Shown: positions 1 through 64,000 of the stretch, piece after piece
How the letters are laid out: each line of letters begins with the position of its first letter
Position numbering within the stretch: position 1 is the stretch's first letter
DNA from: Deltaproteobacteria bacterium
Lineage (GTDB): Bacteria; Desulfobacterota; Binatia; Binatales; Binataceae
DNA: 64,000 bases
NCBI GenBank assembly: GCA_003135135.1
Contig: PLDK01000043.1
Location: 1 to 64,000, forward strand
Direction: 5' to 3'
Notes under the pieces: model-generated
Told to the model about the DNA's origin: nothing
Database searches by the model: none
What the model saw: the letters and a program-made list of their open reading frames with translations, nothing else
Program-made: the position numbers and the translations under genes

Positions 1-2
1 TG

Positions 3-446
3 CCCGGCGGCGTGGACGTGGAGGCAGGCACGTTCCCTTCGACCTGCGTGGGCACTACCTTGCTCAAGCAGACCGCGCAGAAAGAGACCGACCTGTACGA
101 TCCTATGACGGACCCGTCAGCGGGCGGTACCTTCACCGCGACCGGCTCGCTCAATCAGGCGCGTGAAGGAGCGGCCCAGGGCGAGCTCGGAGGAACGAAC
201 TCCGAAACGGAAACCGACGTGATCGTGATTGGCGGCGCCTGCACCGAGAGCACCGCGAACCTGGATTCGTTTGTTATCGGAACGACAAATGCCGGGGCAG
301 CTGGCCATTGCGCCAGCGGCAGCGCGGCGACCACCGATTACAGCGAGCTGTACAGCCAGACGGGTGGAACCTGGACGCTCGGACCGGGCGCGCTATCCAG
401 CGGTGCCGATGCGACCAATAATCCAGCGTCGGCGGTGCTGCCATAG
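3..446 (+). CDS. C-terminal fragment of a kelch-like secreted/surface protein (5' truncated by window edge)
   Basis: The reading frame is open from the first complete codon to a TAG stop at 444-446, so the true start is probably outside the window; a GTG at 12 is an internal candidate only. The residues show kelch or galactose-oxidase-like propeller signatures: 'DLYDPMTDP', 'GTFTATGSLNQAR' and a later 'SELYSQTGGTWTLGPG'. In such proteins this kind of block repeats once per blade. The composition is rich in Ala, Gly, Ser and Thr with few charges, as expected for an exported protein. I infer an extracytoplasmic beta-propeller of unknown role. Confidence 0.5.
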   Translation, partial: PGGVDVEAGTFPSTCVGTTLLKQTAQKETDLYDPMTDPSAGGTFTATGSLNQAREGAAQGELGGTNSETETDVIVIGGACTESTANLDSFVIGTTNAGAAGHCASGSAATTDYSELYSQTGGTWTLGPGALSSGADATNNPASAVLP

Positions 447-477
447 CTGGACACATCGAGACAGACTGACGTAACCG

Positions 478-511
478 GCAACGCCGGCCCCCAACAGGGG
501 GCCGGCGTTGC
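478..511 (+). terminator. Strong GC hairpin after the kelch-like gene
   Basis: A perfect 15-bp inverted repeat (478-492 and 497-511) closes a four-base AACA loop 31 bases after the stop codon. No T-run follows, so it is a terminator-like or transcript-stabilising hairpin, not a textbook intrinsic terminator. Confidence 0.55.
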
Positions 512-565
512 TGCATTCACGGAAGAGGTAAACCCCCTAATCCCCTTCTAACAGGGCCCTTCGCG

Positions 566-608
566 GGAGTTTATCCTGAGCGTAGTCGAAGGGCTCAGGG
601 CAAACTCC
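566..608. repeat. Interspersed palindromic element (GGAGTTT...AAACTCC type)
   Basis: Nested inverted repeats: GGAGTTT (566-572) pairs with AAACTCC (602-608), and inside it CCTGAGC pairs with GCTCAGG around a GTAGTCGAAGG loop. The 'CTGAGCGTAGTCGAAGG' string is familiar from dispersed intergenic repeats in many bacterial genomes. A weak partial echo (CCCTTCGACATGAG) lies near 45933. Confidence 0.5.
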
Positions 609-682
609 GCCCGCATCCCTGCCTCCTTACTCAGCTGCAGGGGCCAGCCACTGTATCCGAGTAAAAAGAATCCGCGCGTGCG

Positions 683-3220
683 TTAGAATAGTTTCTTCAG
701 CTGATCCAGCGGATTCGGCGCAGGTGTGGACCCGCCTGCGGGTGCGCCGCCGCCTGAGCCGTTGCCGGAGCCGTTATTTCCACCCGAATCGCCGCCGAGA
801 AATTTTCCCAATCCTCCCGGAATTCCCTTCTTGCCAAAAATTTTACCGAGGTACTTCTGACCCTGCGCCTGGACCGCGTTACTTCCGGCGCGATTGGCAA
901 GTTCCGTCACGTTGGGCAGGACCTTCGGCTTGGGCAATTGCCCGACGACTTGCAGCGGGATGTCGATTTGTCCGTCCTGATTCGCGATGAATGCGACCGC
1001 CTTCTTCTGCTCGATCAGCTCCTTGCTGAATTGCGGCGAGAGCACGATTCGCGCCGCCAGGTCCATATTCTTGTCCATGTCGAACCACCCGTCGCCGAGC
1101 AGATCGTAATCCACGGTCTGCACCTTGATGTCGTGCGACGTAATTCGCTCGCCGGCGAGCACGAAGCTCAGGCTCGCAAGCTGGATGTCGGTGTCGGGGT
1201 CAGCGAACAGCTCGGGATGGTTCTTGACGACCGCCTCCGGAACCAGATTGCCGATAGCGGGCAGTTTCTGCACCTTCTTGAGCGCCTGACCGCCGATATT
1301 GACGCCGACCAGCTTGCCGTTGGTCAGCATCAGCTTGCCGCTACCCTTGAGCGTCGGCTTCATCTCGTCGAAGCTGCCGGTCTTCCCGGTGACGTTGATG
1401 CTTCCACCGAGCGACCCGCGAACAGTTCCGGCGGCCTTGGACTTTTGCGCGTCGAGTGCCTGCTGAAGATCGAGATTGGAAAAGCTGATCGACGCCGTCA
1501 TCGGGGCCGACGCCTCGAGCCGCGTGTCTCCCGTCGCGACGATTTCGCCCGAAAATGCCTTTACCTTGAGCAGGGTCACCCGGGCGAGTTTGCCCGCGAG
1601 CGAAAGCGACAGATTCAGGTTCTGGTATGGGACGTTGGCGAGGTTGCCCGACGGCGATGTGATTTCAGAATCGACGGCCGGAGCCGTCACCGAAGCAATC
1701 GAGACAGCTCCCTTGGCAAAAAGCTGATTGATCACTTCGTCGGGCGGCCGCGAGGGCGCGAAATCGGCCAGATGAACCGAGGCCGCATTCAGTTCATAGC
1801 TCATGACCAATGGCTGAAACTGATCGACATGCGACTTCAACGTTGCCTGAGACGCGCCCAGGTTGAACGTCAGCGGGCCAATGTCGGCACTGGTGCCCGT
1901 GAGTTTGATGTTACCGCTGAGATGGCTCAGCGGCGGCGCCTTCTGATCGGGGATGGACAATCCGACATCCGCCAGCGCGACCGTGCCGTCCGCCGACGCG
2001 TTGCCGCCCTCAAGCGTAACGTCGGAATGAATCTCGGTCTTGCCCTCGAAGTTGTATTTGCCGAGAGCCGGGATCATCTTCGCGATCGAAGCGATATCGA
2101 AGTTGTTGGTATCGAGGTGGGCCGCCGTCGCGGCGCCGCCGACTTTAATGTTGGCCGCCTTCGCTTCGAGGTCGCCGAGAGTGGCGTTGGCGAGCGTCAC
2201 GCCGACGGCAGAGCCTGTCCGCGTACCTTCGGCGGATATCTTGAGCGGCAGGTTGGCGGGCTTGTTAAACGTGTCGCCGAAGGCGATTGCTGGTGCGCTC
2301 AAATCGCTCGAGAGGTTGAATTTGATCGACTGAACAGTGCCGTCGGCCGAGGCGTCGAAGCTGAACGGGCCGGAAATCGAAAGCTTCGGCCCGATGGCCT
2401 TCGCGAGCATCGGGATCGTTTCCAGCTGGGTCAGTAGAATCGGGCCGCCCTTGGCCGTGCCCGACAGCGCAATCGCGTCGATGTCGATGACGCCATTGTT
2501 GATTAGGGGCCCGATCGTCGCGGAAAGATCGAAGTTCTGCTGGTCGGCAAGTGCGGCGAAGGTGAGCGCGACGGTGAAGGGCGCCTTAAAGCCGAAATCG
2601 CGGACCTTGAGGTCGATCGCGTTGACGGTGGCGGCTTGCGCCGCACCCTGCGTCTCAAATTCCAAAGTGCCGCCATCGATCGTGAAATTCTGCACGAACA
2701 GCGAGCCCAGCGTCGCAGGCGCCCGGCCCGCTTCGGCCATCGGCGAGCCTCCGATTATGCCGCTGCCTTTCTTGCGCTTGACTTCGCCCGGCTCCTCTTC
2801 GGTGGCGATTTTTTTCCTGCCGAGCGTGGAGACGTTGAGAGTGCCGTCGCGAGTCTGAACGATTCGGATCACCGGCTGGTCGAGCACGACTTCGCTGACT
2901 TCGATCCGGCGCGCCAGCAGCGGTATCAGTTGCAGCCGGGCGTAAACATTGCTCGCCTCGATGAACGGCTTGTTCGAGATGTCGGGGTCATCTGCCACCT
3001 GGACCCCGGTCACGTCGGCGAGGATTCCCCAGCCGAAGCTCACTTTGATGTCGTCGATATGAACATTGCGTCCGAGCGCGGTGCTGACCTTTTCCAGGAT
3101 GGGCTGGCGGCGCTCGGCGATGATCGAATTCAGGTTGGTCGCGGCATAGAAGAGGATCGCGCCGGCAAAAATCACGACGGCTCCGACAATTGCTGCGGCG
3201 GCTACAATGACACGACGCAT
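683..3220 (-). CDS. AsmA-family inner-membrane/periplasmic protein
   Basis: This 845-residue protein has one N-terminal membrane anchor (about residues 5-28) and then a long, mostly beta, low-Cys periplasmic body. The segment after the anchor ('LGRNVHIDDIKVSFGWGI') and the repeated domain-level pattern match the AsmA/AsmA-like C-terminal family. Relatives such as AsmA, TamB and YhdP act in outer-membrane lipid and protein homeostasis as bridge-like proteins. The C-terminus is a Gly/Ser/Asn-rich linker ending in a short charged tail. It starts at the ATG at 3220, diverging from the Smr gene. Family assignment is firm; the substrate is unknown. Confidence 0.85.
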   Translation of the reverse strand: MRRVIVAAAAIVGAVVIFAGAILFYAATNLNSIIAERRQPILEKVSTALGRNVHIDDIKVSFGWGILADVTGVQVADDPDISNKPFIEASNVYARLQLIPLLARRIEVSEVVLDQPVIRIVQTRDGTLNVSTLGRKKIATEEEPGEVKRKKGSGIIGGSPMAEAGRAPATLGSLFVQNFTIDGGTLEFETQGAAQAATVNAIDLKVRDFGFKAPFTVALTFAALADQQNFDLSATIGPLINNGVIDIDAIALSGTAKGGPILLTQLETIPMLAKAIGPKLSISGPFSFDASADGTVQSIKFNLSSDLSAPAIAFGDTFNKPANLPLKISAEGTRTGSAVGVTLANATLGDLEAKAANIKVGGAATAAHLDTNNFDIASIAKMIPALGKYNFEGKTEIHSDVTLEGGNASADGTVALADVGLSIPDQKAPPLSHLSGNIKLTGTSADIGPLTFNLGASQATLKSHVDQFQPLVMSYELNAASVHLADFAPSRPPDEVINQLFAKGAVSIASVTAPAVDSEITSPSGNLANVPYQNLNLSLSLAGKLARVTLLKVKAFSGEIVATGDTRLEASAPMTASISFSNLDLQQALDAQKSKAAGTVRGSLGGSINVTGKTGSFDEMKPTLKGSGKLMLTNGKLVGVNIGGQALKKVQKLPAIGNLVPEAVVKNHPELFADPDTDIQLASLSFVLAGERITSHDIKVQTVDYDLLGDGWFDMDKNMDLAARIVLSPQFSKELIEQKKAVAFIANQDGQIDIPLQVVGQLPKPKVLPNVTELANRAGSNAVQAQGQKYLGKIFGKKGIPGGLGKFLGGDSGGNNGSGNGSGGGAPAGGSTPAPNPLDQLKKLF

Positions 3221-3421
3221 ATGAGGGCCCTCGCATCAGGCAATTTCGAAGTGGTTCGCGGCATCCCGGCCAGTGTAGTCGATGCGCGCCGAATGCGCAT
3301 CATTAACGCAGACGATTTTCCTCTCCGATCGCTTCAGATGGCGTCCGCGGTTTGAACCGCGTTGCGTCCCCGGCATAGTCTGTCTAGTCGTGCACGGGTC
3401 CGGGACCTGCGACTCCGTCCG

Positions 3422-4252
3422 ATGGCAAAAAAGCGAAAGCATGACCGCCAGGATGACGAACGAGACGGCGAACGAAAGGCGATGCCGGCGCCCGAGCGGG
3501 TCTTTTCGTCGCCATTCAAAGACCTGAAGAAAATGCTCGCCGGGCGAGAAGTGTCGCCTTCGCTCCCGCCAATCAAGCCCAAGGCCACGACCCCGGCGGC
3601 GCCGGTCGTCGAAAAACCCGCGCAACCCGCGCAAGACTTAGATCAAGACTTGCATGACGAGTTGCTCGACGACGAGTCTTTCCTGCGCCGCGCGCTCGAG
3701 GGCGTGCGCCCGCTGAGTAGCAAAGGCAATCGCAGCGTGCGGATACCGCTCGAACCGCCGGTGACTCACACGATCGTCGATGAGGACGCGGAAGTAGTCG
3801 CGCAATTGTCGGACCTGGTATCGGGACAGGCGCCCTTCGATATCACCGAGTCGGACGAGTACCTCGAGGGATATCGCGTCGGACTGGACCCGCGACTCGT
3901 GTCGCAGCTTCGCCGCGGCGAGTTCGCCGTGCAGGCGCATTTCGATATGCACGGCCTGATCCAGGGCGCCGCCAAGGAAGCGCTCAAGGAGTTCATCATC
4001 GCCTCGGTTCGCAAGGGGTTGCGCACTGTGCTGGTCGTGCATGGACGCGGACTGCGATCTCCCGGCGGGCATTCTGTGCTCAAGCACGCGTCGGCAGGAT
4101 GGCTGTCGCACGGCGCGATTGGCGGGCACGTGTTGGCATTTACGAGCGCGCGGCCGGCCGATGGCGGCGCGGGTGCGACGTACGTGTTGTTGAAGCGGGG
4201 AAAAAGCCGCGCGCCATTCGACATTTTGCACGGCGCCAAGCGCCGCGGATAG
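3422..4252 (+). CDS. Smr-domain protein (SmrA/SmrB-like)
   Basis: A 276-residue protein whose N-terminal ~150 residues are charged and low in predicted structure; an Smr domain fills the C-terminal third. The two hallmark motifs are present: an 'FDMHGL' box (residues 174-179) and 'LVVHGRG' (204-210). Smr domains are nucleases or nucleic-acid-binding modules; stand-alone SmrB cleaves mRNA at collided ribosomes in E. coli. I chose the ATG at 3422 over an upstream TTG at 3362, which would add 20 Arg-rich residues without homology. MutS2 in this window carries a second Smr domain. Confidence 0.85.
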   Translation: MAKKRKHDRQDDERDGERKAMPAPERVFSSPFKDLKKMLAGREVSPSLPPIKPKATTPAAPVVEKPAQPAQDLDQDLHDELLDDESFLRRALEGVRPLSSKGNRSVRIPLEPPVTHTIVDEDAEVVAQLSDLVSGQAPFDITESDEYLEGYRVGLDPRLVSQLRRGEFAVQAHFDMHGLIQGAAKEALKEFIIASVRKGLRTVLVVHGRGLRSPGGHSVLKHASAGWLSHGAIGGHVLAFTSARPADGGAGATYVLLKRGKSRAPFDILHGAKRRG

Positions 4253-4261
4253 CCGCAGATA

Positions 4262-4296
4262 GGAAAAAAAGAAGCGGGGCCCGGTCGGGCCCCGCT
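4262..4296 (-). terminator. Intrinsic terminator of the hemL-atp operon
   Basis: A perfect 10-bp GC hairpin (4273-4282 with 4287-4296, loop GGTC) is followed on the minus strand by a run of seven T (complement of 4264-4270). It lies 38 bases past the atpE stop. It may also stop the convergent Smr transcript, but lacks a T-run on that strand. Confidence 0.85.
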
Positions 4297-4333
4297 GTCA
4301 CTACGACATTGATATTGTCGGCTTGCGCAATCG

Positions 4334-4672
4334 CTAGATCTTCGCCTGCAGGAAGAATGCGATCACGAGCGCGTACAGGGTCAGCGCTTCGATAAACGCC
4401 AGTCCGATGATCATCGGCACGAAGATCTGGCCGGCGCTGTTCGGGTTGCGCCCTATGGACTCCATCGCGGAAGCCCCCATCCGGCCCTGGGCAAGCGCGC
4501 TGCCGAACGCCGCGATACCGATGCCGATGTTCGCGGCGAGCGCGATCAAGCCGCCGCGAAGCGCCGAGCCTGAGCCTGCGGCGGCTGCCGCCTCCTGCGC
4601 CATCGCGAGCAGCGGCGACGCGAGGATGGCCATCCCGGCCATCGTCATTACAGTTCCAATCCGTCGTAACAT
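4334..4672 (-). CDS. atpE: F0F1 ATP synthase subunit c
   Basis: 112 residues, longer than the usual ~80, because a signal-peptide-like segment (residues 1-26, ending AMAQ) precedes the two-helix hairpin. The ion-binding carboxylate is Glu95 ('GLAFIEALTLY'), and the polar loop is 'RNPN' (75-78). Gln62 sits where Na+-type c subunits have a ligand Gln, but Ser/Thr next to the Glu are replaced by Ala-Leu, which favours proton coupling (inference). The start ATG at 4672 has an ideal AGGAGG about 8 bases upstream; longer in-frame extensions read non-homologous sequence. Last gene of the operon. Confidence 0.95.
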   Translation of the reverse strand: MLRRIGTVMTMAGMAILASPLLAMAQEAAAAAGSGSALRGGLIALAANIGIGIAAFGSALAQGRMGASAMESIGRNPNSAGQIFVPMIIGLAFIEALTLYALVIAFFLQAKI

Positions 4673-4781
4673 TTTGTCGATCCTCCTTCTGTTTCGCGCG
4701 CCCCGGGTGCCACGGCCGGCCACATCTCTTCCTCTACCACCACAAATTCCGCGCGGGATCCCTGGCACGAAAAATCTTTTG

Positions 4782-5474
4782 CTAATGATCGTGACTCGCG
4801 GCGAGTCGAACGTAACTCATCGAAAGAACCACGAAGATGATCGCCTGGATTACGCATACGATCGAGCCGAGCGCATAGAAGGCAAGCGGTACGATCAGCC
4901 GCGTCAGCCCGGTGAAAATGCTGAGCACGGTATGGTCGGCAAACATGTTGGCGTAAAGACGAATGCCGAGCGAAAAAGGACGGAACAGATTGTCGGCCAG
5001 CTCGATCGGCATCATCAGCACCGCCAACGGCAGATACGGGCCGAGAAAACTTTTCAGATACCAGACGCCCTTCGAGGCGAAGCCCTGGTAGATGTAATAG
5101 CCGAAGCAGATGATGCCGAGCGCGAAGGTCAGGTCGGAGTCGGCGGTAGGAGGCTCCATCCCCGGGATCAGTCCGAAGAAGTTGGCAAACAGGATGAACA
5201 TGAAGATGCATCCGAAGAACGGGACCATCGCGCGCGACCCGTGCATCTCGGTGACTTCACTGACGAAACCGTCGAGCCATTCGACGATCGTCTCGGAGAC
5301 CGAGCGGATGCTGATCCCTTCGTCAGGGATTACGGGGTCGGCGGCGCCGGCAATCGAGGCTCGCGCGATAAATCCAAAGACCAGCAGGATGCCCATCACG
5401 ATCCAGGTGCCGATTAGCACCTCGGGGATCCTGCCGCCGCCGATCAGTTCGAGGAAATTTACCGACTTTTGCAA
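4782..5474 (-). CDS. atpB: F0F1 ATP synthase subunit a
   Basis: 230 residues with five to six hydrophobic helices. The essential stator arginine is Arg172 in 'SLGIRLYANM', and the flanking 'PIELADNLFRPFSLGIR' is diagnostic of subunit a. The chosen start is a TTG at 5474 preceded by GGAGAG. It sits between atpI and atpE, as in other split atp operons where F0 genes are separate from atpF-H-A-G-D-C; no F1 genes are in this window. Confidence 0.95.
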   Translation of the reverse strand: MQKSVNFLELIGGGRIPEVLIGTWIVMGILLVFGFIARASIAGAADPVIPDEGISIRSVSETIVEWLDGFVSEVTEMHGSRAMVPFFGCIFMFILFANFFGLIPGMEPPTADSDLTFALGIICFGYYIYQGFASKGVWYLKSFLGPYLPLAVLMMPIELADNLFRPFSLGIRLYANMFADHTVLSIFTGLTRLIVPLAFYALGSIVCVIQAIIFVVLSMSYVRLAASHDH

Positions 5475-5498
5475 TGAGATCTCTCCGCCGCCGCTGTT

Positions 5499-5888
5499 TC
5501 AGGCGGCGCCGCGAACCGAAGCCCGCCCGGTTTCAATAATGATAGCCGCCATCTGAGTCAAGACGCCGACGCCAAAGCCCATCCCGTCAACTCGCGCGCG
5601 GGTGAAAACAAGATAGACGAGACCGACGACGATCAGCAGCTTCAGCGGAAGCGCAAGCGCGCCTAACTTGGCGGCCACGCCAGAAATTCCGGCGCCGGAC
5701 GCAGCCAGGATAAGGCCGCCGAGCACCGACAGTATCCACAAATTTGCAATCACGACTGCGCCACCGAGAATGCATCCCACCGCTGCGGGCGTCGAGGCGA
5801 ACCAGGCGAGAATCGCGGCGCTGACTACGACGAGGACGACGTTGGTGCGCTGGATCGACGAAATCGTCGGTATTGACCACGAAAACAT
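5499..5888 (-). CDS. atpI: ATP synthase subunit I (AtpI-like membrane protein)
   Basis: 129 residues with four hydrophobic helices and a small charged turn ('VFTRARVD'), matching the ATP-synt_I family in size and topology. AtpI proteins help assemble the c-ring and load cations. Sequence conservation in this family is low, so its position between atpZ and atpB is a large part of the evidence. The start at 5888 has AGGAG 10 bases upstream. Confidence 0.75.
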   Translation of the reverse strand: MFSWSIPTISSIQRTNVVLVVVSAAILAWFASTPAAVGCILGGAVVIANLWILSVLGGLILAASGAGISGVAAKLGALALPLKLLIVVGLVYLVFTRARVDGMGFGVGVLTQMAAIIIETGRASVRGAA

Positions 5889-5892
5889 GGAA

Positions 5893-6111
5893 TCAAGGCT
5901 CCTGGTTCTCGCGCTGAAAGAGAGTGAGTTCCTGGATCAGCCGGTAGAAGCCGATGAAAACTCCGAGCAGGAACATCACGAGCGTCAGCCAGGGGTCAGT
6001 GTGAAAGTAAAGATCAAGATAATGCCCGATAATTGCGCCCGCGATCATTGGCCACGCAAACTCGAAGCCAATCGCGGCGAACCGCATCATTCTACCGGTG
6101 CTTAGCGCCAT
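5893..6111 (-). CDS. atpZ: AtpZ/AtpI small membrane subunit
   Basis: 72 residues with two transmembrane helices, of the 'putative F0F1-ATPase subunit' (ATPase_gene1) type: 'GFEFAWPMIAGAIIGHYLDLYF' then 'DPWLTLVMFLLGVFIGFYRLIQEL'. The Gly-rich first helix and the DPWLT turn are typical. AtpZ and AtpI together form a Mg/Ca-transporting or c-ring assembly module in studied species. The ATG at 6111 is 7 bases after the hemL stop; an upstream in-frame start would overlap hemL. Confidence 0.8.
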   Translation of the reverse strand: MALSTGRMMRFAAIGFEFAWPMIAGAIIGHYLDLYFHTDPWLTLVMFLLGVFIGFYRLIQELTLFQRENQEP

Positions 6112-6118
6112 CGAGGTC

Positions 6119-7429
6119 TTAAGATTTCGCTCGCGCGAGATCGCAAACCGATTCGCGAGCGGCGGCAATAGTGCGGTCGATGTCGGCATTGGTATGCGCC
6201 GTCGAGATGAACATGGCCTCGAACTGCGACGGCGGTATATTTATCCCGCGATCCAGCATCCCGTGGAAGAACTTCGCGAATTTACCGCCGTCGCACGCGC
6301 GAGCCTCGTCGGCGTCGCGTACACGCTCCGGACCGATAAACATCGTCAGCAACGATCCTGCGCGATTGACGCATCCCGACCTGCCATTTTTTCGCAGTTC
6401 TTTCACTGCTTCGTGCAGTCCGGCTTCAAGGCGCGCGCCGGCGGCGTCGAGCGCGGCGTACGGATTGGTTTCCTTTAGAATAGAAAGGGTTTCGAGCCCG
6501 GCGCGAACCGAAACCGGATTTCCCGACAACGTTCCCGCCTGATAGACCGGACCAATCGGTGCGAGCAAGTCCATGATCTTGGCCGGGCCGGCGACCGCGC
6601 CCACCGGCATCCCGCCGCCAATTATTTTCCCGAGCATGATGAGGTCGGGCGCGATGCCCATGCTTTCAGCAACCGATCCGAAGCAGAGCCGGAACCCGGA
6701 TATAACCTCGTCACAAATCAGCAGAGCGCCGTTGTGGTGCGCGATTTCGGCAAGCGCTTTCAGCGAGCCGGGATCGGGATTTACGACCCCCATGTTGGCG
6801 GCGACGGGCTCGACGATCACGGCGGCGATTTTGTCAGGCGCGGCGCGGAATAATCCTTCAACTGTTTCAATGGAGTTATATCGCGCAACCATCGTCATCG
6901 CGGCAAGCGCCGATGGAACGCCGGCGCTGTCGGGTTGACCAAGAGTCATCCCGCCGGAACCGGCGCGCACCAGCATCGAGTCGCTATGCCCGTGATAGCA
7001 TCCGTCAAACTTTATTATGTTCGGACGCCCGGTTGCCGCGCGCGCGATCCTGAGCGCGGTGATGCCGGCTTCCGTTCCCGAACTGACGAGTCTGACTTTT
7101 TGTGCACACTTGATCGCAGACGAGATCAATTCCGCGAGCTCGACCTCCAGGCGCGTCGGCGCGCCGAAGCCCAGACCGAGCCGCGCCTGCTCGGCGATGG
7201 CTTGCGTGACGCGCGGATGGGCATGTCCGAGGATGGCGGGGCCGTAGGAGCATACGTAGTCGAGAAAACTGTTGCCGTCGGCGTCGATCAAAGTAGCGCC
7301 GCTGCCACTTTCGATAAAAATTGGCTTCGCGCCAACGGCCTTCCAGGCGCGAACGGGAGAATTCACCGCACCAGGAATCTTAACATTGGCGCGATTGAAG
7401 AGTTCATCTGATTTTTTGCGGGATGTCAT
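6119..7429 (-). CDS. hemL: Glutamate-1-semialdehyde 2,1-aminomutase
   Basis: Converts glutamate-1-semialdehyde to 5-aminolevulinate in the C5 tetrapyrrole pathway, so the organism makes haem from tRNA-bound glutamate. 436 residues, normal for the family. Class-III aminotransferase features are present: Lys268 in 'LGKIIGGGMPVGA' as the PLP Schiff base, Asp240 in 'ICDEVISGFR', and 'SSGTEA' for phosphate binding. The start ATG at 7429 has AGGAG about 8 bases upstream. It heads a transcription unit continuing into atpZIBE. Confidence 0.95.
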   Translation of the reverse strand: MTSRKKSDELFNRANVKIPGAVNSPVRAWKAVGAKPIFIESGSGATLIDADGNSFLDYVCSYGPAILGHAHPRVTQAIAEQARLGLGFGAPTRLEVELAELISSAIKCAQKVRLVSSGTEAGITALRIARAATGRPNIIKFDGCYHGHSDSMLVRAGSGGMTLGQPDSAGVPSALAAMTMVARYNSIETVEGLFRAAPDKIAAVIVEPVAANMGVVNPDPGSLKALAEIAHHNGALLICDEVISGFRLCFGSVAESMGIAPDLIMLGKIIGGGMPVGAVAGPAKIMDLLAPIGPVYQAGTLSGNPVSVRAGLETLSILKETNPYAALDAAGARLEAGLHEAVKELRKNGRSGCVNRAGSLLTMFIGPERVRDADEARACDGGKFAKFFHGMLDRGINIPPSQFEAMFISTAHTNADIDRTIAAARESVCDLARAKS

Positions 7430-8023
7430 CGCAATTCTCCTGAGGATCCGGCGCGATCAAAAAAAAATTCGATCGCGAAGAAAAATTCGATTGCACACGT
7501 CATGATGAGACCGAATTGCGCCGCGACGCGAAAAATTGAGATCGCGCGCGATGGCTTTCAGAGCGGATTCAGGCGATCGCAGGATCCGCGCGAAATTTCG
7601 TGCGCGCGGCGCGCGATCGCTCGCGCGCGAAATTTCCTTTTCGATCCGCGCGCATAGCGCCAAAATTTTTTCCGCGCTTGTCCTCATCGCGAAATAAGTT
7701 TATCACGTTGCCTTGGCCGCACACTTCCTACTTTGAAGAACCATTTTCCGCTCAAGGGTTCACTCGCGGCGCGTTGGATATGACTTTTAAGCGCGTGTAT
7801 ATCGCTCGCATTCTTGGCCGGACTTTTAACCCTAACAGAACCGATAGTAACCCGGACAAGTTGATAGTCCGGCGGGGAGCACCGTCAAATTGTCGGCTGC
7901 AACGAGGGAAATTTAGCTTATCCACAGATGTGGATAAGCTTGTGCGTAATTCGCGCGCTATTTGATGCCGCGCACTAGTCCCGGACCGAGGTGGGCGGTC
8001 CGCGTTTCGCAAGGGGAGACGAT
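7430..8023. other. Long intergenic region upstream of dnaA (origin-proximal)
   Basis: 594 bases without a credible gene between divergent hemL and dnaA. The left half alternates A/T tracts with CGCG- and GATC-rich stretches (for example several CGCGAAATTT-like strings near 7590 and 7625). The right half ends in a perfect pair of DnaA boxes. It probably holds the hemL and dnaA promoters plus one arm of the replication origin. Confidence 0.6.
7915..7940. promoter_or_regulatory. Inverted pair of perfect DnaA boxes
   Basis: Two consensus boxes, TTATCCACA on plus (7918-7926) and the same on minus (7929-7937), form a 12-bp perfect palindrome with a 2-base GA spacer, 84 bases before the dnaA ATG. 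Such boxes serve dnaA autoregulation, origin function, or both. Confidence 0.85.
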
Positions 8024-9430
8024 ATGAATGGTTTGTGGCAAAGGGCCGCTGACCGCATCCGCGATGAGCTGGGTCAGGTCGGCTATGAGACTTGGATTGG
8101 TCCGCTCAATTTTGTCGCTCATCAAGGATCGACCGTAACAATCGAGGCGCCCAATCGGTTTTTCCGCGATTGGATCAACGAACGTTACCTGAATCTGATG
8201 CGCACGGCGCTGTCGCTGGAGGCAGGCGAGGAAATGGAGGTGCGGCTGACTCTCGGCGAAAATGCTGCCGTGGCGACGCCGCAGCAACGCCCAGCCAATG
8301 GTCATGCCAACGGCCATGCCAATGGCAATGGTAACGGCAAGGCGTCCGCGGCGAATCGTGCGACGGCGGCAGCCGCGCCGCGTGGAGATCGGCATCCTAC
8401 CCTGAACCCGCGCTACAGTTTCGCGGAGTTCGTAGTGGGATCGGCCAATCAGTTCGCGCATGCTGCGGCGATGGCGGTCGCCAATCAACCGGGCGAGAAA
8501 TACAACCCGCTTTTCATTTATGGCGGGGTCGGCCTGGGCAAGACTCACCTGGTGACTGCAATCGGGCACCATATCTGGGCCAGCGGCGATCGGCCGAGGA
8601 AAGTGCTGTTCATGCCGGCCGAAATTTTCATGAACGAGATGATCAATTCGCTGCGCCGCGACAAGATGAACGAGTTCCGCGAGAAATTTCGCCGGGTCGA
8701 TACGTTGATCCTCGACGACGTGCAGTTCCTGGCCGGCCGCGAGCGCACCCAGGAGGAATTCTTCCATACTTTCAACGCGCTTCACGCCGAGCAGCATCAG
8801 ATCATTCTGACTTCGGACAAAATTCCACGCGATATCCCCGGGCTCGAGGACCGGCTGCGCAATCGGTTCGAGTCGGGATTGATCGCGGATATCGCCCCGC
8901 CCGACCTCGAGACGCGCGTGGCGATCGTGCAGAAAAAGGCGGCGCTCGAGAATCTGCGGATGGCGCCGGAAGTCGCGATGTATATCGCGCAGAGCGTCTC
9001 GTCAAACGTGCGCGAGCTCGAGGGATGCCTGACGCGGCTGGCGGCGCTGGCCTCGCTCCACCAATCGGCAATCACCGTGGACTTCGCGCGGCAGGCGCTG
9101 CAGGATCTGATTCGAAATGCCGACGCGAAGCCCGACGTCGAATCGATTCAGAAGACGGTAGCGGATTTTTTCCATATCCGCCTGGCGGATTTGAAGTCGA
9201 AAAAACGCACGCAGCACATCGCGTTTTGCCGTCAAGTAGCGATGTATCTGTGCCGCAGGCTGACCGACAGCTCGTTTCCGACGATCGGCGAGCATTTTGG
9301 GCGTGACCATTCGACGGTGATTCACGCACACAACCTGATTATGCGGCGCGTCACCAGTGATCCGGCATTTCGGCTCTCGATCGAGAAAATCGAGCGCGAG
9401 CTTAAATCGATTCGCGCCAATGCCGCGTGA
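8024..9430 (+). CDS. dnaA: Chromosomal replication initiator protein DnaA
   Basis: 468 residues with all four domains. Domain I is about 1-85. Domain II is a linker with an odd Asn-Gly-His-Ala low-complexity stretch (about 92-106). Domain III is the AAA+ ATPase with Walker A 'GGVGLGKTH' (167-175) and Walker B 'LILDDVQFL' (Asp231-232). Domain IV ends with the DNA-binding signature 'RDHSTVIHAHN'. I chose the ATG at 8024 because GGGGAG lies 7 bases upstream and homology begins there; an in-frame start at 7991 adds 11 unrelated residues. Confidence 0.97.
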   Translation: MNGLWQRAADRIRDELGQVGYETWIGPLNFVAHQGSTVTIEAPNRFFRDWINERYLNLMRTALSLEAGEEMEVRLTLGENAAVATPQQRPANGHANGHANGNGNGKASAANRATAAAAPRGDRHPTLNPRYSFAEFVVGSANQFAHAAAMAVANQPGEKYNPLFIYGGVGLGKTHLVTAIGHHIWASGDRPRKVLFMPAEIFMNEMINSLRRDKMNEFREKFRRVDTLILDDVQFLAGRERTQEEFFHTFNALHAEQHQIILTSDKIPRDIPGLEDRLRNRFESGLIADIAPPDLETRVAIVQKKAALENLRMAPEVAMYIAQSVSSNVRELEGCLTRLAALASLHQSAITVDFARQALQDLIRNADAKPDVESIQKTVADFFHIRLADLKSKKRTQHIAFCRQVAMYLCRRLTDSSFPTIGEHFGRDHSTVIHAHNLIMRRVTSDPAFRLSIEKIERELKSIRANAA

Positions 9431-9480
9431 ATCGAGGTGGAGGAGGCTGTGGGTGAGGTGGGCATAAGGCTATCGATATC

Positions 9481-9527
9481 GACAGGGCCGGTGCGCGCAA
9501 GGCCGGCCCTGTCGGTCAGCCGTTTTT
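9481..9527 (+). terminator. Terminator after dnaA
   Basis: An 11-bp perfect stem (9481-9491 with 9503-9513) with an 11-base loop, followed after 9 bases by TTTTT (9523-9527). It separates dnaA from dnaN transcription. Confidence 0.7.
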
Positions 9528-9590
9528 CCGCTCACAGCTTTTCAGCGATGGATCGGCTTGCATTTTCGGGCGCTTGCGCGATCAATCAAC

Positions 9591-9630
9591 AAATCCACAA
9601 CTCCTACTATTACTGCTATTCTTTTTTAAA
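9591..9630 (+). other. Candidate oriC unwinding element: DnaA box plus DnaA-trio repeats
   Basis: A near-consensus DnaA box AAATCCACA (9591-9599) is followed by a short spacer and five consecutive trinucleotides CTA-CTA-TTA-CTG-CTA (9604-9618), then a T/A-rich stretch. Box, short spacer, trios and AT-rich DNA in this order match the basal unwinding element described downstream of dnaA in Bacillus subtilis, where the trios are CTA/TTA/CTT-like. Confidence 0.65.
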
Positions 9631-9668
9631 GATCTAAGATCCAGGAATAGGAGACGGGCTAACAATTC

Positions 9669-10811
9669 ATGGGACTCTCCATCGAGCGCGCTTCGCTGCT
9701 TAGCGGTTTGGGACTGGTGCAGGGCATCGTGGAACGGCGCACGACGGTTCCGATACTCGGCCATGTCCTGATCGAACCCAATGGAAATACGCTGACTTTG
9801 AGCGCAACCGACCTCGAAGTCGGAATTCGCACGCAGGTCGCGTGTTCCGGCAAGGAAAAAAGCCTCACGCTGAACGCGCGCAAGCTTTTTGAAATCGTGC
9901 GCGAGACCGAAGGCGATGAAGTCGCGCTGACGTCGCTCGACAGCGATTGGGTCGAGCTGAAGTGCGGCCGCGCGAAGTTCAAAATGATGGGCCTGGATCC
10001 GCGCAGTTTCCCCGCCATGCCAAGTCAGAGCGCCGGCAAGGACTCAACGCCGGCAAAGAAACAACTGAAGGCTGAGTTGACGATTCCGGCGGCGGTGCTG
10101 GCCGGGATGATCGACAAGACGATTTTCGCGGTCAGTCCGGATGAAGCCCGCTACAACCTGAGCGGCGTGTTCGTTGAATCCAACGCTCCAGGATCGGTGC
10201 GGATGGTCGCCACGGACGGCCATCGGCTGGCGATGATCGAGCGCGAACTACCGGGATTCAGGTTGGAGACCGGCGCGATCATTCCGCGAAAGGGACTCTC
10301 GGAGCTGCGCAAAATTCTCGATGAAGGCGGCGACGCCGAAGTGCGGTTGAACCTCGAAGGTCAGCTCGCATATCTGAAGCGTGGGGCGACCGAAATCTCG
10401 ATGCGGCTGGTCGAGGGCGAATTTCCCGATTACCGCGGCGTCATCCCCAAGCAGTCGAGGTACAAAATTACCGTCAAGCGGGATTTGCTGTTCGCGGCAA
10501 TCAAGCGTGCGGCAATTTTCTCCAGCGAGCGTTATCACGGCGTCAAATTCGCGCTATCGGCCGGGACGCTGACCGTTTCATCGACAAGTCCGGAAACGGG
10601 TGAAGCAAGCGAGTCGCTTGACGTCGATTTCAAGAGCGAAGAATTCGCGATCGGGTTCAATGCGGCATACGTGCAGGACGCGCTGGGCGTAATTCCGCCG
10701 GGTGGCGATTCGACCGTGGAGCTCGGGCTCAGCGATGACGTTAGCCCGGGCGTCATCAGGACGGAGTCGGATCAGCGCTACACGTACGTCGTCATGCCGA
10801 TGCGATTGTGA
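9669..10811 (+). CDS. dnaN: DNA polymerase III sliding clamp (beta subunit)
   Basis: 380 residues, the usual beta-clamp length, made of three topologically equal domains. The N-terminus ('RASLLSGLGLVQGIVERRTTVPILGHVL'-like pattern, residues 7-34) and the C-terminal 'YTYVVMPMRL' tail, which forms part of the clamp-loader and polymerase binding pocket, are characteristic. An AGGAG lies rather far (about 14 bases) from the ATG at 9669, but homology fits this start. It follows the origin element and converges on the next gene with only 10 bases between stops. recF and gyrB, common neighbours, are absent. Confidence 0.97.
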   Translation: MGLSIERASLLSGLGLVQGIVERRTTVPILGHVLIEPNGNTLTLSATDLEVGIRTQVACSGKEKSLTLNARKLFEIVRETEGDEVALTSLDSDWVELKCGRAKFKMMGLDPRSFPAMPSQSAGKDSTPAKKQLKAELTIPAAVLAGMIDKTIFAVSPDEARYNLSGVFVESNAPGSVRMVATDGHRLAMIERELPGFRLETGAIIPRKGLSELRKILDEGGDAEVRLNLEGQLAYLKRGATEISMRLVEGEFPDYRGVIPKQSRYKITVKRDLLFAAIKRAAIFSSERYHGVKFALSAGTLTVSSTSPETGEASESLDVDFKSEEFAIGFNAAYVQDALGVIPPGGDSTVELGLSDDVSPGVIRTESDQRYTYVVMPMRL

Positions 10812-10821
10812 TGCGCACTGG

Positions 10822-12588
10822 CTACGGCGCGCTGCCGACCCGGACCAGTACCACTTTGTTTCGGTAGTTGTAGTCGGTCTCCCACGGATATGACGCCTCG
10901 CTAAGCTCGACGGCGGTGGGAGTGTCGAGCTTGGGCATGTCGCGCCGTCGAACAATCATCCACCGGACGCTCCCCTTAGCGATCGCGTCCTGCAAATCCT
11001 GCTTCCTTTCGAACTCGGGGATTGGCTTTGGCGGATTGAGATAGAACAGCGGCCCCTCAGTCTTGAACAGCACGAGCCGGTCAGTCGAACCGCCGATCTT
11101 GTTCAGGACCGCGTAGCCGAATGGCTTTTCGCCGCGATAAGCCTCCGCCGCAGGCATCGCGAAGATAAAGACATAGACCATCGCAAGATACGCGACGGCG
11201 CCCACCGATATCGCCACGCGAGAGGGGCTGAATTTGCGGATCGCGTACACGACGGCAGCGACCGATACGACCCAGAACACGATGAAGGCGGGTTCGGCGG
11301 GCAGTTGCGGGAACGAGTCGTAGGGACGCGGAAGAATCGCCCATGCCGGAATCAGCAGGACGATGCCGGCGATCGCACTGAACGCAACGATCGCATAGCC
11401 GATAGTCAGCAGGCGCCGGGCGATCATCGAGCGTAATTCGCTTTCGCGGGGATACGCCAGCGTTCTGGCGACCAGGATCGCGGCGGCAGGCAGGATCGGC
11501 AGGATGTAGTAGCTGCGGCGCGATCCCGAGACAGTGAAAAATATGAACGTCGCCCAGAAATAAACCAACGCAAATCGATCCGCGCGAGCAGGTTCCGCGC
11601 CTGCCCGACGCAGCGCGTGCGTTTCCACCAGGGCCGCGGGCAACAGCGCTGACCACGGAGCCATCAGGGCGAAGATGACGTAGACATATAAGTAGATAGG
11701 TCCGCGATGGTCGAACGGGTGGAAAAACCGCACCACGTTCTCGCGATACACCATCTGGAGGCCCTTTTCAGAGCCCATCAGGCGCGACGAGATCTGGAAC
11801 GGCAGGTAATACACGAGGCCGCCCAGCGCGACGGCGACGACGGTGTACCAGTTGAAGAACCATCGATTGCGCTCGACGAGCCGTCGTATCCGCTCAACCA
11901 GGGAGCCACGGGAAATCGCCTCATAAAACGGGACCACTCCGTCGCGCAGGCATGAATACACTCCAATCACCAATAGCGGGAGCGCGAATCCGAGCAGACC
12001 TTTGGTGAGCGAAGTCGCCGCCATGATCAGCCACAGGCCGACGACCCACAATCCACCGCCGCGCTCTTCGTTGTGATTGAAGAGCAGCAGTGCGGCTAGT
12101 TCGCCGGTGAGCGTTTCGACGTCGGCACTGGCGTGGCGCGAAAAGAATACGAAGCTGAAGCTGGTCGCGAGGATGACGCCGGCGAGGATCGCGGTGCGAG
12201 CGTCGTAGAGGCGTCGCACCAGCAGCATCAGTATCGCCACTGCCAGCAGTCCAGCTATCGCGCAGGGCAGGCGCGTGGCAGCCTCGTTGAGGCCGCCTGT
12301 GAGCGATGCCGAAAAAATTACCAGCCAGTAGGAGCCGAGCGGCTTGTCGTAATAAACGTGACCGTTGATCGTCGGCCAGAAGTAGTTGTGCGTCACCAGC
12401 ATCTCTCGCGCGATTTCGGCCCACCGGAATTCCGAGGACCACAGCGCTCGCGCACCCAGGCGGGCGAAGAAGAGAATCGCGGCGAGAATGAGGACGCATC
12501 CGGCGCGCAGCCGGAATCGCGAATCGTTGTCGTTGCCGGCGGCGCGCTGCAATGCGGCGGAGTCGCGTGATGTGGAAGCGGAGCTCAT
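10822..12588 (-). CDS. ArnT/PMT-type membrane glycosyltransferase
   Basis: 588 residues with about a dozen transmembrane helices and a soluble C-terminal part. The first periplasmic loop carries the ArnT/PMT_2 signature: 'DE'-like acidic 'SSEFRWAEIAREML', then 'YYDKPLGSYWL'. Relatives transfer a sugar from undecaprenyl phosphate to lipid A or protein. The canonical catalytic acid of 'DEP.Y' is represented by the Glu of 'SSEFR'. The start is uncertain: ATGs at 12588, 12627 and 12687 are in frame, none with a clear ribosome site; the last would overlap the divergent gene's ATG. I favour 12588. Confidence 0.8.
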   Translation of the reverse strand: MSSASTSRDSAALQRAAGNDNDSRFRLRAGCVLILAAILFFARLGARALWSSEFRWAEIAREMLVTHNYFWPTINGHVYYDKPLGSYWLVIFSASLTGGLNEAATRLPCAIAGLLAVAILMLLVRRLYDARTAILAGVILATSFSFVFFSRHASADVETLTGELAALLLFNHNEERGGGLWVVGLWLIMAATSLTKGLLGFALPLLVIGVYSCLRDGVVPFYEAISRGSLVERIRRLVERNRWFFNWYTVVAVALGGLVYYLPFQISSRLMGSEKGLQMVYRENVVRFFHPFDHRGPIYLYVYVIFALMAPWSALLPAALVETHALRRAGAEPARADRFALVYFWATFIFFTVSGSRRSYYILPILPAAAILVARTLAYPRESELRSMIARRLLTIGYAIVAFSAIAGIVLLIPAWAILPRPYDSFPQLPAEPAFIVFWVVSVAAVVYAIRKFSPSRVAISVGAVAYLAMVYVFIFAMPAAEAYRGEKPFGYAVLNKIGGSTDRLVLFKTEGPLFYLNPPKPIPEFERKQDLQDAIAKGSVRWMIVRRRDMPKLDTPTAVELSEASYPWETDYNYRNKVVLVRVGSAP

Positions 12589-12685
12589 AACAGCGAATTG
12601 TAACTGGCGCGCCCGATGCTCTGCCATATGCTGACTCGCCCGGAATGACAGCGCGCGGGCAGGCAGATAGGATGAAACGAGATTC

Positions 12686-14785
12686 ATGAGCCAGGCGAAA
12701 AATCCCGAAGGTCATTCCGGCCGCAAGCCGAACCGGTTAATTAACGAACAAAGTCCGTACCTGCGCCAGCACGCGTACAATCCTGTCGATTGGTATGCGT
12801 GGGGTCCGGACGCGCTTGCGCGCGCGAAGGCGGAGAACAAGCCGATCATGCTGTCGATCGGCTATTCGGCCTGTCATTGGTGCCACGTGATGGAGCGGGA
12901 GTCGTTCGAGAACGATGCGATCGCGCGACTGATCAACGAGAACTTCATTGCGATCAAGGTCGATCGCGAAGAGCGGCCCGACCTCGATCAGATTTACATG
13001 GATGCGGTGCAGCTGATCACCGGGCGCGGCGGATGGCCGCTGACGATGTTCCTGGCGCCGGACGGACGGCCGTTTTTCGGCGGGACCTACTACCCGCCCG
13101 AAGATCGTCACGGGATGCCCGGATTTCCGCGCATCCTAGCTGCGGCTTCGCACGCGTATCGCGATGGCGCCAAGGAAGTCACCAACAACCTCGAAAAGCT
13201 GACCGAGGCGCTCGGCGCGCTCACCAACTACGTGCCCACCGGCGGCGACTTGAAGCCGGGACTGGCGGCGGAATCGGCGCGGGCGCTCGCCGCGCACTAC
13301 GACAGCATCAACGGCGGACTGGGCCAGGCGCCAAAATTTCCCAACACGTTCGTGTTCTCGCTGTTTCTTCGCGTGCACGCGGCCGACGGCGACGAGGCAA
13401 TGGCGGAAATGGTTCGGCACACGCTTTCGAAGATGGCGCGCGGCGGAATCTACGACCAGGTTGGCGGCGGATTCCATCGCTACAGCGTCGATGAGCGATG
13501 GCTGGTGCCACACTTCGAAAAAATGCTCTACGACAATGCGCTGCTGGCGCGCCTGTACCTCGACGCCGGCCGCGCGCTCAATGAGCCGGAGTTTCTCGGC
13601 GTCGCGCGCGAAATCTTCGATTACGTTTTGCGCGAGATGACAGGTCCCGAGGGCGGCTTTTACGCCGCGCAGGATGCGGACAGCGAGGGCGAAGAAGGAA
13701 AGTTCTTCATCTGGACGCCCGCGCAGGCCGACGCCGTCCTTGGTCCCGAGCTCGGCGCGATGGCCCAGCGCTATTTCGACATCACGATCGAAGGCAATTT
13801 CGATGGCGCGAATATTCCGCATCGCACGATCGAACTCGCCGACGCCGCGCGGATGTTCAAGGTTTCGGAAGATGACACGGCGTCGAAGATTCGCGAGATT
13901 CGCGACAAACTGTTCGCGGCTCGCGAACAAAGGGTGAAGCCGGGGCGCGACGAAAAGGTCCTGGTGGCATGGAACGCGATGATGATCGGCGCGTTTGCGG
14001 AGGGCTATCGCGCGCTGCACGAGCGGCGGTATCTCGAAGCGGCCCAGCGCGCGGCCGATTTCATGATGGCGTCGATGTGGGATGGGCGCGCGCTCAAGCG
14101 CTCGTTCAAGGACGGGGTCGCGCGGCACAACGCCTACCTCGAAGACTATGCGCAGTTGGCGGGCGCGATGCTCGACGTGTACGAAGCGTCGCTCGACGCG
14201 AAATACCTGGCGCACGCGCGGATGCTCGCCGGCGTGATCCTCGAGCGATTTATCGACAAGGAAAAGGGTGGATTCTTTTTCACCTCGGACGATCACGAAG
14301 CGCTGATCACCCGCTCCAAGGCGGCTTTTGACGGCTCGACGCCGTCGGGCAACAGCGCGGCCGTGATGGCGATGCTCAGGCTGCACGGCTACACCGGCGA
14401 GGAGCGCTACCGGGTCGAGGCGGAGCGGACGCTCAAGCTGTTTCGCGAATTTATCGAGAAGCAGCCGTTCGGGTTCTCTCACATGCTCGAAGCGGTCGAC
14501 CTTTACCAGCGCGGGCCGACCGAAGTTGTGATTATCGGCAGCCGCAACTCCCCTGACGTGCTCGAATGGACGGAGCGGCTCGGCCTCATCTACGTTCCGA
14601 ATCTTTTGATCTTCGTTTCCGTTGCGGACAATGCCGATGCCGGCGCCCAGACCGGCTTCATCCCCGAGCAGGTGCGCGGCAAGCGGCAAATCGACGGCCA
14701 CGTGACTGCTTACGTATGCCGCGAGCACACCTGCACGCCGCCGATTACGACGTTCAAGGATCTTCAAAAGGAATTGGCCGACTAG
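12686..14785 (+). CDS. YyaL/DUF255-type thioredoxin-domain protein
   Basis: 699 residues of the YyaL / spermatogenesis-associated-protein-20 family. An N-terminal thioredoxin-like DUF255 domain (about 15-180) has the hallmark '[14 protein letters not shown]' with Cys63 and Cys66, followed by '[11 protein letters not shown]' and 'GGWPLTMFL'. The rest is an (alpha/alpha)6 barrel like N-acylglucosamine 2-epimerases. The biochemical role is not established in the family; a link to redox or carbohydrate processing is only suggested by the fold. The ATG at 12686 overlaps a possible divergent start. Confidence 0.9.
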
Positions 14786-14793
14786 CTCGGGTG

Positions 14794-15765
14794 ATGGACC
14801 GCGACGCGCACGACGTTACCGCGGCAGGCGCAAAGCCGACGCCGCATTTCCCGCCAATCGTGGTGAACCGTGCGGCGCGCCGCCGGCCGCAAGCGCGGCT
14901 GCGAGTTGTGCTGCTCAACGCTGCCGGCGGGCGAAAGTTCCGCGAAATCCTGGCGTGTCTCAGGCGTCCGCCGCTCCAAGGCGCCGATGTGATCCTGCTA
15001 TGCGAGGTCAATACGGGAATGAGGCGGAGGCCGGGCCGTGATCTTGCGACGGATCTCGCCGAGGCGCTCGAGATGAGCTGCGCGTATGCTCGCGAGTTCG
15101 GTCTTAGACCCCCTGGGATCGAAAGCGAAATCGTCTCGTACATGGGCAATGCGATCCTGAGCGCCGCGCCGTTCGAGGATGTGGCCGCCGTCACGATGCA
15201 CAAGCCGCCCACGCCCATGGCGTGGCCCAGACGCATGCAGCGCTGGTCGCGCGTGGGCGCGCCAACGGGATTGGTCACCAGAGTGAAGTTCGGCGGCGAG
15301 GAGTTAACCGTCGGCGTCACGCATCTGCACAGCCGCTGCACGCCCGTCGAGCGAGCGCGCCAGATGGCGAGTTACCTGGAATCGTTCCCGGCGGCAGGCC
15401 GCGCGATTTTCGGCGGCGACCTGAATACGACGACCACTGAGCTATCGAGCCGGGCGTTGATATTGGCAACGGCGCGGCAAATGATCGCGAATCCGGACCG
15501 GTTCCACGCGCCTGAGTCATACGAGCCCCTGTTCGGCCATCTACGAGAGCACGGACTCGAGATCGAGGGCGCCAACGTGGCCAATCGCGCGACCTTCACT
15601 TTTTCCGGACTGATTCCGCGATCGATGAGGCCAAAACTCGATTGGCTTGCAGTCCGCGAGCTTCGTCCGATCGCGGGAACCGCGGCGGTGGTGCCGCCGC
15701 GGTCTCCGATTCTGATGCGCCGCGCCTCCGATCACGATTTCGTGACGGTCGATCTCGAACTGTAA
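14794..15765 (+). CDS. Endonuclease/exonuclease/phosphatase (EEP) family hydrolase
   Basis: 323 residues. The EEP-fold catalytic set is recognisable: Asn42 in 'LLNAAGG', the metal-binding Glu71 in 'LLCEVNTG', the 'HLHSR' segment, 'FGGDLNTTTT' (Asp/Asn pair) and the C-terminal 'SDHDFVTVDL' (Asp-His pair). Substrates in this superfamily range from DNA to phospholipids and inositol phosphates; nothing here fixes which. It begins 9 bases after the YyaL-type gene, so the two are probably co-transcribed. The ATG at 14794 is chosen because upstream frame overlaps the previous gene. Confidence 0.8.
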   Translation: MDRDAHDVTAAGAKPTPHFPPIVVNRAARRRPQARLRVVLLNAAGGRKFREILACLRRPPLQGADVILLCEVNTGMRRRPGRDLATDLAEALEMSCAYAREFGLRPPGIESEIVSYMGNAILSAAPFEDVAAVTMHKPPTPMAWPRRMQRWSRVGAPTGLVTRVKFGGEELTVGVTHLHSRCTPVERARQMASYLESFPAAGRAIFGGDLNTTTTELSSRALILATARQMIANPDRFHAPESYEPLFGHLREHGLEIEGANVANRATFTFSGLIPRSMRPKLDWLAVRELRPIAGTAAVVPPRSPILMRRASDHDFVTVDLEL

Positions 15766-15807
15766 TCGCGGCGCGCGCCAGTGAAATAGTGAAATCGTTT
15801 CGGTGTT

Positions 15808-17229
15808 CTACGCAATCTCCGGCGGAGGGGCGAGCGCGCCGCGCGCGCTTTCATAAGCGGCGGCCACGCGAATTACCGCCGGCTCTCCGAACGGACGGCC
15901 GATTACCTGCATCGCAATCGGCAGTCCGTCGGGCGAAAGACCGGTGGGAACAGCTATTGCGGGTTGACCGGTCGAATTGAAGGGCTGCGTGAAGCGCAGA
16001 ATCGCCGCGACGACCTCCACCGCGTCTTCGCGCGCTTCCAGGATTTGAGTGGCGCCGATTTTGGGCGCGACGATCGCGCTGGCCGGTGCGACCAGCACGT
16101 CGCGATCGGCCAGCACCGCGATCGACTCGGCCAGCGTGCGCGCACGGGCGCGCTGGGCGCGGATGTAGCTGGTGGCGTTCATCATCATTCCGATCTCGAG
16201 TAGCCGGCGAACGTCGTCGCCATAGTCCTGGGGACGCGTGCGCATCCAATCCTGGTGAACCTCGAGCGCCTCGGCCGAGGTGATGATGCTGTTCATGATG
16301 GCGGCCAGCGGGAGCGAGGGAATCGTCACGTGGTCAACGGTCGCGCCGAGCGATCGAAGCGTCTCGAGCGCGGCATTGAACGAGTGCGCGACGTCGTCGC
16401 TCAGTCCGTAGTCAAGTTCGCGAATCACGCCGATGCGCATGCCGGAGATTTGGCCGCCGACTCCGGCTGAGAAATCGGGTACCGGCTGGCGGCTCGAGGT
16501 GGAATCGTTGCGGTCGGCGCCCGCGATTACTTGCAGCATCATCGCGGCGTCGCGAACCGTGCGCGTGATGGGGCCGACGTGATCGAGCGTGGAGGCCAGC
16601 GGGATGACGCCGTAGCGGCTGACGCGGCTCCAGGTCGGCTTCAGCCCGACGCATCCGCAAAGCGCGGCGGGAATCCGAATCGAGCCGCCGGTATCGGTGC
16701 CGATGGTGGCGGCGGCGCTGCGCGCAACGATCGCAGCGGCGGCGCCGCCGCTCGAGCCGCCGGGGATTCGGTCGAGCGCGTACGGATTGCGGACGATTCC
16801 CCAGTGCGGATTCGACGACGTGATTCCGTAGGCGAACTCGTGCTGATTGAGTTTGCCGAGCAGCACGGCGCCGGCGCGCTTGAGGCGCGTCCACACGGTC
16901 GCGTCGTATTCGGGTTTGAAATCGGCGAGGATTTTCGAGCCGCCGGTGGTGCGAACGCCCTTCGTGTAGACGAGATCCTTGAGCGCGATTGGAACGCCAT
17001 GGAATGGTCCCCGCCATTTTCCAGCGGCGATTTCGGCCTCGGCTTTTTTCGCCGCCTTGCGCGCGATCGTGTCGGTGACGGTGATATAGGCGCGAAGCGA
17101 TCCGTCGGTTTGTTCGATTCGGCCGAGGTAGGCCTCGGTCAGCTCGACCGGTGAAATGTCGCGCGCGCGCAGCTTGCCGGCCAGGGTAGCTACATCGAAT
17201 TCGAGCAGTTCCTGAAATGGAATCGACAT
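15808..17229 (-). CDS. Amidase signature-family amidohydrolase
   Basis: 473 residues with the full Ser-cisSer-Lys triad: Lys84 in 'IALKDLVYTKG', the cis-Ser of 'GGSSGG' (157-162) and nucleophile Ser183 in 'TDTGGSIRIPA'. It hydrolyses an amide; the family includes GatA, AtzE-like and arylamidases, and the exact substrate cannot be read from sequence. Its upstream partner encodes a 72-residue GatC/AtzG-like protein, which argues for an AtzE-like two-subunit hydrolase rather than a lone amidase. Last gene of a four-gene operon on this strand. Confidence 0.88.
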   Translation of the reverse strand: MSIPFQELLEFDVATLAGKLRARDISPVELTEAYLGRIEQTDGSLRAYITVTDTIARKAAKKAEAEIAAGKWRGPFHGVPIALKDLVYTKGVRTTGGSKILADFKPEYDATVWTRLKRAGAVLLGKLNQHEFAYGITSSNPHWGIVRNPYALDRIPGGSSGGAAAAIVARSAAATIGTDTGGSIRIPAALCGCVGLKPTWSRVSRYGVIPLASTLDHVGPITRTVRDAAMMLQVIAGADRNDSTSSRQPVPDFSAGVGGQISGMRIGVIRELDYGLSDDVAHSFNAALETLRSLGATVDHVTIPSLPLAAIMNSIITSAEALEVHQDWMRTRPQDYGDDVRRLLEIGMMMNATSYIRAQRARARTLAESIAVLADRDVLVAPASAIVAPKIGATQILEAREDAVEVVAAILRFTQPFNSTGQPAIAVPTGLSPDGLPIAMQVIGRPFGEPAVIRVAAAYESARGALAPPPEIA

Positions 17230-17265
17230 CGGAATAAATCCTCGAAGTGAGTATCGAAGCGGGGG

Positions 17266-17484
17266 TTACGACCCGGCTTTGGCAGCGCGGGCCGCCTCGG
17301 CCAACAGGACCGGATAGCTGAAGGGCGGCTCGATCCCGGCAAGGCCGATCGACTCCATATGCCCGGCGAGCGTGAGCATCGCGCCCGCACTGTGCGCGAT
17401 TGCATCCGCGTCGGCGTCGGAGATTTCGTAGCCGTAGAGATCGCGCATTACCTGTTTGACGGTTTCGCCTGTAACCAGTGGCAT
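17266..17484 (-). CDS. GatC/AtzG-like small amidase subunit
   Basis: 72 residues: an amphipathic helix pair in the first half and a 'GIEPPFSYPV' segment towards the end. Small GatC/AtzG (DUF4089-like) proteins wrap around an amidase with such an extended Pro-rich tail. The ATG at 17484 has GGAG 7 bases upstream, and the stop is 36 bases before the amidase start. The assignment rests on size, this tail and the neighbour, so it is an inference of moderate strength. Confidence 0.55.
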   Translation of the reverse strand: MPLVTGETVKQVMRDLYGYEISDADADAIAHSAGAMLTLAGHMESIGLAGIEPPFSYPVLLAEAARAAKAGS

Positions 17485-17503
17485 AGTGTCGCTCCGAGTC
17501 GGA

Positions 17504-18058
17504 CTATTTCAGTTTGTTGCTGGATTCGACTATCAAGTCGCACACACGGCGCGCGTCTTCAAGCGCGATTAGCCGGTACCACTCATTTCCGGTCCAATCC
17601 GGCGGGACGGAAGGGTTCGTGAAGGGCAGAGCTCCTGATCGATGCACCGGGGGTATCAATTCCACAGAGCGGTGGATGCGCCGAACGCAGAGGCGCGGAG
17701 TGTTCAGGAGGTCCAGCAGAACGGCGGCCATCTCCAGCTTTCTAAATCCCGAGACGATGATCACGCGTTGATTGGTGACGCCGTAAAACGTGTTCGACAG
17801 ATAGGAATGGAAGACGATCGCCTCCGCGATAAGAACTCCGACCAGCACGGCGAGCAGAATTGAATTGGTGTCAGCACGCTCGGCAAGGCCGGGGCCGAGC
17901 GGGATCGAACGCATCACGAGCGCGGCGATCGCAACCAGTATAATCGCGCCCGCGCGCCATCGAAGAAGCTCGGTGGTATCGTGCGGGCGTCCGCACCAGA
18001 GCAGTTCCTCGCGCACGAGCAGATGCGGATTGATGACGGCGGCCGCCTCAGGATCCAT
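17504..18058 (-). CDS. Membrane protein with bacterial PH-like domain
   Basis: 184 residues: a short N-terminal 'LLVREELLWCGRP' box, two transmembrane helices (about 34-50 and 66-86), then 'YGVTNQRVIIVSGF', the strand-turn typical of bacterial PH (bPH2/YdbS-like) domains. The role of these proteins is unknown. It lies between the CoA-transferase (3 bases after its stop) and the AtzG-like gene, so it is part of the same operon. Confidence 0.65.
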   Translation of the reverse strand: MDPEAAAVINPHLLVREELLWCGRPHDTTELLRWRAGAIILVAIAALVMRSIPLGPGLAERADTNSILLAVLVGVLIAEAIVFHSYLSNTFYGVTNQRVIIVSGFRKLEMAAVLLDLLNTPRLCVRRIHRSVELIPPVHRSGALPFTNPSVPPDWTGNEWYRLIALEDARRVCDLIVESSNKLK

Positions 18059-18061
18059 CGA

Positions 18062-20380
18062 TCACTTGACGACGCCGGCGGCGCGCAGCGCGGCGATTTT
18101 TTCGGCCGGGTAACCGAGGTACTCGCGGAGGATCTCGTCGGTGTGCTCGCCGAGCATCGGAGCGGCGCGGTCGATCGCGACGGGGGCCGCGGCAAACTTC
18201 GTCAGCATTCCGGTTTGCTTCACGCGGCCCCATTGCGAATGAGACAACTCGGCGATCAAATTGTTGGCGACGACCTGCGGATCGTCGAACAATTCAGCTA
18301 TATGATTTACCCGCGTAGCCGGGATGGCGGATTTCTTCAACGCCGCGAGTGCGTCGTCGCGATCGAGCTTGGCAAATTGCTCCGCGAGCGCCGCCGCGAG
18401 CGCGCCCTCGTTCGGTTCCGCCGCGGCCGCATCCCAGTTGGCATTGGGCAGCCCCGGCAGAATAGTCAGCAGCGCGTTCCATTGGGGTTCATCGGTTAGC
18501 GAGATGAATAGCCATTTGCCGTCGCGGCTAGAGTAGGCGCGCGAAAGGGCCGAGCGCCCGCGATACTCGGCGCCGCCATTTTCCATGTCCGGCCGGCCCG
18601 GATAGAACGCGAACTCGCCGGCCTGAAAAGCCATCGCGGCTTGCAACAGCGAGGTCTCGCATAACTGGCCGCGTCCGGTCCGCTGGCGCGCACGCAGCGC
18701 GAGCACGCATCCAAACGCGGAGAGCATCGCGGCGCCGTAGTCGCAAATCGCGCAAGTCAGGTACACCGGATGCCCGTGATGGCCGCCCTGCGCCGCCATC
18801 ACGCCCGAACGCGCCTGCAACAGCGGATCGAAGCCCGGCTGATTGTGCTCGGGTCCGCGATTTCCGAAGCCGTTGAGCGACATATAGATGATGCGCGGGT
18901 TGCGCGCCGCCAGGCTTTCGTAATCGAAGCCGAACTTGCGCATCCGGCCCGGGCGCAGATTCTCGACCACGATGTCGGCCTGGTCGGCGAGGCCATGGAT
19001 GATTTCGCGGCCTTGCGCGGTCGCAAGATTAAGCGAGATACCGCGCTTGCCCTGATTCCAGCCGAGGAAGCCGAAACCGAAATGGCGAAACGAATCGCCC
19101 TCGAGGCTTTCGATCTTGATGACCTTGGCGCCGAGTTGCGCGAGTATCATCGGGCCGTACGAACCCGCGATGTAGCTGGCGAAATCGAGCACGGTGACTC
19201 CGTCGAGCGCAGGGCGCTCAGCCGGGCGCAGGTCCTTTTCCGGCGATGGGTCGCGGACTGGCTCGGCAAGCCATTGCAGCGCCGCGCGATCGTCGCCGGC
19301 CCGGGGAGCGGGACCGGTGATTTCGCCGGGAGTGTCGCTCAGGAACACCGGCAGGCCCATCTGAATCATGCGGCCGAGAGCGGGGTCGTCGATTTCAGTG
19401 CGCATCCCGAGCGCGCGCGTCTGTGGGTGATCGATGAAGTCGTGGCGGGTCATCACCGGGGCGCACGGGACGTCGTATTCGCGCAGGATGCCGAGCCATT
19501 CGTCGCGCGTGCGCGTGCGGATGATCGGCTCGACGATGTCTTTGAGCGGCTCCCAGAACCAGGGCGCGATCCCCCACGGCGCATCTTCGAAACGCTGGTC
19601 GGCGACCAGATCGGGGCGATCGATTGCGATCGCGAACTTGCCCCAGAAGGTCGTATTGCCGCATGCGACGAACAGGTATTTGCCGTCGGCGGCCTCGAAC
19701 AAACGATAAACCGGAATCGGGCCGAGAGGATCCAGCGGACCCTGATAGAGGGTGGTCATTGCCTCGCTACTCAGGATTGAGCCGGTCTGGAGCGAGAACG
19801 CGCCGGCCAGAATCGAGACTTCGACCGCGCCACCCGCTCGATCGGCGCCGCGCGCCAGAATCGCGGCGACGGCCGCAGTCGCCGCCATCACGCCCGCCGA
19901 ATAACTCGCCGCCGGAAAAACCAGCGCGACGGGATTGCCGCTGCGCGCCCACTGGCTGCCGGTGATTCCGCCGCGGGCGGCGACCAGGTCGTCGTTCGCA
20001 TCGAAGTCGGCGTCGGGGCCGCGGCTGCCCAGCGGGGGCACGCCGAGCGCGATCGCGCGCGGATTAATCCGGCGAATCGATTCGGCGTCGAGGCTCAGTT
20101 GTTTCAGCCGGGCCGGCGTGAAGCCGGTGACGACGATATCGGCCCATCGAACCAGGTCCGCGATTCGAGGCTGCGACGGGCGATCGTCGAGGTCCAGCTC
20201 GAGCGCACGCTTGGAGCGGTTGAGGACGTGGAAGTGCGGCGTGCCGCGCTCGCGCGAACCGCCCGGTGGCTCGATCCTGATGGCGCGCGCACCGTTTTCC
20301 GCCAGCAGCATCGTGGCGTAAGCTGCGCCCAGGTGAGAAGCGAATTCAACGATGTTGATTCCGTCGAGTGATTTACCCAT
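18062..20380 (-). CDS. Fused two-domain CaiB/BaiF (type III) CoA-transferase
   Basis: 772 residues: two complete class-III CoA-transferase modules in tandem, starting 'LDGINIVEFASHLGA' near residue 5 and 'LDGVTVLDFASYIAG' in the middle. These enzymes swap CoA between an acyl-CoA and a free acid via an aspartyl-CoA thioester. In the second module the expected Asp is present ('CAICDYGAAMLSAFG'); in the first, the aligned segment 'FPAASYSAGVMAATAA' lacks it, so the first half may be non-catalytic (manual alignment). I start at the ATG at 20380, where homology begins; the frame stays open to 20500. First gene of the operon running to the amidase. Confidence 0.85.
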   Translation of the reverse strand: MGKSLDGINIVEFASHLGAAYATMLLAENGARAIRIEPPGGSRERGTPHFHVLNRSKRALELDLDDRPSQPRIADLVRWADIVVTGFTPARLKQLSLDAESIRRINPRAIALGVPPLGSRGPDADFDANDDLVAARGGITGSQWARSGNPVALVFPAASYSAGVMAATAAVAAILARGADRAGGAVEVSILAGAFSLQTGSILSSEAMTTLYQGPLDPLGPIPVYRLFEAADGKYLFVACGNTTFWGKFAIAIDRPDLVADQRFEDAPWGIAPWFWEPLKDIVEPIIRTRTRDEWLGILREYDVPCAPVMTRHDFIDHPQTRALGMRTEIDDPALGRMIQMGLPVFLSDTPGEITGPAPRAGDDRAALQWLAEPVRDPSPEKDLRPAERPALDGVTVLDFASYIAGSYGPMILAQLGAKVIKIESLEGDSFRHFGFGFLGWNQGKRGISLNLATAQGREIIHGLADQADIVVENLRPGRMRKFGFDYESLAARNPRIIYMSLNGFGNRGPEHNQPGFDPLLQARSGVMAAQGGHHGHPVYLTCAICDYGAAMLSAFGCVLALRARQRTGRGQLCETSLLQAAMAFQAGEFAFYPGRPDMENGGAEYRGRSALSRAYSSRDGKWLFISLTDEPQWNALLTILPGLPNANWDAAAAEPNEGALAAALAEQFAKLDRDDALAALKKSAIPATRVNHIAELFDDPQVVANNLIAELSHSQWGRVKQTGMLTKFAAAPVAIDRAAPMLGEHTDEILREYLGYPAEKIAALRAAGVVK

Positions 20381-20609
20381 TGAAAATTGCCAAGCGCCGT
20401 TTTGGGAATTGGATTGTCGTTGAGCGGAGGCGGGAAAAGCAAACGATCGCGCCCAAGCGCGAGTATGCACGGGAATCGGGGTCCGGGCGGACGAATTCAA
20501 CTCACGGACACGCCGGGTTCATCCTCCCTTAATGTCTGATGCATAGCTTTTGCGCGCCGGACACGGACTGGCGCAACGGATACGACTAACTTCGAGGCAG
20601 GTTCAAAAG

Positions 20610-21641
20610 ATGCTCAAACGACGACTAATCGTAGCCCTTTTCATAGCCCTGGCGATCGCAGGGATCGGCCGCTTGGGATTCGCCGACATGTTAATCAATG
20701 GCGCCGGCGCCACGTTCCCGTACCCGATCTATTCCAAGTGGTTCGACGTTTACGCGAAAGAAAATCCGGGCATCAAGTTCAACTATCAATCGATCGGTTC
20801 GGGCGGCGGAATCAGGATGCTGTCGAATGGCACCGTCGATCTTGGCGCGAGCGACGCTCCGCTGACCGATCAGCAGCTTTCTGAAGCACCCGGTAAAATT
20901 CTGCACTTTCCCTCGGTGATGGGGGCGGACGTGCTCGCGTACAACCTGCCCGGATTTACCGGCACGCTACGTCTGACGGGTCCGATAATCGCGGACATTT
21001 ATTCGGGGAAAATAACCAAGTGGGATGACGACAAGATCAAAATGCTAAATCCGGGCGTGGCGATCCCGTCACAGGACATCGTCGTATGCCACCGCTCCGA
21101 CGGCAGCGGCACGACATATATTTTCGTCGATTACCTGTCGAAGGTCAGCCCGAGCTGGGCGTCGGATGTGGGTAAAGGAACCTCGGTCAAGTGGCCGGCC
21201 GGACTCGGCGGCAAGGGCAACGAGGGCGTGACGGCGCTGGTTCAGCAAACGCCGGGCGCAATCGGGTACGTCGAGTTGATCTACGCGCTCAACAACAAGA
21301 TTCCGTACGCCGTATTGCAGAACAAGGCGGGCAACTGGGTGACTGCGACCCTCGACGGCGTGACCGCGGCGGCGGCGTCAGTGGCGGGCAATATGCCGGC
21401 CGACTTCCGCGTGTCGATCACGGACGCACCGGGAGCGGATGCGTATCCGATCTCGTCGTTCACGTGGCTGCTCGTTTACCAGAAGCAGACGAACAAGGAT
21501 GTCGGCGGGCAGATCGTGAAGTTTCTGCACTGGGCGCTGACGGAAGGACAGAAGTACGCGCCGGAGCTCAAGTACGCGCCGCTGCCGGCCGAAGTCGTGC
21601 AGAAGGAAGAGGCACAGATTCAGCAGATTCAGATTCCGTAA
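20610..21641 (+). CDS. pstS: Phosphate ABC transporter substrate-binding protein PstS
   Basis: 343 residues with a signal peptide (1-25, 'GRLGFA|D') and a periplasmic binding fold. Phosphate-site motifs are evident: 'GAGATFPYPIYSKW', 'SIGSGGGIRML', 'DLGASDAPLT' and 'CHRSDGSGTTYIF'. It captures phosphate for PstCAB, but no pstC, pstA, pstB or phoU is adjacent. The ATG at 20610 begins the signal peptide; the ribosome site is weak. A strong terminator follows at once, making it monocistronic. Confidence 0.92.
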   Translation: MLKRRLIVALFIALAIAGIGRLGFADMLINGAGATFPYPIYSKWFDVYAKENPGIKFNYQSIGSGGGIRMLSNGTVDLGASDAPLTDQQLSEAPGKILHFPSVMGADVLAYNLPGFTGTLRLTGPIIADIYSGKITKWDDDKIKMLNPGVAIPSQDIVVCHRSDGSGTTYIFVDYLSKVSPSWASDVGKGTSVKWPAGLGGKGNEGVTALVQQTPGAIGYVELIYALNNKIPYAVLQNKAGNWVTATLDGVTAAAASVAGNMPADFRVSITDAPGADAYPISSFTWLLVYQKQTNKDVGGQIVKFLHWALTEGQKYAPELKYAPLPAEVVQKEEAQIQQIQIP

Positions 21642-21667
21642 CGGAATAGCCGCAAGCACGCACAGAG

Positions 21668-21703
21668 GCGCGGGCGTCGGAGATGGCGCCCGCGCGTTTT
21701 TTT
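21668..21703 (+). terminator. Intrinsic terminator after pstS
   Basis: A perfect 9-bp GC stem (21668-21676 with 21687-21695), 10-base loop, then G and seven T (21697-21703). Confidence 0.92.
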
Positions 21704-21755
21704 GCCGGATGCGCCGGGACAGCGCGTCCGATCAGGTGTATGGTCGAAGACGGTG

Positions 21756-22235
21756 ATGCGACAACGACAAATGCACTTGACGGCGAGAGCAACTGCGGCG
21801 ATCGCGGCGATCATCATGATGGTCGCGACGTGCGCCGTCGCGCGGGCGCAGAATTACGTGATCGATCAGGGCGCCAGCGACGTGCTCATCAGGTATCTCC
21901 ATCTGAACAGTCTGCCGATGGTCACCGCGGAGTTCTCCACCTCCCCGGGCGGCAGCAAGCAGGTGATACTGACCGGGTTTGTGGCGACGCAGTTCGGGCG
22001 GCATGATGCGGAACGAATCGCGACCGCGTACTTGAACGATCCGAGCGTCAATATGGTTGACCAGATCCTGATCGATCCGCACGTCGAAGATATGCGCACG
22101 GCGGCGCCGGGCTCGGCAGCCGCGCCGGGTTCGCAATCGCCCAACAGTCCCAATCAACTCTGGAACAATACGATGCAAGGTATCTACAAGAACGGCGCGC
22201 AGAACCCGCCGGCAAGCGGGCTGATGCTGCCGTAG
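21756..22235 (+). CDS. Small secreted protein of unknown function
   Basis: 159 residues. A clear Sec signal peptide (about 1-30) ends 'CAVARA|QNYV'. The mature part is about 130 residues, includes 'SDVLIRYLHLNSLPMVTAEF' and a Pro/Ser/Asn-rich C-terminal tail that looks unstructured. I recognise no family. In-frame starts at 21702 and 21771 are alternatives; 21756 gives the best n-region. It sits between pstS, behind its terminator, and the helicase gene. Confidence 0.6.
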   Translation: MRQRQMHLTARATAAIAAIIMMVATCAVARAQNYVIDQGASDVLIRYLHLNSLPMVTAEFSTSPGGSKQVILTGFVATQFGRHDAERIATAYLNDPSVNMVDQILIDPHVEDMRTAAPGSAAAPGSQSPNSPNQLWNNTMQGIYKNGAQNPPASGLMLP

Positions 22236-22298
22236 GGCGTCGGAGCAATCGCGGGCATCGCAACTTGCGGCGCGCGCCGTGGTAGGATCCCGCTTGAC

Positions 22299-24299
22299 GT
22301 GGCCGACAAGGTAATTTACCTGCGCGAAAAGCCGGTGTCGCCGGCCGACGAGCGCAACTTCAAGATCAAGTACGCCGAGCTGCTGAATCCCGCGCAGCTA
22401 GCCGCCGTGACGCATCGCGAAGGCCCGCTGCTGGTCGTAGCGGGAGCGGGATCGGGCAAGACTCGCACGCTGATCTATCGCGTCGCGCGGCTGATCGAGA
22501 GCGGCGTGCAGCCCGGTGCGATCCTGCTGCTGACGTTCACCCGGCGCGCGGCGCAGGAGATGCTGCGTCGCGCCGAGCAGTTGGTGGGAGATCGCGCGGG
22601 CGCCGTCGCGGGCGGCACGTTTCACTCATTCGCCAACAATGTGTTGCGCCGGATGGGCGCGCCGATCGGCCTCAAGCCCAACTTCACCATACTGGATCGC
22701 TCCGACATGGAGGACGTGGTCAATCTGCTGCGGACGCGGATGGGACTGGCGTCGCGCGAGCGCCGGTTTCCGAAGAAAAGCACGATTGCCGAGGCGATCA
22801 GCATGGCGCGCAACAAGCGGCGCGCGCTCGAAGAGGAAATCGAGATCGATTTTCCGCATCTCGGTGAGCATCAGACCGAAATTCTCGAACTCGCGAAAAA
22901 TTACGAGAGCTACAAGCGCGAGCGCGGCCTGCTCGACTACGACGACCTGCTGTATCGGCTCGCCGAGTTGCTCGAACAATACGAGAACGTGCGGCGCCGG
23001 CTGTCGGACAGCTATCGCTACATCATGATCGACGAGTACCAGGACACCAACCTGATTCAGGCCGACCTGGTGCGGCTGCTGGCGATGAATCATCGCAACG
23101 TGATGGCGGTTGGCGACGATGCGCAGTCGATCTATTCGTTTCGCGGCGCCAACTTCCGCAACATCATGGATTTTCCCGCAATTTTTCCCGGCGCGAAGAT
23201 CGTGAAACTCGAAGAGAACTATCGCTCGATCCAGGGAATCCTCGACGTCGCCAACGACGTGATTTCACGCGCCGGCGAGAAGTACACCAAGGCGCTGTTC
23301 ACGCAGCGCGAGGGCGGCTTTCGGCCGTTCCTGGTGCGCGCGCAGGACGAACACATGCAATCGCGATTCGTCGCCGAGCGCATCCTGGAGCTGCGCGAAG
23401 AGGGGGTCGAGCTCGGCGAGATCGCGGTGCTGTTCCGCTCCAGCTTTCACTCCTTCGATCTGGAACTCGAGCTGCAGCGCCGCGACATCCCGTTCATCAA
23501 GCGCGGCGGATTCAAGTTTATCGAAACCGCGCACATCAAGGACGTGCTGGCGCATCTGCGCGTTATCGCCAATCCGGCAGACGCCGTGTCATGGCTGCGC
23601 GTGCTCACGCTGGTCAAGGGAATCGGTCATCGCACGGCAGAGCGAACGATCGACGCACTCATCGCCGCCGACGATTCGGCGGCCGCGGTTGCGAAACTTG
23701 CCGACAAGGCCCGCGGCGGCGCAGATGGCGGCCTGAAAAGGCTTGGCGCGCTGCTGGCGGAATTGCGCAGCGGCGAGAAACGGCCGCCCGAGCAAATCGC
23801 GATGACGCTCGAATACTATCTGCCCGTAATGCGCGAGGCGTACGCCGACGATTATCCCAAGCGCGAGCGCGACCTCGAACATTTTCAGAATCTGACAGAG
23901 CGCTACAAGAGCCTCGAACAGATGCTGGCCGACATGGCGCTCGAGCCGCCCAACGATTCACTCGACGGCATGCTCGCGACGGACTCCGATGACGAACGCC
24001 TCACGCTCAGCACGATTCACTCCGCCAAGGGACTCGAATGGAAAGTCGTGTTCCTGATTTGGGCGGCAGACGGACGCTTTCCGGGACCGCAAAGCGTGGG
24101 CGAAGACGAAATCGAGGAGGAGCGCCGCCTCATGTACGTCGCGAGCACGCGCGCGCGCGACGAGCTGTACCTGTCGTATCCGATCCATATGTTCGACCGC
24201 AGCTTCGGCTTCGTGATGGGTCGAGTGTCGCGCTTCCTCGAGGACGTGCCGGCCGAGCTGCTGCAGACCGCCACGCTGCAAGAGTCCGAAGAGTCTTAG
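22299..24299 (+). CDS. UvrD/Rep/PcrA-family ATP-dependent DNA helicase
   Basis: 666 residues with the ordered SF1A motifs: Walker A 'AGAGSGKT' (48-55), 'LTFTRRAAQEM' (Ia), 'DEYQDTN' (II), 'VGDDAQSIYSFRGA' (III), 'ENYRS' (IV), 'TIHSAKGLEWKVVF' (V) and 'LMYVASTRARDELYLSY' (VI). It unwinds DNA 3'-5' in repair or replication restart. It is shorter than E. coli UvrD and lacks an extended C-terminal tail, so I do not assign it to UvrD, Rep or PcrA. The start is a GTG at 22299; no better start keeps the Q-motif region. Confidence 0.93.
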   Translation: MADKVIYLREKPVSPADERNFKIKYAELLNPAQLAAVTHREGPLLVVAGAGSGKTRTLIYRVARLIESGVQPGAILLLTFTRRAAQEMLRRAEQLVGDRAGAVAGGTFHSFANNVLRRMGAPIGLKPNFTILDRSDMEDVVNLLRTRMGLASRERRFPKKSTIAEAISMARNKRRALEEEIEIDFPHLGEHQTEILELAKNYESYKRERGLLDYDDLLYRLAELLEQYENVRRRLSDSYRYIMIDEYQDTNLIQADLVRLLAMNHRNVMAVGDDAQSIYSFRGANFRNIMDFPAIFPGAKIVKLEENYRSIQGILDVANDVISRAGEKYTKALFTQREGGFRPFLVRAQDEHMQSRFVAERILELREEGVELGEIAVLFRSSFHSFDLELELQRRDIPFIKRGGFKFIETAHIKDVLAHLRVIANPADAVSWLRVLTLVKGIGHRTAERTIDALIAADDSAAAVAKLADKARGGADGGLKRLGALLAELRSGEKRPPEQIAMTLEYYLPVMREAYADDYPKRERDLEHFQNLTERYKSLEQMLADMALEPPNDSLDGMLATDSDDERLTLSTIHSAKGLEWKVVFLIWAADGRFPGPQSVGEDEIEEERRLMYVASTRARDELYLSYPIHMFDRSFGFVMGRVSRFLEDVPAELLQTATLQESEES

Positions 24300-24362
24300 T
24301 CGGAGGCCGAGATAAGTGCGACGGCGATCGGTCGCCTTCGGGTTGACAGAACCCTCACCTAA

Positions 24363-24388
24363 CCTCTCCCGTGAAATAACGGGCGAGG
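24363..24388. terminator. Hairpin between convergent helicase and yjbQ genes
   Basis: CCTCTCCCGT (24363-24372) pairs with ACGGGCGAGG (24379-24388), 9 of 10 positions, around a GAAATA loop. The preceding 'CCCTCACCTAACCTCTCCC' resembles common dispersed intergenic repeats. No T-run on either strand, so termination is inferred from position. Confidence 0.45.
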
Positions 24389-24399
24389 GATCAGAGAAC

Positions 24400-24822
24400 C
24401 TACTCGCCGAGCACCTTGATCAGCACGCGCTTGGGGCGGCGGCCGTCGAACTCGCCGTAGAAGATCTGTTCCCACGGGCCGAAGTCGAGCTTGCCGGCTG
24501 TGATCGCGACTACTACCTCGCGGCCCATCACCTGGCGCTTATGATGCGCGTCGCCGTTGTCCTCGCCGGTGCGATTGTGATGATAGCGCTCGGGGCTTGG
24601 GTCGTACGGCGCCAGCCATTCCAGCCATCGCTTGTAATCTTCGTGAAGGCCGGGCTCGTCGTCATTGATGAAGACCGAGGCGGTGATGTGCATGGCATTG
24701 ACGAGGCAGAGACCCTCGCGCACGCGGCTTTCCTTGACCGCCTTTTCGACTTCACCCGTGATGTTCACGAAGTCCATCCGGTTGGGCACCTTCATGGTGA
24801 GATATTTCGTATGCGACAGCAT
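24400..24822 (-). CDS. yjbQ: YjbQ-family protein (UPF0047)
   Basis: 140 residues, family-typical, with '[20 protein letters not shown]' and the C-terminal '[20 protein letters not shown]' box that defines YjbQ proteins. Some members have weak thiamine-phosphate synthase activity in vitro; the physiological role is not settled. The ATG at 24822 has GGAGG 7 bases upstream. Monocistronic and convergent with the helicase gene. Confidence 0.92.
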
Positions 24823-24910
24823 GCGGCGTCCTCCGATGATCGATTGATGACGGTGACATCGTAGCAGTGTTGGTATTTCATTCGGCGGTTCGTCTCAAGG
24901 ACGTGCCCAC

Positions 24911-26950
24911 TCACGGGCGCTTAGTCCCTAGCACGAACATGGTGACCGATTTGCCACCCCGATTAGCTGCCCACAGGTTCCCATGGCGATCGATGGCGAG
25001 GCCCCAAGGATGGTTCAGCCCCGCTCCGGTGAATCCGCCGGCAGGCGAAATGAAGCCGCCGGGCGGTGTGCTCCATGCGCTCAGTTCGGTGAGAGTGTTC
25101 GAGCCGTTGTTTGCCACCCAAATTTGACCAATTCCTCCGCTTACGATACCTGCGGGGTGGTCGAGACCGCCCCCGGTGAACGGTGATCCCGCGACGGCTT
25201 CTTCCTCGCTCGATCCGGCGAACGCGCTGACACTGTTGTTTCCGCGATTCGTGATCCACATGGTCATCCCGAGCTTCCCGGTCCAATCTTCAACAAAGTA
25301 CTGAGGGTTGCTGATTCCGCCTCCATGGATTCGATTAACGACTCCTCCGCCACGACAATCAGCTCCAGGGGGGTCGACCAGAACCAAGTCGTCAGCTCCC
25401 GAGTTGACGACGCAGAGGGACGAGGCGCCGAAATAGCAAGTGCCGATGGCGCCCGGCCGGTCGAGTCCGATGTGCTCGAGGGCGGGTCCACACTGAGAGG
25501 CGTCCGACCGAAAGAAACTTACGGCCTTAGATCCGGAACTGACAACCGCGATGCTATCGTAGCCTAATTGGTGGACTCCCCGAATGTGTGAGACCCCTTC
25601 TATGGAGGAGGGTGCATCGAGGGAATTGCCTATTATCTGTTTCAATGACGCGCCACCGGATGCGCCGGGGAAAATAAGCGTTACGCTCTTTCCTCCCAAG
25701 TTGGCGACCCACACTGAAGGAACCGGATAGGTCGGACCGAGTGAAGCTTCACTGGGAAATAGCGGTATCAGCCTGATACCAAAGGGAGAGCGCAGGCCGC
25801 TACCCAAGAAGCCTGCGTTACCCGACAAGGGCACCCCGAGGTGTTCAGGCTTGGTGCTCAACTCGACGACGCTGTCGCCGCCGGTATTTGCGATCCAGAT
25901 TGCGTCGCGGTCAGGATCGGCAGCTATCTCTGTTGGATTTTTAAGTCCTCCGCGCGCGAAGTTCACGGAAAGCATCCAAGCGTTCGGCGGGTGCGCAAGC
26001 ACCGGGGTGTAGGGTGGATCGACTGGTACCAGGTCAAACGCGGAGTTCACGCTACGGGTTCTGTAGAAGACTAGATTTCTCATCGCCATCAGAGTGTCAG
26101 TCGGAAGCACTGGCGGCGAAGTGGATTTCAAAAATGGAAGACCTGTATCCGGAGTTCCTGCGAACAGCCGGCCGCATGCGGGCGCATCGGGACTGTCTGA
26201 TCTGACGCAGCCCGAAAGGATATCCGCGAGTGTGTTGATCAGTGCGGAGCTATTCACACCCTCGCTAAGAAGCGGCTGCACGCGGCCAGTCTCAGGGCTC
26301 ACGAAGGCGCTCATCATCGCGAGATCGCCCGGGTCGGCTGGCCCGAGTTCTTCCGCGCGCGGTGGTCCCATCAACCCGACCAGACTCATCACCGATGCCG
26401 CTGTGGTGAGCTCGTTTATAGTTACCCAACCCGAGGGCGGAGGATTTGCCATCGAGAGCATGAGCTTTATCGCCGGGTTGGCCCGCGCCCCCACGCGCCC
26501 ACCAGTTGCGATAAGGTAGAATGTTCCTGGGCGCGGTTGCTCTCTTGTTACCACCGATTTTTCTCCAATGGCATTACGAACCTCGGTGGCGGCTTGAGAG
26601 AGATCGATCGAGAAGAACCCGTGAACATCGGTTCGCGCATGCGCGACCGGAACGTTCACCGAGATACAGGGATCAGGAATGCATTGGCCGACCAAACCGT
26701 AGAGAGTGACCTCAGACTCAGCTATCGGACGATCGCCGCTCATCACGCGCCCGATCAGAGTCGATGGCGCCATAGCGCCTTTCGGCGCGTTCTGCGTGGG
26801 CGGCCGAGCGGTTGGAGCAGCAAACGGCGAAGACTGCGGAGGCGGAACCGGTGTCTGGAGCTGCGCGCCGCATAAGACAGCGAGCCCGGCCAGTAGACCG
26901 GCAGTGCGAAAAATCTTGCTGCCCGGAGGTGAGCACCCAATCCAGTTCAT
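24911..26950 (-). CDS. Secreted NHL/SMP30-like beta-propeller protein
   Basis: About 679 residues. After an export signal (about 1-30, 'GLLAGLAVLCGA|QLQ'), a Pro-rich linker leads to a carboxypeptidase-regulatory-like Ig domain ('GRVMSGDRPIAESEVTLYG', 'ARTDVHGFFSIDL'). The second half has at least five propeller blades with the recurrent unit '(V/I)W(I/V)AN.GG.SV...', for example 'IWIANTGGDSVVELS' and 'LWAANRGGKSVTMF'. The function is unknown. Start choice: ATG at 26950 begins the signal peptide; a GTG at 26992 overlapping the upstream stop (GTGA) would add 14 charged residues and may be used by translational coupling. Confidence 0.65.
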   Translation of the reverse strand: MNWIGCSPPGSKIFRTAGLLAGLAVLCGAQLQTPVPPPQSSPFAAPTARPPTQNAPKGAMAPSTLIGRVMSGDRPIAESEVTLYGLVGQCIPDPCISVNVPVAHARTDVHGFFSIDLSQAATEVRNAIGEKSVVTREQPRPGTFYLIATGGRVGARANPAIKLMLSMANPPPSGWVTINELTTAASVMSLVGLMGPPRAEELGPADPGDLAMMSAFVSPETGRVQPLLSEGVNSSALINTLADILSGCVRSDSPDAPACGRLFAGTPDTGLPFLKSTSPPVLPTDTLMAMRNLVFYRTRSVNSAFDLVPVDPPYTPVLAHPPNAWMLSVNFARGGLKNPTEIAADPDRDAIWIANTGGDSVVELSTKPEHLGVPLSGNAGFLGSGLRSPFGIRLIPLFPSEASLGPTYPVPSVWVANLGGKSVTLIFPGASGGASLKQIIGNSLDAPSSIEGVSHIRGVHQLGYDSIAVVSSGSKAVSFFRSDASQCGPALEHIGLDRPGAIGTCYFGASSLCVVNSGADDLVLVDPPGADCRGGGVVNRIHGGGISNPQYFVEDWTGKLGMTMWITNRGNNSVSAFAGSSEEEAVAGSPFTGGGLDHPAGIVSGGIGQIWVANNGSNTLTELSAWSTPPGGFISPAGGFTGAGLNHPWGLAIDRHGNLWAANRGGKSVTMFVLGTKRP

Positions 26951-26988
26951 TAGATTCGCCCGTTCTTCCTCATGCCATTCTGCTTTGT

Positions 26989-27606
26989 TCACTTAGCGGC
27001 TTCGAACTTGGCGTAGCCGGTCAAGTCCTGGTCCGCCGTTGTGTGCATCGGCATCGAGATTTCGCGGAGCACCGGGACTTTCTCGGTGATCGTTCCGGTC
27101 GCGGGCGCGTCCTTTGGCACCGTGATGACGCGAGTGCCGACGAAGCGGACCACCATCGGCAGCATCCCGCCCGTATCGAGGTAGCGCGTGCGTGTCGCCT
27201 CGAAGACACTATCGCTCTTGAAGAGTTTCGAGCCGGCGCGAATCAGGTACTCGTTATTGGAGAGCGGGCGGACCAGCGTCGATTGGCTCATCACATATAG
27301 ATGTCCGACGGTCGGGCGCAGAAATCCGGGGTAGAGCGGATTCACGCCGAGCCAGTACGGCACGATGATGCGCCGTCCGGGCTTCCAATCGGTGAGGCTG
27401 ATGTGCGCCTCGTGATCGTTGTCGGCGAGAATGAAGTCGCGGCCGGCGAAATCGCGCACGATGTCGCGGCTCAACTGATCCTCGGGCGGCGTGGTTATCT
27501 CGCCGGTGGGTCCGAAGTCGAGCGCCTTGTCCGGCGTGCATCCTGCGACGGCCGCCATGAGCGCAAACGCGAGCGCTACGACGATCGCCATCCCCCGGCG
27601 AATCAT
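26989..27606 (-). CDS. Lipoprotein of unknown function, paralogue of its upstream neighbour
   Basis: 205 residues. A lipobox 'AAVAGC' places the lipidated Cys at 23. The mature protein shares a family pattern with the next gene upstream: 'GRDFILADND', 'LTDWKPGRRI', 'YWLGVNPLYPGF', 'AGSKLFKSD', 'TRTRYLDTGGMLP', 'VPVLREISMPM'. I recognise no described domain. Its ATG overlaps the upstream stop by ATGA, and its own stop overlaps a possible GTG of the propeller gene, so the three genes are tightly coupled. Confidence 0.8.
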   Translation of the reverse strand: MIRRGMAIVVALAFALMAAVAGCTPDKALDFGPTGEITTPPEDQLSRDIVRDFAGRDFILADNDHEAHISLTDWKPGRRIIVPYWLGVNPLYPGFLRPTVGHLYVMSQSTLVRPLSNNEYLIRAGSKLFKSDSVFEATRTRYLDTGGMLPMVVRFVGTRVITVPKDAPATGTITEKVPVLREISMPMHTTADQDLTGYAKFEAAK

Positions 27607-28187
27607 GTGCGGTATCTCGCGTAGCTTGCCGGGGTCCTCCCGCCGAGCGTCCATTTCATCGGCAACGAGACCTCGCGCAGCACGGGAATAGTCACGGTCT
27701 TGCCGTCGGGGCGTGTGAATTCGCGCTTGCCGATATACTGAACGATGGTGGGTAAGATTTTTCCGGGCGCCAGATACCGCGTGCGCGTCGTGACGAACAC
27801 CGTCTCCTGCTTCACCAGCGAGCTGCCCGCCTCGACCATCCATTCGCCGGGGGTGTCCAAAGGCTTTTCGAGAGTCGCCTCGCTGATGACGTAGAAATCG
27901 CTTTCTTTGGGCGCCATCACTCCAGGCACCAGGATGTTGACGCCGAACCAGAACGGCAGCTTGAGGAACTTGTCCTTGGGCCAATCGAGCGGGCGCACTT
28001 GCGCGATTTGATTGTTGTCGCCGAGCACGAAGGCGCGGCCGCGAAAGTTGAGCTCGACTTCCTCGGCGCTGGCGAAGATGCGCGGCGGCGCCTTTACGGG
28101 GGGCGCGGATTTCCCGCATCCCGCAATGGCGGCGGCAATGACAGCCGCGGCGAACGCGAGAGCGGCTGCGGTCTTCAGCTGTTTCAT
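27603..28187 (-). CDS. Lipoprotein of unknown function (first of a tandem pair)
   Basis: 194 residues with a lipobox 'AAIAGC' (Cys24). The mature part mirrors the downstream paralogue: 'GRAFVLGDNN', 'PLDWPKDKFLKLPFWFGVN', 'VPGVMAPKES', 'AGSSLVKQ', 'TRTRYLAPGKILP', 'IPVLREVSLPM'. GGGAG sits 8 bases before the ATG at 28187, the only good ribosome site of the three-gene unit. Probably a recent-to-ancient tandem duplication whose products act together in the envelope (inference). Confidence 0.8.
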   Translation of the reverse strand: MKQLKTAAALAFAAAVIAAAIAGCGKSAPPVKAPPRIFASAEEVELNFRGRAFVLGDNNQIAQVRPLDWPKDKFLKLPFWFGVNILVPGVMAPKESDFYVISEATLEKPLDTPGEWMVEAGSSLVKQETVFVTTRTRYLAPGKILPTIVQYIGKREFTRPDGKTVTIPVLREVSLPMKWTLGGRTPASYARYRT

Positions 28188-28244
28188 CGGCGGCGCTCCC
28201 TGGTTTGCGCGCATCCGCCGATGATATTAGCATAGGCTGACGCA

Positions 28245-29018
28245 ATGAATCCGAATCGCACGGCATCGAACGGTGCGCCGGTAACCGTGACTCTGTTGGG
28301 CACCGGAGATGCGTTCGCGAGTTTCGGCCGTTCACAATCGGGCTATCTGATCGACGCGCCTGGCGGGCGGATCCTGATGGAAGCGGGGCCCGGCCTGCTG
28401 CCTGCCCTCAAGAGCAACGCCATCGCGCCCGACAGCTTCGACCTGCTGCTCATCAGCCACCTGCACGGCGATCATTTCGCCGGCCTGCCGTTTCTGATCC
28501 TCGACTACATGTGGGAGACGCCGCGCAAGAAGGTGCTGACCGTTGCGGGTCCGGCCAAGCTCGAGGAGCGGACGTGGCTGCTGATGCGCACGATGTTCCC
28601 GCATTTCGAACTCGACGAAATCAAGCGCAAGCTGAAGTTCGTGGTGCTCGAGCCGGGCAGCTCGACGCGGCTGGGCAAGTTCAAGGTGCGCGCAATCCGC
28701 AGTCCGCACACCAAGCCCGACATCTCGCTGTCGTTCAGAATCGACGGCGGCGGGAAGTCGATCGTTTTCTCGGGCGACAGCGGATGGAACGATGAGCTGG
28801 TCGAGCTCAGCGCAGGCGCCGATCTGTTCCTGTGCGAATGCACCTATTACGAGAGCACTCAGCTGACCTTTCATCTCAACTACCCGCTGCTGGCGGCCAA
28901 TCGCGACAAGTTCAAGGTGCGCCGAATGGTGCTGACGCATCTCGGGCGCGAAGTGCTGAACCGCGCGGATGAGATCGCGCTTGAAATGGGTTATGACGGG
29001 ATGAAGATCGAAATCTGA
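28245..29018 (+). CDS. RNase Z-like metallo-beta-lactamase-fold hydrolase
   Basis: 257 residues. Opens with 'VTLLGTGDAFASFGRSQSGYLID', like RNase Z and related hydrolases, then the metal motif 'SHLHGDHFAGLPFLI'. Further ligands are likely in 'SPHTKPD', 'FSGDSGWND' and the C-terminal 'LTHLG'. It lacks the long tRNase Z exosite arm, so a phosphodiesterase or esterase of the 'MBL-fold hydrolase' group is safer than a tRNA-processing call. Divergent from the lipoprotein operon. Confidence 0.8.
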   Translation: MNPNRTASNGAPVTVTLLGTGDAFASFGRSQSGYLIDAPGGRILMEAGPGLLPALKSNAIAPDSFDLLLISHLHGDHFAGLPFLILDYMWETPRKKVLTVAGPAKLEERTWLLMRTMFPHFELDEIKRKLKFVVLEPGSSTRLGKFKVRAIRSPHTKPDISLSFRIDGGGKSIVFSGDSGWNDELVELSAGADLFLCECTYYESTQLTFHLNYPLLAANRDKFKVRRMVLTHLGREVLNRADEIALEMGYDGMKIEI

Positions 29019-29055
29019 GCCCGCGCGCGCATCGGCGCAGAGAAGGATACTCGCC

Positions 29056-29829
29056 ATGGGTATAGTACAGGGCAAGCGGGCGTTGATCGTCGGCGTCGCA
29101 AACGAAAAAAGCCTGGCGTGGTCGATAGCGCAGACACTGGCCGCCGAGGGCGCCGAGATCGCGCTGACCTACCAGGGCGAGATCCTGGAAAAGCGCGTCC
29201 GTCCGCTGGCGGCGCAAATCCAGGCGGACGTGATCGGCGAACTCGACGTGAACAACGACGCGCAAATCGCGTCCGTGTTCGCCGCGCTCAAGAAAAAATG
29301 GAACGGGCTGGACCTGCTCGTGCATGCGGTCGCGTTTGCCGAGCGCGAAGATCTCCGCGATCGATTTCTGACGGTCAGCCGCGCCAATTTTGCGAAGTCG
29401 ATGGAAATCAGCGCCTACTCACTGGTCGCCCTCGCGCGCGCCGCGGAACCCCTGATGGAAGCGCGCGGAGGCGGATCGATCCTGACGCTCAGCTACCTCG
29501 GCGCGGTCCGTGCGATCCCCAACTACAACATGATGGGCGTGGCCAAGGCAGCACTGGAAGCCTGCGTACGCTACCTGTCGGTCGATCTGGGGGCCAAGAA
29601 TATACGAGTCAACGCGCTCAGCGCCGGGCCCGCGCGCACGCTCTCGTCGTCGGCGATTCGCGACTTCCATACGATGGCGCACGAGGTCGAGGCGCGCTCG
29701 CCGCTGCGGCGCGCGATGAAGATCGAGGAAGTCGGCAAGATGGCGGCGGCGGTGCTGAGCGATTTTTCGAGCGGCGTCACGGGCCAGACGCTCTACGTGG
29801 ACGTGGGCTACAATATCGTCGGGGTCTAG
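29056..29829 (+). CDS. fabI: Enoyl-[acyl-carrier-protein] reductase [NADH]
   Basis: Performs the last reduction of each fatty-acid elongation cycle. 257 residues, as in E. coli FabI. It has the modified Rossmann motif 'IVGVANEKSLAWSIA' and the catalytic set Tyr147, Tyr157 and Lys164 in 'SYLGAVRAIPNYNMMGVAKA'. AAGGA lies at a good distance from the ATG at 29056. Probably co-transcribed with the next hydrolase, whose start is 17 bases after the stop. Confidence 0.95.
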   Translation: MGIVQGKRALIVGVANEKSLAWSIAQTLAAEGAEIALTYQGEILEKRVRPLAAQIQADVIGELDVNNDAQIASVFAALKKKWNGLDLLVHAVAFAEREDLRDRFLTVSRANFAKSMEISAYSLVALARAAEPLMEARGGGSILTLSYLGAVRAIPNYNMMGVAKAALEACVRYLSVDLGAKNIRVNALSAGPARTLSSSAIRDFHTMAHEVEARSPLRRAMKIEEVGKMAAAVLSDFSSGVTGQTLYVDVGYNIVGV

Positions 29830-29846
29830 CTGCAAGGAGTATCGCG

Positions 29847-30623
29847 ATGCCAATCGTCACCGTTGCGCAGCTATCGGACAACTACGCGTACCTGGTGATC
29901 GACGACGGCAGCAAGGATTGCGCGGTGGTCGATTGCGCCGAGCCCGACAAGGTGATCGCGGCGGCGAAATCGCACGGCGCGAAAATCGTCGCGGTGCTGA
30001 CTACGCACTGGCACGGCGATCACTGCGGCGGCAACAACGAAATCGCGTCCAAAGTGCCGGGAATCAAAGTGTACGGCGCGAGCGCAGAAGGCGGAAGGAT
30101 TCCCGCGTTGACAAATCCGGTCGCGGACGGCGGCCAAATCCGAATCGGCGCGCTCGAAGGCCGCGTGATCGGAATCCCGGCGCATACCAACGGACACGTC
30201 GCCTACTATTTTCCAACGCTCAGTGCGGTGTTTACCGGAGACACGATGTTTGTGGGCGGATGCGGCCGCGTGTTCGAGGGGAAGGCATCGACGATGGTCG
30301 CGTCGCTGAGAAAACTCGCGGCGCTGCCCGACTCGACCCAGGTCTATTGCGGCCACGAGTACACCGAAAAAAATCTGCGCTTCGCGCTGACACTGGAGCC
30401 GGGGAACCAGGCGACGGCGAAAAAGCACCAGTGGAGCCTGAAGACGCGCGCGGAGAAAAAGTTCACGGTGCCGTCCACCATCGGCGACGAGAAGCAGACC
30501 AATCCATTTCTGCGCACCGACAGCCCCGAGTTGCGCGCGAATCTGAAACATCGCGATCCGTCGGTGGGCGACGATCCGATCGCGATTTTTGCCAAGGTCC
30601 GCGAACTCAAGGATCATTTCTAG
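29847..30623 (+). CDS. gloB: Hydroxyacylglutathione hydrolase (glyoxalase II)
   Basis: 258 residues, the size of GloB. It has the two-metal motif 'LTTHWHGDHCGGN', further ligands in 'IPAHTNGHVAYYF' and 'FTGDTMFVGGCGR', and a substrate-site 'YCGHEYTEKNLRFALTLEP' that is diagnostic for glyoxalase II. The usual 'PGHT' reads 'PAHT', a mild departure. It hydrolyses S-lactoylglutathione to D-lactate and glutathione. AAGGAG is 7 bases before the ATG at 29847; the frame stays open far upstream inside fabI but without homology. Confidence 0.9.
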   Translation: MPIVTVAQLSDNYAYLVIDDGSKDCAVVDCAEPDKVIAAAKSHGAKIVAVLTTHWHGDHCGGNNEIASKVPGIKVYGASAEGGRIPALTNPVADGGQIRIGALEGRVIGIPAHTNGHVAYYFPTLSAVFTGDTMFVGGCGRVFEGKASTMVASLRKLAALPDSTQVYCGHEYTEKNLRFALTLEPGNQATAKKHQWSLKTRAEKKFTVPSTIGDEKQTNPFLRTDSPELRANLKHRDPSVGDDPIAIFAKVRELKDHF

Positions 30624-30693
30624 CAGCGGCCAGCCCGTGCACCCTTGCCGGAAATAAAAGAGCGACGACGAGAGCTGAAACTTCGGTTTGCTG

Positions 30694-31122
30694 CTAGAAC
30701 GGTTTCATCACGGCCAGCATCAGGATCGCGATCAACAGCAGGCTCACCAGCCCGTGGATGACGCGATACTCGCGACGCGTTGACTCGCTTGGGTGATCCT
30801 CGAGGAAAATAATCCGGCGATAAAACCGCACGTGATAAAAGAGCAGTATCGCGACCAGCAGCAGCTTGAAGTGGAACCATCCCTGCCGCAGCACCGGCGG
30901 ATTCGTCAGGATCAGCAACAGTCCAAGAACGATCGTGACGGCGGCGCCGACGTTGGTCGTGGTCTGGAACAATCCGCGCGCCACGCCGAGGAAGCGTTCC
31001 TTGGGCAGTCCGACTTCTTCGGGCACACGCGCCAGCAGGCTGGCGATCATCATCAGTCCGCCCAACCAGAAAACGACGCCGAAGATATGAAGTGCGAGAA
31101 TGGAACCGCGAAGCGCGTACAT
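30694..31122 (-). CDS. HemJ-like/CopD-family small membrane protein
   Basis: 142 residues, four transmembrane helices. 'LALHIFGVVFWLGGL' with a His in helix 1, 'GWFHFKLLLVAILLFYH' and the terminal 'LLLIAILMLAVMKPF' resemble HemJ (UPF0093) protoporphyrinogen oxidase, whose conserved His and Lys occur in these positions. The HemJ-typical 'YLPRLFVYH' stretch is missing, so activity is uncertain and databases may name it CopD-like. It lies 17 bases downstream of the MFS gene. Confidence 0.6.
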   Translation of the reverse strand: MYALRGSILALHIFGVVFWLGGLMMIASLLARVPEEVGLPKERFLGVARGLFQTTTNVGAAVTIVLGLLLILTNPPVLRQGWFHFKLLLVAILLFYHVRFYRRIIFLEDHPSESTRREYRVIHGLVSLLLIAILMLAVMKPF

Positions 31123-31139
31123 CGTGTTCCCCCGTTATG

Positions 31140-32354
31140 TCAGGATGCGCGGACATCGATTGCGCTGGTGGCCGCGAGCGCGAGCATAACTACGGCGGCG
31201 CCGCCGAGATAGGGCGCCGCGGGTCCCAGCAGTTGATACGCGAGTCCGCCCGCGATGGGGCCGCAGATGCGCGCGAGCGACATGGCAGACTGATTCACCC
31301 CCATCACTTCACCCTGCAAATCGCGGTCGGTGTTGCGCGAGATGAGGCTGGCGATCGACGGGCTTGCGAAACCGTAACCCAGGGAGAGCGCCGCCAGCAT
31401 CGCGAGCAACGCGCCGTGCGATGAAATCGAGCCCATCGGCGCCAACCCAACGATCATCGCGAGCAATCCGATTTTCAGCAGCCGCAGCTCGCCGAATCGG
31501 CCCACGATTTTTCCCAGCAGGTAGCCCTGCGCCAACGCCTGCATCAGGCCGGCGAAGGCGAGCAATACGCCGATGCCGAACGTGCCGTAACCGTAAACCA
31601 CGGGCACCATCAGCGCAAAGGTCGTTTCGAGCGCGGACAACGAGAACGTCAGCAGAAATGCAATCGCGAACATCCGCGCCAGCCGATGGCGGAGCAACTC
31701 GCGCGGGAGCGCCAGCAGCGGCGCAATGAAATGGGAGAGGTCGAGCGGCGTGGAGCGATCGGCATGATGCGACTCGGGCAGTTTGACCGCGGCGAAGATG
31801 AAATTCGCAAGCGTCAGCGCGCTGGCAAAGAACACCGGCACCCGCAAACTCGAATACCCCATGATTCCGCCGAGCGCCGGCCCCAGCACGAAGCCGAGTC
31901 CGAACGCCGCACCGATGAGTCCCATGCCCTTGGCGCGATGCGCGTCATCGGTGGTGTCGGCGATGTAGGCCTGCGCGGTCGAAATCGTTGCGGCGCATGC
32001 GCCGTGCATCGCGCGCGACGCGAGCAGCCAGAAAAACGTTCCGGCAAATCCGTAAATCAAGTAGCCGATCGATGAGCCGAGCAATCCCAGCAGAAGGATC
32101 GGCCGGCGTCCGACGCGATCGGAAATTCGGCCGAGGATCGGCGCAAACACGAACTGCGTCAGCGAATAGATCGCCATCAGCGCGCCCACGCCGACCGCGC
32201 CGACGCCCATCTTGTGCGCGAACATCGGCAGGAACGGAATGACGATGCCGAAGCCGAGCAGGTCGATGAAGACGGTCAGAAAAAGTATCAGCCGCGAGGC
32301 CGCGGCCGGCTCGGCGCGGGTGGGCGCTTGCTTGACTGGTTCGATACTTGGCAT
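31140..32354 (-). CDS. MFS transporter, TetA-like drug:H+ antiporter group
   Basis: 404 residues, twelve predicted helices. The loop 2-3 signature 'GRISDRVGRRPILLLGL' and the motif C-like 'GLGFVLGPALGG' of 12-TM drug:H+ antiporters are present; the opening 'FIDLLGFGIVIPFLP' is typical of the TCR/Tet branch. Exported substrate unknown. The ATG at 32354 precedes a polar tail and the first helix. Starts 84 bases from the divergent CoA-transferase. Confidence 0.88.
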   Translation of the reverse strand: MPSIEPVKQAPTRAEPAAASRLILFLTVFIDLLGFGIVIPFLPMFAHKMGVGAVGVGALMAIYSLTQFVFAPILGRISDRVGRRPILLLGLLGSSIGYLIYGFAGTFFWLLASRAMHGACAATISTAQAYIADTTDDAHRAKGMGLIGAAFGLGFVLGPALGGIMGYSSLRVPVFFASALTLANFIFAAVKLPESHHADRSTPLDLSHFIAPLLALPRELLRHRLARMFAIAFLLTFSLSALETTFALMVPVVYGYGTFGIGVLLAFAGLMQALAQGYLLGKIVGRFGELRLLKIGLLAMIVGLAPMGSISSHGALLAMLAALSLGYGFASPSIASLISRNTDRDLQGEVMGVNQSAMSLARICGPIAGGLAYQLLGPAAPYLGGAAVVMLALAATSAIDVRAS

Positions 32355-32438
32355 TGATTGAAGTACGCCGGTTGAAGAGAATCCTACGCCAGCCGCGCAG
32401 TCAAGCAAATCGAGCGGAATCACTACGAGGGCTTACCG

Positions 32439-33773
32439 ATGGCGACTTCCTACCAGGGCGAACTCAAGCGCAAAAAAGTCAGCGCCGATGAGGCGGCGGC
32501 GCAAGTCAAATCCGGCGATTGGGTCGAGTACGGATTCGGACTCGGGCAGCCGGACTTGTTCGATCGCGCGCTGGCCGGGCGAGTGCAAAAGCTCAAGCGC
32601 GTAAAGATCCGCGGATGCCTTGCGATGCGCCCGCGCGCGGCGGCCGAGGCGGATCCCGAACAACGTCATCTGGTTTACCTGTCGTGGTATTTTTCGGGGC
32701 TGGAAAGAAAGATGTACGATCGCGGCCTGGCGCATCATATACCGATGAACTTCGGCGAGGCGCCCGACACCTATCGCCGCTTGATCGACGTGGACGTCGC
32801 GGTGTTGAAGACGGCGCCGATGGACGAGCACGGATTTTTCAACTTCGGCCCGTCGGTCACCTATCACAAGGCGATCAGCGAAAAAGCCAGGACCATGATT
32901 GTCGAGACTGACGCGAGCGTGCCATACGTTTTCGGAATCGAAAACGCGGTGCATATAAATGATGTCGAGTTCGTGCTGGACGCCGGCGCATCCGCGATGC
33001 CGGAGCTGAAGAATCCCGCCGCGAGCGCGGTCGATCAGAAAGTCGCGGAGCTGATCGCGCCGGAAATCCCCAGCGGCGCGTGTATCCAGATTGGGATCGG
33101 CGCGATGCCCAACGCGGTCTGCGAGCTGCTGGCGGTGGCTCCGATCAAGGATCTCGGCGTTCACACCGAAATGTTCGTCGATTCGCTCGTGTCGCTTTAC
33201 CAGGCCGGCAAGGTGACCGGCGCCCACAAAGCGACCAACCGCTACCAGATGGCGTACACGTTCGCGGCGGGTTCGAAACGGATGTACGACTTCCTCGATC
33301 GCAACGCCGCATGCTTTGCGGGATCGGTCGATTACACCAACCTGCCGCATCGCATAATGCTCAACGACCGCGTCATCTCGATCTGCAACGCGGCGCAAAT
33401 CGATCTCACCGGACAGACGTGCTCCGAGTCGGCCGGAATTCGGCAGATAAGCGGCGCGGGAGGACAACTGCAATTCGTGCGCGGCGCGCGCGACTCGCGC
33501 GGGGGCAAGTCATTTCTATGCCTCGCCTCGACCCACGAGCGCGATGGGCGGCGCGCCAGCCGAATCGTCGCGCGAATCGACGAGTGCAACATCGTGACCA
33601 CGCCGCGCGTCGACGTGATGTACGTGGTGACCGAGTATGGGATGGTCAATCTGAAAGGCAAATCGGTTCCGGAGCGCGCACGCGCACTGATCTCGATCGC
33701 GCATCCTGATTTCCGCGAAGAGCTGGAACGCCAGGCTCGCGAGTATCGGCTGATCGCGCGCGCGGTTTTCTGA
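32439..33773 (+). CDS. Acetyl-CoA hydrolase/transferase family CoA-transferase (4-hydroxybutyrate/butyrate type)
   Basis: 444 residues of class-I CoA-transferases related to AbfT and butyryl-CoA:acetate CoA-transferase. 'GACIQIGIGAMPNAV' is the CoA-binding glycine motif, and 'LGVHTEMFVDSLVSLY' contains the catalytic Glu that forms the glutamyl-CoA intermediate. C-terminal 'VTEYGMVNLKGKSVPERARALISIAHPDFR' is family-typical. The acyl substrate is not readable. ATG at 32439, weak ribosome site. Confidence 0.88.
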   Translation: MATSYQGELKRKKVSADEAAAQVKSGDWVEYGFGLGQPDLFDRALAGRVQKLKRVKIRGCLAMRPRAAAEADPEQRHLVYLSWYFSGLERKMYDRGLAHHIPMNFGEAPDTYRRLIDVDVAVLKTAPMDEHGFFNFGPSVTYHKAISEKARTMIVETDASVPYVFGIENAVHINDVEFVLDAGASAMPELKNPAASAVDQKVAELIAPEIPSGACIQIGIGAMPNAVCELLAVAPIKDLGVHTEMFVDSLVSLYQAGKVTGAHKATNRYQMAYTFAAGSKRMYDFLDRNAACFAGSVDYTNLPHRIMLNDRVISICNAAQIDLTGQTCSESAGIRQISGAGGQLQFVRGARDSRGGKSFLCLASTHERDGRRASRIVARIDECNIVTTPRVDVMYVVTEYGMVNLKGKSVPERARALISIAHPDFREELERQAREYRLIARAVF

Positions 33774-33787
33774 TATTCGCGAACAGT

Positions 33788-34111
33788 TCAGCGCGACGGT
33801 GTTTGGTGGTCGTCTTCGTCGGCGAACTTGTACACCAGTTCGTCGGGGCGCGCGTAGCCAAGCTCGCGGCGAATGAGGCGTTCGATATAGCGGTCGTCGG
33901 AGCGAAGTTTCGCAATGCGGATTGTGAACGCGGCGTTGTCCGCCGCCAGCTGATTGCGGCGCTGCTCCAATGCGGCGCGATGGCTCTGGAGGGCGATCAG
34001 GTCGCGCGGCCCCTGCTGGCCGAGCAGGGCGCTTAATAGCAGCATCACGAGAACCCCGCCGAAGATTAGGCTGAGCCACTCGCGACGCAGTAGGAAGCTT
34101 AACCGCCTCAT
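33788..34111 (-). CDS. ftsB: FtsB/DivIC septum formation initiator
   Basis: 107 residues: one transmembrane helix (about 12-30), a coiled coil (about 40-75, 'HRAALEQRRNQLAADNAAF') and the C-terminal cap 'ERLIRRELGYARPDELVYKF', which is the conserved end of FtsB. FtsB bridges FtsL and FtsQ in the divisome. Convergent with the CoA-transferase, 14 bases apart. Confidence 0.9.
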   Translation of the reverse strand: MRRLSFLLRREWLSLIFGGVLVMLLLSALLGQQGPRDLIALQSHRAALEQRRNQLAADNAAFTIRIAKLRSDDRYIERLIRRELGYARPDELVYKFADEDDHQTPSR

Positions 34112-34257
34112 CCGACCAATCGTAATTCAAGCGCCAGCCCGACTTCAAGAGGTCAAATTTTGAACGACATTCTAACGACATTCTAAAGACCCGAAACAGA
34201 CCGGTTCGGTTGCACTCTTCCGACTTTAAAATTTCTTTATAAATCGCCGTACAGCCC

Positions 34258-34286
34258 TTGATTTTAGAATAACATGTTTCTATAAT
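34258..34286 (+). promoter_or_regulatory. Strong sigma-70-type promoter
   Basis: TTGATT (34258-34263), a 17-base spacer and a perfect TATAAT (34281-34286). Transcription would start near 34293. The leader then folds a 7-bp hairpin, GATGAGG (34298-34304) with CCTCATC (34312-34318), before the ribosome site of the next small gene. Confidence 0.8.
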
Positions 34287-34367
34287 CGGCCCGAATCGAT
34301 GAGGGATGAATCCTCATCTATAAGAAAGGGTGCTTGTCCAGCAGCAGCCTAGGAAGAGGAGGTACTT

Positions 34368-34475
34368 ATGCCAGTGAGGAAGAAGATACAGGCCAAAAAG
34401 GCCACCAAGTCCAAACCGATGCGAAAGAGCAAAATGGCTAAGAAGAAAGCAGCCAAAAAGACCAAAAAGAAGTAA
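34368..34475 (+). CDS. 35-residue lysine-rich basic protein
   Basis: Reads 35 codons from ATG to TAA with 16 Lys, 2 Arg and no acidic residue. It begins 'MPVRKKIQAKKATK' and ends 'MAKKKAAKKTKKK', like the tail of histone H1-like proteins. A perfect AGGAGG sits 6 bases before the ATG. It has its own near-consensus promoter (34258-34286), a leader hairpin and a strong terminator downstream, all evidence that it is a real, probably highly expressed gene. A nucleoid- or RNA-binding role, or an extra ribosomal peptide, is inference from charge only. Confidence 0.75.
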   Translation: MPVRKKIQAKKATKSKPMRKSKMAKKKAAKKTKKK

Positions 34476-34491
34476 CCACTTAACGAGTTTA

Positions 34492-34568
34492 CCTTCGGGC
34501 CAATACCCCGAGGGCTGGCTAAGGCTGCCAGGATTGCTGCTGGAATAAGCCGAGGCTGAAAGGCCTCG
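34492..34568 (+). ncRNA. Chain of RNA hairpins in the 3' region of the basic-protein transcript
   Basis: Three consecutive stems lie between the stop codon and the terminator: 34492-34499 with 34507-34514 (8 bp with one G-U), 34515-34519 with 34527-34531 (5 bp) and 34551-34556 with 34563-34568 (6 bp). No known RNA family is recognised. It could be a structured 3' UTR or a processed small RNA. Confidence 0.4.
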
Positions 34569-34577
34569 CAACACGGG

Positions 34578-34611
34578 AGAGCCCCCTCGAAAGAGGGGGC
34601 TCTTTCCTTTT
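34578..34611 (+). terminator. Intrinsic terminator with GAAA tetraloop
   Basis: An 11-bp perfect stem (34578-34588 with 34593-34603) closed by a GAAA tetraloop and followed by a T-rich tract (TTTCCTTTT). It ends the basic-protein transcript. Confidence 0.9.
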
Positions 34612-34802
34612 CCAGTGCTTGCTTGCGAGCGCGCGCGTTCAACATGATAGGCTTCGAGTCGGCGCGAAGTTGCGCAAGCCTTATGTCCGCGTTGGCAAAA
34701 GATTTTGACGCGATAATTGTTGGCGCGCGCGCCGCCTTTCCATCGTTCAGATTTGCGCGCCTGATGGCGGCGGCGTCGCGGGCCGCATAATTCGGCAGAC
34801 CA

Positions 34803-35633
34803 GTGGACGACGTCGAACTCGGCCGCTTCCCCGCGCAATGCGAGCGCCCCGAGCCGCTCAAGTTCGCGTGGCCCATCGTGCTGCTGCCCGAACTTTTCGC
34901 CACGCCGCGGCATCTTGCGCTGGTGTTCGGTTATCTCGCGTCGATCGGATGGGAAGTATTCGTTCCGGATTTGCGGGCGGCGTTTGGCAAAGGCTCGGCG
35001 CCTCCACTGGGGAAACTTCGCTTCAATGATTTGACCGCGCTGGCCGGCGAAGCGATCGACGGGATTGGCCGCGATGCGATCGTGGCCGGTCACGGCGTCG
35101 GGGGACTGGTCGCGCTCAAACTCAGCGAGCATCGCCGCGTGAAGGCCGCGGTCGCATACGCGCCGCCGGCGCCGGGCTTTCGCACGCCGCTGGTGGGAGG
35201 AGTCGCTAATCGGCTGGCGATGATGTGGCGGCGGCCGATCAGGCCGCCGCGCGGCAGAGTACTGTTCGAGTTGATCGCCGATTCCGATCCGTTCACTCGC
35301 GACGGTTTGATAAATGCGATGGTGCCCGACTCGGGTGCGATCGCCGCCGACGTAATGGCCGGCGCGATCGAGTTTGCGCCGCCGGACAGGGCCGCGCCGC
35401 GCCTGATCGTGGCGGGCGACTCGGACATCTTTGCGCCGCTGGCGCGGACCTCGCAGTTTGCAGAGTCGATCGGCGCGAAGCTGGCGACGATCGCCGGCCG
35501 CGGGCATTGGCTGATTGGCGGGCGCGCGCTCGAACGCGCGATGAACGAGACGCAGCGATTCCTGGTGCGCGCGCTCGGCCAGGATTTGCTGCTGCTCTAT
35601 CCCGAAGAATGGAAAAACGAGCAGGACGATTAG
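34803..35633 (+). CDS. Alpha/beta-hydrolase-fold protein lacking the nucleophile serine
   Basis: 276 residues with an alpha/beta-hydrolase layout: oxyanion-region 'IVLLPELFATPRHL', strand-nucleophile elbow 'AIVAGHGVGGLVAL', acid-loop 'IVAGDSDIFAP' and His-loop 'IAGRGHWLIGG'. At the elbow the consensus G-H-S-x-G reads G96-H97-G98-V99-G100, so the catalytic Ser is replaced by Gly, while Asp and His candidates remain. It is probably non-hydrolytic, or uses another chemistry. The start is a GTG at 34803. It precedes the enoyl-CoA hydratase by 45 bases. Confidence 0.7.
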   Translation: MDDVELGRFPAQCERPEPLKFAWPIVLLPELFATPRHLALVFGYLASIGWEVFVPDLRAAFGKGSAPPLGKLRFNDLTALAGEAIDGIGRDAIVAGHGVGGLVALKLSEHRRVKAAVAYAPPAPGFRTPLVGGVANRLAMMWRRPIRPPRGRVLFELIADSDPFTRDGLINAMVPDSGAIAADVMAGAIEFAPPDRAAPRLIVAGDSDIFAPLARTSQFAESIGAKLATIAGRGHWLIGGRALERAMNETQRFLVRALGQDLLLLYPEEWKNEQDD

Positions 35634-35678
35634 CATGCGGTTCGAAAAGTAAGAGAATGCAAGGCGGGTGAATAACCG

Positions 35679-36467
35679 ATGGCAAATGAAACTGCGCAGA
35701 AAAATCTGATCGTCGAGGAAGCAGCCGGGCTCGTCACGATCACGATGAATCGTCCCGAGAAGCGCAACGCGCTGTCGACCGCGATGATGACGGAACTGAC
35801 CGCCGAGCTTCGCGCAATCGGCAAACGCGGCGATGCGCGCGCGGTGATAATCGCGGGCAACGGCCCCGCGTTCTCGGCCGGTCACGATCTCGGCGAACTG
35901 AAGGGGCGCGAGCTTGCATTCTACCGGTACGAATTCGATCTGTGTGCGCAACTGATGCAAACGATTCAGGCGATCCCGCAGCCGGTGATTGCGCGCGTGC
36001 ATGGAATCGCCACCGCCGCGGGATGCCAGCTTGCGGCGACGTGCGATCTCGTGGTCGCGGGCGAGAGCGCGAGTTTCGCCACGCCGGGCGTGAGGATTGG
36101 ACTGTTCTGCTCGACGCCGATGGTTGCGCTGACGCGCGCGGTCGGCAGAAAGCATGCGATGGAAATGCTGCTGACCGGGCAACCCGTCAATGCGCGCACG
36201 GCGGCCGAGTGGGGACTCGTGAACCGGGTGGCGGCGGACGCGGAACTGGTCGCGGAGACGCGCAAGCTGGCGATGCAGATAGTAGAGGCGAGCCCGCTAA
36301 TCATCGGAATCGGCAAGCAGGCGTTCTATGCGCAGATCGATCTCGATACTGCAAAGGCCTACGACTATACGAAGGAAGTGATGAGCCAGAATGCGATGGC
36401 GGCGGACGCGCAGGAAGGCATCGCGGCGTTTCTGGAAAAGCGCAAACCAGTGTGGTGCGGGCGGTGA
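35679..36467 (+). CDS. Enoyl-CoA hydratase/isomerase, ECHDC3-like
   Basis: 262 residues of the crotonase superfamily. It matches the ECHDC3 subgroup closely: 'FSAGHDLGEL', 'ATAAGCQLAATCDLVVA', 'SFATPGVRIGLFCSTP', 'MEMLLTGQPVNARTA' and the C-terminal 'QEGIAAFLEKRKPVW'. The oxyanion-hole strands are intact. The first catalytic Glu of classical hydratases is Gln here ('GCQLA'), as in ECHDC3 proteins, so classical hydration activity is doubtful. Likely co-transcribed with the preceding hydrolase-like gene. Confidence 0.85.
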   Translation: MANETAQKNLIVEEAAGLVTITMNRPEKRNALSTAMMTELTAELRAIGKRGDARAVIIAGNGPAFSAGHDLGELKGRELAFYRYEFDLCAQLMQTIQAIPQPVIARVHGIATAAGCQLAATCDLVVAGESASFATPGVRIGLFCSTPMVALTRAVGRKHAMEMLLTGQPVNARTAAEWGLVNRVAADAELVAETRKLAMQIVEASPLIIGIGKQAFYAQIDLDTAKAYDYTKEVMSQNAMAADAQEGIAAFLEKRKPVWCGR

Positions 36468-36627
36468 AGCGGGGCATTTTGGTTGTGAGGTTGCCATTCT
36501 GAGCGACGGGTAGATTGGGCGGAAAGGGGCAATTCATACCACTGGTTGTGGTCCGGTGACGGGTATGCCACTAACGCTAGCTTTGTTCCGCCAAAAATAT
36601 TTTTGTCGCATGTCGTCTCCTGCCAAG

Positions 36628-37278
36628 TTATTCCCGCGGCGATGAAGTTGAGTCCGAAGAGCCCGGACGACTGCGCGCGGCCCGGATGCGCTCCAGCAAA
36701 TCGAGGGCGCGGAACAGATTGCGCTTTACGCTTCGTTCGAAGCGGACGATTTTATCCACATCCGAATAGCTCGGCAGGGTAAAGGCGTCGAGTCCGCTGC
36801 GCCGGAGCTTGCGAGCAGTGCGCCGACGGTCGCCGTAGTGATCATAACCCATCGTGGCGAGGAGCGATTCGGTGGGTCTCTCAGTGGCGGCGTTGCGGCG
36901 GTAAGCGTCTTCATCGAGCCAGGTTTCGCGGCATTCGTAGCGCAGCAATCGCCGGACCCGCCAGCAACATGCGGCTACCTCGTCGATCAGGATGCGCTCG
37001 CGGGCGGACTGGGGTTGGAACTCGTCGAGCAAAGCGTCGAGGATCGAATTGAATTGCTCGGCGCGGAGCGGGCCGTCGAGTTCGGGGTTGACGACGTCGC
37101 AGGCGAAGAAACCGTGCTTGAGGGCGTTGAGACGCGCAACGGCCTTGCCCTCGGGCGTGCGCGGGCCCGTACATTTCATCGCGTTGGCACGGCGCGCCGC
37201 AAGCCGGCGCGGCGAAAGCGCGGGCATTCGGTTGTCGGTCGAGTCGGGCGCGTGTGTGGGATCATGACTGTTGTCCAT
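36628..37278 (-). CDS. Uncharacterised 'GPRTPEGK' family protein
   Basis: 216 residues. The N-terminal box 'RRANAMKCTGPRTPEGKAVARLNALKHGFFA' defines a widespread but uncharacterised family found in repeat-rich genomes of soil bacteria; quoted in parts, key pieces are 'CTGPRTPEGK' and 'NALKHGFF'. The middle is helical ('RERILIDEVAACCWRVRRLLRYE') and the C-terminal part is Arg-rich with 'VDKIVRFERSVKRNLFRALDLLERI'. The 'KHG' box recalls phage small-terminase-like proteins, which is only a suggestion. It lies beside the first palindromic repeat cluster. Confidence 0.65.
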   Translation of the reverse strand: MDNSHDPTHAPDSTDNRMPALSPRRLAARRANAMKCTGPRTPEGKAVARLNALKHGFFACDVVNPELDGPLRAEQFNSILDALLDEFQPQSARERILIDEVAACCWRVRRLLRYECRETWLDEDAYRRNAATERPTESLLATMGYDHYGDRRRTARKLRRSGLDAFTLPSYSDVDKIVRFERSVKRNLFRALDLLERIRAARSRPGSSDSTSSPRE

Positions 37279-37767
37279 AGAGGACGCGTAGCACGGAAGG
37301 GCCGGCGCGGGCAGGCTGAACTAGTTCATCCCCTTAACGAAGGAAGAATCACCTGCGCGGTGGGCGGCAGGGGCTGCGGCCCCTGCACCCACAGTGAGAA
37401 GACGCGAAAATCTGCGCAACGCATCTTTTCGCGACTACGCGAGGGAAGAGACCGCGCGCGACAACGGAGCGCGGCGTTAATACTGAGTGCAGGGCTCAGC
37501 CCTGCCCGTTGGCGGGCGCGGCCCCTGCCAACGGCTTAATACTGCGCTGCCGTCGCCACGGCCAGGGGCCAACCCCTGCACCTTAGTAAGCAAGAAAAAA
37601 TAAAGATGCGGGCTTCGCCCTGTTAGAAGGGGTAAAGGGGGACGGGAAGTCGAGGACGTGGACGCGCACTACCGAACCCTCCAGGGCAACCGGGTACGCG
37701 GCGATTCAGACTGATTGTCGAGCGGGGCGGGAAAGGAACGAACAAACCGCGCTTTTGACGCGCGTGG
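37279..37767. repeat. Intergenic palindromic repeat cluster 1
   Basis: 489 bases without a gene. Modules: a GC palindrome at 37366-37390 (GGCAGGGGC...GCCCCTGCACC), a 47-base unit at 37396-37442 whose core CGCGAAAA...TTTTCGCG is an imperfect palindrome, and a second palindrome at 37488-37507 (TGCAGGGCTCAGCCCTGCCC). The 37366-37442 block recurs in inverted orientation at 40976-41052. Towards 37620-37660 the sequence is unremarkable. Confidence 0.8.
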
Positions 37768-38445
37768 CTACTGCCCAATATCTACAATTTCGCAATTGTC
37801 GAGTTGTACATCATATTTTCCTACGCTCTTAAGTTTTCCAATCACCGTGATTTTGTCGCCTTTTTGAAAGACAGATAAACGATCACTCCACTTCTGGTCA
37901 AACCACATCATCACAAACGCGTCGCCGATATTTTCTGTCTCAAAACTCACAATTGATCGTCCGCGTTCGGTCGAACTAACGCTTTGTATCTTCCCGGAGA
38001 TTTTCAGCGATTTTCCGATATAGCGGGCAATCAGTGTTTCTGCTTGAAGTTCCGTCCGATTTTTTCTGAGATCGGCCAAATATTGTGGCGTTGTATCTTC
38101 TGTGATGGTGGGCGTTCCAAGAGTAACTTTAGGAGTTATCGAGCTGACGATTTCAGGTGCCGGTGCTGCGGTCGGAACGGACGCAATTGAAGGAGCCAAC
38201 GGTTCGGTGGGGCGAGATTCGCCAGTTGACATGACCGATGGTGCGGGCGTTGCCTGTTGTCGCATAATAATGAGAATACCTGCGACTACTGCGCCCGCTA
38301 CCAAGCCGGAGCCGAGTACATACGAGAGTACCGCCAGAACCGGATAGTCAGCCTTCACAGAGTAGCCACCGTAAGCAATTCCCAACCCGCCCAAAATGAG
38401 AGTCACAATAAGGCCAACGACGCCAAGTACGGTACCCGTATCCAT
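37768..38445 (-). CDS. Membrane-anchored OB-fold protein
   Basis: 225 residues: two transmembrane helices (about 6-28 and 38-61), a Pro/Ala/Thr-rich linker (about 65-105), then an OB-fold-like domain of the tRNA_anti-like type ('SLKISGKIQSVSS', 'KGDKITVIGKLKSVGKYDVQLDNCEIVDI'). Such domains occur in many uncharacterised membrane and lipoproteins. The ATG at 38445 begins just before helix 1; the frame stays open to 38523. Base composition is visibly less GC-rich than the neighbours, suggesting transfer. Confidence 0.65.
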   Translation of the reverse strand: MDTGTVLGVVGLIVTLILGGLGIAYGGYSVKADYPVLAVLSYVLGSGLVAGAVVAGILIIMRQQATPAPSVMSTGESRPTEPLAPSIASVPTAAPAPEIVSSITPKVTLGTPTITEDTTPQYLADLRKNRTELQAETLIARYIGKSLKISGKIQSVSSTERGRSIVSFETENIGDAFVMMWFDQKWSDRLSVFQKGDKITVIGKLKSVGKYDVQLDNCEIVDIGQ

Positions 38446-38641
38446 GAAGTCCCCCACCGTTAGGAATGGCCATATCCATATCCCAAAACGGGGGCTTCCG
38501 TCTGCTAGGGCAAGTGGCGTCATTTGCCGCCCCCGGTGGCGTCTTTTGGCCGAACGACGCCCGCGATGGCCGCGGCGTGACTGATCGGCTATGGTCGGTC
38601 GAAGAATTGATTACCGAAGCACAGTCCCAGGGAGAAACCGC

Positions 38642-38800
38642 ATGAAATGGCGAGCAAAATATTTCGATAACAGTTCAGACTCGGGGCCGTCGAGAGTCGA
38701 GGTAATTGAAGCAGACGACCAAGACCAGGCGACTGAACGGGCGAAGGAACGTATGGGCTCTGCAATGAAGGTGGACGTGGAGCCGGTCGATTCTAATTAG
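38642..38800 (+). CDS. 52-residue acidic small protein
   Basis: Starts 'MKWRAKYFDNSSDSG' and continues with an acidic helix-like part ('EADDQDQATERAKERMG'). GGGAG lies 8 bases before the ATG at 38642; a longer open frame to 38591 has no ribosome site. No recognised family. Stop is 10 bases before the next small gene, so the two look like one unit. Confidence 0.5.
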   Translation: MKWRAKYFDNSSDSGPSRVEVIEADDQDQATERAKERMGSAMKVDVEPVDSN

Positions 38801-38810
38801 GAGACGCGTT

Positions 38811-39034
38811 ATGACAGCGGAGCAAGACCTTATTATCGAGAAGGCTCAGCAGAGCGGGTTTTTTACTGCGAGGAATGCCGGTTAGTCTGGTTCGGACGAT
38901 CGGATCTTTCCGAAGAGACGTGTCCAAACGCGCCGCACGATAAGCGTCCAGCACAAGTCGCAGTTCTTTGCAGAGTCTGCGACCTCTTGGTGACAGCCAA
39001 TGACTTCGCCCAACATCTTTCGCATCTGAGGTGA
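38811..39034 (+). pseudogene. Zinc-ribbon small protein interrupted (or recoded) at a T6 run
   Basis: The ATG at 38811 has AGGAG 8 bases upstream and reads 24 codons ('MTAEQDLIIEKAQQSGFF...') to TAG at 38883-38885. In the -1 frame, entered at the T6 run 38859-38864, the reading continues with 'YCEECRLVWFGRSDLSEETC', later 'LCRVCDLLV' and 'AQHLSHLR' to TGA at 39034. CxxC, a downstream Cys, a second CxxC and HxxxH are the spacing of a zinc-ribbon/finger. The joined product would be about 75 residues. Either a homopolymer indel (mutation or sequencing error) or -1 frameshifting. Confidence 0.6.
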
Positions 39035-39116
39035 AATTAGGACACTAGCCGCGAGGTGCGCCGTATTGATCGGGGGGGCGGTGGTTGCTAAAGTCGCCTA
39101 TGGCGCATCTGATTAA

Positions 39117-40661
<1,545 letters not shown>

Positions 40662-41184
40662 CAGGCAGGGGTGAGCAGGGGAAATTCACTTGATTGAATG
40701 TGAAACCCTCGGTGGGTTTCACGCTTCCTTCGGCAGGGGTGACCCCTGCACCCAGTATTAGAAGACGCGAAAATCTGCGCAGCGCATCTTTTCGCGACTA
40801 CACGATGGGCAGGGCTGAGCCCTGCACCCAATGTTAAGGCCGCCCGCCGTTGGCGGGCGCGGGCAGGGGTGACCCCTGCACCCAATGTTAAGGCCGCCCG
40901 CCGTTGGCGCGCGCGGCCCTTGGCCGTTGGCACGGCTGGCCAGTATTAAGAAACCCCGCCCCCGCGGTTCTTCTATCGCGTAGTCGCGAAAAGATGCGTT
41001 GCGCAGATTTTCGCGTCTTCTCACTGCGGGTGCAGGGGCTGCAGCCCCTGCCCAAGGAGGTGCGGAACCCATGGTGGGTTCCGCTACACTCAAGTTTTCC
41101 GACTGCGTGTGGTCTTGATACTCGAACGTGCGGGTGCGGCGTGTCAGAATCTTCGCCATCAAGGCGCGCGGCGCGACGGTCACG
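40662..41184. repeat. Intergenic palindromic repeat cluster 2
   Basis: 523 bases without a gene. It holds a hairpin GTGAAACCC/GGGTTTCAC (40700-40722), palindrome GGCAGGGGTGACCCCTGC (from 40732), a direct copy of the 45-base CGCGAAAA unit (40761-40805, two changes from that of cluster 1), a 36-base direct repeat (40820-40855 and 40874-40909), an inverted copy of the whole unit plus palindrome (40976-41052) and a hairpin GCGGAACCC/GGGTTCCGC (41061-41083). These look like REP/BIME-type mosaics. Confidence 0.85.
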
Positions 41185-42399
41185 ATGGCAGAAAAAAAGC
41201 GACTGAGGGTGGGTGTCCTGTTTGGAGGACGCTCGAGCGAGCATGAAATTTCGCTGCGCTCCGCGCTGACCGTGATGTCGGCGATGGATCCGGCGCGGTA
41301 CGAGATTGTTCCGATCGGGATTGGCCGCGACGGGCGCTGGTATCTACAGCACAACGCACTCAAGCTGCTCGCCGAAAAGACACCGCATCTTGCCGCGCTC
41401 GACGCCGGCGGCACGCAGGTGACTCTGCTGCCGCATCCGGAGGGGCAATCTCTGGTCGCGACGCCGGCAGACGGCGCGCGCGGCGAAGTGACGCGCACAC
41501 CAGGTGCGATTCCAGGCGCGCTCGACGTGGTGTTCCCGGTGTTGCACGGCACCTACGGCGAGGATGGCACCGTGCAGGGGCTGCTCGAGTTGGCGGGAAT
41601 CGCGTACGTGGGAGCGGGCGTGCTGGGCTCGGCGCTCGGGATGGACAAGGACGTGCAAAAGCGCATCCTGCGCGACGCCGGCGTCGCAGTGGTGAAATAT
41701 TTCGCGATCGATCGGGCCGACTACCATGACACGCCGGGGCTTGGGGCGCGGCTGGCGCGCAAACTTGGCTATCCCGTGTTCGTCAAGCCCAACGCGCTGG
41801 GATCATCGATCGGAATCAGCAAGGTGAAGCGCGCCGCCGATCTCAACGCCGCGCTCGACGACGCTTTCCAATACGATCGCAAGGCGCTGATCGAGGCCTC
41901 GTGCGAAGGCCGCGAGATCGAGTGCTCGGTGCTGGGCAACGATCGTCCCGAAGCGTCGGTTCCCGGCGAAGTCCTGGTCAAGGGCGCGCATGAGTTTTAC
42001 GACTACGAGTCGAAGTACGTCGATCCCGAAGGCTCCGCGACGAAAGTTCCCGCCGAGTTGCCGCCCGCCAAGGCGAAGAAGTTGCGCGCGATGGCGGTGT
42101 CGGCGTTCAAGGCATTGTCTCTGCGCGGGATGGCGCGGGTCGATTTTCTCGCGAGCCGCGATTTGCGCGAGATCTACGTGAACGAGGTCAATACCATCCC
42201 CGGCTTCACCGCGATCAGCATGTATCCGAAGCTGTGGGAGGCGTCGGGCTTGCCGCTGCCCAAGCTTATCGATCGGTTGATCGAGCTGGCGCTCGAAGAG
42301 CATCGCGAGCGCGCCTCGCTCAAGATCACGTATCATCCGAAGTCTCTTGCCAAGTCGCTTCCCAAGTCTCCTGCAAAGCCGCGCGACTCGGCCGATTAG
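41185..42399 (+). CDS. ddl: D-alanine--D-alanine ligase
   Basis: 404 residues with the ATP-grasp fold. N-terminal 'VGVLFGGRSSEHEISLRSA', 'VFPVLHGTYGEDGTVQGLLE', 'GSALGMDKD', 'FVKPNALGSSIGISK' and 'YVNEVNTIPGFTAISMYPKL' are all ddl signatures. It makes the D-Ala-D-Ala dipeptide for peptidoglycan. The ATG at 41185 is preferred to 41128 because homology starts at residue 6. The C-terminus has an extra Lys/Pro/Ser repeat tail ('KSLAKSLPKSPAKPRDSAD'). The next gene's ATG follows its stop directly. Confidence 0.95.
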   Translation: MAEKKRLRVGVLFGGRSSEHEISLRSALTVMSAMDPARYEIVPIGIGRDGRWYLQHNALKLLAEKTPHLAALDAGGTQVTLLPHPEGQSLVATPADGARGEVTRTPGAIPGALDVVFPVLHGTYGEDGTVQGLLELAGIAYVGAGVLGSALGMDKDVQKRILRDAGVAVVKYFAIDRADYHDTPGLGARLARKLGYPVFVKPNALGSSIGISKVKRAADLNAALDDAFQYDRKALIEASCEGREIECSVLGNDRPEASVPGEVLVKGAHEFYDYESKYVDPEGSATKVPAELPPAKAKKLRAMAVSAFKALSLRGMARVDFLASRDLREIYVNEVNTIPGFTAISMYPKLWEASGLPLPKLIDRLIELALEEHRERASLKITYHPKSLAKSLPKSPAKPRDSAD

Positions 42400-43050
42400 A
42401 TGGCGACGGGGCGGCTACTGATTGCGACTACGAATCCGGCGAAACTTGCAGAGTACCGATTGATCCTGCGCGGCCTCGGGATCGAGCTCGAACTGGTGTC
42501 GCTCGCCGAGCTCGGAATTTCCGAGACTCCCGAGGAGACCGGCGCGACTTTCACCGAGAACGCATTGATCAAGGCGCGTTTCTACTTCGAGCGCGCGCGA
42601 ATTGCGACGCTGGCCGACGACGGCGGACTGGAGATCGACGCGCTTGGGGGAGAACCCGGCGTCCGGTCGCATCGATGGCTCGGTTCGGGCAGCGATGATC
42701 CGGATCAGGCGCTGGTGGATGAAGTTATCCGGCGGATGAAGGGCGTCGAGGCCGGGCGGCGGACGGCGCGAATCCGCGCCGCGATCGCGTTGATACACGA
42801 GGAGGGCGGCGTGATCCGCGAGCAGACGGCGGAGGGCGCAATCGAGGGTGCGATCGCCGAGCGGGCGTACTCCAAAATTCGCGCGGGATTTCCGTATCGC
42901 GCGGTACTGGTCATTGCCGGGCGTAACTGTTATCTGGGCGAACTCGGCGATGAGGAAGAGGCCCAAATCAGCCAGCGGCGGATTGCGGTGTCCAGGTTGC
43001 GCGACGAGCTGGAGCGGATAGCCGCAGGCCGCGCGGCCCAACTATTATGA
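42400..43050 (+). CDS. rdgB: XTP/dITP diphosphatase (RdgB/HAM1)
   Basis: 216 residues. Removes non-canonical purine nucleotides from the pool. 'LLIATTNPAKLAEY' is the nucleotide-binding T/SNxxK motif; 'TFTENALIKARFYFE' and 'LADDGGLEIDALGGEPGVRS' follow. The usual 'ADDSGL' Ser is Gly and 'SARY' is 'SHRW', modest departures from the consensus. Translation is probably coupled: starts immediately after ddl, and its stop overlaps the next ATG (ATGA). Confidence 0.9.
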   Translation: MATGRLLIATTNPAKLAEYRLILRGLGIELELVSLAELGISETPEETGATFTENALIKARFYFERARIATLADDGGLEIDALGGEPGVRSHRWLGSGSDDPDQALVDEVIRRMKGVEAGRRTARIRAAIALIHEEGGVIREQTAEGAIEGAIAERAYSKIRAGFPYRAVLVIAGRNCYLGELGDEEEAQISQRRIAVSRLRDELERIAAGRAAQLL

Positions 43051-44258
43051 TCGAGGAACGCGGGTTAAGATCGCCCAAGCAAAAGGTGAAGCTCAAGCGC
43101 AAGGGCAAGGTCGTCGTGTTGCATCTGGCGGCGCGGTACCCGTTCGCGGGGGTGATCTGGCAATTGGTTCATCACTTGTTGGGACTCAGCCAGCTTGGTC
43201 TCGACGTTTACTACATCGAGGATTCTCGCGCTTACGTGTACGATCCGACGATCGAAAGCGCCACCACGGATCCGTCGCGCAACCTGAAGGTGCTGGGCCG
43301 TGTGCTCGAGCGCTTCGGCTTCGGCGAGCGGTGGGCTTTCCTGGACTCGGTGAAAGAGCAATACGTCGGGATGTCGCGCGAGCGATGCATGGATCTGTTT
43401 CGCGACGCCGACGCGGTAATCAATCTGTGCGGCGCTACCGAGCCGCGTCAGGAACACGAGCGCAGCCGCTGCCTGGTGTATCTCGAGACCGACCCGGGAG
43501 TGATGCAGCTCGAGCTCAAGCGCAAGATTCCGACCACGATGGCGTTTGCCAAATCGCACAAATTGTTTTTCACGTATTGCTACAATATCGGCGCACCCGA
43601 CTGCCTGCTGCCCACCGCCGGCCTGGATTGGCATCCGACGCGTCCGCCGGTGAGTCTCGACCAGTGGCATCCGGGCGTCGGAGCGGCGGAGCCGGCGGCG
43701 TTCACGACCGTCGGCACGTGGCAGAATAGCGGCAGCGACATGGAAATCGCGGGCGAGACCTACTACTGGTCCAAGCATCTGAATTTCCGCAAGGTGCTCG
43801 AGGTCGCGGCGCGCGCGAATCAGCCTATCGAGATCGCCACCAACCTGACCGGCGGCGCCGACTACGAACGCGCGATCGCCGGCGGATTTCGCCTGACGCC
43901 GGCGGTGCCGATGTCGCTCGATATCGATGCTTATCGCGAGTACATCAGCCGCTCGCGCGGTGAGTTCACGGTCGCGAAGGACATCTACGTGAGGCCGCGT
44001 ACCGGATGGTTCAGCGATCGCACAGCTTGCTACCTGGCGGCCGGACGTCCGGTGGTCACGCAGCGGACCGGGTTCGAAAAGTTCATTCCCACCGGCGCCG
44101 GGCTGCTCGGGTTCGACACGCCGGACGAGGCGGTCGATGCGATCGGGGAAATCAACGCCGACTATCCGCGCCATGCCCGTGCCGCGCGCGAGATAGCCGT
44201 GGAGTATTTCGACCCGGTGAAACTGCTCGACGAAGTCGCGGTGGCGGCGGGGATCTGA
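43047..44258 (+). CDS. Putative glycosyltransferase (GT-B-like)
   Basis: 403 residues. A basic N-terminus precedes 'VVVLHLAARYPFAGVIWQLVHHLLGLSQLG', like the first Rossmann domain of GT-B enzymes. The C-terminal half has 'AKDIYVRPRTGWFSDRTACYLAAGRPVVTQRTGFEKF', similar to the acceptor/donor region of family-4-like transferases. Donor and acceptor are unknown. Overlaps the rdgB stop by ATGA and is 3 bases from the channel gene, so ddl-rdgB-GT-MscS form one unit. Confidence 0.65.
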   Translation: MIEERGLRSPKQKVKLKRKGKVVVLHLAARYPFAGVIWQLVHHLLGLSQLGLDVYYIEDSRAYVYDPTIESATTDPSRNLKVLGRVLERFGFGERWAFLDSVKEQYVGMSRERCMDLFRDADAVINLCGATEPRQEHERSRCLVYLETDPGVMQLELKRKIPTTMAFAKSHKLFFTYCYNIGAPDCLLPTAGLDWHPTRPPVSLDQWHPGVGAAEPAAFTTVGTWQNSGSDMEIAGETYYWSKHLNFRKVLEVAARANQPIEIATNLTGGADYERAIAGGFRLTPAVPMSLDIDAYREYISRSRGEFTVAKDIYVRPRTGWFSDRTACYLAAGRPVVTQRTGFEKFIPTGAGLLGFDTPDEAVDAIGEINADYPRHARAAREIAVEYFDPVKLLDEVAVAAGI

Positions 44259-44261
44259 ACG

Positions 44262-45767
44262 ATGGCTCCGACACCCCTTCAGACGATGCTGGGATTGAGC
44301 GGGCTGCACCGCGATTTGCGCGGCTTCGTCGAAAGCGTGCTGGTCCTGGGAGGCCTGCTGGGCGCCTTCGCCGTGCGCCGGCGCAAGCGCGCGGTGACGG
44401 CGACGACGTTCCTGCTGTTGTCGGGCAGCGTTCTGATCGATGCAGGTTCGCGCTTCGTCCCCAACGAGACTATCGCCGAGAAGATCGCCGTCGCGGCGTT
44501 CGTACTGTTCCTGTTCGGGGTGATCCGGCTGGTGCTCGAAGCCGTCGACGCAGCGACGCGCCGCGGCAAGGTCCACTTCTCGACCATCGGCAAGGACATG
44601 CTGATGCTGGTGTTGTGGTTCGTGGTTCTGATGGTGGTGCTGTACACCGACTTTGGCGTGCAGCCGCTCTCGATCCTGACCACCACGACGGTGTTCGCGG
44701 CGGTGCTCGGCTTCGCGCTGCAGGAGACGCTGGGCAACATCTTCAGCGGCCTGTCGCTCTCGATGGGGCACCCGTTCGAGCCGGGCGACTGGATCCGCAG
44801 CGGCCAGCATGTCGGGCGCGTCAAGGGGATCGCGTGGCGCGCGACGACGATCGTAACGCGCGCCAACGAACGGCTCGAGATTCCCAACTCCGTGATTGCC
44901 AAGGACACTCTGTTCAACTACACCACCGGCGCCGTGCGCGACGAAATTGCAATCGGAATCAGCTCCGGCGTGCCGCCCAATCATGTGCGCGAAGTCGTGC
45001 TCACCCTGCTGCGCGATGTGCCGCAAGTGCTGCGCGAGCCGCCGCCCGAAGTTCTGACGTGGGACTATCTCGATTTCTCGGTCCAATACCGGGTCAGATA
45101 CTGGATCGGGGACTACGGCGTGCAGGAATACGTGCGCGATCGCGTGGCGTCGGGACTGTGGTACGCGCTGAGGCGCCATTCGATCGAGATTCCGTTCCCG
45201 ACCCGCACCGTCCATGTGCGCGATGCGCGCCAGGATGAAGAAAACCGAGCCGACGCAGACCTCGAGCGGGAACTGATGGCCGACCTGCGCCAGGTCGATT
45301 GGTTGCGCGGCCTGAACGACGACGAGCTTCGGCTGCTGGTGCCGACCGTCGCCGTGCGCCAGTTCGGCGCGGGCGAGATGCTGATACGCGCGGGCGAACA
45401 AGGTGACTCGATGTTCATCGTGCGCAGGGGAACGGCCGAAGTTTTCGCCACCACGGCCGACGGCCAAACTCGCCACATTGCCAACTATAGCCGGGGGGAT
45501 TTCACCGGCGAGATGGCGCTGATGACGGGCGACCCACGCAGCGCAAGTGTGCGTGCGATCACCGACCTGGAAGTGATCGAGATGGACCGCGAGGGATTCA
45601 CGCGGCTGTTCAAGGAGCATCCCGACGCGGCGGCCGGCATCGGCGATATTATTGCGGTACGAAACCGGGACCGTCTGGAAAAGCTCTCATCCGGCGCGAC
45701 GATGGACGGCAAGGGCGGGCCGCATCGATGGTTGCTCGCCAAAATGCGCGAGGTGTTCGACTTCTGA
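44262..45767 (+). CDS. MscS-type channel with C-terminal cyclic-nucleotide-binding domain
   Basis: 501 residues. Four hydrophobic segments lie in the first ~150 residues, then the MscS core ('VFAAVLGFALQETLGNIFSGLSLSMGHPFEPGDWI', conserved pieces quoted in part: 'GFALQETLGN', 'PFEPGDWI'), the beta domain and, after residue ~330, a cNMP-binding fold. Its phosphate-binding cassette reads 'GEMALMTGDPRSASVRA', with the Glu and Arg contacts for cyclic nucleotide present. This is the bacterial cyclic-nucleotide-gated MscS-like (bCNG) architecture. Many bCNG channels do not respond to tension. Confidence 0.88.
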   Translation: MAPTPLQTMLGLSGLHRDLRGFVESVLVLGGLLGAFAVRRRKRAVTATTFLLLSGSVLIDAGSRFVPNETIAEKIAVAAFVLFLFGVIRLVLEAVDAATRRGKVHFSTIGKDMLMLVLWFVVLMVVLYTDFGVQPLSILTTTTVFAAVLGFALQETLGNIFSGLSLSMGHPFEPGDWIRSGQHVGRVKGIAWRATTIVTRANERLEIPNSVIAKDTLFNYTTGAVRDEIAIGISSGVPPNHVREVVLTLLRDVPQVLREPPPEVLTWDYLDFSVQYRVRYWIGDYGVQEYVRDRVASGLWYALRRHSIEIPFPTRTVHVRDARQDEENRADADLERELMADLRQVDWLRGLNDDELRLLVPTVAVRQFGAGEMLIRAGEQGDSMFIVRRGTAEVFATTADGQTRHIANYSRGDFTGEMALMTGDPRSASVRAITDLEVIEMDREGFTRLFKEHPDAAAGIGDIIAVRNRDRLEKLSSGATMDGKGGPHRWLLAKMREVFDF

Positions 45768-45781
45768 TCATCCCCGGCGCC

Positions 45782-45964
45782 AGCAGGCTGTTGAAAAAGT
45801 AATTTTCAACGCCTGCTCCCTCTCTCTTGTCTCCCCCAAAGGGGTTTTTCACTGGTCTCCCCCAAAGGGGGAGATGTTGTAGGTAAGAAGCCATCTTTTA
45901 CGCAGGGTGTTGAATGGTTCAAGATCCGAACTGCCCTTCGACATGAGTTGTTCAACACCCTGCT
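45782..45964. mobile_element. MITE-like element with 14-bp terminal inverted repeats
   Basis: AGCAGGCTGTTGAA at 45782-45795 and TTCAACACCCTGCT at 45951-45964 are inverted repeats matching at 13 of 14 bases, 183 bases end to end, with no gene between them. The left end also forms its own hairpin (45782-45817), and internal palindrome CTCCCCC-AAA-GGGGGAG lies at 45857-45873. No clear target duplication. The right end overlaps the stop codon of the VWA gene. Confidence 0.5.
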
Positions 45965-47222
45965 AGGCGATTGCGGCCAGCGCGACTTGAAGCTCGCGGA
46001 GATTTCGCGACGCCACGAGCGCGTTCACTTCGCGCGCGTATTGTTTGATCGCACTGTCTCCCGTGCCCCAGCGCGCAGGATCTTCCGGATTCAGCCACAC
46101 CACGGCGCGGCAAGCCCGCACGATCTCGCGGACCAGGTCGGCGCGCGCGGGCAGCCGGTTGTTGCGGCCGTCGCCCATGATCACGACGATCGCGGCGCGA
46201 GTCAGCAATCCGGTTCGGCGCTCCCAAAGCTCGCCGAGCACACGGCCGAAATCCGAGCGCGCGTACAGGTCCAGCGCCGGCGTCATTACCAGGTGTCCAT
46301 CCTCGAAGTCCGCCTCGGCCAGATGGTCCACGTACACGAAACTGCTGACGCGGCGGAAGCATCCGCGCGCGCCCGCCATCAATTCAAGCATCAACTGCGC
46401 CGCGTAGCGGACGGAACCCGAGATGTCGGCGAGGATTACGAGATCGACATGGCGCGGACGCCGCGCGCGGAAGTTGAGATCGATTAGCGCACCGCCGCGT
46501 TGCAGCGCCGCGCGAATCGTGCGCCGGAAGTCGATTCTGCCGGTTCGCGCCAGGCGCAGCCGCCGTCCCAGCCGAATCCGGAAGCGGCGAATCAGCGGCG
46601 CGAGCGCGTCGCGCGCCTCGTCGTAGTCGAGGTCGGAGAATTTGTCGAAGGGCATCCGCTCGATCGCGCGGATTCGCGCAACCCGGGTCGCGTCGATGCC
46701 TGGCGTCGGCGATTCCTCGCGCGCCTGAGCCTCGCCGCGCTCCTGGCGGCCGCGCATCCGATCGGAAAGTCGCTTGGCCTCTTTGCCCGGTTCGGCGTCT
46801 TTTCCCTTTTCAGCGTCATGGCGGCGCGCCGCCGCCGCTTGCTTGGCAGGCTTCGCTTCTGACGGCAGCGATTTCTCTTCGCGATCGCGCGCGAGCGCAT
46901 CGTCGCGCGGCAACGCAAACGGATTCTCGCCGGGACGGCCGCGGCCGCCGGCAGCGGAGACGGCGTCGGCGCGATGGTCGGGATGCTCGCCGCGATTTGC
47001 CCGTGGCGCGGCGAAAAAACGGTTGAACGATTCGTCGAAGATCGCGCGGTCGGCTTCGTCTTTGATCAACGCCGCCGCCAGCGCCTCGTGCATCCGCGCG
47101 CGCTCGAGCCCCACGGCCGCGACCGCGTTCATCGCATCGATCGATTCCGCGACCGAGATTCTGACGCCGGCGGCGCGCAGCGCGGCGATGAAGCTGACGA
47201 GCTGATCGCGAAGCGGGGACAT
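45963..47222 (-). CDS. CoxE-like von Willebrand factor A domain protein
   Basis: 419 residues. A helical N-terminus ('LVSFIAALRAAGVRISVAESIDAM'), a long charged low-complexity middle (about 100-190) and a C-terminal VWA domain with the MIDAS motif 'LADISGSV' and later 'VVIMGDGRNNR'. CoxE-like VWA proteins work with MoxR-type ATPases as chaperone pairs for metalloenzyme or complex maturation. The ATG at 47222 is 17 bases after the MoxR stop. The TAG stop falls inside the terminal repeat of the adjacent MITE-like element. Confidence 0.88.
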   Translation of the reverse strand: MSPLRDQLVSFIAALRAAGVRISVAESIDAMNAVAAVGLERARMHEALAAALIKDEADRAIFDESFNRFFAAPRANRGEHPDHRADAVSAAGGRGRPGENPFALPRDDALARDREEKSLPSEAKPAKQAAAARRHDAEKGKDAEPGKEAKRLSDRMRGRQERGEAQAREESPTPGIDATRVARIRAIERMPFDKFSDLDYDEARDALAPLIRRFRIRLGRRLRLARTGRIDFRRTIRAALQRGGALIDLNFRARRPRHVDLVILADISGSVRYAAQLMLELMAGARGCFRRVSSFVYVDHLAEADFEDGHLVMTPALDLYARSDFGRVLGELWERRTGLLTRAAIVVIMGDGRNNRLPARADLVREIVRACRAVVWLNPEDPARWGTGDSAIKQYAREVNALVASRNLRELQVALAAIA

Positions 47223-47239
47223 CCAGCAACGCCGCGGAT

Positions 47240-48109
47240 TTATCGCCGGTGCGGCGCGAGCGCCGAGGCTTTCGACTCGACCTTGACGCGATCGTCCTCG
47301 TGCTTGAGCAGCACGCCCAGCGCCGTGCGCACCGCGTCGGTGTCCAGTTCGCGCACGCCCAGGTGCACCAGGGCGCGCGCCCAGTCCAGGGTCTCCGCGA
47401 TCGACGGAGGCTTGCGAAGCCCGAGTTTGCGAATCGCGCTGACAAAGCGTGCCGCCTCGGCCGCCAGCTTCGCGTCGAGCTCGGGCACCTTGAGCTCGAT
47501 TATTTTTCGCTCCTGCTCGGTGCCCGGAAAATCGATGAACAGATGCAGGCATCGGCGCCGCAGCGCCTCCGACAGTTCGCGCGCGCGATTCGAGGTCAAA
47601 ATCACCACCGGCCGTTCGTGGGCTTTCAACGTTCCCAGTTCGGGCACGCTTACCTGGAAGTCGGAAAGCAATTCCAGCAGAAAGGCCTCGAACTCCTCGT
47701 CGGCTTTGTCGATCTCGTCGATCAACAACACGACCCGGCTCGGCGCGGTGATTGCTTTGAGCAGCGGACGCTCGAGCAGGTAATCGCGCGAGAAGATATG
47801 CTCGTTGAGTTCCTCCCATCGCAGCCCCTGCTGCTCGCCGGCCTGCATGCGCAAAAGTTGTTTCTGATAGTTCCATTCGTAGAGCGCGCGCGCCTCGTCG
47901 AGTCCCTCGTAACATTGGAGCCGGATTAGCTCGGTGTTGAGGATTTCCGCCAGCACCTTGGCGACTTCAGTCTTGCCCGCGCCGGCGGGACCCTCGATCA
48001 GGAGCGGCTTTTCGAGCGCGAGCGCCAGGAAGATCGCCGTCTCGACGCGCTCGTTGGTGATGTAGCGGGCGCGCTTGAGGCCGTCGGAGATTTGTTCGCG
48101 CGTCAACAT
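47240..48109 (-). CDS. MoxR-family AAA+ ATPase
   Basis: 289 residues. Walker A 'EGPAGAGKTEVAK' (near residue 39), 'LLIDEIDKADEEFEAFLLELLSDF' as Walker B and sensor region, 'LTSNRARELSEALRRRC' as sensor 1 and Arg finger. This matches the CoxD/APE2220 branch of MoxR ATPases. It is paired with the downstream VWA gene and preceded by thyX and a DUF309-like gene on the same strand. Confidence 0.93.
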   Translation of the reverse strand: MLTREQISDGLKRARYITNERVETAIFLALALEKPLLIEGPAGAGKTEVAKVLAEILNTELIRLQCYEGLDEARALYEWNYQKQLLRMQAGEQQGLRWEELNEHIFSRDYLLERPLLKAITAPSRVVLLIDEIDKADEEFEAFLLELLSDFQVSVPELGTLKAHERPVVILTSNRARELSEALRRRCLHLFIDFPGTEQERKIIELKVPELDAKLAAEAARFVSAIRKLGLRKPPSIAETLDWARALVHLGVRELDTDAVRTALGVLLKHEDDRVKVESKASALAPHRR

Positions 48110-48200
48110 TCTTTAATTTCCCTCGACTCCGCGTGTGCTGCGCCTCGGGGCGCCTGCGGCGCTGCGCTCGGAAGCGCCCACTTCGTGTGCTTGCCTGCCT

Positions 48201-48608
48201 TCAGCGGCGATTGATTTTCGGGGCGCGACGGCGCTCCAGAAAAATCCGCGCGCGATGCTTGAGCCCGTCGCGCTCATCGCGCGGAGTCGCGCGCATCTCT
48301 TCGGTGCAGGCCGCCAGCTCTACGCACAGCCGCTCGACGTCAACTCCGCCGCGCGCGGGCTTCAGGTCGTCGAGCGCGAGCATCGCCTGCGACATCAGGT
48401 TGATCGACGCCTGCCGGCCGCCGCGTTCGAAGCGCAGATGAAGCGCCGCGGCGATCTGATTGAAGGCCACGATGAGCGCCTTCAAATCGTTGTCGTCGGC
48501 GGCCGCGTGCGACGCCGTCTCGAACATCTCGGCCGCCTCGAAATACGCGCCCCGATTGAATGCCGCGATCGCGTCGGCAAACGACGGCGGTGGGGAATAG
48601 TCGCTCAC
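48201..48608 (-). CDS. DUF309-like small helical protein
   Basis: 135 residues. 'AFNRGAYFEAAEMFETASH' and 'ALIVAFNQIAAALHLRFERG' resemble the DUF309 pattern (F..G.yfEaHE..E, then a repeat-like helix). The central His of 'EAHE' is Ala. Function unknown. It starts 14 bases after thyX ends on the same strand, so probably thyX's downstream operon partner. Confidence 0.5.
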   Translation of the reverse strand: MSDYSPPPSFADAIAAFNRGAYFEAAEMFETASHAAADDNDLKALIVAFNQIAAALHLRFERGGRQASINLMSQAMLALDDLKPARGGVDVERLCVELAACTEEMRATPRDERDGLKHRARIFLERRRAPKINRR

Positions 48609-48622
48609 TGGAACCTGGAAAG

Positions 48623-49432
48623 CTACAACTGCTCTTTTTCTTCGACCGCTCGATACTCGGCCTCGCCCAGCGCCTGCGCTTTGCGCGAGCCGTAACGCTC
48701 GTAAAGATCGAACAGGCTGGACTTATGCGGGCGGACCTTGCCCAGCGGGCACTTCTGCCATTCGTCGAGCGACTCGTCGCAATAGCCCATGCGATTCTCG
48801 CCGCACTTGGGCTGCAGAAACACGGCGATTTCCGGCAGCACGTGCTTGATTTCCGCGCGCATCATCGCGACCATCCGGCGGATTTCCCACTGCGCGCGCA
48901 CGCACAGGCGCAGATCGCAGATGTGCAGCATCTCGGCGAAATTTACCATCACGTGAAAATTCGTCGGCGCGGCGTTGGGCAGCACGAAACGCGCATCCTC
49001 GGCTGGAATCCCCGCTTTCAACGCCTTCGCGTAGAGCTCGGAGGTCTGTGAAAGCAAATCGGAGAATTCACTCTCCAGCCCCGCGCGCGACCACGAATCC
49101 GGCAGCACGAATGCGAGCTTGTCGCGCTTGAATTTCACATAGCGCTGACTCTGCTGCTCGAAGCTGATTCCGATCCGATGGCGGACGAACTGATGCGACA
49201 GCGAGCGCGACACGTTTGCGATTGCGAACCAGAAAACGATTTGCTCCAGCGGAGAAGCGTGGCCGGTCTTCAGCCGCTCGGTGATGAACTCGCGAATCTT
49301 CTCGCGGGTAATTTTCCCGGATTTGATCTTGTCCCAGACTTCGATTGGCGTTTCGGAGGAATAGCAGGTGCGAAACGCCGCGTAGAGCTTTTCGAGCGGC
49401 TGCTGTGCGTAGTCGATCAACTTAACTTGCAT
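48623..49432 (-). CDS. thyX: FAD-dependent thymidylate synthase
   Basis: 269 residues. The ThyX signature RHRxxSxxxxSxR is present as 'RHRIGISFEQQSQR' (residues 84-97). It makes dTMP from dUMP using methylene-tetrahydrofolate and FADH2. No thyA is seen in the window. I start at the ATG at 49432, where homology begins ('MQVKLIDYAQQPLEKLY'); 19 further codons are open upstream. Divergent from pyrD. Confidence 0.94.
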   Translation of the reverse strand: MQVKLIDYAQQPLEKLYAAFRTCYSSETPIEVWDKIKSGKITREKIREFITERLKTGHASPLEQIVFWFAIANVSRSLSHQFVRHRIGISFEQQSQRYVKFKRDKLAFVLPDSWSRAGLESEFSDLLSQTSELYAKALKAGIPAEDARFVLPNAAPTNFHVMVNFAEMLHICDLRLCVRAQWEIRRMVAMMRAEIKHVLPEIAVFLQPKCGENRMGYCDESLDEWQKCPLGKVRPHKSSLFDLYERYGSRKAQALGEAEYRAVEEKEQL

Positions 49433-49592
49433 TTTCGCCTGATTTTCCACGCGAACTTCACGCCTCCCGCAAATGACCGGGCGCTTCACGCCACCACTTA
49501 TTTTTAATCTTATTCCACGCCGCAGCGCGACTGCATCATGGGGCGTCGGCGCTTAATCCACAACACGTTTCGATTGCGCCAGCCGCGTCAAA

Positions 49593-50696
49593 GTGCGATA
49601 TTGCCCGTTTAAAGCCGCCGTGTCTACTATTTCTACAATCGACGCCATCTATCGGCATCTCCTGAAGCGATACCTGTTCCGCCGCGATGCCGAGCGTGCG
49701 CATCGGACGATGCTGCGGATGCTTGCGGCGATGCCGGCTTTTTCGGCGCCGCGGGACAAGCCCGAGCTCGGAGTCAAGCTGTGGGGAATCGATTTCTCAA
49801 ACCCGATTGGGCTGGCGGCCGGAATGGACAAGGACGCCGTCGCGGTCCACGGATGGGAGACGCTCGGATTCGGCTTTGCGGAGTTGGGAACGATTACGCC
49901 GCGCCCGCAGGCGGGAAATGAAATACCGCGGATATGGCGGGTGCCGGAACGTCGCGCGCTTATCAACCGGCTCGGGTTTCCCAGCGAAGGGATGGATGCG
50001 GTCGCACCGCGACTCGAGCAGCTTCGCAAGGCCGGAGTTTCGATTCCGCTTGCGCTCAACTTCGGGCCGAACAAGGACACGCCGCTTGAAGGGATTGCCG
50101 CCGACTATGGCGCCCTGATCGCGCGGCTTGGGCCGCTGGCCGATTTCATCGTCGTCAACGTGAGCTCGCCGAATACGCCCGGGCTGCGCAACTGGGAATC
50201 GCCGAGAAAGATGAGTGAGCTTTTCACGGCGATACACGAACATGCCGGCAAGTTGCCGCGCCCGACGCCCGTGCTGGTGAAAATCTCGCCCGACCTGGAA
50301 CGCAACGAGCTGTTTCGAATTTGCGACAGCGCGCCCGCGCTGGGCATAGATGGAATCGTCGCGTGCAACACAACTGTCGCGCGCGAGGCCGTCGGCGTCT
50401 CGTCGCCGCACCCGGGCGGACTCAGCGGCGAGCCGATCCTGATTCGCACGCGCGAGTTGATCCGCGACATGTATACGCACACCCGCGGGAAAATCCCGAT
50501 CATCGGCGTCGGCGGAATCGCCAGCGCCGAGGATGCGTGGCTGCACATCCGCGCTGGCGCCTCGCTCGTGGAGCTTTACACCGGGCTGGTCTACGAGGGT
50601 CCGGGCCTGATCGCCAGAATCAAAACGGGACTGGCGGACTTGCTCCATCGCGGCGGATTTCGTTCTATTAGTGAAGCGGTCGGAATCGACAGATAG
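49593..50696 (+). CDS. pyrD: Dihydroorotate dehydrogenase (quinone), class 2
   Basis: 367 residues with the class-2 N-terminal helical membrane-association extension ('DAIYRHLLKRYLFRRDAERAHRTM'). Catalytic Ser lies in 'VNVSSPNTPGLRNW', and the FMN site in 'IIGVGGIASAEDAW' with 'AGASLVELYTGLVYEGPG'. It transfers electrons from dihydroorotate to quinone, consistent with a respiring organism. The GTG at 49593 is the first start; a GTG at 49620 is as plausible and neither has a ribosome site. Confidence 0.93.
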   Translation: MRYCPFKAAVSTISTIDAIYRHLLKRYLFRRDAERAHRTMLRMLAAMPAFSAPRDKPELGVKLWGIDFSNPIGLAAGMDKDAVAVHGWETLGFGFAELGTITPRPQAGNEIPRIWRVPERRALINRLGFPSEGMDAVAPRLEQLRKAGVSIPLALNFGPNKDTPLEGIAADYGALIARLGPLADFIVVNVSSPNTPGLRNWESPRKMSELFTAIHEHAGKLPRPTPVLVKISPDLERNELFRICDSAPALGIDGIVACNTTVAREAVGVSSPHPGGLSGEPILIRTRELIRDMYTHTRGKIPIIGVGGIASAEDAWLHIRAGASLVELYTGLVYEGPGLIARIKTGLADLLHRGGFRSISEAVGIDR

Positions 50697-51555
50697 GTCC
50701 GCGCGCGGCGGAGGCGATTTGAACCAGGGAAAAACTGCCCGCGACGAGGGCAAAACAGAGTTGCTCGTCGATGCGCGATGGCTGCGCGAGCATCGCGACG
50801 GCGCCAGTCTGATCCTTATCGATACGCGGCCCGTCAAGGATTTCCACGGCGGGCATCTAAGCGGCGCGCGACACTTCGATCCGTTCGCGTTTCATCATAC
50901 CGATACGTCGGAGCGCGGCATCGCGGAGTTCGGCGCGCAGCTCCAGTGGATATTTTCGGCGCTGGGAATCACCGGACGCGAGACCGTCGTGTTTTACGAG
51001 AATGAATCCGGAATGCGCGCGGCGCGCGGCCAGTGGGCGCTCGAATACGCGGGACATGCAAAGGCCCGAATGCTCGACGGCGGACTCAAGGCGGCCGGTG
51101 AAACGTTGACCACCAGAGTTGACAAGTTCGCCGCCACGGACTTCGAGCTCAGTGCGCGGGCGGAAATTCTCGCGACATATGCGCATCTGCTTGACCGAAT
51201 CGGGCGTCCCGGCGTGCAAATCTTCGACGTTCGCAGCGATGAGGAATACTTCGGCGAACGCGTGCGCGCGAAACATGGCGGCGCGATTCCGGGCGCGCTG
51301 CATCAGGACTGGACGGCGGCGCTCGCCGCCGATGGAACCGTGAAATCACCCGCCGAGCTGCGCGCCCAGTTCGAAGCCCTCGGGCTGGATCCTGCCGCCG
51401 AGATAGTGACGTACTGCCAGGGCGGATACCGCGCCGCGCACGCGTACCTCGCGCTCAAAATTGCGGGCTATCCGAAGGTGAGAAATTATCTCGGGTCGTG
51501 GGCGGAATGGGGAAACCGCGACGACCTGCCGATCCAGCATCCACGGCGCAAATAG
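50671..51555 (+). CDS. Two-domain rhodanese (thiosulfate/3-mercaptopyruvate sulfurtransferase)
   Basis: About 294 residues if started at the GTG at 50671, which overlaps the pyrD 3' end by 26 bases. Two rhodanese folds: the first ('LILIDTRPVKDFHGGHLSGA') lacks an active Cys; the second has 'VQIFDVRSDEEYFGE' and the active loop 'YCQGGYRA' with Cys249. The loop differs from the CGSGVTA of mercaptopyruvate enzymes and is closer to thiosulfate sulfurtransferases. Confidence 0.85.
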   Translation: MKRSESTDRSARGGGDLNQGKTARDEGKTELLVDARWLREHRDGASLILIDTRPVKDFHGGHLSGARHFDPFAFHHTDTSERGIAEFGAQLQWIFSALGITGRETVVFYENESGMRAARGQWALEYAGHAKARMLDGGLKAAGETLTTRVDKFAATDFELSARAEILATYAHLLDRIGRPGVQIFDVRSDEEYFGERVRAKHGGAIPGALHQDWTAALAADGTVKSPAELRAQFEALGLDPAAEIVTYCQGGYRAAHAYLALKIAGYPKVRNYLGSWAEWGNRDDLPIQHPRRK

Positions 51556-51567
51556 CGGGACGCGTCG

Positions 51568-52185
51568 ATGCCCGCGATCCTGATTCTCGCCGGCTTCGAG
51601 CCGTTTCGCGGCGAGCGCATCAATCCGTCGTGGGAAATTGCCCGGCGGCTCGACGCCGAGGTGATCGGCGGGCTGCGGATAAAGTCGCTGCGCGTGCCGG
51701 TTGGATGCGCCAGAGCTGCGCGGCTAATTACCGGCGCGATCGCGCGCTGGCAGCCTCGCGCGGTGATCGGATTGGGCGAGGCGGGCGGCAGGCCGGCGAT
51801 CTCACTGGAAAGGATCGCGATCAATCTTGCCGACGAACGCGGCGCGCTTGCCAAGAGCGGCGACCCGGGCTTCACGCCAGTCGTTCGCGGCGGTCCGGAC
51901 GCGTACTTCTCGCGATTGCCGATGCGCGCGATCATCCGCGAACTCGATCGCAAGGATATTCCCGCGAGCGTTTCGCTGACGGCCGGTGCGTATGCGTGCA
52001 ACGCGCTGATGTATGCGGCGCTGCACAGTCTGCGGCGCAAGCCCGGCGTCCCGGTGGGATTCATCCATCTGCCGTATGAGGCGCGCCAGGCCCGGCGGCA
52101 TCGCAACCTGCCCAGCATGGCGCTTGCGACGATGGAGAATGCGGTGCGCATCGCGATCGCCGAGACCGCGCGCTCGGCGAGATAG
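51568..52185 (+). CDS. pcp: Pyroglutamyl-peptidase I-like cysteine peptidase
   Basis: 205 residues of peptidase family C15. The catalytic triad aligns with known enzymes: Glu81 in 'SLERIAINLAD', Cys144 in 'SLTAGAYACNALMYA' and His167 in 'VGFIHLPY'. The N-terminal 'ILILAGFEPFRGERINPSWE' is also diagnostic. It removes N-terminal pyroglutamate from peptides. It starts 12 bases after the sulfurtransferase stop and a terminator follows. Confidence 0.9.
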   Translation: MPAILILAGFEPFRGERINPSWEIARRLDAEVIGGLRIKSLRVPVGCARAARLITGAIARWQPRAVIGLGEAGGRPAISLERIAINLADERGALAKSGDPGFTPVVRGGPDAYFSRLPMRAIIRELDRKDIPASVSLTAGAYACNALMYAALHSLRRKPGVPVGFIHLPYEARQARRHRNLPSMALATMENAVRIAIAETARSAR

Positions 52186-52219
52186 ACTCGCGGAATTAAG
52201 GGTTTACGAACAGCTTCTG

Positions 52220-52246
52220 CGCGGAGGAAAGACCTCTGCGGTTTTT
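52220..52246 (+). terminator. Terminator after pcp
   Basis: An 8-bp stem (52220-52227 with 52233-52240, one G-U pair, loop AAAGA) followed by G and five T. It closes the pyrD-sulfurtransferase-pcp unit. Confidence 0.8.
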
Positions 52247-52376
52247 CTTGGTTCCTTCGAGGACAGGGATGAACTTTTACGCCTGATCAGAAACTTCGTC
52301 CTATGGTATCCTCCACTTTGCCCCGCGCGGGCCACGGCAGGCTCCTTGCCATTTTTGACCGAACGGAGCTCCTTTT

Positions 52377-52547
52377 ATGCAAGTACCTCAAAGGGCAAAA
52401 GGTCCTCCGAATGCAAGCTTCCCAGTCTACCAAAATGAGAACACTTGTGTTAAAAACTCTCTGATTCGCCAGTTTAGCAAAAGTAAGGGGGAAGCAGCGT
52501 CTTTAGTTGTTAAGAAACGTCCGCTAGCTAATCGTTCGTGCCAATAG
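52377..52547 (+). CDS. 56-residue small basic protein (possible)
   Basis: Open from ATG 52377 to TAG 52547, beginning 'MQVPQRAKGPPNASF' and ending in a basic part ('VVKKRPLANRSCQ'). GGAG lies about 10 bases upstream. It starts an island of less GC-rich DNA and precedes the SDH-type protease by 34 bases on the same strand. No recognised family; expression not supported beyond position and a weak ribosome site. Confidence 0.35.
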   Translation: MQVPQRAKGPPNASFPVYQNENTCVKNSLIRQFSKSKGEAASLVVKKRPLANRSCQ

Positions 52548-52581
52548 GCGGGCGACTGCATTCTGAGGAGTTCGGGCGTGT

Positions 52582-53679
52582 ATGGCTTACGATGACCGAA
52601 AGCCGTTGATCGACAAGATCCAGGCCTTGCGCGGCGACAGAATATTGGTCGCCTTCTTGAACCTCGATCGTCCTAGCAATCCGCCGATTCCGGGGATGAT
52701 GACGCAGTTCCACGCCGACGTGAAAGAGTCACTTTTCCGGGTACTCAAAGAGTCCGTGCCCGCCGGCGCGAAGGTGGACCTGTATCTCTACACTAGAGGC
52801 GGTGATGTAAATGCGGTTTGGCCCATTGTCAGCCTCCTCCGCGAGTTTGACTCAGATTTCGAGGTGCTTGTCCCATTTCGGTGCCACAGTGGCGGCACGC
52901 TCGCGGCGCTCGGCGCGCGCAGAGTCGTTCTCGGGCCGCTCTCGGAACTAAGCCCGGTAGATCCGAGCACTGGCAACCAGTTCAACCCCGTTGATCCTTC
53001 AAATGCGACTGCCCGTCTTGCGATCAGCGTGGAAGATGTCAGATCATATCGACAGTTTGTGCTTGACCAGTTGACCGATGGCAAAGCTGCGGAACCAAGC
53101 GTGCTGGCCCCTTTTATTGAGAAGCTGGTTGCAACCGTTCATCCGCTTGCCCTTGGAAATGTTCACAGGGTGCACCAGCAGATTAAGCAGCTGGCCACCA
53201 CCTTGCTGAATCTTCACTCGATCAAGGGCAGAGACATTCCATCCATCGTCGACCAATTGACTACCCAATTCTATTCCCATCTGCACATGATAAACCGCAA
53301 CGAGGCTCTGAAGATCCTTGGGAATGAACACGTGGAGTTTGCGTCTCCAGAATTGGCAGACGCGATGGATCAACTCCTCCAGCGCTATAAAGGCGACTTC
53401 GGTCTTCACACGCCGTTTATGCTGAGTGCGCACCTAGGAGATAACCTCGAAGAGAGCGTGCGGTTTGTCGGCGGCGTGGTAGAGTCGCGATCGTGGTCAT
53501 ATCTGTATGCCACCAAGGCGCAGATAAGACAGCAATCGAAGTTGCCTGCTAACGTACAGTTGCAGATACCAGTTGGTCAGCCGGTCCCACTAATCCCCGG
53601 CTTGCCCCGTGATTATCAATGGCAAATAACCGATCAGAGATGGGTGCATAACTTAGACCCGCAGGGAGTGACGATATAA
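52582..53679 (+). CDS. SDH-type ClpP-fold serine protease-like protein
   Basis: 365 residues. The first ~160 resemble the serine dehydrogenase proteinase (SDH_sah) branch of the ClpP/crotonase fold: 'VDLYLYTRGGDVNAVWPIVSLL' then 'PFRCHSGGTLAALGARRVVLGPLSELSPVDP', with Ser103 in 'CHSGGT' as probable nucleophile. The C-terminal half is helical and ends in a short beta tail. No signal peptide, so cytoplasmic. Substrate unknown. GAGGAG lies 12 bases before the ATG at 52582. Lower GC than flanking genes. Confidence 0.7.
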   Translation: MAYDDRKPLIDKIQALRGDRILVAFLNLDRPSNPPIPGMMTQFHADVKESLFRVLKESVPAGAKVDLYLYTRGGDVNAVWPIVSLLREFDSDFEVLVPFRCHSGGTLAALGARRVVLGPLSELSPVDPSTGNQFNPVDPSNATARLAISVEDVRSYRQFVLDQLTDGKAAEPSVLAPFIEKLVATVHPLALGNVHRVHQQIKQLATTLLNLHSIKGRDIPSIVDQLTTQFYSHLHMINRNEALKILGNEHVEFASPELADAMDQLLQRYKGDFGLHTPFMLSAHLGDNLEESVRFVGGVVESRSWSYLYATKAQIRQQSKLPANVQLQIPVGQPVPLIPGLPRDYQWQITDQRWVHNLDPQGVTI

Positions 53680-53867
53680 TGGAATTCGTACAATTTCAGA
53701 TTGAGGTCTCGACTGGCGAAGAGGAACTTAACCTCTTCTGGGCCGGGCAACCCACAATCGCAAATGAGATCGATTCGAATTTTATTATGCAGCCGGGCAC
53801 CTACAGGGTTGTAAACGGTGAGGTTTATCGCATCGTCGGAGGGGCAGCGCCCCTCAGTGAGCGATAG
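53679..53867 (+). CDS. 62-residue small protein coupled to the protease
   Basis: ATG overlaps the protease stop (TAATG), a classic translational coupling. The sequence ('MEFVQFQIEVSTGEEELNLFW', ending 'VVNGEVYRIVGGAAPLSER') suggests a small acidic beta-strand protein. No recognised family; it does not look like a VapB antitoxin. A functional link with the protease is inferred from the overlap. Confidence 0.55.
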   Translation: MEFVQFQIEVSTGEEELNLFWAGQPTIANEIDSNFIMQPGTYRVVNGEVYRIVGGAAPLSER

Positions 53868-53927
53868 GTAATCGCAGCGCGCAGAGCTGAAATATCGCGG
53901 CTGGGCCGCGTTGTACACGAGCGAACC

Positions 53928-54317
53928 GTGCTCGTGGATACGTCAGCAGTCATCGCGCTATTTGACGACCACGACCAGTGGCATCGGGAAGCAAAGCGGT
54001 TTTTCGACCAAGAGGACTTCTCTTGGGTGACCGTGGATGTGACTGCGCACGAGGTTTATACACGCGTGCGTTATGATCGCGACTGCACCCATGCGCTGCA
54101 ACATTACGATTTCCTGCGTTCTGGCAAAATAACCGTCATTTCATTTGCACGTGAAGATGAAAGCTCTGCTAGGACGATCTTGGAAAAATATTCCGACCAA
54201 AAGATCAGCTTCCACGACGCCCTTTGTGCCGCCGTTATGCTCCGTATCGGGGCGTACAGAGCTTTTGCTTTCGACAAGCATTTCTGGATCATGGGATTCG
54301 AGATGCTGCCGGGTTGA
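53928..54317 (+). CDS. PIN-domain (VapC-like) ribonuclease
   Basis: 129 residues starting 'MLVDTSAVIALFD' from a GTG at 53928. The four PIN acidic positions are present: Asp4, Glu42 ('TAHEVYTR'), Asp97 ('SFHDALCA') and Asp116 ('AFAFDKHF'). VapC toxins cleave specific RNAs and normally pair with a small upstream antitoxin. Here the 62-residue gene ends 60 bases upstream and lacks antitoxin features, so this is either an orphan or part of a non-standard module. Confidence 0.82.
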   Translation: MLVDTSAVIALFDDHDQWHREAKRFFDQEDFSWVTVDVTAHEVYTRVRYDRDCTHALQHYDFLRSGKITVISFAREDESSARTILEKYSDQKISFHDALCAAVMLRIGAYRAFAFDKHFWIMGFEMLPG

Positions 54318-54418
54318 ACCTGATTCCCTCGGTCTGATCGCGCGCGACGCACTATCCTAACTGGGGCGATGTCAGCGGACACGAAGTTCTGAATCGGTAA
54401 ACTTCGTCGCTTGCGCGC

Positions 54419-55396
54419 TTACTTGATTGCGACCGCGTTGGGAGGCGAGGCGATGCCGCCCTCCAGATTCATCGGCGCCGACACCAGCATGAATTCGTAA
54501 CGCTTGTCGCCGGCGCAATCCACTGCGAGTTCCTCGAGGTTGAACTGCTCGCCGATAGGCAGGCCGAGCAGGCATAGCGTGCGGTAATGCAGCGCGCCCT
54601 CGTCGGAGAAATCCCACGGCCACGGCTCGACGGCGGGACAATCCGTGCCCACCGCGGCGAGCCGATGATCCCAGAACCATTCGACCATCGCGCTGCTGTC
54701 CTCGATGCCGCAGGCTTTGAGCGCGCGCGCCGGCGCCATCGCGGCCTTGTGCTCCGGTGACGCGGCCACGTACGCCTGCATCCAGCCGGTGCGAATCAGC
54801 AGAATCGTGCCGGGCTTCAGCTCGACGCCTTGCGCGACGGCGGTCTCCTTCAAATCGTCGAGGCTGTATTTTTCCGAGGTGAGCGGATCGATCGTGCGGC
54901 CGTGCGAGATACGGTAGCGAAACGCGTCGAGCAGGACGGCGCGGCCGACAAACTTGTTGGCCCATTTGTGGATGCTCAGGCGACCGCCCGGCCCGTCCTT
55001 GATCTCGCTGGATTTCACTCCGTTGTAGAACGCCTTGTAGCGCGGGCTGCCGACATGGGCGAGGCCGTCCCACTGGCTTCCTTCCTGCGTGTTGTAGCTG
55101 TCGAGCGAATCGTCGAAACCGAGCAGGCCGAAACGCTCGAAGCTCATGATGTTGTGCTTGGCGGGAGGCCGGGCGAACAGGGGAGGATTGGCGTAATTGA
55201 TTTTGGTATCGAGCCGGAAGACCATGCCCTTGCGCACCAGGCGCGCGGCCTCGATTACGCCTTCGGGGGTCAGGAAATTCAGGCATCCGAGTTCGTCGTC
55301 GTCGCCAAACACGCCCCACGAAGATTCTTTGGGCTTGTCGGGTCTGATCGGGAGTTCGGAGAAGCGGGGGACCTTGTTGAGATCGATCTTGGCCAT
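54419..55396 (-). CDS. Cyclase-family metal-dependent hydrolase (kynurenine-formamidase-like)
   Basis: 325 residues of the 'cyclase' (PF04199-type) family. The metal motif reads 'GSQWDGLAHVG', in which the usual first His of HxGTHxDxPxH is replaced by Gln-Trp, as in a distinct subgroup; 'IEDSSAMVEWFWDHRLAAVGTDCPAVE' is the second conserved region. Probably hydrolyses an amide or lactone. AAGGAG lies 9 bases before the ATG at 55396; open frame to 55441 lacks support. Confidence 0.82.
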   Translation of the reverse strand: MAKIDLNKVPRFSELPIRPDKPKESSWGVFGDDDELGCLNFLTPEGVIEAARLVRKGMVFRLDTKINYANPPLFARPPAKHNIMSFERFGLLGFDDSLDSYNTQEGSQWDGLAHVGSPRYKAFYNGVKSSEIKDGPGGRLSIHKWANKFVGRAVLLDAFRYRISHGRTIDPLTSEKYSLDDLKETAVAQGVELKPGTILLIRTGWMQAYVAASPEHKAAMAPARALKACGIEDSSAMVEWFWDHRLAAVGTDCPAVEPWPWDFSDEGALHYRTLCLLGLPIGEQFNLEELAVDCAGDKRYEFMLVSAPMNLEGGIASPPNAVAIK

Positions 55397-55428
55397 CGCA
55401 CCAGCTCCTTGGCGGAAATTGCGGTCAC

Positions 55429-55899
55429 TCAGGGCGTCCATTCGTAGAGCACGTCGGCTTCGCGCTCCATGTTAGTGGCGCCGTCGGTAAATTTCTTTGC
55501 GATGAAGCCGCGCGCCTCGTAGAAATGGCGCGCGGGAGTGTTGCGCTGGAACGCCCACAGGCGAAGACCGGCGGGGCGAAGTTGCCTGGCGTGCGCGAGC
55601 ATCGCGCCGCCGACGCCGCGGCGCTGATCGGCGGGGGCAACGTAAAACTGATTGACCTCGTCGCCGTCGAGCACCAGCACCGCCACGATTCGCCCGCCAA
55701 CCTCTGCAACCCAGGTCTCGTGCTCCGGCACCATCCGATCGATCACAAAGGAGCGAATCTCCGCGTCAGTGCCGACCGTGAGGAGGTAGGCGGCGGCACC
55801 GCGCCGCGAGGCGATATACACCGTCGCGACTTCGACCGCATCGGCAGCCGTCGCGCGGCGGAAGGTGACGGGTTGCTGCGAGGTGTCGTGCGAAGCCAT
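55429..55899 (-). CDS. GNAT-family N-acetyltransferase
   Basis: 156 residues. The acetyl-CoA pyrophosphate loop is 'VAPADQRRGVGGAMLAHAR', preceded by strand 'VNQFYV' and followed by 'LWAFQRNTPARHFYEARGF', a normal GNAT motif A/B arrangement. Substrate unknown. The ATG at 55899 is preferred because the 50 upstream codons are Arg-rich and unlike the family. Confidence 0.88.
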   Translation of the reverse strand: MASHDTSQQPVTFRRATAADAVEVATVYIASRRGAAAYLLTVGTDAEIRSFVIDRMVPEHETWVAEVGGRIVAVLVLDGDEVNQFYVAPADQRRGVGGAMLAHARQLRPAGLRLWAFQRNTPARHFYEARGFIAKKFTDGATNMEREADVLYEWTP

Positions 55900-55976
55900 T
55901 AATGCCGGTCCCCGCCCGAGCGCGGCGCGGTATTCTGGATCAATTGAAGAAATTATTCTAACGCACGCGTGCGCCC

Positions 55977-58313
55977 CTACAAATTCATCTGCACGATCGT
56001 CGCGCCCGCGCCGCCGTGATGCGGTTCGGCGACGCGAAACGACGCGCAATACGCCGACGCGGCCAGGTATTCGGTCACGGCTTTCCTCAGCGCGCCCGAT
56101 CCAATCCCGTGGACAATCCGCACCTCCGCACGATTGGTCAGGAAGGCGGTATCGAGAAATTCCTCGAGCTTGCGCAGCGCGTCCGTCGTTCGCATCCCGA
56201 TCAGGTTCAGCTCGGCGCCCTCGCCGCGATCGGCGCTGAAGATGACGGTCGCCGTCTTGATCCGCGCGGGGCGAGTTTCAGGCGCGATCGCCGCCGACCT
56301 GCGCAGGCGCTCGGGCGCGACTTCGATCCTGAGGCCGCCGCGGCTGATCACGGCGCGTCCCGATTCCAGCACAATTAATTCGCCGCGGATGTCGCCAACC
56401 TCGACGCTATCCCCGACCTTGAGCGGCGCATCGGACTCCCCCACGGCCTGGGCAGCCGGCGCGAGGTTCTCGAGTTTCGCCGCCGCTTTGGTGATGAACC
56501 CCTTCAAGTCGGTGCGCGATTTCGTCCGGGTTTTCAGCTCGTCCATCAGCGCCGCACCGTCGCGCCTGAGCGACTCGATCAGGTCGGCGACTTCGGCGCG
56601 CAGCCGCTTGCGTTCCAGCTCGGCGCGCTCGCGCGTTTTTTCAGTGTCCTGAAGAACTTCCTGCTCGACGCGGGCCAGGCTGGCCTCGCGCTCGCGCAAC
56701 TTTTCGGCCTGCGCATTGAGTTTGACGCGCTCGCCGTCCAATCTTTTCAGCGCGTAGGTGAGCTCGAGCGTCCCGGCGCCCATCGATTGCTCGGCCGCGC
56801 TGATTATTTCCTCGGGCAACCCGAGCCGGCGCGCGACCGCGAGTCCGTAACTCTGCCCGATGGTATGCGGCCTCAGCCGATATAACGGGGTGAGGCGGTC
56901 GGCGTCGAAATCCACGGCGGCGGCCTCGAACCCGGCTTGAGAATATGCGTGGAGCTTCACCGCGGTGGAATGCGTCGCGATCGCCAGCATGCAGCGCCGC
57001 GTCCCGAGATGGTTCATCAGGCCGATTGCGAGCGCCGCGCCCTCGGCGGGATCGGTGCCGGCGCCCGGCTCGTCGAGAATCACCAGCGCCGGCTCGACGA
57101 GCGATCTGATTATCTCCGACAAGTTGGCGATATGGCCGGAAAAGCTCGAGAGGTTGGATTCGATGGACTGTTCGTCGCCGATGTCGGCGAACACGCTGCG
57201 AAAAACCGTCGCCTTGCTGCCGGCGAGCGCCGGAATCAGCACCCCCGCCTGCGCCATCAGGGACAGCAGCCCGACCGTCTTGAGCGCGACCGTTTTCCCG
57301 CCCGTGTTCGGCCCCGAGATGACGATGCCGCGCTGTCCGGCCCCGATTTTCACGTCGATCGGGATCACCTCGCGGCCGCTGGTCATCAGCAGCGGATGCC
57401 GCGCGCCGATAAGGTCGATTCCCTCGTCAACCAGCTGCGGCTCGACGCATCGAAACCGCTCGGCGAAAATCGCGCGCGCGTTGAGCGCATCGAGCGCCAC
57501 CATCGCGTCGAACGTGAGTTGCAATTCAGGCGCGTATCCGCCGACCATCGCCGTCAGCTGCGCGAGGATTCGGGTCTCTTCCGCCTCCGCTTCGCGCTCG
57601 AGCATCATCAGCCGGTTGTTCAGCTCGACCGCCCACATCGGCTCGACGAACAGGGTCTCGCCCGAAACGCTGCGGTCCTGCACGATTCCCTCGAATCGTT
57701 CCGCGTAGTTCAGCTTCATCGGCAGCACGAAGCGGCGGTTGCGAATCGTCACGATGAAATCGGATACGAATGACTCCATGCCCGACGCGTTGAGCGAGCG
57801 CAGCAGGCGCGCTTCGAGTTCGGCGCGCTCGTCGCGCAGCCGGCTGCGCAGACGTTTCAGCTCGCGGCTGGCGTCGTCGAGAATTCCGCCGTCGTCGGCC
57901 AGCGCACCGAGCATCGCGTCGGCCAGTTCCTTCGGCGCGAGCAGGTTGTGCACCAACGCCGCGACCTGCGGGAAGCGCTCGACGCGCGAGCGCATAAAGC
58001 CGCCGACGTGGCGCGAGCCCACGATAAAATCGCGCACCTTGACCAGCGCTTCGCCGCCGAGGATCGCGCCGGCGCGCGCCGCCGCCAGCAGGTACGGCCG
58101 CTGATCGGTGAATTCGCTTATCGGGATCGAGCCGGCATGCGATCTCAGAGCGGCCATCTCGGCCGTCGAATCAAGCCGGCGGCGCACTTCGACCGCGTCG
58201 ATCGACGGGCGCAGTTCGGCGGTCGCCGCGCGCCCCGGCTCGGAGGCGCAAAACTCCATGACGAGGTGAATCACCTTGTCGAACTCGAGCGCTTTCAGAT
58301 CGCGTTCCCGCAT
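55977..58313 (-). CDS. mutS2: Endonuclease MutS2
   Basis: 778 residues. N-terminal MutS core helices, the ATPase with Walker A '[17 protein letters not shown]' and '[19 protein letters not shown]', a charged coiled-coil (about 515-600), and a C-terminal Smr domain ('[12 protein letters not shown]', '[16 protein letters not shown]'). MutS2 suppresses recombination and, in B. subtilis, acts on collided ribosomes. The start ATG at 58313 matches the family N-terminus '[10 protein letters not shown]'. Divergent from the carboxylase. Confidence 0.95.
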
Positions 58314-58425
58314 CGCATCGGAGCCGCGCGGCGTTTTGCCTATTGGGCCGGCCCTCAGGCTAATATCTAGCCCAACTTTGGTCCGCAGGCATCACGGATT
58401 CTCAACAGGCATCAAGGATACTCAA

Positions 58426-60036
58426 ATGGATCGGATAGAATCCCGGCTGGATACCAACTCCGAAGAGTTTCGCCGCAACCGCGACGCGATGGACTCGCTG
58501 GTCAAGGGCCTGCGCGACGAAATCGAGCGGATTCGCCAGGGTGGTTCCGCTCCCGCGCGCCAGCTTCACGTCGAACGCGGCAAGTTGCTCGCGCGCGATC
58601 GCGTAAAGAAACTTCTCGACCCCGGCAGTCCGTTCCTCGAACTGTCGCCGCTGGCCGCGATTGGGATGTACGACGGCGACTCGCCGTCGGCGAGCATCAT
58701 CACCGGCATCGGTCGAATCCACGGGCGCGAGACCGTCGTCGTCGCCAACGACGCGACCGTCAAAGGCGGCACCTATTTTCCGATGACCGTGAAGAAGCAT
58801 CTCCGCGCGCAGCAGATCGCGATCGAGAATATGCTGCCGTGCGTTTATCTGGTCGATTCGGGGGGCGCCTTCCTGCCGTTGCAGGCCGAGATTTTCCCCG
58901 ATCAGGATCACTTCGGGCGGATCTTTTACAACCAGGCGCGGATGTCCGCGATCGGGCTGGCGCAGGTCGCGGTGGTGATGGGCAGTTGCACGGCCGGCGG
59001 CGCGTATGTGCCCGCGATGTGCGACGAGAACGTGATCGTCCGCGGGCAGGGAACGATCTTCCTGGCCGGACCGCCGCTGGTGCGCGCCGCAACCGGCGAG
59101 GAGGTCAGCGCCGAGGATCTCGGCGGCGGCGACGTGCATACGCGATTGTCCGGCGTGAGCGATCACCTGGCCGACGACGACGAGCACGCGCTCCAGATCG
59201 CGCGCGCGATCTTCGAGAATCTCGGGCCTCGCACCGCCGCCGCGATCGCGCAGGACACCCCCGAGGATCCGCACTACGATCCGGCCGAACTGTACGGCAT
59301 CATCCCGGTCGATACGCGCCGGCCCTACGACGTGCGCGAGGTGATCGCGCGGCTGGTTGACGGCAGCAGGATGCATGAGTTTAAGGCGCGTTATGCAACC
59401 TCCATCGTGACCGGCTTCGCGCGAATCCACGGCTATCCCGTCGGCATCGTCGCCAACAACGGCGTGCTGTTCAGCGAATCCGCGCTGAAGGCCACCCACT
59501 TCATCGAGTTGTGCTGCGCGCGGCGCGTCCCGCTGCTCTTCCTGCAAAACATCACCGGCTTCATCGTCGGCAAGCGCTACGAACAGGGCGGCATCGCGAA
59601 GGACGGCGCCAAGATGGTCAACGCGGTCGCCAACGCGCAGGTGCCGAAGTTCACGGTGATCATCGGCGCGTCGAACGGCGCGGGAAATTACGGGATGTGC
59701 GGGCGCGCGTACTCGCCGCGATTGCTCTTCATGTGGCCCAACGCGCGGATCTCGGTGATGGGCGGCGAGCAAGCCGCCAACACGCTGCTCACGGTGAAGC
59801 TCGATCAGTTGAAACGCGAAGGCGCCACGATGAGCGACGCCGAGCAAAAGGAATTTCTCCGTCCCACGCTCGACAAGTACGAGATCGAGTCCAGCGTCTA
59901 TTACTCGAGCGCGCGGTTATGGGACGACGGGGTGCTCGATCCGGTCGAAACGCGCGCCGCGCTGGCGCTGGGGATCGCGGCCTCGATGAACGCGCCGATT
60001 GCCGAGCACCCCGGCTTCGGCGTCTTCAGGATGTGA
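58426..60036 (+). CDS. Acyl-CoA carboxylase carboxyltransferase, 3-methylcrotonyl-CoA carboxylase beta type
   Basis: 536 residues, the MCCB length. '[35 protein letters not shown]' pattern (key part '[15 protein letters not shown]'), '[16 protein letters not shown]', '[15 protein letters not shown]' and '[25 protein letters not shown]' fit methylcrotonyl- or geranyl-CoA carboxylases rather than PccB or AccD. It uses a carboxyl-biotin carried by an alpha subunit that is not in this window. Suggests leucine or isoprenoid catabolism. Its last 56 bases are duplicated at 60874-60929. Confidence 0.9.
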
Positions 60037-60216
60037 GGGTGGTTTCCGGTCCCTACGATTCCCCGGGATCGCGAAGGTTCGGGCGCGAAATACCCGGCGC
60101 AAATTCGCGGACTATCGAACCGAACGAAAGTTAAAACGATTGGCGGGATTTAGCGCGTGATAGGGCGCGTTGGGGAAGCCGGAAACCAGGCACGCCCGCG
60201 CTAACGGTCGCGGCGG

Positions 60217-60642
60217 TCAGCGCGCGAAAAACGAGTAGCTCCTTGGCGCGTGCTCCTTAAGGTATTTGCGCAGCGATTCGACACCCAAGTTCCGAGCCGT
60301 GGTTTGCTGCCGACCGCCCGGGCAGTTCTCTTCGACCCACCATCGGTTTTCATCAAGCCTGATGTAGACCTTGCTGTTGTTCCCGACCGCGGCGCTGCCG
60401 CGATGCCCAAATTGGTCCAAACGCAGGCCGAACTCGTTCATCAGTTCCTGCCAGTAAATCCAGGTTAAGGGAGCGGCGGTCGCCGCTCGAGCAGCAGGAA
60501 TCTCCCGTGCCTTGATTTCATAGCGATCCATCAGCGCCTTCTGCAGGCGGCGCGCAGTCTCAGCCTCTGCCGGCACGGCTCCGTTACCGGTGTTGACCTT
60601 GCGCAACAGTGCGATCTTTCGCCGTGCGTCTTCGGCCTTCAT
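60217..60642 (-). CDS. DUF2786 protein
   Basis: 141 residues. 'RRKIALLRKVNTGNGAVPAEAETARRLQKALMDRYEI' (key pieces 'KIALLRKV' and 'ALMDRYEI') is the DUF2786 domain. The C-terminal half ('YIRLDENRWWVEENCPGG') is unfamiliar. DUF2786 occurs in phage and chromosomal proteins of unknown function. It lies between duplicated gene tails, with an AT-rich upstream region, suggesting recent acquisition. Confidence 0.75.
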   Translation of the reverse strand: MKAEDARRKIALLRKVNTGNGAVPAEAETARRLQKALMDRYEIKAREIPAARAATAAPLTWIYWQELMNEFGLRLDQFGHRGSAAVGNNSKVYIRLDENRWWVEENCPGGRQQTTARNLGVESLRKYLKEHAPRSYSFFAR

Positions 60643-60685
60643 CGAAATACTTCCATATCGATTGTTGATTCTGTGATGGCCAATA

Positions 60686-60714
60686 AACTTAGTTGAATCG
60701 CATATTTATGTCAA
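60686..60714 (-). promoter_or_regulatory. Possible promoter of the DUF2786 gene
   Basis: On the minus strand a perfect TTGACA (60714-60709) precedes, after 17 bases, a weak TAAGTT (60691-60686) within AT-rich DNA, about 45 bases from the DUF2786 ATG. Confidence 0.4.
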
Positions 60715-60790
60715 GATTTTTAATGAGGATTTAAATTTTTAGTGCTCCCCGGGACAATGGTGCGCCGCAACGGCGCGGAAAATACCGCGC

Positions 60791-60929
60791 GCTCAGCCTT
60801 CCGGCGCAAACATTTTGTCGGCCCGCACCAGCCGGTCGAACTCCTCTCCCTTGAGCAACTTCAACGCAACCGTGGCCTCGATGAACACGCCGATTTCCGA
60901 GCACCCCGGCTTCGGCGTCTTCAGGATGT
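60791..60929 (+). repeat. Chimeric duplication of fumC and carboxylase 3' ends
   Basis: 60791-60880 matches 62018-62107 (the 3' end of fumC) at 88 of 90 bases, same orientation. 60874-60929 matches 59979-60034 (the 3' end of the carboxylase gene) at 54 of 56. The two copied tails share the 7 bases GGCCTCG at 60874-60880 as their junction. Both copied stops are preserved (TGA; TGA changed to TAG). Confidence 0.92.
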
Positions 60930-60948
60930 AGGCTGCGGCGCGTTCCTC

Positions 60949-62013
60949 TCACCCCAGGAAGTGCACTGCGATTACGACGTTGGTCACCACGAACGCCGCC
61001 GGGATCACCCATCGCGAGTACTTGCGAATCCGCAGCCCGATATCGCGCCGCGCCTGCGAGCGATGCGTCACGTGGACCGTCATCAGCTCCACCACCGCGA
61101 GGAAAACGTAGATGTAGCACTCGAGGAAAAACGCATCGATGTACGTCAGGTAGGGCAGCCGCGGCATCGTCGCGGAGATCGCAAACGCGAAGGCAATTAC
61201 AGTCAGAATCGTCGTGACCGCGACCTGGATCTGGTTGGACAGGTCGCCCGCCTCGATCCAGAAGACCGCCCACGACAAAAACACCATTAGCAGCAGCGGC
61301 AGGAACACTTTCCACAAATAGAAGGTCGAGCGCCGCACGACGTCGATTTCGAACCTGGCTTCCGGCATGGTGAAGCCGCCATAGGTCGGCGCGATAAGCA
61401 GCTCCGAGTGCATCGAGATCAGATGCCATTGCGCCAGCGAGGAGAAGGTCTTGAATTCGCTGGCGCTCCACGTCGAGATTTTGTCCAGATGAAACTTCAT
61501 CCGCGGCCCGTCCACCAGGAAGGGATGAATGATGACTATCAGCCGCTGCTGATCGAACGGGAAGCGTCTCAGCGCGAACTTCGACGACAGGCTTGCGATG
61601 AAGCGCTCCGCGTACCTCACCGTGCCGTCCGGGCTTACCATGATCGCGATTTCGTCGCGCGAGCGGGGCGCCGCCGCATTGATCATCTCCAGTTGAGGCA
61701 CCCAGATCTGGCCCATTGCGTAGTTACGCACCTGGTCGTCAGGTCCATGCGGGGTATAGGCGAGCCGCTTGTCGATCCATCGCGCATACAGGTAGCCGTC
61801 GAGGCGAAACTGCTCGCTGAATTCGTCGATCGCGGCGATGTTGATGACGTGCAGGCCGAGCACGACGTCGATCGGCTTGCCGTTTTCAAACGGCGGTTGC
61901 AGGATCGGATTGGTCGCGATGCCGGTCGGAGTTGGCGCCGCTCGGCCCGGCGCCGGCGACAGCATCGCGCCGACTACGATTGCAAGCGCAAAGGCAACGA
62001 TCCCCCGCCGCAT
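60949..62013 (-). CDS. Pentameric ligand-gated ion channel (bacterial Cys-loop-like)
   Basis: 354 residues. A signal peptide (about 1-25), an all-beta extracellular domain with the pro-loop motif 'LRRFPFDQQRL' (no Cys pair, as in bacterial members), and four transmembrane helices: M1 'WKVFLPLLLMVFLSWAVFW', M2 ending 'TVIAFAFAISATMPRLPYLTYID', M3 'YIYVFLAVVELMTVHV', M4 at the C-terminus. The M2-M3 'PRLPYxTxID' block resembles ELIC. Gating ligand unknown. It is 6 bases downstream of fumC on the same strand and flanked by duplicated gene tails. Confidence 0.93.
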   Translation of the reverse strand: MRRGIVAFALAIVVGAMLSPAPGRAAPTPTGIATNPILQPPFENGKPIDVVLGLHVINIAAIDEFSEQFRLDGYLYARWIDKRLAYTPHGPDDQVRNYAMGQIWVPQLEMINAAAPRSRDEIAIMVSPDGTVRYAERFIASLSSKFALRRFPFDQQRLIVIIHPFLVDGPRMKFHLDKISTWSASEFKTFSSLAQWHLISMHSELLIAPTYGGFTMPEARFEIDVVRRSTFYLWKVFLPLLLMVFLSWAVFWIEAGDLSNQIQVAVTTILTVIAFAFAISATMPRLPYLTYIDAFFLECYIYVFLAVVELMTVHVTHRSQARRDIGLRIRKYSRWVIPAAFVVTNVVIAVHFLG

Positions 62014-62019
62014 CCCGGC

Positions 62020-63504
62020 TCAGCCTTCCGGCGCAAGCATTTTGTCGGCCCGCACCAGCCGGTCGAACTCCTCTCCCTTGAGCAAGTTCAACGCAACCGT
62101 GGCCTCGCGCAGCGTGATTCCTTCGGCGTGCGCCTTCTTGGCGACCTTGGCCGCGTTGTCGTAGCCGATATGCGGGCTAAGCGCCGTCACCAGCATCAGC
62201 GAATTTGCGACGTTGCGCCGCAGCTGGTCGCGATTGGGCTCGATCCCTTCGACGCAGTACTTGCTGAACGAGGCGCACGAATGCGCCAGCAGCATCGTCG
62301 AATGCAAAAAATTGTGGATGATGATCGGTTTGAAAACATTGAGCTCGAAATTCCCCTGCGAGCCGGCCATCGTGATCGCCACGTCGTTGCCGATCACCTG
62401 TATGCAGACCATCGTCATCGCCTCGCTCTGGGTCGGGTTCACCTTGCCCGGCATGATCGACGAGCCCGGCTCGTTCTCCGGCAGGATTATTTCACCGAGC
62501 CCGATGCGCGGTCCCGAGCCCATCCAGCGGACGTCGTTGGCGATCTTCATCAGCGAAACCGCCAGCGTCTTGAGCGCTCCAGAAGCCGCCACCAGCGCAT
62601 CGTGCGCCGCCAGCGCCGCAAACTTGTTCGGCGCCGACTTAAACGGCAGCCCCGTGTACGCCGCGATCTTTGCCGCCGTGCGATCCGCAAACTCGCGATG
62701 CGTATTGAGCCCGGTGCCGACCGCCGTGCCGCCAATCGCCAGTTCGAGCAAGTCCGGCAGCGCCGCTTCGATGCGCTTCAAATCGTAGTCGAGTTGCGCG
62801 ACGTAGCCCGAGAATTCCTGCCCCAGCGTCAGCGGCACCGCATCCATCAGATGCGTGCGGCCGATCTTCACGATGGCGGCGAACTCGTCGGCTTTGCGGG
62901 CGAGCGCGTCGCGCAGCTTTCGCATCGACGGAAGCAGGTCGTGGGTGACTTCCGCGGCCGCCGCAATATGCATCGCAGTCGGAAAAGTGTCGTTCGAGGA
63001 CTGCGACATGTTCACGTCGTCGTTGGGATGGATCGGCTTTTTGCTGCCGAGCACGCCGCCGGCCATCTCGATCGCGCGATTCGAGATGACTTCGTTGGCG
63101 TTCATGTTGGTCTGCGTGCCACTGCCGGTCTGCCAGATGCGCAGCGGAAAGTGATCGTCAAGTTTGCCCGCGATCACTTCGTCGGCAGCCGCGGTCACCA
63201 GCTTGGCCTTGTCGGGCGCCAACTTGCCGAGATCGCGATTAACTTCCGCGGCCGCCTTCTTCAAAATCCCGAACGCGCGCACCACCGAACGCGGCATCCG
63301 ATCGAATCCGATCGCGAAGTGCAGCAGCGATCGCTCGGTCTGCGCGCCCCAGTAGCGGTCGCACGCGACCTCGATCGCCCCCATGCTGTCGGTTTCGACG
63401 CGCTTGCCGGTCTGCGGCGCCTTGCCGGTCCCGGCCGGCGTCGCGGTCAATCCGCACTTGGCGATGCTGGCCTTGCGCACCTTCGATTTCGTATTGGCTG
63501 CCAT
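62020..63504 (-). CDS. fumC: Fumarate hydratase class II
   Basis: 494 residues; about 36 more at the N-terminus than typical, and this extension is basic ('[11 protein letters not shown]'). Signatures: '[19 protein letters not shown]', '[15 protein letters not shown]', '[17 protein letters not shown]' and the SS-loop '[17 protein letters not shown]'. Interconverts fumarate and malate in the TCA cycle. ATG at 63504; a start nearer the core (Met41, 'MGAIEV') would remove the extension and too much of it. Confidence 0.95.
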
Positions 63505-63714
63505 CTTCTATACCCCTGTTGGATTTCCAACGTCCTCGCGGCGATTATCGTAACCCGGCTGGCGCCCGACGACAGTGATTCCTCATCGGGATTCGCCCCC
63601 GACGCCCTTTTCAAAGGCTCGGTGCCGATATAGGTTATGACGCGTACTTTGACAATAGCGACTAATTTTCGATCGAGATACTTTTAAGCATTTTTTTAGG
63701 AGTGACTGTCAACT

Positions 63715-64000
63715 ATGCCCTGGACGATTACCCGCCTTTGCCGCGATTGCGTTGACACCGGATGCGTTAGCGTGTGTCCGGTCGATTGCATTTATGAATA
63801 CGTCGGCACCGACAAGGAAAAATTTCCCAACCAGCTCTACATCGATCCCGACGAATGCATCGATTGCGGAGCCTGCGAGCCTGAATGTCCGTGGGAAGCG
63901 ATTTTCGAGGAGCCGGCCGTTCCCGATGTGTTCAAGGACGACATCGCGCTCAACCACGCTCTGCTCGAAATCAAGGATCAGTTCAAGGTGATGCCGTTCA
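63715..64000 (+). CDS. 7Fe ferredoxin (3Fe-4S/4Fe-4S), truncated by window end
   Basis: 95 residues are visible. The cluster cysteines match 7Fe ferredoxins: Cys9, Cys17, Cys21 (first cluster spacing C-x7-C-x3-C-P) with Cys25, and the second motif '[13 protein letters not shown]' (Cys48, 51, 54, 58). The N-terminus '[25 protein letters not shown]' pattern is FdxA-like. An AGGAG lies about 13 bases before the ATG, and a perfect TTGACA at 63649-63654 may be the -35 of its promoter. Stop codon lies beyond the window. Confidence 0.9.

Follow-up and report, generated by a model that had tools for sequence, protein, structure and literature searches.

To our knowledge, few cases of long-range pairing between the 5′ and 3′ parts of a bacterial mRNA are known, mostly those of toxins and icaR. 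In the Staphylococcus aureus icaR mRNA, the Shine–Dalgarno (SD) sequence of an ordinary repressor gene is blocked by the short motif UCCCCUG (PMC3868564). The aapA/IsoA and hok type I toxins are produced from compact mRNAs that encode a short basic peptide and have a conserved 5′–3′ long-distance interaction (PMC6733600). On the protein side, the histone H1-like Hc2 varies in length through lysine-rich repeats (PMC2848022), and AlgP is an H1-like, Lys/Ala-rich polycation (PMC9239181). Finally, the dual-function sRNA SR1/SR1P combines a short structured transcript with a small protein (PMC8501984).

Here, we describe a previously overlooked gene that encodes a tiny protein extremely rich in lysine; the gene is located beside ftsB in soil Binatia bacteria and apparently lies inside a closed mRNA. 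It was found in a stretch of 64,000 nucleotides, referred to below as the window. Covariation across genera supports the 5′–3′ pairing, inside which lies the gene of a non-toxin mini-protein with no match among the protein-family models searched. By analogy, the mRNA of this mini-gene would resemble the 5′–3′ paired bacterial mRNAs in the way it works, while encoding no membrane toxin.

As in icaR, the leader and the 3′UTR of one mRNA pair with each other, as judged here by covariation only. Unlike the icaR pairing, that of the Binataceae is a covarying 14-bp helix, P1, which is positioned upstream of the SD and surrounds a gene of 35 codons; it is conserved across one bacterial family, and other families of the same class have analogous helices. 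The aapA and hok systems share with the mini-gene a short basic peptide encoded in an mRNA whose ends pair; however, the mini-protein is not hydrophobic, no antisense promoter was seen, the locus is fixed, and the SD is unsequestered in predicted folds. Like Hc1, Hc2, and AlgP, the mini-protein is Lys/Ala-rich, without acidic residues, and can grow in length by repeats (to 110 aa in family f6), but it is usually only 21–36 aa long, has no family-model match, and is encoded by an mRNA of special architecture. In contrast to SR1/SR1P, the mini-gene RNA has no known base-pairing target, and its helix is intramolecular, closing the transcript.

The Transcription Unit

The source genome is a 3.7-Mb draft in which the mini-gene is present in a single copy. 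Since named matches to this element include ‘Candidatus Binataceae bacterium’, the host is assigned here to the Binataceae (class Binatia, phylum Candidatus Binatota). Its transcription unit, for a 35-aa lysine-rich protein, occupies positions 34258–34611 of the window on the forward strand, to which all other features given below also belong except ftsB. The unit is flanked in the window by an alpha/beta-hydrolase gene and by the divergent ftsB (DivIC family; 33788–34111, reverse strand; Pfam DivIC, 7.5e-15).

A consensus scan finds the sigma-70-type promoter of the original prediction at 34258–34286, with a −35 TTGATT (34258–34263), a 17-nt spacer, and a −10 TATAAT (34281–34286), as the sole promoter-like site on either strand between 33700 and 35000. 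Orthologues keep it as AATAACANGTTTCTATAATC, and its position places the expected transcription start at about 34293. The 7-bp leader hairpin described earlier is likewise present (P0, GATGAGG/CCTCATC, 34298–34318), and similar hairpins are seen by eye in many, but not all, orthologues. The SD, found in every orthologue, is indeed a perfect AGGAGG (34357–34362), but the spacing to the ATG is 5 nt (TACTT) and not the 6 bases previously given. The ORF, MPVRKKIQAKKATKSKPMRKSKMAKKKAAKKTKKK, extends from the ATG at 34368 to a stop codon ending at 34475, and its 35 codons specify, exactly as predicted, 18 basic residues (16 K and 2 R) and no D or E. The unit ends with an intrinsic terminator, P5 (34577–34609), whose 12-bp stem and GAAA loop (34577–34604) are followed by a T-rich tail; changes on both sides are seen in 5 of the 12 pairs, but the GAAA loop, which had figured in the prediction, is not conserved.

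Just 5′ of the −35, at 34225–34244, is an A/T element, TTTAAAATTTCTTTATAAAT, that is UP-element-like and occupies the same site in essentially all Binataceae loci read. It lies between the promoters from which ftsB and the mini-gene are divergently transcribed and is kept throughout the Binataceae; an A-tract resembling it also occurs in families f9 and f14. Its role may be that of an UP-element.

Evidence for a Protein-Coding Gene

A BLAST search with a 396-bp stretch matched 28 of 58 relatives, and all 28 belong to the same family. Among the loci read are 27 orthologous frames of 30–36 codons, and in each the ATG is preceded by an SD. The consensus of the peptides is MPVKKKxxxKAxKSKPKLKSxMKKKAxKKxKKK, with 7 invariant columns, and the non-Lys positions are also conserved. 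The pN/pS ratio is 0.31 across all orthologue pairs and about 0.1–0.4 within the genus. Of the ORF indels, 671 have a length divisible by three and 88 do not (88% in threes), as against 66 and 434 in the leader and 131 and 814 in the 3′UTR (about 13–14%). Judged by these comparisons between genomes, the mini-gene reading frame is under protein selection, and the conservation of the frame in relatives that the original prediction had anticipated is found. The proposal that this is a genuine gene, easy to miss and transcribed as a unit of its own, is strongly supported: the frame is conserved and under purifying selection, an SD and a terminator are present, and the place next to ftsB is kept. 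The view that the signals exceed chance also holds, given a z of −5.3 for the predicted fold of 34290–34611, homologous DNA in nearly half of the relatives, and conservation of the peptide, SD, promoter, and helices.

A protein profile search adds orthologues in genomes G008, G009, and G014; G034 has a DNA match on a truncated contig, and three divergent Binataceae (G020, G021, and G032) have 21- to 25-codon versions in the same position. When DNA, profile, and synteny are tallied, 39 of 41 Binataceae genomes have a comparable gene next to ftsB; the other two are G005, where ftsB was also not found, and G011, a genome of 53% completeness. The divergent neighbour is ftsB in nearly all loci of the family. 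In one locus (L025 of G028), the orthologous frame is broken by an indel and P1 is intact; this would be either a pseudogene, perhaps kept for its RNA, or an assembly error.

Of the homology search suggested earlier, the DNA part succeeded, but BLAST with the peptide alone gave no matches beyond the genus, because the peptide is short and of low complexity. The distant versions required a protein profile, a covariance model, and synteny. The RNA model R1, run on a sample of the phylum, had no match outside the Binataceae; a candidate in family f12 (G118, L115:500–1300) was rejected as a CRISPR-like array with the palindromic repeat GCTTCAATGAGGCCGAGGCCAATTGGCCTCGGAATC. The plasmid and phage collections searched gave no match to the mini-gene, and two pattern matches in viral_contigs proved unrelated.

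The Helix Enclosing the Gene

The original prediction described a chain of hairpins but overlooked the chief long-range helix, P1. This helix joins the 5′ leader to the 3′UTR through 14 pairs, with the whole ORF inside. Its 5′ arm, GCUUGU-CCAGCAGC (34332–34345), is upstream of the SD, and its 3′ arm is GCUGCUGG-A-AUAAGC (34536–34550). In the minimum-energy fold, GCUUGUCCAGCAGC of the leader pairs with GCUGCUGGAAUAAGC past the stop codon.

Covariation in P1 was scored on a MAFFT alignment built without structure guidance. In this alignment, 91.4% of the P1 cells are paired, and both sides have changed in 8 of the 14 pairs. Covariation scores 0.282 versus 0.180 ± 0.014 for shuffled controls, none of which matched it in 500, and the slid maximum is 0.110; RNAalifold recovers P1 unprompted. 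Strict parsimony on a tree of FtsB plus CoA-transferase counts 7 double changes, each on a single branch, and 22 single changes that keep the pair; the same parsimony finds 26 branches leading to a non-standard P1 pair, some through alignment shifts. It is well supported, from comparison across genera, that the P1 helix is real, though its individual pairs are not absolute; the evidence for this predicted helix is covariation. The same comparisons show base-pair selection on P1 and on the hairpins of the 3′UTR.

3′UTR Elements and a Possible Switch

The 3′UTR hairpins P2 (CCUUCGGG/CCCGAGGG, 34492–34514) and P4 (CGAGGC/GCCUCG, 34551–34568) covary, as the terminator does, with changes on both sides in 6 of 8 and 2 of 6 pairs, respectively. 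Between P2 and the 3′ arm of P1 is P3 (CUGGC-UAAGGCU-GCCAG, 34515–34531), which is a conserved motif without covariation. The 5′ arm of P3, the CUGGC directly after P2, could alternatively pair with the start region, AUGCCAG, in which the GCCAG at codons 1–3 (34370–34374) would form the pairing P6. P3 and P6 compete with each other, and neither has compensatory changes.

Pairing of the start codon region with the 3′UTR through P6 is predicted by partition function, with a pairing probability of at least 0.7 in 17 of the 23 Binataceae transcripts that have both motifs and of 0.48 in the window’s own sequence. GCCAG and CUGGC tend to occur together (Fisher test, 1e-4, phylogeny not controlled). 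Codon 2 is CCA in all 23 genes with both motifs versus 9 of the 69 other Pro codons of these ORFs; at Pro codons of the neighbouring genes in the window, CCA is used in 5 of 74. However, since CCA at codon 2 also occurs where CUGGC does not (8 of 12 Pro-starting relatives), a preference for an A-rich start is an alternative to P6.

A sequestration of the SD by the 3′UTR was considered and is not supported: in predicted folds, the SD is unpaired with a probability of 0.53 in the full-length transcript versus 0.48 when the 3′ end is truncated, and the AUG with 0.50 versus 0.43, so that there is no net loss of accessibility. The unchanged accessibility in these models speaks against simple occlusion. 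For this reason, we offer translational control by the 3′UTR as something that we infer and not as a result.

Composition of the Protein

The 27 orthologues contain 46% K, 12% A, and 0.4% D/E, with few hydrophobic residues. Searches of Pfam and NCBIfam gave no match for the versions of families f1, f6, f9, and f14, and a sequence profile search of the PDB with the mini-protein found nothing. For the isolated protein, AlphaFold models one helix, not a domain, with moderate confidence (mean pLDDT 74.5); such a helix is as expected for an isolated Lys/Ala-rich peptide and does not show that the protein is folded in the cell. As the protein has no family match, nucleic-acid binding is proposed from its composition, for which it would be the natural function. 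A histone-like or RNA-binding role fits both the 46% Lys and the 110-aa, H1-tail-like version of f6. The mini-protein gives an uncultured phylum a conserved candidate for a nucleoid or RNA-binding role.

Proposed Explanation and Alternatives

We give about an even chance to the locus being a single-gene unit for a polycationic nucleic-acid-binding mini-protein, with the mRNA closed by P1 around the coding region. The dedicated unit, probably strongly expressed, would make a very short, hydrophobic-poor, polycationic protein, presumably abundant, and this protein would bind nucleic acid; its most likely role is that of a nucleoid factor similar to a histone H1 tail or of an RNA-coating factor. 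P1, with the 5′ hairpin and the terminator, would shield both ends of the transcript and bring the 3′UTR near the initiation region. It is tempting to propose that CUGGC alternates between pairing at the start codon (P6) and the local P3, constituting a translation switch that might be sensed through binding of the mini-protein to its own RNA. The closed mRNA would then control its own stability or translation. A bolder form of this proposal, which we regard as rather improbable, is a Binatia RNA–protein module in which a re-evolving 5′–3′ helix and a transcript encoding its own polycationic ligand form a self-regulating ribonucleoprotein, giving the mRNA a role beyond coding. The locus offers a clean system for a question of RNA biology: why would an mRNA close on itself?

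One alternative is that the structured RNA acts in trans, as an sRNA or ribonucleoprotein scaffold, with the lysine-rich peptide as its partner or second product. The RNA structure is conserved at least as well as the peptide, P2, P4, and the conserved segments of the 3′UTR exceed what a terminator needs, and a basic peptide encoded within a folded RNA would naturally act as a ligand of RNA. The source genome, which is nearly complete, also lacks any match to the Rfam 6S RNA at E up to 10, and its 6S RNA may be too diverged or absent. However, the coding role is clear, given a strong SD, a start that is fixed, a terminator, and selection on the protein; the 3′UTR segments differ among lineages, unlike those of a typical trans-acting RNA, and no targets are known; we consider a trans-acting RNA unlikely.

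The mini-gene could also be an ordinary gene for a small basic protein, whose mRNA ends pair for protection from exonucleases only, without regulation. P1, the 5′ hairpin, and the terminator would guard both ends, and the SD accessibility left unchanged by the 3′UTR agrees with this simpler view, but protection has no need of P2, the conserved CUGGC, or the constant CCA at codon 2. We hold pure protection to be a minor possibility.

It is very improbable that the unit produces the mRNA of a type I toxin like hok or aapA. The topology, small basic peptide, and paired mRNA ends with a 5′–3′ long-distance interaction are shared (PMC6733600, for aapA); however, 46% K with few hydrophobic residues makes a membrane span unlikely, the consensus scan finds no promoter-like site on the minus strand of 33700–35000, the gene is in single copy at a fixed chromosomal site adjoining ftsB, and the SD is free in the predicted fold. 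An even slighter chance attaches to a Lys-codon leader peptide that attenuates the downstream gene: 16 of 35 codons are for Lys, and hairpins and a terminator stand ahead of a gene, but this gene is variable, which already contradicts attenuation, and non-Lys positions are conserved as well. A housekeeping RNA, tmRNA-like or of another kind, whose frame would be a by-product is suggested by the closed ends around an internal frame but is hardly credible, as the genome has its true tmRNA at another site (C38, 197 bits), ARAGORN detects no tmRNA in the window, the frame has its own SD and ATG, and the unit has no Rfam match at the gathering score (best sub-threshold, BjrC68, 21.9 of 39 bits). 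The tests run led us to reject the unit as a tmRNA, a 6S RNA, an attenuator, or a type I toxin.

Analogous Units across Binatia

The preferred single-gene unit with a closed mRNA has counterparts beyond the close relatives. In the divergent Binataceae loci of G020, G021, and G032 (L146–L148), the P1 arms are written in other letters and pair equally well, as GGCGCUAGCGC does with GCGCUAGCGCC in L148. In f9 and f6, a lysine-rich ORF with an SD, divergent to ftsB, lies between arms of the UCUCGCCUGAGA/UCUCAGGCGAGA type. A similar unit in f14 is 3.7 kb from ftsB, and its arms, by eye, match at 14 of 15 positions. In two loci of the f6 genus g59 (L173 and L174), the protein is expanded to 110 aa without D or E, and the arm type is kept. 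Since the enclosed lysine-rich ORFs span 21 to 110 codons, the spacing between the arms varies widely.

Single-locus helices were rated by a strict helix score, as ViennaRNA duplexfold with free loops was uninformative. Because the scores in f6 and f14 are modest and mostly not significant alone, the case for the helices of f6, f9, and f14 rests on recurrence at comparable positions. This comparison shows that the gene and its predicted closed architecture recur beside ftsB in the Binataceae and two more Binatia families, with peptides in f6, f9, and f14 that may be either homologous or merely analogous to that of the Binataceae. It would appear that the closed fold is actively preserved by evolution even where its letters have wholly changed.

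Synteny around the unit had been proposed to include both neighbours. FtsB is constant, but the hydrolase side is not: the downstream genes among the loci include alpha/beta hydrolase, FAD-type oxidoreductase-like frames, IMPDH-like, and opposite-strand genes. In G020, G021, and G032, a ZIP-type transporter-like frame lies downstream on the opposite strand, where the window has the hydrolase. The repeats of the 110-aa protein of g59 are of the AKKKTAKKR/TGARKKKKAPARKKKK type.
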